Assembly (NCBI GenBank): GCA_049969715.1
Contig: JBMFOH010000036.1
Coordinates: 1 to 14,436, forward strand
Length of the DNA stretch: 14,436 nt
Reading direction: 5' to 3'
From: JBMFOH01 sp049969715 [NCBI: bacterium]
GTDB taxonomy: Bacteria; DUMJ01
Numbering within the stretch: position 1 is the stretch's first letter; each line of letters opens with the position of its first letter. A program made the translations under genes and the position numbers. Positions 1-14,436 of the stretch are shown piece after piece. Below the pieces are notes generated by a model, which saw nothing but the letters and a program-made list of their open reading frames with translations, ran no database searches and had not been told where the DNA came from.

Positions 1-108
1 AGGGGGATGAAGTCAGAGGAAGGTTTATTAAATTTTGTATATGTAACTCAGGAGATATGGAGGGATAATGCTAAGGGGGAGATAGATTTGAAGAGTTTAA
101 TAGCATAA
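1..108 (+). CDS. C-terminal end of an unidentified protein (partial)
   Basis: An open frame enters from the left edge and runs 35 codons to a TAA at 106-108. The tail reads GLLNFVYVTQEIWRDNAKG followed by EIDLKSLIA and the stop. Codon choice (AGG for Arg, ATA for Ile) matches the genes downstream. I do not recognise the family from this short tail. The frame may be the end of a real gene transcribed towards the ABC remnant at 178-462. The 69 bases between the two contain no hairpin with a T tract, only a purine-rich AAGAAGATAG repeat-like stretch. Confidence 0.45.
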   Translation, partial: RGMKSEEGLLNFVYVTQEIWRDNAKGEIDLKSLIA

Positions 109-177
109 GAGAAAATCTAAAAGAAGATAGAAGAAGATAGAATAGATCAACCATTTATGCAAGAATCATACAAGAAA

Positions 178-462
178 CTATAGATATTCAGCTTCAGGTG
201 TAAGGAAATCGCTAAACTGAGCCATGTTCATCCTGTAGTATACCCCACCTAGGGCAAGAAGCTCATTATGGGTATTCTTTTCTACCATCCTAACATTTTC
301 TATGACTACTATAGTGTCTGCCTCCCTTATCGTAGATAATCTGTGTGCGATAACAAACGCAGTTCTTCCCGCAAGAAGTCTTCTTAGTGCACTAGGTATA
401 TACCTCTGTAAATATAAGAAAACTGGGTACGCCGAGAGCCTTCTTCTAAGCCATAGATACTA
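178..462 (-). pseudogene. Decayed C-terminal remnant of an ABC exporter ATPase
   Basis: Read on the minus strand, the stretch from about 387 down to the TAG at 178-180 encodes ALRRLLAGRTAFVIAHRLST, then IREADTIVVIENVRMVEKNT and a short tail ending EAEYL. This is the classic C-terminal part of the nucleotide-binding domain of an MsbA/LmrA-type ABC exporter. It includes the H-loop (the His of AHRLST), and the usual ENGRIVEQGTHEELL segment appears as ENVRMVEKNTHNELL. Further upstream a different frame reads KKALGVPSFLIFTEVYT and then a stop, resembling the RALLxxPSFLIxDEATS Walker B region with its acidic pair lost. The match therefore needs a frameshift and carries lesions. No Walker A, Q-loop or signature motif, and no membrane domain, is found; the FIST gene begins where they should lie. 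I infer a 5' deletion followed by decay. The end near 462 is approximate. Confidence 0.8.
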
Positions 463-480
463 TATCAGAATATCAAATAG

Positions 481-510
481 TTGACAATGTATTGATAATA
501 GAGATATCAT
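481..510 (+). promoter_or_regulatory. Putative sigma-A type promoter of the FIST-GGDEF gene
   Basis: A perfect -35 hexamer TTGACA (481-486) is followed after 18 bases by TATCAT (505-510, five of six matches to TATAAT). Transcription would be expected to begin about 7 bases later, at or next to the ATG at 517. The promoter lies just beyond the broken end of the ABC remnant. Assignment is by sequence likeness only. Confidence 0.5.
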
Positions 511-516
511 ACAGGT

Positions 517-2574
517 ATGAGAGTTGGACTAGGTTACAGTGTGTTAAAAGACCCATACCAGGCAGGCAAAGAAGCTGCCAGAGAGGCAGTGCTAGTCTCA
601 GGAGACCCTGTTATTACATTTCTTTTTACTACTTATTACAACGATCCCGAGGCTCTATTCAAAGGAGTAAAGGAGAATGTAAGGAATTCTAAGATAATAG
701 GCGCTTCAAATGAATATATTATTGTATATGACAGGTTGATATCTAAAGGGGTTGGAGTACTATCTATAAGTGGTTCTGAGATCACAGCTGATACATATAC
801 AGAAGAGAATATAGGTGAAGACGCTGTTAGAATGGGTGAACAAGCAGGGAGAACCCTACTAAATAGTGGGATAGATAAAGGGATACTAGTTATTCTCTTT
901 GCTAGGAGAACTATAGATATATATGAATTATTATCTGGGCTGTATAATGTTATAGGCCCATCCTTTAGATATGTGGGAGGAGGTTACGGTAAAGACCCAA
1001 AGAGTAAAGACTTTTACAGTTATACAGATGATGGAATAAGTAAGGGTCCTATAAATATTGCACTTATTGGCGGATTAGAGGCAAATATAACTTTAGGTCA
1101 TGGTTTCAGTAGTATGAAAGATCCTCTTATCATCACAAGGACTTCTGGAAATAGAATCATAGAAATAGATGGGATGCCAGCCAGCGATGTGTATCTTGAA
1201 AGATTGAGTGATAACATAGATAAAGACTTATTCTCTTATATGGTCCTTCATCCCCTAGGTTTTCCAAGTCTAGCAGGGGAATATTTGATACGCGATCCTA
1301 TTAAACTTAACTCCGATAAAAGTATATCTTTCGCCACAAAGATTCATAAAGGTTCAGTAGGTTATATAATGAAGGGAAATGTACATCATCTTATTGAATC
1401 CTCAAGATCCATAGCTAAAAAGGCGGTTAGAGGAATTTCAGGAGAGAGGTTTTCTCTTGTATTTGACTGTATATCTCGATATTCACTTATGGGAGACAGG
1501 TTTAAACTAGAATTAGAAGCAATTAGAGATTCTATAGGATTAGATGTTCCTATGATTGGAATGCTTACTTGGGGCGAAATAGGAGGAGATAGCTCTCCTG
1601 TATTTCATAATAAAACTACAGTAATAGTGGTTGGAGGAAAAAAAGAAGAGCTATTAGAAGATTATAATAATGATAAGGAGGTGGTAACTCCCAGGACCTT
1701 AAATATAGAGTTATCCATCCTCCACGAGATAGCCTCTTTTTCTTTTTCCGGATCTAGGAAGGGTTTTGGTAGAGAGGTGATAGAAAAAACAAAAAGACTT
1801 TTAGGGGTAAAACGCTCTGCACTACTAGAGAAGGTAAAGAAGGGTTATAGATTGTCTGGCTCATGGGGATTTCAGGATGTTAAAGATGTGTTAGAAAATT
1901 CAAGTAAAGAGAGCCCCAATCAATTGTCTTTTCTGCTAGGAGAGGAAGGTAGATTTGGTTTACTCTATCTTGAGAAGGGTACCTCTATAAGCAATAGAGA
2001 AAAACGAATCTATACTATCTTCGCTAGAAGGGTAGAAGATATATTTATGATGATAGATAATATTATAAAGATAAAGCGGACAGAAAGAGCTCTTAGGAAA
2101 TTGGCCCTTAAGGACGAGTTAACTAAACTCTATAACAGAAGAGGATTCTTAACCCTAGGAGAACAGCATCTGAGACTTAGTGAAAGATTAAAGAGAAAGA
2201 GTATACTTCTTTATATAGATGTAGATAACCTAAAGTGGATCAATGATAACCTAGGACATAATGAAGGAGACAAGGTATTAATAGAAGTCTCTTTATTATT
2301 GAAGAGAGCCTTTAGGAAGTCCGATATAATAGCAAGAATAGGTGGCGATGAGTTCGTCGTTTTAGGTTTAGAAACTTCAGATAATAACGAAGAAAAACTA
2401 AAGAAAAGATTAGAAGAAAAGGTTGAGGACTATAATAGAAGAAGACACTTATATAACCTCTCCTTGAGCATTGGGGTAGTTTCTTATGACCCTAGTAACC
2501 CTATCTCTCTTAAGACATTACTAGAGGAAGCAGATAGACAGATGTATTTAGAAAAAAGGAATAGAAAAGGCTAG
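517..2574 (+). CDS. FIST-GAF-GGDEF protein, predicted diguanylate cyclase
   Basis: This 685-residue soluble protein has no signal peptide or membrane segment. Residues 1-220 look like FIST_N (GHGFSS at 194, then ITRTSGNRIIEIDGMPASDV). Residues about 250-375 look like FIST_C (FDCISR, GMLTWGEIGG at 348, HNKT at 364). Residues about 399-510 look like a GAF domain (LSILHEIASF through FGLLYLEKG). Residues 525-685 are a GGDEF domain with DELTKLYNRRGF, IDVDNLKWINDNLGH (567-581) and the full motif GGDEF at 609-613. RKSD at 600-603 lies five residues before the motif, the position of the inhibitory I-site. FIST is known as a sensory domain thought to bind small ligands; GGDEF domains with this motif make cyclic di-GMP from two GTP. 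I infer ligand-controlled c-di-GMP synthesis. The ATG is chosen because FIST homology begins at once; there is no Shine-Dalgarno site. No EAL or HD-GYP partner is in view. Confidence 0.9.
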   Translation: MRVGLGYSVLKDPYQAGKEAAREAVLVSGDPVITFLFTTYYNDPEALFKGVKENVRNSKIIGASNEYIIVYDRLISKGVGVLSISGSEITADTYTEENIGEDAVRMGEQAGRTLLNSGIDKGILVILFARRTIDIYELLSGLYNVIGPSFRYVGGGYGKDPKSKDFYSYTDDGISKGPINIALIGGLEANITLGHGFSSMKDPLIITRTSGNRIIEIDGMPASDVYLERLSDNIDKDLFSYMVLHPLGFPSLAGEYLIRDPIKLNSDKSISFATKIHKGSVGYIMKGNVHHLIESSRSIAKKAVRGISGERFSLVFDCISRYSLMGDRFKLELEAIRDSIGLDVPMIGMLTWGEIGGDSSPVFHNKTTVIVVGGKKEELLEDYNNDKEVVTPRTLNIELSILHEIASFSFSGSRKGFGREVIEKTKRLLGVKRSALLEKVKKGYRLSGSWGFQDVKDVLENSSKESPNQLSFLLGEEGRFGLLYLEKGTSISNREKRIYTIFARRVEDIFMMIDNIIKIKRTERALRKLALKDELTKLYNRRGFLTLGEQHLRLSERLKRKSILLYIDVDNLKWINDNLGHNEGDKVLIEVSLLLKRAFRKSDIIARIGGDEFVVLGLETSDNNEEKLKKRLEEKVEDYNRRRHLYNLSLSIGVVSYDPSNPISLKTLLEEADRQMYLEKRNRKG

Positions 2575-2576
2575 AT

Positions 2577-3509
2577 TCAATAGAAGAGAAAACTCTCGTG
2601 TTTCATAATCTCCCTTGTTATTGATATATCCTTTCTAATCTGCTCTACTAATGCATCTATACTCTTGAATCTTACTTCTGGCCTTAGCCATTCTATTAAG
2701 TTGATCCTCATAAATCTGTCATAAATATCTCCACTAAAATCTAAAAGATGAGTCTCAACTACAGCCATCTGGTCAGCTCTCACTGTAGGTGCAATACCAA
2801 TACTTGTAACCCCTATATACCTTCTTCCATCTTCTATCTCTCCTATAGAGGCATATACCCCAAACCTTGGTATCAGGATACCTTCTGGAGGAAGGATGTT
2901 AGCAGTGGGAAACCCAAGTTCTTTGCCTAACCCCTTTCCTCTAAGAACCCTCCCCTTTATAGAAAATGGTCTTCCTAACATTTCATTGGCATCTTTTATA
3001 TTTCCCTTTTTTAGTTCCTCCCTTATCCTTGAACTACTTATGGGACGATCTTTATACTCTACTGGGGGAACTACCAGCACCTTAAAACCATAAGTTTCTC
3101 CTAGATTTTTCAAGAGATTTACATCTCCTATACGAGCCTTCCCAAATTGGAAATTGTATCCAACTATTATCTCCTTTATATTGAATCTTTTTATCAACTC
3201 TTCTACAAACTCTATAGGAAGTTTCTTAGAAAACTCTTCATTAAACTGAATCAAAACGGTATAGGAATGGGGAAACTTCTCTATAAGTTTTATCCTATCT
3301 TCTAGGTCCATAATAAGACCTATATGGCTCTTTGTGATTACATCAGAAGGATGAGGGTGAAATGTTATCACAACCCCAGGTAATCCTAATGTCAAGGACT
3401 TATCTACAAGCGAATTAAGTATCTTCTGATGTCCCTTATGCACCCCATCGAATACCCCTAACGTTACTATTGTAGGCTTATCTATCTGTATCTCTTCCCA
3501 AATTATCAA
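2577..3509 (-). CDS. ribF: Bifunctional riboflavin kinase / FAD synthetase RibF
   Basis: This enzyme phosphorylates riboflavin to FMN and adenylylates FMN to FAD in the cytoplasm. At 310 residues it has the usual family length. The N-terminal adenylyltransferase half shows GVFDGVHKGH (18-27), HPHP (51-54), VGYNFQFGKAR (116-126, with Asn where Asp is more usual) and ISSSRIR (157-163). The C-terminal kinase half shows GKGLGKELGFPTANI (191-205), YIGVTSIGIAPTV and VETHLLDFSGDIYD. The start is TTG at 3507-3509, supported by GAAAGGA eight bases upstream, inside the last codons of truB, whose TGA lies 2 bases before the start. It is the last gene of the operon; truB-ribF is a common pair. Its TAG faces the stop of the FIST gene across 2 bases, with no terminator hairpin visible between. 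Confidence 0.96.
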   Translation of the reverse strand: MIIWEEIQIDKPTIVTLGVFDGVHKGHQKILNSLVDKSLTLGLPGVVITFHPHPSDVITKSHIGLIMDLEDRIKLIEKFPHSYTVLIQFNEEFSKKLPIEFVEELIKRFNIKEIIVGYNFQFGKARIGDVNLLKNLGETYGFKVLVVPPVEYKDRPISSSRIREELKKGNIKDANEMLGRPFSIKGRVLRGKGLGKELGFPTANILPPEGILIPRFGVYASIGEIEDGRRYIGVTSIGIAPTVRADQMAVVETHLLDFSGDIYDRFMRINLIEWLRPEVRFKSIDALVEQIRKDISITREIMKHESFLFY

Positions 3510-3511
3510 TA

Positions 3512-4384
3512 TCAGTTCCTTTCAGTTACTATTGGGACTAAAATGTCTTGAGAGATATTTCCCACCCCTAAACATTTTCCATCATACCATACCGAAACGA
3601 ACTCTTTCCTAAATGGAAACGGTCTATATAGTTGCACAGACCTTCCAGTTATAAACTGATCCTTTTGGATCTTAGTTATAAGCTCTACTTTTTTTAGTTC
3701 TATATCTTCCAATGGCATAAAGTATCTATCGATTGGGTCCTTTCCCTCAAGGATCCTAGTTATAGGGTATGCCTGAGCCACACTTATATTCCCAACCTTC
3801 ATCCTTATTAGTGAAAACATATGTGCCCCTACTCCCAATCTCTCTCCTACGTCATTACAAAGTGTTCTCACGTATGTTCCTCTATAACAGACCACATCCA
3901 TAGTGATTTTAGGATATCTACCTTCCTCTATATCTAGAACCTTTATCTCTTTTATTGTCACTTTTCTAGGACTTCTAGGAACCTCCTTACCTTCTCTAGC
4001 AATCTCATATAGTTTCTTACCTTTATATCGAATAGTAGAATACATAGGGGGAACCTGAAGTATCTCTCCAACAAAATCCTTCAAGATATCATTCAATCCA
4101 GATAAGCTAGCACCTTCGCTAAACCTAATTGGCATTCCAGCAGCATCTTGCGTATTGGTGGATATTCCGAAGAGAGCCTCTACTCTATAGACACGTTCCT
4201 GACTTGTAAAGTAATCAAAAAGTTTAGTTGCTTCACCAATAGCTATTTGAAGTAATCCTGTAGCTATTGGGTCAAGTACCCCTAGATGTCCAATATGTTC
4301 TATTTTATACTTACGCTTTAACAATTCTACTATTCTAAATGACGTGAGAAGTGGAGGTTTTATTATATTTATAATTCCACTCAA
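3512..4384 (-). CDS. truB: tRNA pseudouridine(55) synthase TruB
   Basis: TruB converts U55 of the T-loop of elongator tRNAs to pseudouridine. The protein is 290 residues, within the normal range. The N-terminal GIINIIKPPLLTSF matches the family's G-hydrophobic-hydrophobic-x-x-xKPxGxTS opening. The catalytic loop reads GHLGVLDPIATGLL with the nucleophile Asp at residue 38; the family usually has GHTGTLDP, so two threonines are replaced. YRGTYVRTLCNDVGERLG (about 164-181) is the RGTYIRSLxxDLG motif. The last ~70 residues (GRSVQLYRP through LGVGNIS) fit the TruB C-terminal/PUA region. The start is TTG at 4382-4384, overlapping the TGA of nrnA as TTGA, so translation is probably coupled. The active site is otherwise complete and I expect a working enzyme. 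Confidence 0.95.
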   Translation of the reverse strand: MSGIINIIKPPLLTSFRIVELLKRKYKIEHIGHLGVLDPIATGLLQIAIGEATKLFDYFTSQERVYRVEALFGISTNTQDAAGMPIRFSEGASLSGLNDILKDFVGEILQVPPMYSTIRYKGKKLYEIAREGKEVPRSPRKVTIKEIKVLDIEEGRYPKITMDVVCYRGTYVRTLCNDVGERLGVGAHMFSLIRMKVGNISVAQAYPITRILEGKDPIDRYFMPLEDIELKKVELITKIQKDQFITGRSVQLYRPFPFRKEFVSVWYDGKCLGVGNISQDILVPIVTERN

Positions 4385-5343
4385 GGTCTTCCTCCTAACA
4401 GGTTCTTTATTTTTTCTATCGTTTCTATAATAATATCCTTGCTGGACTTTGGAAGATCAAAGGCTGCTGCTCCTCTATGCCCTCCTCCTCCTAAAAGACG
4501 AGCTATTGAGCCAACATCTGCATCCTTACTTCTTAAACTAACTCTAAATTTATCCTTATGCTCCTTGACCAAAGCTATAGTATCAACCTCAGAGATTCTC
4601 AATATCATGTCCAAAAGGGAAGAGGTATTGTTCTGAAATATCTTGTCTTCCATAATTTCTAAAGGAATAAACCCCCATGCCAGTCTAGATTCTTTATCTA
4701 TCTTTATCTCCTTCAGTATATCTATATAGATACACATAAGTTCATACGGGATAGAATAAAGTAATCTCATAGCAATATCTCCAGGGAGGATTCCAACATC
4801 AACTATCTTGGAAGCAATATCAAATGTCTCCTTTGTGGTATTGTTATACATAAATCCACCTGTATCTGAGATGAGACCATAGTATAACACGGTAGCTATG
4901 TCTTTATCTAAACTTAGGTCTTTAACTAGATTAAATATAACCTCACTTGTACTAGAGGAGCTTGGTATTACTAGATTTATACTTCCGAAGAATGTATTAT
5001 CTGGATGGTGGTCGATATTCACTATAGTAGACGGTAGGACCTTATATGCATCTCCTATTCTTTCTAGATTACTTGCATCTAGCACGAATGCTATATCTGC
5101 CTCTATTCCTTCCCATTTGTTTTTTATCTCTGTAGCTCCTGGAAGCTTTAAAAATTGATCAGGAATCCTGTCAGATATATATGGATAAACTTCTTTCCCT
5201 AAAAGGACAAGAGCCCTTGAAAGTCCTACTACAGAACCTATTGCATCTCCGTCGGGATATATATGGGAAGTTACAAGGAATCTTCTCTTTTCTTTTATTA
5301 TTTTATTTATCTGAGCTATAGTAGCTAAATCCTCAGCTTTCAT
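4381..5343 (-). CDS. nrnA: DHH/DHHA1 nanoRNase / pAp phosphatase NrnA-like
   Basis: This 320-residue DHH-superfamily phosphoesterase should degrade 2-5-nucleotide RNAs and perhaps dephosphorylate 3'-phosphoadenosine 5'-phosphate, as known for Bacillus NrnA. Metal-binding motifs are all present: SHIYPDGDAIGS (His27, Asp31, Asp33), VLDAS (Asp89), NIDHHPDN (Asp111-His112-His113) and SDTGGFMYNNT (Asp160). The C-terminal DHHA1 nucleotide-binding motif is LLGGGGHRGAAAF (284-295). The ATG at 5341-5343 lies inside the 3' end of rbfA (11-base overlap, ATGAAAGCTGA), and only a weak GAGAAAG lies upstream, so translation probably depends on coupling. The gene sits between rbfA and truB, a usual place for it in Firmicutes-like operons. 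It is not distinguishable from related DHH phosphoesterases by sequence reading alone. Confidence 0.92.
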   Translation of the reverse strand: MKAEDLATIAQINKIIKEKRRFLVTSHIYPDGDAIGSVVGLSRALVLLGKEVYPYISDRIPDQFLKLPGATEIKNKWEGIEADIAFVLDASNLERIGDAYKVLPSTIVNIDHHPDNTFFGSINLVIPSSSSTSEVIFNLVKDLSLDKDIATVLYYGLISDTGGFMYNNTTKETFDIASKIVDVGILPGDIAMRLLYSIPYELMCIYIDILKEIKIDKESRLAWGFIPLEIMEDKIFQNNTSSLLDMILRISEVDTIALVKEHKDKFRVSLRSKDADVGSIARLLGGGGHRGAAAFDLPKSSKDIIIETIEKIKNLLGGRP

Positions 5344-5677
5344 GTGTAACTTTCTCTATATAATTTGCAAGCCATACACCTCTTTCAATAGAGTAATCAA
5401 GCACAAAGGTAATCTCGGGGGTTCTTCTTATATTTAGTCTATGAGCAAGTTCTGTCCTAATGAATCCTGAAGCATTCTTTATAGCCTCAAATGAGTGTTC
5501 TTTTACTTCTTTCTCCCCCATAATACTTATAAAGACTTTGGCATATCTCATATCCTTAGATACATTGACCTCTGTGACAGTGACAAAACCTATCCGTGGG
5601 TCTTTCATTTTGAATATAATATCACTTACCTCTTTCCTTATTAACTCTCCCAATCTTTCTGACCTTAATGGTCTCAT
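5333..5677 (-). CDS. rbfA: Ribosome-binding factor A
   Basis: RbfA is a small single-KH-domain factor that binds the 30S subunit and helps mature the 5' end of 16S rRNA. The 114-residue protein begins MRPLRSERLGELIRKEVSDI, followed by MKDPRIGFVTVTEV and MRYAKVFIS, all family hallmarks. NASGFIR (68-74) is the kinked Ala-x-Gly helix turn typical of the RbfA KH fold, and ELAHRLNIRRTPEITFVLD closes the domain. The ATG at 5675-5677 has a strong GGAGGG about 5 bases upstream. It lies 13 bases downstream of the DUF503 gene, and its last 11 bases overlap nrnA. The position after infB agrees with its role in ribosome biogenesis. Confidence 0.96.
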   Translation of the reverse strand: MRPLRSERLGELIRKEVSDIIFKMKDPRIGFVTVTEVNVSKDMRYAKVFISIMGEKEVKEHSFEAIKNASGFIRTELAHRLNIRRTPEITFVLDYSIERGVWLANYIEKVTHES

Positions 5678-5690
5678 TGTTCCCTCCGTT

Positions 5691-5972
5691 CTAAAAAAGT
5701 TCTATCGAATAATCGACCAGTTCTAACCCATTCTCTTTAGATATATAGTTGATTATATCTGAGAAAACTGTATCTATCTCTTTTCTACCATCCTCTATAC
5801 AGGCAATACCGATAACCGTCTTCTGCCACTTATCTTTATATTCTATCTCAGTTACTGAAGCGTTAAAATTATTTCTCAATCTCTTTATAAGACTTTGAAG
5901 ATATCTCCGTTTATCCTTTAGGCTTAATGCATTTGGTATATAAAGTTCTATCTCACATAATCCTATTACCAT
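5691..5972 (-). CDS. ylxP: DUF503 protein, YlxP-like
   Basis: A 93-residue protein of the DUF503/YlxP family. The opening GLCEIELYIPNALSLKDKRR matches the family's hallmark segment (hydrophobic strand, then SLKxKR), followed by LQSLIKRLRNNFNASVTEIE, also typical. It is predicted to be a small alpha/beta ferredoxin-like protein without membrane segments. Biochemical function is not known to me; the constant position between infB and rbfA suggests a part in ribosome assembly or translation. Start ATG at 5970-5972 comes 2 bases after the infB stop and has no recognisable Shine-Dalgarno site, so it is probably translated by ribosomes finishing infB. Confidence 0.9.
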   Translation of the reverse strand: MVIGLCEIELYIPNALSLKDKRRYLQSLIKRLRNNFNASVTEIEYKDKWQKTVIGIACIEDGRKEIDTVFSDIINYISKENGLELVDYSIELF

Positions 5973-5974
5973 AG

Positions 5975-7969
5975 CTATTCATAAGTATAACTTTCTATAA
6001 TATCCTTTTCCTTATAATCTCCAAATCCTTCTATAAATATTCCGCATTCATACCCAGAGGCAACCTCTCTTACATCCTCTTTAAATCTCTTTAATGAACT
6101 GAGCTTTCCCTCAAAGATTATATTATCCTCTCTTTTTATTCTTATATTACTGTTTCTTACTATCTTACCTTCTATCACATAACATCCAGCAATACTACCA
6201 AGCTTTGACGACCTGAAGACCTGTCTTATCTCTGCTTTTCCAAGAAGGACCTCTTTTTTCTCAGGCTTAAGTAGTCCCTTTAATGCAAGAGTTATGTCGT
6301 CTATAAGATTATAGATTATATCATACGTTTTTATGCTTATATTTTCGTTCTCTGCCAATTTGGCTACTCCAGACTCTAAACCCACGTTAAAGCCTACAAT
6401 CACTGCCTTTGATGCCTTAGCTAAAAGGACATCCCCCTCTGTAATGTTTCCAACTCCTTTTCTCACTAAAGTAAGATTTACCCCCTCTACATTTATACCC
6501 TTTAGAAACTTTTCTAAAGCATCGAGAGAACCCTGAGTGTCTCCCTTTAATATGAGATTTAGAGAGGTTAATTCACCTGACTCTATCCTCACTCTTATAT
6601 TTTCAAGGGAGACTGCTTCTTCCTTCATTATCTCCTCATTCCACTGAGAGACTAATTCTTTAGCTTTTCTCTCATTCTCTACTACCATAAAGTTCCCTCC
6701 AGCAGTAGGAAGTTTAGGGAATCCTACTATCTGTACAGGCATCGATGGAATAGCTTTTTTAATCCGCTCTCCTTTATCATTGAAGAGAGCCCTTACCTTT
6801 CCATAGGTCCCATCTGCAACTACTATATCTCCAACCTTCAATGTACCTTCTATTACTATAGCTATGGCTACAGGACCTTTACCTTTATCAAGTACTGTTT
6901 CTATAATAGTGCCCCTTGCTGGTACTTCATACCTAGCCTTTAACTCCATAATGTCAGCTATCAATAGTACCATCTCTAGAAGTTGTTCTATCCCTATCTT
7001 CTTCTTGGCTGATATAGGAACCATTATAGTATCTCCTCCCCATTCCTCAGGGATAAGTCCTATCTCTGAAAGCTGGGTTTTTACCCTATCTATATTTGCC
7101 TCAGGTTTATCTATCTTGTTAATAGCCACTATAATAGGTACCTCAGCTGCTTTTGCATGGTCTACAGCCTCTATAGTCTGAGGCATAACCCCGTCATCAG
7201 CTGCAACAACTAGGATAGCTATGTCAGTAACCCTTGCTCCTCTTGCCCTTAAAGCGGTGAAAGCCTCATGTCCTGGCGTATCAATAAAGGTAATCTTACG
7301 TCCATCTATCTCTACCTGATATGCTCCTATATGTTGGGTTATTCCACCAGCCTCTGTATCTATTATATTTGTCTTCCTAATAGCATCCAATAGGGTAGTC
7401 TTTCCATGGTCAACGTGGCCTAATACAGTAACAATTGGTGCCCTTGGTTCACCCTCTGTTGGCTGTATTTTAAGTCTGGTAACAAGCTTAGCCCTTTGTG
7501 GTTGGGTGGTATCTACATATATATTGAACCTTTCGGCAAGTTTAAATATGGTTCCCTGGTCTAACTCTTTGTTTATATTAGCCATTATACCCATCCCCAT
7601 AAGGGACATTATAATCTGACTTACAGGGATATTAAATAGTTCTGAAACCTCCCTTACGGTAGCCTTTAAAGGAATCCTAATCCCTTTAGGGGTCTCTTCT
7701 TTCTTTTCCTGCACTTCTGATGTTTCTGCCACCTCTACTCTTTGGGTCTTCGATTTTATCTCTTCCTTTATTTCTTCTTTCGTTTCTTCTTTCACTTTTT
7801 CTTCTCCAATAGTTGGGGCGATAAGACCTTCTATAGTATCAATTATATCTTCGTCGAGTATACTAAGATGTGACCTTACCCTTACCCCTAGGTCCTTTAA
7901 CTTATCTAACAATTCATGGCTATTAATACCAAGCCTCTTAGCTAATTCGTAAACTCTCACGTTTAACAT
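5975..7969 (-). CDS. infB: Translation initiation factor IF-2
   Basis: IF2 is the GTPase that brings fMet-tRNA to the 30S subunit and promotes subunit joining. The product is 664 residues, a short form typical of Gram-positive and deep-branching bacteria. An N-terminal IF2_N module ([20 protein letters not shown]) is followed by a charged Glu/Lys linker (about 56-92) and a second IF2_N module (about 95-155). G-domain motifs are G1 GHVDHGKT (184-191), G3 DTPGHE (230-235) and G4 NKID (284-287). Domains II, III and the C-terminal tRNA-binding domain follow ([23 protein letters not shown] to the end). Start: ATG at 7967-7969 has GAGGAG directly against it, with no spacer. The GTG at 7958-7960 (giving [11 protein letters not shown]) is 9 bases from the same site and may be the real start. 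The gene overlaps ylxR by 23-32 bases. Confidence 0.97.
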
Positions 7970-8231
7970 CTCCTCTTTTAAGAAGATTCATAAGCTCTGA
8001 TTTTAATTCACACAAAGCTTCTCTATCTATTTTACTCCTCAGAGAGCGTAAGAGGTAATTCTTCTTGTCTATCTCCTTTACACAGTCTATACTGCTACAT
8101 ACATATGCTCCTCTTCCCGACATCCTCTGAAGAGGGTCTATCATTATTTTCCCCTCAGGAGTCCTTACTATACGGATAAATTTTCTTTTATCCTTTTTCT
8201 GTCGACACACTATACAGGTCCGTTCTATCAT
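7938..8231 (-). CDS. ylxR: YlxR/RnpM family RNA-binding protein (DUF448)
   Basis: A small basic protein of the YlxR family. In Bacillus this protein has been described as an RNase P modulator (RnpM). Starting at the ATG at 8229-8231 it has 97 residues and opens MIERTCIVCRQKKDKRKFIR, the family signature, followed by the conserved RMSGRGAYVC. Four cysteines (CIVC and CSSIDC) are arranged as in relatives. The C-terminal tail is Lys/Arg-rich. This start is preferred because family homology begins there and GAGG lies 6 bases upstream; in-frame ATGs at 8241-8243 and 8286-8288 would lengthen the N-terminus and the overlap with nusA. Even so it overlaps nusA by 44 bases, and it runs into infB at its other end. 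The L7Ae-like ylxQ gene that often follows ylxR is absent. Confidence 0.92.
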   Translation of the reverse strand: MIERTCIVCRQKKDKRKFIRIVRTPEGKIMIDPLQRMSGRGAYVCSSIDCVKEIDKKNYLLRSLRSKIDREALCELKSELMNLLKRGDVKRESLRIS

Positions 8232-9264
8232 CCTCAACCTCATCCTCTGTGCGTATATCAATCTTCCAACCAGTAAGTTTTGCAGCAAGTCTCACATTCT
8301 GTCCTTCTTTACCAATGGCAAGAGAAAGATGTTCTTTTGGAACTATTACCCTTACACTCCTCTCTCCTGTCTGCTCGATCCTTATAACTCGAGCAGGATT
8401 CAATGCATTGCCTATAAATATCAAAGGGTCTTCACTCCAAGCAATAACATCGATCTTTTCCCTCTTAAGCTCCTTTACTATAGGCTGTATCCTTACCCCT
8501 TTCGAACCTATACAGGTCCCTACAGGGTCTATATTACCATCCTTCGAAGCTACTGCTATCTTGGTTCTTATTCCTGCTTCTCTGGCAATCCCTTTTATAA
8601 TTACTACTCCGCTCTGAATCTCTGGTATCTCCATCTCAAAAATCTTCTTAACCAATCCTGGATGACTCCTAGAGCAGGTCACCTCTGGGCCATGTGATGT
8701 CTTTATAACCTTTAGGATATATACAATCAATTTATCCCCTACCTTATACTCTTCAGAAGGAACCTGCTCATATGGAGGGAGTAAGCCTTCCACCTTACCG
8801 AGATCTAGATAGACTCCTTTCTTATCTATCCTGTATATAGTCCCTCTCACTACTTCATTTAGCTTCCTAGAAAATTCATCGTAAAGTATCTCTCTCTCTG
8901 CCTCTTCTAACTTTTGAATTATAACCTGTTTTGCTGTCTGAAAGGCAAATCTACCAAATTCAGCAGCAGGGACGATCTCCACGTTAATAGTATCCCCTAT
9001 CTTTGCCTCAGGATTAAGCCTCAATGCCTCGTTAAGACTTATTTCTACAGAACTATTCTCTACCTTTTCTACAACCCTTTTATTGGCATATATATGTATC
9101 TCTCCATTATCTCTATCAATAGAGATAGAAACATTCTGAGTAGTACCAAACTGTTTCCTATAGGCAGAGAGGAGAGCACTCTCCAAGAATGTAAAAAGAG
9201 ACTCTATTGGGATACCTTTTTCTTTTTCTATCTGCTTTAACATCAGTAACAGGCTACTAGTCAT
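8188..9264 (-). CDS. nusA: Transcription termination/antitermination factor NusA
   Basis: NusA binds RNA polymerase and nascent RNA and modulates pausing, termination and antitermination. The 358-residue protein has the short architecture usual outside Proteobacteria, with no C-terminal acidic repeats. The N-terminal polymerase-binding domain is about 1-130 (MLKQIEKEKGI, LESALLSAYRKQF). The S1 domain is about 136-200 (RGTIYRIDKKGVYLDLGKVE). KH1 has GSKGVRIQP (253-261) and KH2 has GKEGQNVRLAAKLTGWKIDI (318-337). The family motif DPVGTCIGSKGVRIQPIVKE is intact. The ATG at 9262-9264 overlaps the rimP TGA as ATGA, and no good Shine-Dalgarno is seen, so coupling with rimP is likely. Its stop lies inside ylxR. 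The rimP-nusA pair is conserved across most bacteria. Confidence 0.97.
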   Translation of the reverse strand: MTSSLLLMLKQIEKEKGIPIESLFTFLESALLSAYRKQFGTTQNVSISIDRDNGEIHIYANKRVVEKVENSSVEISLNEALRLNPEAKIGDTINVEIVPAAEFGRFAFQTAKQVIIQKLEEAEREILYDEFSRKLNEVVRGTIYRIDKKGVYLDLGKVEGLLPPYEQVPSEEYKVGDKLIVYILKVIKTSHGPEVTCSRSHPGLVKKIFEMEIPEIQSGVVIIKGIAREAGIRTKIAVASKDGNIDPVGTCIGSKGVRIQPIVKELKREKIDVIAWSEDPLIFIGNALNPARVIRIEQTGERSVRVIVPKEHLSLAIGKEGQNVRLAAKLTGWKIDIRTEDEVEDDRTDLYSVSTEKG

Positions 9265-9755
9265 AGGTCTATTTCAAGCCTCGCTTTTAAAATATTCTCG
9301 AATGGTATAACCAAAATAGTTCCTTCTCTATCTATTAATACCTTTGTATTATCTACCTCTTTTATAATGCCCTTTATATTCCTCGCTCCTTCGATAGGGT
9401 CTTTTAACTTTAACTGAACCTTATGTCCTATAAATCTTACAAAATCCTTTATCTTCTTTAATGGTCTATCCAATCCAGGGGAAAATACCTCTAGATTATA
9501 GGAGTAAGGTATAGGGTCAATCTCGTCAAGTAGAAGACTTACCACTTGACTTATATTCTCACAATCTCTAAGGGTGATATTTCCATCAATCCTATCCACA
9601 AAGAAACGGAGGACCCATCCTCCCCTCTCCTTTGTATATTCTATATCTACAAGTTCATATCCCATATCTTCTATAACCTTACCTACTTCTTTTTCCACAA
9701 TAGCAAGCATATTTCCCCTTGTTTCCATTAGTACAAAAAGTGGGACAACGCCCAC
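9261..9755 (-). CDS. rimP: Ribosome maturation factor RimP
   Basis: RimP is needed for 30S subunit maturation. The core reads GYELVDIEYTKERGGWVLRF, then DCENISQVVSLLLD and YNLEVFSPGLDRPLKK, the strongest family motif (EVSSPGxxRPL). An SH3-like C-terminal domain follows (GHKVQLKLKDPIEG to ENILKARLEIDL). Two starts compete. GTG at 9753-9755 (used here, 164 residues) has a strong AAAGGAG 7 bases upstream, but it lies inside the 5' arm of a perfect hairpin. ATG at 9708-9710 (149 residues) has a poorer AAGGGG 4 bases upstream, but it gives the N-terminus MLAIVEKEVGKVIEDMGYEL, which matches the usual family length. The extra 15 residues do not resemble any RimP I know. It is the first gene of the nine-gene operon. 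Confidence 0.94.
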   Translation of the reverse strand: MGVVPLFVLMETRGNMLAIVEKEVGKVIEDMGYELVDIEYTKERGGWVLRFFVDRIDGNITLRDCENISQVVSLLLDEIDPIPYSYNLEVFSPGLDRPLKKIKDFVRFIGHKVQLKLKDPIEGARNIKGIIKEVDNTKVLIDREGTILVIPFENILKARLEIDL

Positions 9756-9759
9756 TTTT
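9735..9759 (-). terminator. Perfect hairpin with T run across the rimP start: terminator or attenuator
   Basis: Read on the minus strand, AAAAGTGGG (9759-9751), a six-base loop CGTTGT and CCCACTTTT (9744-9736) form a perfect 9-bp stem, followed by one more T, so five Ts close the structure. The shape resembles a small intrinsic terminator. It lies downstream of the putative rimP promoter and contains the GTG candidate start. It could terminate read-through from the dpp operon, attenuate the rimP-nusA-infB operon, or block the GTG. Only the inverted repeat is directly seen. Confidence 0.55.
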
Positions 9760-9794
9760 CATCTCCTTTCTAATATTCTACTTTTTCTATTTCA

Positions 9795-9823
9795 ATTTTA
9801 ACATAAACTTTGGAGGAATGCAA
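9795..9823 (-). promoter_or_regulatory. Putative promoter of the rimP-nusA-infB operon
   Basis: On the minus strand TTGCAT (9823-9818) and TAAAAT (9800-9795, five of six to TATAAT) are separated by exactly 17 bases. The -35 match is modest (three of six). The element begins directly after the methyltransferase stop, and transcription would start some 25-30 bases before the AAAGGAG ribosome-binding site of the GTG rimP start. Confidence 0.4.
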
Positions 9824-10348
9824 TCAGAACTTTTTGAATGAGATAAAATAATGATTTTCGAATTCGATATAGCTTGACTCTAAAAAATGATAGGCTTCTA
9901 CCTTAGTTTTTAACCTTTCTCTTGTAAACCTTATACCTTTAGGCGGACCAAACACTGCCCTAAGATTAAATTCTACCATATCGAGATATGCACCTTCTCT
10001 AAGACTTTCTGACAAAACCTTAAGAACCTCATCCTGACATTCTATATCATGGAAAGAGTTTGAAAAGAATATATGAGTAGCCTCAGAAAAATCATTTATT
10101 TTTATCCAATCGCATATATCTGCCTGGATCTTTATAATCCTTTCATCCAAATAGTATTCGTTTTGAAAGTTTCTTCCATCCTTATCTATAGCAATCACTT
10201 TTTTGCATCTTTTGGCAAATTCAGATGAGTAGAGCCCATCACCAGAGCCAATATCAAAGACAACATCCTCATTAGAAAGTTTCAGGGCTTCTACTACGGT
10301 ATTAACTATTGTCTTCCTCAATTTATCGTTAAAGTGTAAATGATGCAT
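9824..10348 (-). CDS. Class I SAM-dependent methyltransferase, substrate unknown
   Basis: A 174-residue Rossmann-fold methyltransferase. Motif I is VVFDIGSGDGLYSSEF (29-44) for S-adenosylmethionine binding. The acidic end of strand 2 is VIAIDKD (51-57), with Asp55 the likely ribose contact. ADICDW (76-81) corresponds to motif II/III, and HIFFSNSFHDIE (92-103) to motif IV, in the manner of UbiE-like enzymes. The C-terminal part is short (FGPPKGIRFTRERLKTKVEA), so it resembles a minimal enzyme. No signal peptide or membrane segment is present. The ATG at 10346-10348 has AGAGGAGG 10 bases upstream, overlapping the end of dppC 17 bases away, so it is probably the last gene of the dpp transcript. 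Nothing in the sequence fixes the substrate; the context (peptide importer, then ribosome maturation genes) allows either a small molecule or a macromolecular target. Confidence 0.87.
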   Translation of the reverse strand: MHHLHFNDKLRKTIVNTVVEALKLSNEDVVFDIGSGDGLYSSEFAKRCKKVIAIDKDGRNFQNEYYLDERIIKIQADICDWIKINDFSEATHIFFSNSFHDIECQDEVLKVLSESLREGAYLDMVEFNLRAVFGPPKGIRFTRERLKTKVEAYHFLESSYIEFENHYFISFKKF

Positions 10349-10365
10349 ATAACTTAAGCCTCCTC

Positions 10366-11181
10366 TTATCTTAGTCTTGGGTCTAGAAAGTCTCTCAAAC
10401 CGTCCCCAAGGATATTAAACCCTAGGACACTTAGTAAGATAGCAATTCCAGGGAATGTAACAGTCCAAGGGGCACTCATTATAAAGCTTCTAGCCTGACT
10501 TAACATTGCTCCCCACTCAGGGGTAGGAGGTTGAGCTCCCATCCCAAGGAAACCAAGACCAGCAGCACTGAGTATAGAACTTCCATAGCTTAGCGTTGCC
10601 TGCACGGTGAGTGGGCCTACTATATTTGGAAGTATATGTCTAAATATAATATTAAAGCTTGACTCTCCAAGAGCATTAGCAGCCATAACATATTCTTGCT
10701 CCTTTATTACCAGAGCACTTGCCCTTGCAATCCTAGCAAAGGTAGGTATATTGACAATGCCTACGGCTATCATAGCATTTTTAAGGTCAGGTCCTAAGGC
10801 AGCCATAATGGCTATGGCAAAAAGTATAGTAGGGAATGCCAACATTATGTCAAATAACCTCATTAGAACGGTATCTACTATCCCTCCATAATAAGCAGCT
10901 AATAAACCTGTAGTAACACCTACACCCAATGCTAAAGCTACTGAGATCAGTCCTATAGCAAGGGAGATCCTAGCTCCATATATAATCCTTGATAAGATAT
11001 CTCTTCCAAGGTCGTCTGTTCCTAGGAGATGTTTTAACGATGGACCCTGAAGCCTATCACTAAGAGCCTGCTCATAAGGGTCATATGGAGCAAAAATCGG
11101 TGCAAATATTCCTAAAATAACAAAGAAAAGGATGAGAAAGAACCCAAATAATGCTGCTTTATTCTTAAAGAATTTTCTCAT
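10366..11181 (-). CDS. dppC: Peptide/nickel-type ABC transporter permease, DppC family
   Basis: One of the two inner-membrane permeases of a peptide-type ABC importer. The 271-residue protein opens MRKFFKNKAALFGFFLILFF (first membrane span), then APIFAPYDPYEQ and the family motif HLLGTDDLGRDILSRIIYGA (about 51-70). The cytoplasmic EAA loop, which docks the ATPase, is ANALGESSFNIIFRHILPN, and the C-terminus is LGFNILGDGLRDFLDPRLR, as expected for OppC/DppC. About six membrane segments can be traced. The ATG at 11179-11181 has AGGTGA 6 bases upstream, overlapping the dppB stop 10 bases away. Substrate (dipeptide, oligopeptide, nickel, sugar) cannot be told from the permease. No ATPase gene follows it; a methyltransferase gene does. 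Confidence 0.94.
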   Translation of the reverse strand: MRKFFKNKAALFGFFLILFFVILGIFAPIFAPYDPYEQALSDRLQGPSLKHLLGTDDLGRDILSRIIYGARISLAIGLISVALALGVGVTTGLLAAYYGGIVDTVLMRLFDIMLAFPTILFAIAIMAALGPDLKNAMIAVGIVNIPTFARIARASALVIKEQEYVMAANALGESSFNIIFRHILPNIVGPLTVQATLSYGSSILSAAGLGFLGMGAQPPTPEWGAMLSQARSFIMSAPWTVTFPGIAILLSVLGFNILGDGLRDFLDPRLR

Positions 11182-11191
11182 TCTCTATCAC

Positions 11192-12196
11192 CTATTCATA
11201 CCTTATTCTTGGGTCTATAAAAGCATAAAGAATATCAACTAGAAGATTTATGAATACAAATATAAAGGCAAAAAATATTATACACCCTTGAATAATTGGA
11301 TAATCTCTTGCATTTATCGCTTCTACAGATAGTCTTCCTATCCCTGGCCAGGCAAATATCGTTTCAGTAAGGACAGCCCCACCCAAGAGTGCACCGAACT
11401 GTAAGCCGATTACAGTTACAACAGGGATCAAAGCATTCCTCAATGCATGAATATATATTACCTTCCTCTGAGGCAGTCCTTTTGCCTTTGCTGTCCGAAT
11501 AAAATCTTGATTCAACACTTCAAGCATACTTGACCTTGTCATTCTTGCTATTGAAGCAAGGGGGATTGTCCCAAGACATCCAGACGGAAGTATAAGATGA
11601 TACAACGCATCCTTTAAGACCCTGAAGTTACCCTTTATAATAGAGTCTAAGACTATAAGTCCAGTGGGACCTTTGAATGTTATTGTTGGATCTAATCTTC
11701 CAGAGATAGGGAATAATGGCAGTCTTATCGAGAATAATATTATTACAATTAGCCCAAGCCAAAAAACAGGCATAGAAATACCTGCAACAGAGATAGTTGT
11801 AGTAATATAGTCAATAATAGAGTTTCTATGTGTTGAAGCAGTAACACCTAAGAATAGTCCTACTACAGATCCAATGAGCATACTAAATAACGTCAACTCT
11901 AATGTTGCTGGAAAATGTATAGAGATCTCTTTTGTAACAACCTCGTTTGTAATAAAAGACCTTCCAAAATCCCCCTTAGTTATATTGAAGAGAAAATAGA
12001 AAAACTGGACAATTATTGGTTTATCTAGTCCTAATTGAGCGCGAACCTTTGCTAAGGCCTCAGGATTAGAGTGTTCTCCAAGTAGTATAAGAGCCGGATC
12101 ACCAGGTATAGACCTTATAAGAAAAAACACCACCGCACTTACCCCTATCATTACTGGTATCACTATCAAGAGTCTTCTAAGAATGTAGTTATACAA
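11192..12196 (-). CDS. dppB: Peptide/nickel-type ABC transporter permease, DppB family
   Basis: Partner permease of DppC, 334 residues. It opens YNYILRRLLIVIPVMIGVSA (first membrane span), then FFLIRSIPGDPALIL and LGLDKPIIVQFFYFL, with KGDFGRSF shortly after, the standard DppB N-terminal periplasmic motifs. The EAA loop is DFIRTAKAKGLPQRKVIYIH followed by ALRNALIPVVT, and the C-terminal ETIFAWPGIGRLSVEAINAR and VDILYAFIDPRIRYE are typical. About six membrane segments are visible. The start is TTG at 12194-12196 with GAGGAGG 8 bases upstream, a very strong site. It is separated from dppA by 56 bases containing a perfect hairpin whose 3' arm is also complementary to this ribosome-binding site, so its translation may be limited relative to dppA. 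Confidence 0.95.
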   Translation of the reverse strand: MYNYILRRLLIVIPVMIGVSAVVFFLIRSIPGDPALILLGEHSNPEALAKVRAQLGLDKPIIVQFFYFLFNITKGDFGRSFITNEVVTKEISIHFPATLELTLFSMLIGSVVGLFLGVTASTHRNSIIDYITTTISVAGISMPVFWLGLIVIILFSIRLPLFPISGRLDPTITFKGPTGLIVLDSIIKGNFRVLKDALYHLILPSGCLGTIPLASIARMTRSSMLEVLNQDFIRTAKAKGLPQRKVIYIHALRNALIPVVTVIGLQFGALLGGAVLTETIFAWPGIGRLSVEAINARDYPIIQGCIIFFAFIFVFINLLVDILYAFIDPRIRYE

Positions 12197-12220
12197 CTAG
12201 TCGACCTCCTCAAAGTTAAA

Positions 12221-12242
12221 GGGAGGAGGATGTCCTCCTCCC
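12221..12242 (-). terminator. Perfect intercistronic hairpin between dppA and dppB
   Basis: On the transcript strand GGGAGGAGGA (12242-12233), a two-base spacer (in practice a four-base ACAT loop) and TCCTCCTCCC (12230-12221) form a GC-rich perfect inverted repeat, followed by TTTAACTTT. It may partly terminate transcription after dppA or protect the dppA mRNA 3' end, giving more binding protein than permease. The CCTCCTC of the 3' arm can also pair with the dppB ribosome-binding site GAGGAGG (12211-12205). Confidence 0.65.
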
Positions 12243-12252
12243 TTCTTATAGA

Positions 12253-13827
12253 TTACTTATCTAGCCATACCCTTGTAAACTTAATGGCACCAATGGCTGG
12301 AAGGACAAAATCCTTAACATACTTTCTTGTTGCAGCTATAGAGCTTGTATGAGCTAATGTTACCCAAGGGGCATCTGCCTTTATTATCTCTTGGGCTGCC
12401 TCATAAAGCTTTTTCCTTACAGGGATAGATGAAATCTGCTGGGCTTTTATTAAGATATCATGAAGCTTGTCATTTTTATAGAAGGCGATATTACTTGCTA
12501 CACCCTTCTTCGCATTGTCCTTGTCTAGAAGCACATATATAGTGTTATCTGGATCACCATTATCAGAGCCCCACCCTAATATAGCCATATCATGTTCGCC
12601 ATTTCTTGTCTTCTGGAGATATGTGCCCCAATCATAGGTAACTATCTTTGCCTTGATTCCAACCTTAGCAAGATCGGACTGGATAGCCTCTGCCACCTTT
12701 GTTGGCTGAGGAATATATACCCTTGGAATTGGTGGAGCCCATAATGTAGTCTCAAATCCATTTGGATATCCAGCTCTAGCAAGTAACTCCTTTGCTTTTT
12801 CTGGACTATACTCATAGTCAATTATCCTATCATTGTAGCCCATCATATTAGGCGGAATCGGATTTTTAGCTACGATACCTATTCCTTTATAGAAGGCATC
12901 CACTATAGCCTTCTTGTTAATAGCATAGTTTATTGCCTTTCTTACATATATGTTATCAAACGGCTTCTTCTCTACATTCATTGCTAAATAACATATATTT
13001 AGAGCAGGTACCTGATAGAACACTACATTAGGGTCTTGTTTTATAGCCGGAATATCATCTGGATTTATCCCGTCCATAGCATCTATTGTCCCCTTTTGTA
13101 ACTCAAGCCAACGGACAGAGTTATCTGGAATAACCCTAAATATTAGTTTGTCTAGATAAGGTCTTCCACCCCAGTAATCCTGGTTTGCCTCTAGAACTAT
13201 CTTGTCTTTTTGCGCCCATTCTACAAATTTAAATGGACCTGTTCCTACCGGATTCTTAAAGAAGTCAGCCTCATATTTCTTTACCGCAGTAGGACTTACT
13301 ATAGCACAGGAAAACATTGCTAGATTAGCTAAGAATGGAGAAAATGGGTACTTTAGAGTAAACCTTACAGTATAATCATCTACAACTTCAACCTTTTGTA
13401 GTGGATCAAGGGCAAATTCTGCATATTCCCATTTTCCAAACTTGTAATAAGGATTGCTCTTATCAAACTGACGGTCGAAGCTAAACTTTACAGCCTCAGC
13501 ATTGAATGGTGTTCCGTCGTGAAACTTTACCCCTTTACGAAGTTTGAAGGTCCAAATCCTTCCATCTTTTGATACATTCCAGCTTGTAGCTAATACAGGC
13601 ACTATGTCCGTAGTCTCACCTTTAAAGCCAACAAGCCCTTCAAAGATCATCTCAGTTACTCTGGTGGACTCACCATCTGTTACATCTGCTGGATCAAGTC
13701 CTACAGCATCTCCTCCTCTTCCAAAAATGAGGGTACCTCCATACTTTGGAGTGTCAGCCCCAAATGCTACAGAAGTGGCAAGCATTAAGATTACCACTAA
13801 CCCTACTAAAAACCTTTTCACTATCAC
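12253..13827 (-). CDS. dppA: Extracytoplasmic peptide-binding protein, family 5 (DppA-like)
   Basis: The solute-binding component of the importer, 524 residues, with the usual family-5 (SBP_bac_5) length and domain order. A signal peptide is clear: VKRFLVGLVVILMLATSVAF, then a likely cut after AFG before ADTPKYGG. There is no lipobox cysteine, so it is probably a free or periplasmic protein. The mature part opens YGGTLIFGRGGDAVGLDPAD; GRIWTFKLRKGVKFHDGTPF and PVGTGPFKFVEW are family signatures, with YVRKAINYAINKKAIVDAFY further on. The specific ligand cannot be read. Two GTG starts are possible: 13825-13827 (used, 4 bases from GGAGG) and 13819-13821 (10 bases from it, giving a protein beginning MKRFL). 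It is the first gene of dppABC-methyltransferase and is divergent from the sensor gene at 13991. Confidence 0.95.
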   Translation of the reverse strand: MIVKRFLVGLVVILMLATSVAFGADTPKYGGTLIFGRGGDAVGLDPADVTDGESTRVTEMIFEGLVGFKGETTDIVPVLATSWNVSKDGRIWTFKLRKGVKFHDGTPFNAEAVKFSFDRQFDKSNPYYKFGKWEYAEFALDPLQKVEVVDDYTVRFTLKYPFSPFLANLAMFSCAIVSPTAVKKYEADFFKNPVGTGPFKFVEWAQKDKIVLEANQDYWGGRPYLDKLIFRVIPDNSVRWLELQKGTIDAMDGINPDDIPAIKQDPNVVFYQVPALNICYLAMNVEKKPFDNIYVRKAINYAINKKAIVDAFYKGIGIVAKNPIPPNMMGYNDRIIDYEYSPEKAKELLARAGYPNGFETTLWAPPIPRVYIPQPTKVAEAIQSDLAKVGIKAKIVTYDWGTYLQKTRNGEHDMAILGWGSDNGDPDNTIYVLLDKDNAKKGVASNIAFYKNDKLHDILIKAQQISSIPVRKKLYEAAQEIIKADAPWVTLAHTSSIAATRKYVKDFVLPAIGAIKFTRVWLDK

Positions 13828-13862
13828 TTCACCTCCATTTAGATTTTTACTGATTTATTGAG

Positions 13863-13890
13863 ATAATAGTATATCAGATTTTTATGTCTA
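13863..13890 (-). promoter_or_regulatory. Putative dppA operon promoter
   Basis: On the minus strand TAGACA (13890-13885, five of six to TTGACA) and TATTAT (13868-13863, five of six to TATAAT) are 16 bases apart. Transcription would begin about 30 bases before the dppA start. In AT-rich DNA such matches arise easily by chance, so the support is moderate. Confidence 0.45.
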
Positions 13891-13909
13891 AGAAAATATA
13901 GGGACAAAA

Positions 13910-13938
13910 TTGCAAAATAACTCTTATTATGATAGAAT
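13910..13938 (+). promoter_or_regulatory. Putative promoter of the dCache sensor gene
   Basis: TTGCAA (13910-13915, four of six to TTGACA) and TAGAAT (13933-13938, five of six to TATAAT) are exactly 17 bases apart, ahead of the AGGAGG ribosome-binding site at 13977-13982. Its -35 element lies 19 bases from the -35 element of the opposing dppA promoter. No clear operator palindrome was seen between them. Confidence 0.45.
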
Positions 13939-13990
13939 ATCTTCAAATATTTTATAGAAAGAAAATGAGTGCTAAAAGGAGGCGAATTAA

Positions 13991-14436
13991 TTGGCTAATG
14001 TCAGTATTGGAGGGTCTTTAAAGTCAAGGCTCATCTTGTGGTTTTTAATATTATCACTTATTCCAACGATAGTAGTATCTCTACTTGCATTTACAAATTC
14101 TAGAAGTTCTATGGAGAGTACATATCTAAGTGCCTTAAATACCTATGCAACCTCCCAGGCAGAGAGTATAAGTAAGTGGGTAGAGGATCAGAAAATACAA
14201 CTACAAATCATTGCAGCAGCACCAGGAATTAGGTCTTTAAAAGATGACCAGATCATGCCAAGGATTAAAAGTTATGTAAAGTTTAATCCTGCTTGGGAGA
14301 TGATGTTTTGGGCAGATTTAAATGGTAAATCTCATACTACACTAGATAATTGGGCAGATATAAAAGACAGGGAATATTTCCAGAAAGTTATCTCTACAGG
14401 TCAGCCTGCAGTATCAAATGGTCTTATATCAAGGAC
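13991..14436 (+). CDS. Membrane sensor with dCache-type domain, likely chemoreceptor (5' part)
   Basis: The open frame starts at TTG 13991-13993, 8 bases after AGGAGG, and runs off the window end after 148 full codons. A short cytoplasmic N-terminus (about 13 residues, ending LKSR) is followed by a membrane segment LILWFLILSLIPTIVVSLLA at 14-33 and an extracellular region. That region has the alpha-helix of Cache domains (YATSQAESISKWVEDQKIQL), then PAWEMMFWADLNGKS and KDREYFQKVISTGQPAVSNG (125-144), a typical Cache strand-helix-strand motif (DREYF followed by a V-S-x-hydrophobic-ISR strand). Such domains bind small ligands such as amino acids in methyl-accepting chemotaxis proteins and in some kinases and cyclases. 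The output domain lies outside the window, so chemoreceptor is the likeliest but not the only reading. The gene is divergent from dppA. Confidence 0.85.
   Translation, partial: MANVSIGGSLKSRLILWFLILSLIPTIVVSLLAFTNSRSSMESTYLSALNTYATSQAESISKWVEDQKIQLQIIAAAPGIRSLKDDQIMPRIKSYVKFNPAWEMMFWADLNGKSHTTLDNWADIKDREYFQKVISTGQPAVSNGLISR

What the first reader, a model, noticed from the sequence alone, without database searches (positions are those of the whole stretch)
9705..9770. Hairpin covering the rimP start: attenuator or start-site switch for the NusA operon
A perfect 9-bp stem with five closing Ts lies just after the putative promoter. Its 5' arm contains the GTG that has the best ribosome-binding site, whereas the ATG at 9708-9710, 3' of the hairpin, gives the usual RimP N-terminus. 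Because the operon encodes NusA, which acts on RNA hairpins, feedback attenuation is an attractive idea. Alternatively it simply terminates the upstream dpp transcript.
Basis: partly seen in the sequence, partly recalled or inferred. Interest (0 to 1): 0.6.

Follow-up and report, generated by a model that had tools for sequence, protein, structure and literature searches.

The report
rimP-leader terminator inside ribosome-binding site
The hairpin is a real and widely conserved stop signal that bacteria place in front of the rimP-nusA genes, probably to adjust how much of them is made; in this little-known lineage it sits, unusually, between the ribosome's landing site and the start codon.

Summary
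The hairpin is real and conserved. On the minus strand a 9-bp stem (GUGGG/CCCAC core, A/U flanks, five U's) lies between a promoter-like sequence and rimP-nusA-ylxR-infB-rbfA. It fits the published "rimP-leader" terminator family (Naville & Gautheret 2010), proposed there to be NusA-controlled; a review states that B. subtilis NusA autoregulates through a terminator in its 5' leader. So attenuation is well founded, though not shown here. In my survey 87 of 144 rimP genes had a T-tailed hairpin upstream (1.2% of shuffles), with covarying outer stem pairs. The start-site switch is not supported: the GTG is part of the family's stem motif, and its frame leads into rimP only in the window. What is unusual: in the three clade members found (window, L001, L002) a 9-letter Shine-Dalgarno match lies directly upstream of the hairpin, with none between hairpin and conserved ATG. 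None of the other 84 leaders has an upstream match above 7 letters. The folded stem would shrink the 33-34 nt gap to about 3-10 nt, as in phage T4 genes 25 and 38. A new variant of a known attenuator; the mechanism is inferred.

The parts
9795..9823 (-). putative promoter: -35 TTGCAT (9823-9818), 17-nt spacer with TG, -10 TAAAAT (9800-9795)
   Evidence: read by eye; the string TTATGTTAAAAT is present in window, L001 and L002 at a similar distance from the hairpin. The consensus scan did not list it
9763..9771 (-). Shine-Dalgarno match AGAAAGGAG immediately upstream of the hairpin
   Evidence: 9-letter match in window, L001 and L002; next longest upstream match among the other 84 leaders is 7 letters. 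The SD reference string is recalled; the anti-SD of this lineage could not be checked
9736..9759 (-). terminator-like hairpin AAAAGUGGG-CGUUGU-CCCACUUUU (rimP-leader)
   Evidence: family described in PMC2965389
9735..9739 (-). run of five U's closing the stem
   Evidence: UUUUU kept in L001 and L002
9753..9755 (-).
9726..9728 (-). conserved rimP start codon ATG, 6 nt after the U-run
   Evidence: gives a 155-residue RimP in all three clade members; RimP_N domain at residues 15-87
   Evidence: 4-letter SD match AAGG before it
9261..9728 (-). rimP
   Evidence: Pfam RimP_N 7.1e-25, DUF150_C 1.4e-17
8188..9264 (-). nusA
   Evidence: Pfam NusA_N, S1, KH_5
7938..8288 (-). ylxR
   Evidence: Pfam YlxR 1.8e-24
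5975..7969 (-). infB (IF2)
   Evidence: Pfam IF-2, IF2_N, GTP_EFTU
5333..5677 (-). rbfA
   Evidence: Pfam RBFA

Best explanation
The hairpin is this lineage's copy of the rimP-leader: a short intrinsic terminator at which a fraction of RNA polymerases stops before the rimP-nusA-ylxR-infB-rbfA operon, most likely more often when NusA is plentiful, so that NusA limits its own synthesis. In this clade the Shine-Dalgarno sequence lies upstream of the terminator. On read-through transcripts the same hairpin stays folded and acts as a structured spacer: the 30S subunit binds AGAAAGGAG, the stem loops out about 24 nt, and the AUG at 9728 comes into range, as in phage T4 genes 25 and 38. Shown: hairpin, family-wide occurrence and covariation, order SD-hairpin-AUG in three of three clade members, predicted fold with the SD free. 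Inferred: termination, NusA dependence, use of the SD across the hairpin.
For: Family: T-tailed hairpin (dG <= -8) upstream of 87 of 144 rimP genes (1.2% of shuffles); GTGG in the 5' arm in 66 (shuffles 0). In 74 of the 144 genes picked only by the letters GTGG...CC[A/G]C, outer pair 2 is A-T in 35 and G-C in 24, a standard pair in 66 of 74, shuffled mean 52.3, maximum 60 of 2000. The hairpin with its 6-nt loop occurs once without mismatch in each of G001 and G002. Published as the most ubiquitous attenuator with NusA as best candidate regulator; B. subtilis NusA autoregulates by termination in its leader. Variant: SD-to-U-run block 34/36 and 33/36 identical to L001 and L002, against third codon positions 45% and 41%; the reading frame through the hairpin is not kept, so selection acts on the RNA. 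Predicted stem probability 0.98-1.0 and SD unpaired 0.84-0.98 at 37 C. T4 precedent: spacing 22 to 5 nt and 27 to 11 nt.
Against: No RNA, ribosome or protein data. Only three clade members, and the stem does not vary among them, so covariation comes from other lineages. Rfam finds nothing at gathering score in the window, no rimP family at E <= 10 in the window leader, L001 or L002, and RF01770 nothing at the rimP locus of G001 or G002. The 3' arm has UCCC where the published motif has gCCC. 57 of 144 rimP genes had no such hairpin by my rule. Outer pairs 4-6 do not exceed the shuffle maxima. No 16S gene was found in G001 or G002, so the anti-SD is assumed. The window AUG is predicted only 0.53 unpaired, and the window stem probability falls to 0.80, 0.63 and 0.50 at 55, 65 and 75 C; the growth temperature is unknown. 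The window has a second in-frame ATG (9710) with a 4-letter AAGG. SD-to-GTG spacing (7 nt) is also good, so initiation inside the hairpin is not excluded. In L001 an ATG directly abutting the SD is in frame with rimP, though it is CTG in L002 and out of frame in the window.
Confidence: 0.6

Rival explanations
1. rimP-leader terminator as in other bacteria, but the upstream SD serves translation of a short GTG-started leader ORF inside the hairpin; the ribosome crossing it opens the stem (antitermination) and re-initiates at the adjoining rimP AUG.
For: GTG lies 7 nt after AGGAG, good spacing, in all three members; in L001 the ORF ends in TGA overlapping the rimP ATG, a layout typical of translational coupling (read).
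Against: GTG is fixed by the family stem motif in lineages without a strong upstream SD, so its conservation says nothing. The ORF ends differently in each member: overlapping stop (L001), out of frame past the ATG (L002), fused to rimP (window).
Confidence: 0.2
2. The hairpin is only an RBS-spanning structure that sets rimP translation, with no termination in this lineage.
For: Hairpin and SD-AUG geometry are conserved; four of the five U's are taken up by the 9-bp stem, and the - strand scan did not list a terminator.
Against: Stem and U-run are those of the rimP-leader family, where termination is the proposed (B. subtilis: reported) function.
Confidence: 0.12
3. Start-site switch: RimP is made from GTG 9755 (extended N-terminus) or ATG 9710 according to folding.
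For: In the window GTG is in frame with rimP and has the best-placed SD.
Against: GTG is out of frame with rimP in L001 and L002; ATG 9710 is ATA there; ATG 9728 gives 155 residues in all three.
Confidence: 0.03
4. Terminator of the upstream methyltransferase-like/dpp transcript.
For: The upstream genes are on the same strand, and one search lists no other terminator-like site in the 95 nt between the upstream gene and the rimP ATG. L001 and L002 also have a same-strand ORF upstream (344 and 48 codons).
Against: The upstream genes are different in the three genomes; in L001 the upstream gene is followed by a stronger T-tailed hairpin of its own (dG -23.5); the promoter-like string lies between those genes and the hairpin in all three.
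Confidence: 0.05

Closest known systems
rimP-leader (Naville & Gautheret 2010, PMC2965389)
   Same: position before rimP-nusA-infB, GGGC-containing 5' arm, CCC 3' arm, U-run, short distance to the gene
   Different: SD upstream of the hairpin; 3' arm UCCC, not gCCC
B. subtilis nusA leader attenuator (autoregulation, one passage of review PMC12288461)
   Same: same operon; terminator in the 5' leader
   Different: leader of 180 nt reported for B. subtilis rimP (PMC2965389) against about 60 nt inferred here; NusA effect untested here
T4 genes 25 and 38 structured ribosome-binding sites (review PMC3014915)
   Same: hairpin between SD and AUG shortens an otherwise too long spacing
   Different: phage genes, no terminator role mentioned in the passages seen; here the hairpin is also a terminator-family element and its function is untested
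Rfam RF01770 rimP
   Same: named for the same gene
   Different: 102-position model; no match at the element in window, L001, L002 or at the rimP locus of G001 and G002

Membership tests
rimP-leader (PMC2965389) | lies in front of rimP-nusA-infB | tested here: met
rimP-leader (PMC2965389) | GGGc on the 5' arm, gCCC on the 3' arm | tested here: inconclusive
   GGGC met; the 3' arm is UCCC in window, L001 and L002; that letter is lower case in the publication
rimP-leader (PMC2965389) | U-run after the stem | tested here: met
   UUUUU in all three, though four of the U's can pair with the A's of the 5' arm
rimP-leader (PMC2965389) | 4-130 nt from terminator to gene start | tested here: met
   5-6 nt from the U-run to ATG
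rimP-leader (PMC2965389) | terminates transcription, NusA-responsive | not testable with these tools
   needs in vitro transcription or RNA 3'-end mapping
Rfam RF01770 | covariance-model score over 47 bits | tested here: not met
   no match at the element; the model passes its cut-off in 1 of 14 control genomes
T4-type hairpin-spanned ribosome-binding site | SD and AUG too far apart in the linear RNA | tested here: met
   GGAG to AUG 34, 33, 33 nt in window, L001, L002
T4-type hairpin-spanned ribosome-binding site | stable hairpin between them with SD and AUG free | tested here: inconclusive
   prediction only, 37 C: stem 0.98-1.0; SD 0.84-0.98 unpaired; AUG 0.95 and 0.91 unpaired in L001 and L002 but 0.53 in the window
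T4-type hairpin-spanned ribosome-binding site | translation falls when the stem is broken | not testable with these tools
   needs reporter or toeprint

The most novel reading that the evidence does not exclude
One hairpin does two opposed jobs and links them. As the leader is made, a 30S subunit can settle on the SD before the terminator's second arm emerges and hinder its folding (antitermination); if it does not, NusA helps the hairpin stop the polymerase; on full-length mRNA the refolded hairpin brings SD and AUG together. The operon for RimP, NusA, IF2 and RbfA would then respond to the supply of initiating 30S subunits as well as to NusA.
Probability: 0.15. Interest if true: 0.65.

Novelty: new variant of a known kind. 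Interest (0 to 1): 0.42.

Why it matters
The rimP-leader is reported as the most ubiquitous transcription attenuator (PMC2965389). A lineage in which its terminator is also the spacer of the ribosome-binding site offers a natural test of how termination and translation start are coupled at the operon for NusA, IF2 and two 30S maturation factors. If the variant holds, it is a cellular counterpart of the structured ribosome-binding sites described for two phage T4 genes.

Tried and rejected
Rfam at gathering and lax thresholds: no rimP family at the element; RF01770 over nine genomes: matches at E <= 10 in 7, none over the cut-off, none at the rimP locus of G001 or G002. The exact block in IMG/VR: 0; NusA relatives in IMG/VR: 25 pattern matches, none a relative. 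16S in G001 and G002 to read the anti-SD: none found. SD-then-hairpin pattern in 394 genomes around a Peptostreptococcaceae: 1 match, with no rimP-like frame after it. Looser rule on the 87 leaders: 12 have an upstream SD match of 5 or more letters, 3 of them the clade; the rule flagged G024, G195, G090, G054 and G020 besides the clade, but their first in-frame starts lie 22-90 nt after the stem and two (G024, G020) have a 4-letter SD of their own; G135 also has a 5-letter match and an ATG 10 nt after the stem, but that start lies 59 codons before the RimP core instead of 14. Antiterminator: a 9/10 match of the 3' arm with the 5' leader in the window is not evident by eye in L001 and L002. A first look at the loci is not counted in the survey. 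Script errors: one search read the window rimP one base off (repeated); one search had loci in the wrong orientation (corrected; all 144 frames then open). Rows dropped: of the 144 genomes with RimP_N, G017 (match in an 83-residue frame), and the secondary hits in G025 and G060; the window was added, giving 144.

Full report
Observation. The minus strand carries AAAAGUGGG-CGUUGU-CCCACUUUUU (stem arms 9759-9751 and 9744-9736), a perfect 9-bp stem with five U's. Downstream come rimP (RimP_N at residues 15-87 counted from ATG 9728), nusA, ylxR, infB, rbfA, a DHH gene and truB. The hairpin has the most pairs of 18 terminator-like sites in the window, where shuffles give 9.1 +/- 2.9 sites, but it is listed for the + strand. 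The fold energy of the whole leader is unremarkable (z -0.58), so conservation has to carry the argument.

Relatives. NusA found 49 loci in the genome collection; two, L001 and L002, are close (75-76% identity), both unnamed bacterial MAGs; the next full-length match is 50%. The window itself has no held genome. Both relatives carry the same layout: TTATGTTAAAAT, AGAAAGGAG, hairpin, U-run, 5 nt, ATG of rimP. From the SD to the U-run 34 of 36 (L001) and 33 of 36 (L002) bases match the window; the two differences shared by both relatives lie in the loop, the third of L002 between SD and stem. RimP is 66.5% and 68.4% identical in protein and 45% and 41% at third codon positions. The hairpin occurs once without mismatch in each of G001 and G002, the whole genomes of L001 and L002.

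Start codon. ATG 9728 gives exactly 155 residues in all three. From GTG 9755 the window reads into rimP, L001 reaches TGA overlapping the rimP ATG, and L002 passes out of frame (read). An ATG abutting the SD is in frame with rimP in L001, is CTG in L002 and out of frame in the window. The window has one more base between U-run and ATG than the relatives, which changes the frame while the RNA element stays: selection is on the RNA, not on a peptide.

Family. The element fits the rimP-leader of Naville and Gautheret (PMC2965389, section 7 read): GGGc(...)gCCC terminator with U-stretch, 4-130 nt before rimP, NusA named as best candidate regulator. The 5' arm fits; the 3' arm has U in place of the lower-case g. 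As a separate test I took the RimP_N matches (144 of 192 genomes), dropped one fragment and two secondary hits, added the window, and read up to 240 nt (at least 201) upstream of the RimP core in 144 genes. A T-tailed hairpin with dG <= -8 was found in 87 of 144 (1.2% of 2880 shuffled regions), with GTGG in the 5' arm in 66 (shuffles 0); without the three clade members the counts are 84 and 63 of 141. 57 had none by this rule. Choosing only by GTGG...CC[A/G]C gave 74 of 144; the first three outer pairs are standard in 71, 66 and 67 of 74, above every one of 2000 shuffles (maxima 66, 60, 66), and pair 2 is A-T in 35 and G-C in 24. Pairs 4, 5 and 6 do not exceed the shuffle maxima. Shuffles do not remove relatedness among genomes. 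Rfam's own rimP model (RF01770) does not match the element.

The variant. In 66 of 87 leaders at least one in-frame start after the stem has an SD match of four or more letters between stem and start (the window is counted there because of AAGG before ATG 9710). In the clade the SD is instead a 9-letter match directly upstream of the stem, with none before the conserved ATG, which lies 10-11 nt after the GC part of the stem. None of the other 84 leaders has an upstream match above 7 letters. A direct pattern for the canonical hairpin followed closely by ATG matched 26 of 386 genomes (30 places; the reversed control gave 12, my count). By my reading, 17 of the 30 places precede a rimP-like frame (an 18th, L126, by the position of its RimP_N match), and only G001 and G002 have AGGAG in the 45 nt upstream. 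A pattern for SD followed by hairpin matched 1 of 394 genomes around a Peptostreptococcaceae, not at rimP. Some other lineages have the hairpin abutting the ATG with no SD match at all (G004, G014, G167).

Mechanism. GGAG to AUG is 33-34 nt in the linear RNA. With the 9-bp stem folded it is 9-10 nt, with the extra A-U and G-U pairs predicted about 3-5 nt (counted by hand). The stem is predicted formed (0.98-1.0) and the SD open (0.84-0.98) at 37 C; the AUG is open in L001 and L002 (0.95, 0.91) but only 0.53 in the window; at 55-75 C the window stem weakens to 0.80-0.50. This is the geometry of T4 genes 38 and 25 (22 to 5 and 27 to 11 nt; passages of PMC3014915). For termination, a review states that B. 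subtilis NusA autoregulates by NusA-stimulated termination in its 5' leader (one passage of PMC12288461); the primary paper is not held. In PMC8060035 (passages) NusA-dependent terminators are described as having distal U-tract interruptions; UUUUUGUACUAAU here and UUUUUAUAAUAU in the relatives fit that, which is suggestive only.

Not mainly the dpp terminator. Upstream genes differ: methyltransferase-like and dpp genes in the window; in L001 a 344-codon same-strand gene followed by a stronger hairpin of its own; in L002 a 48-codon same-strand ORF, then a divergent 558-codon frame. Promoter-like string and hairpin stay with rimP.

Literature. Searches for SD-hairpin-AUG sites (3 papers, 13 papers) and for the rimP leader or nusA attenuation showed, in the listings seen, no description of a rimP-leader with its SD upstream. 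PMC3936740 (passages) deals with hairpins upstream of the SD. Full texts beyond the passages named were not read, and subscription journals are mostly missing.

Verdict. The SD-hairpin-AUG order is a variant seen so far only in this clade, with a testable dual role.

Noticed in passing
window 7969 (infB start, minus strand): A GAGGAG SD match abuts the infB ATG with no spacing, so SD spacing in this organism may be looser than assumed.
   Followed up: no
L077, L076, L210 (genomes G004, G014, G167): In these rimP leaders the terminator-like hairpin abuts the ATG with no SD match on either side; in L077 a promoter-like sequence lies directly upstream, so the leader would be little more than the hairpin.
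   Followed up: partly
window 12221-12241: A GC-rich palindrome (GGGAGGAGG...CCTCCT) lies between the dppB-like gene and the solute-binding protein gene, perhaps an intra-operon processing or attenuation site.
   Followed up: no
window 9824-10348: The ORF just upstream of the rimP promoter matches Pfam RrnaAD over only part of the profile: a short methyltransferase-like protein of unclear role.
   Followed up: no
window 7938-8288 and 8188-9264: The ylxR frame, read from its TTG, overlaps the 3' end of nusA by about 100 nt; the true ylxR start is probably further downstream.
   Followed up: no
L002 4297-4443: A 48-codon ORF with an AGGAGGTGA match before its ATG lies on the same strand just upstream of the rimP promoter-like string.
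   Followed up: no
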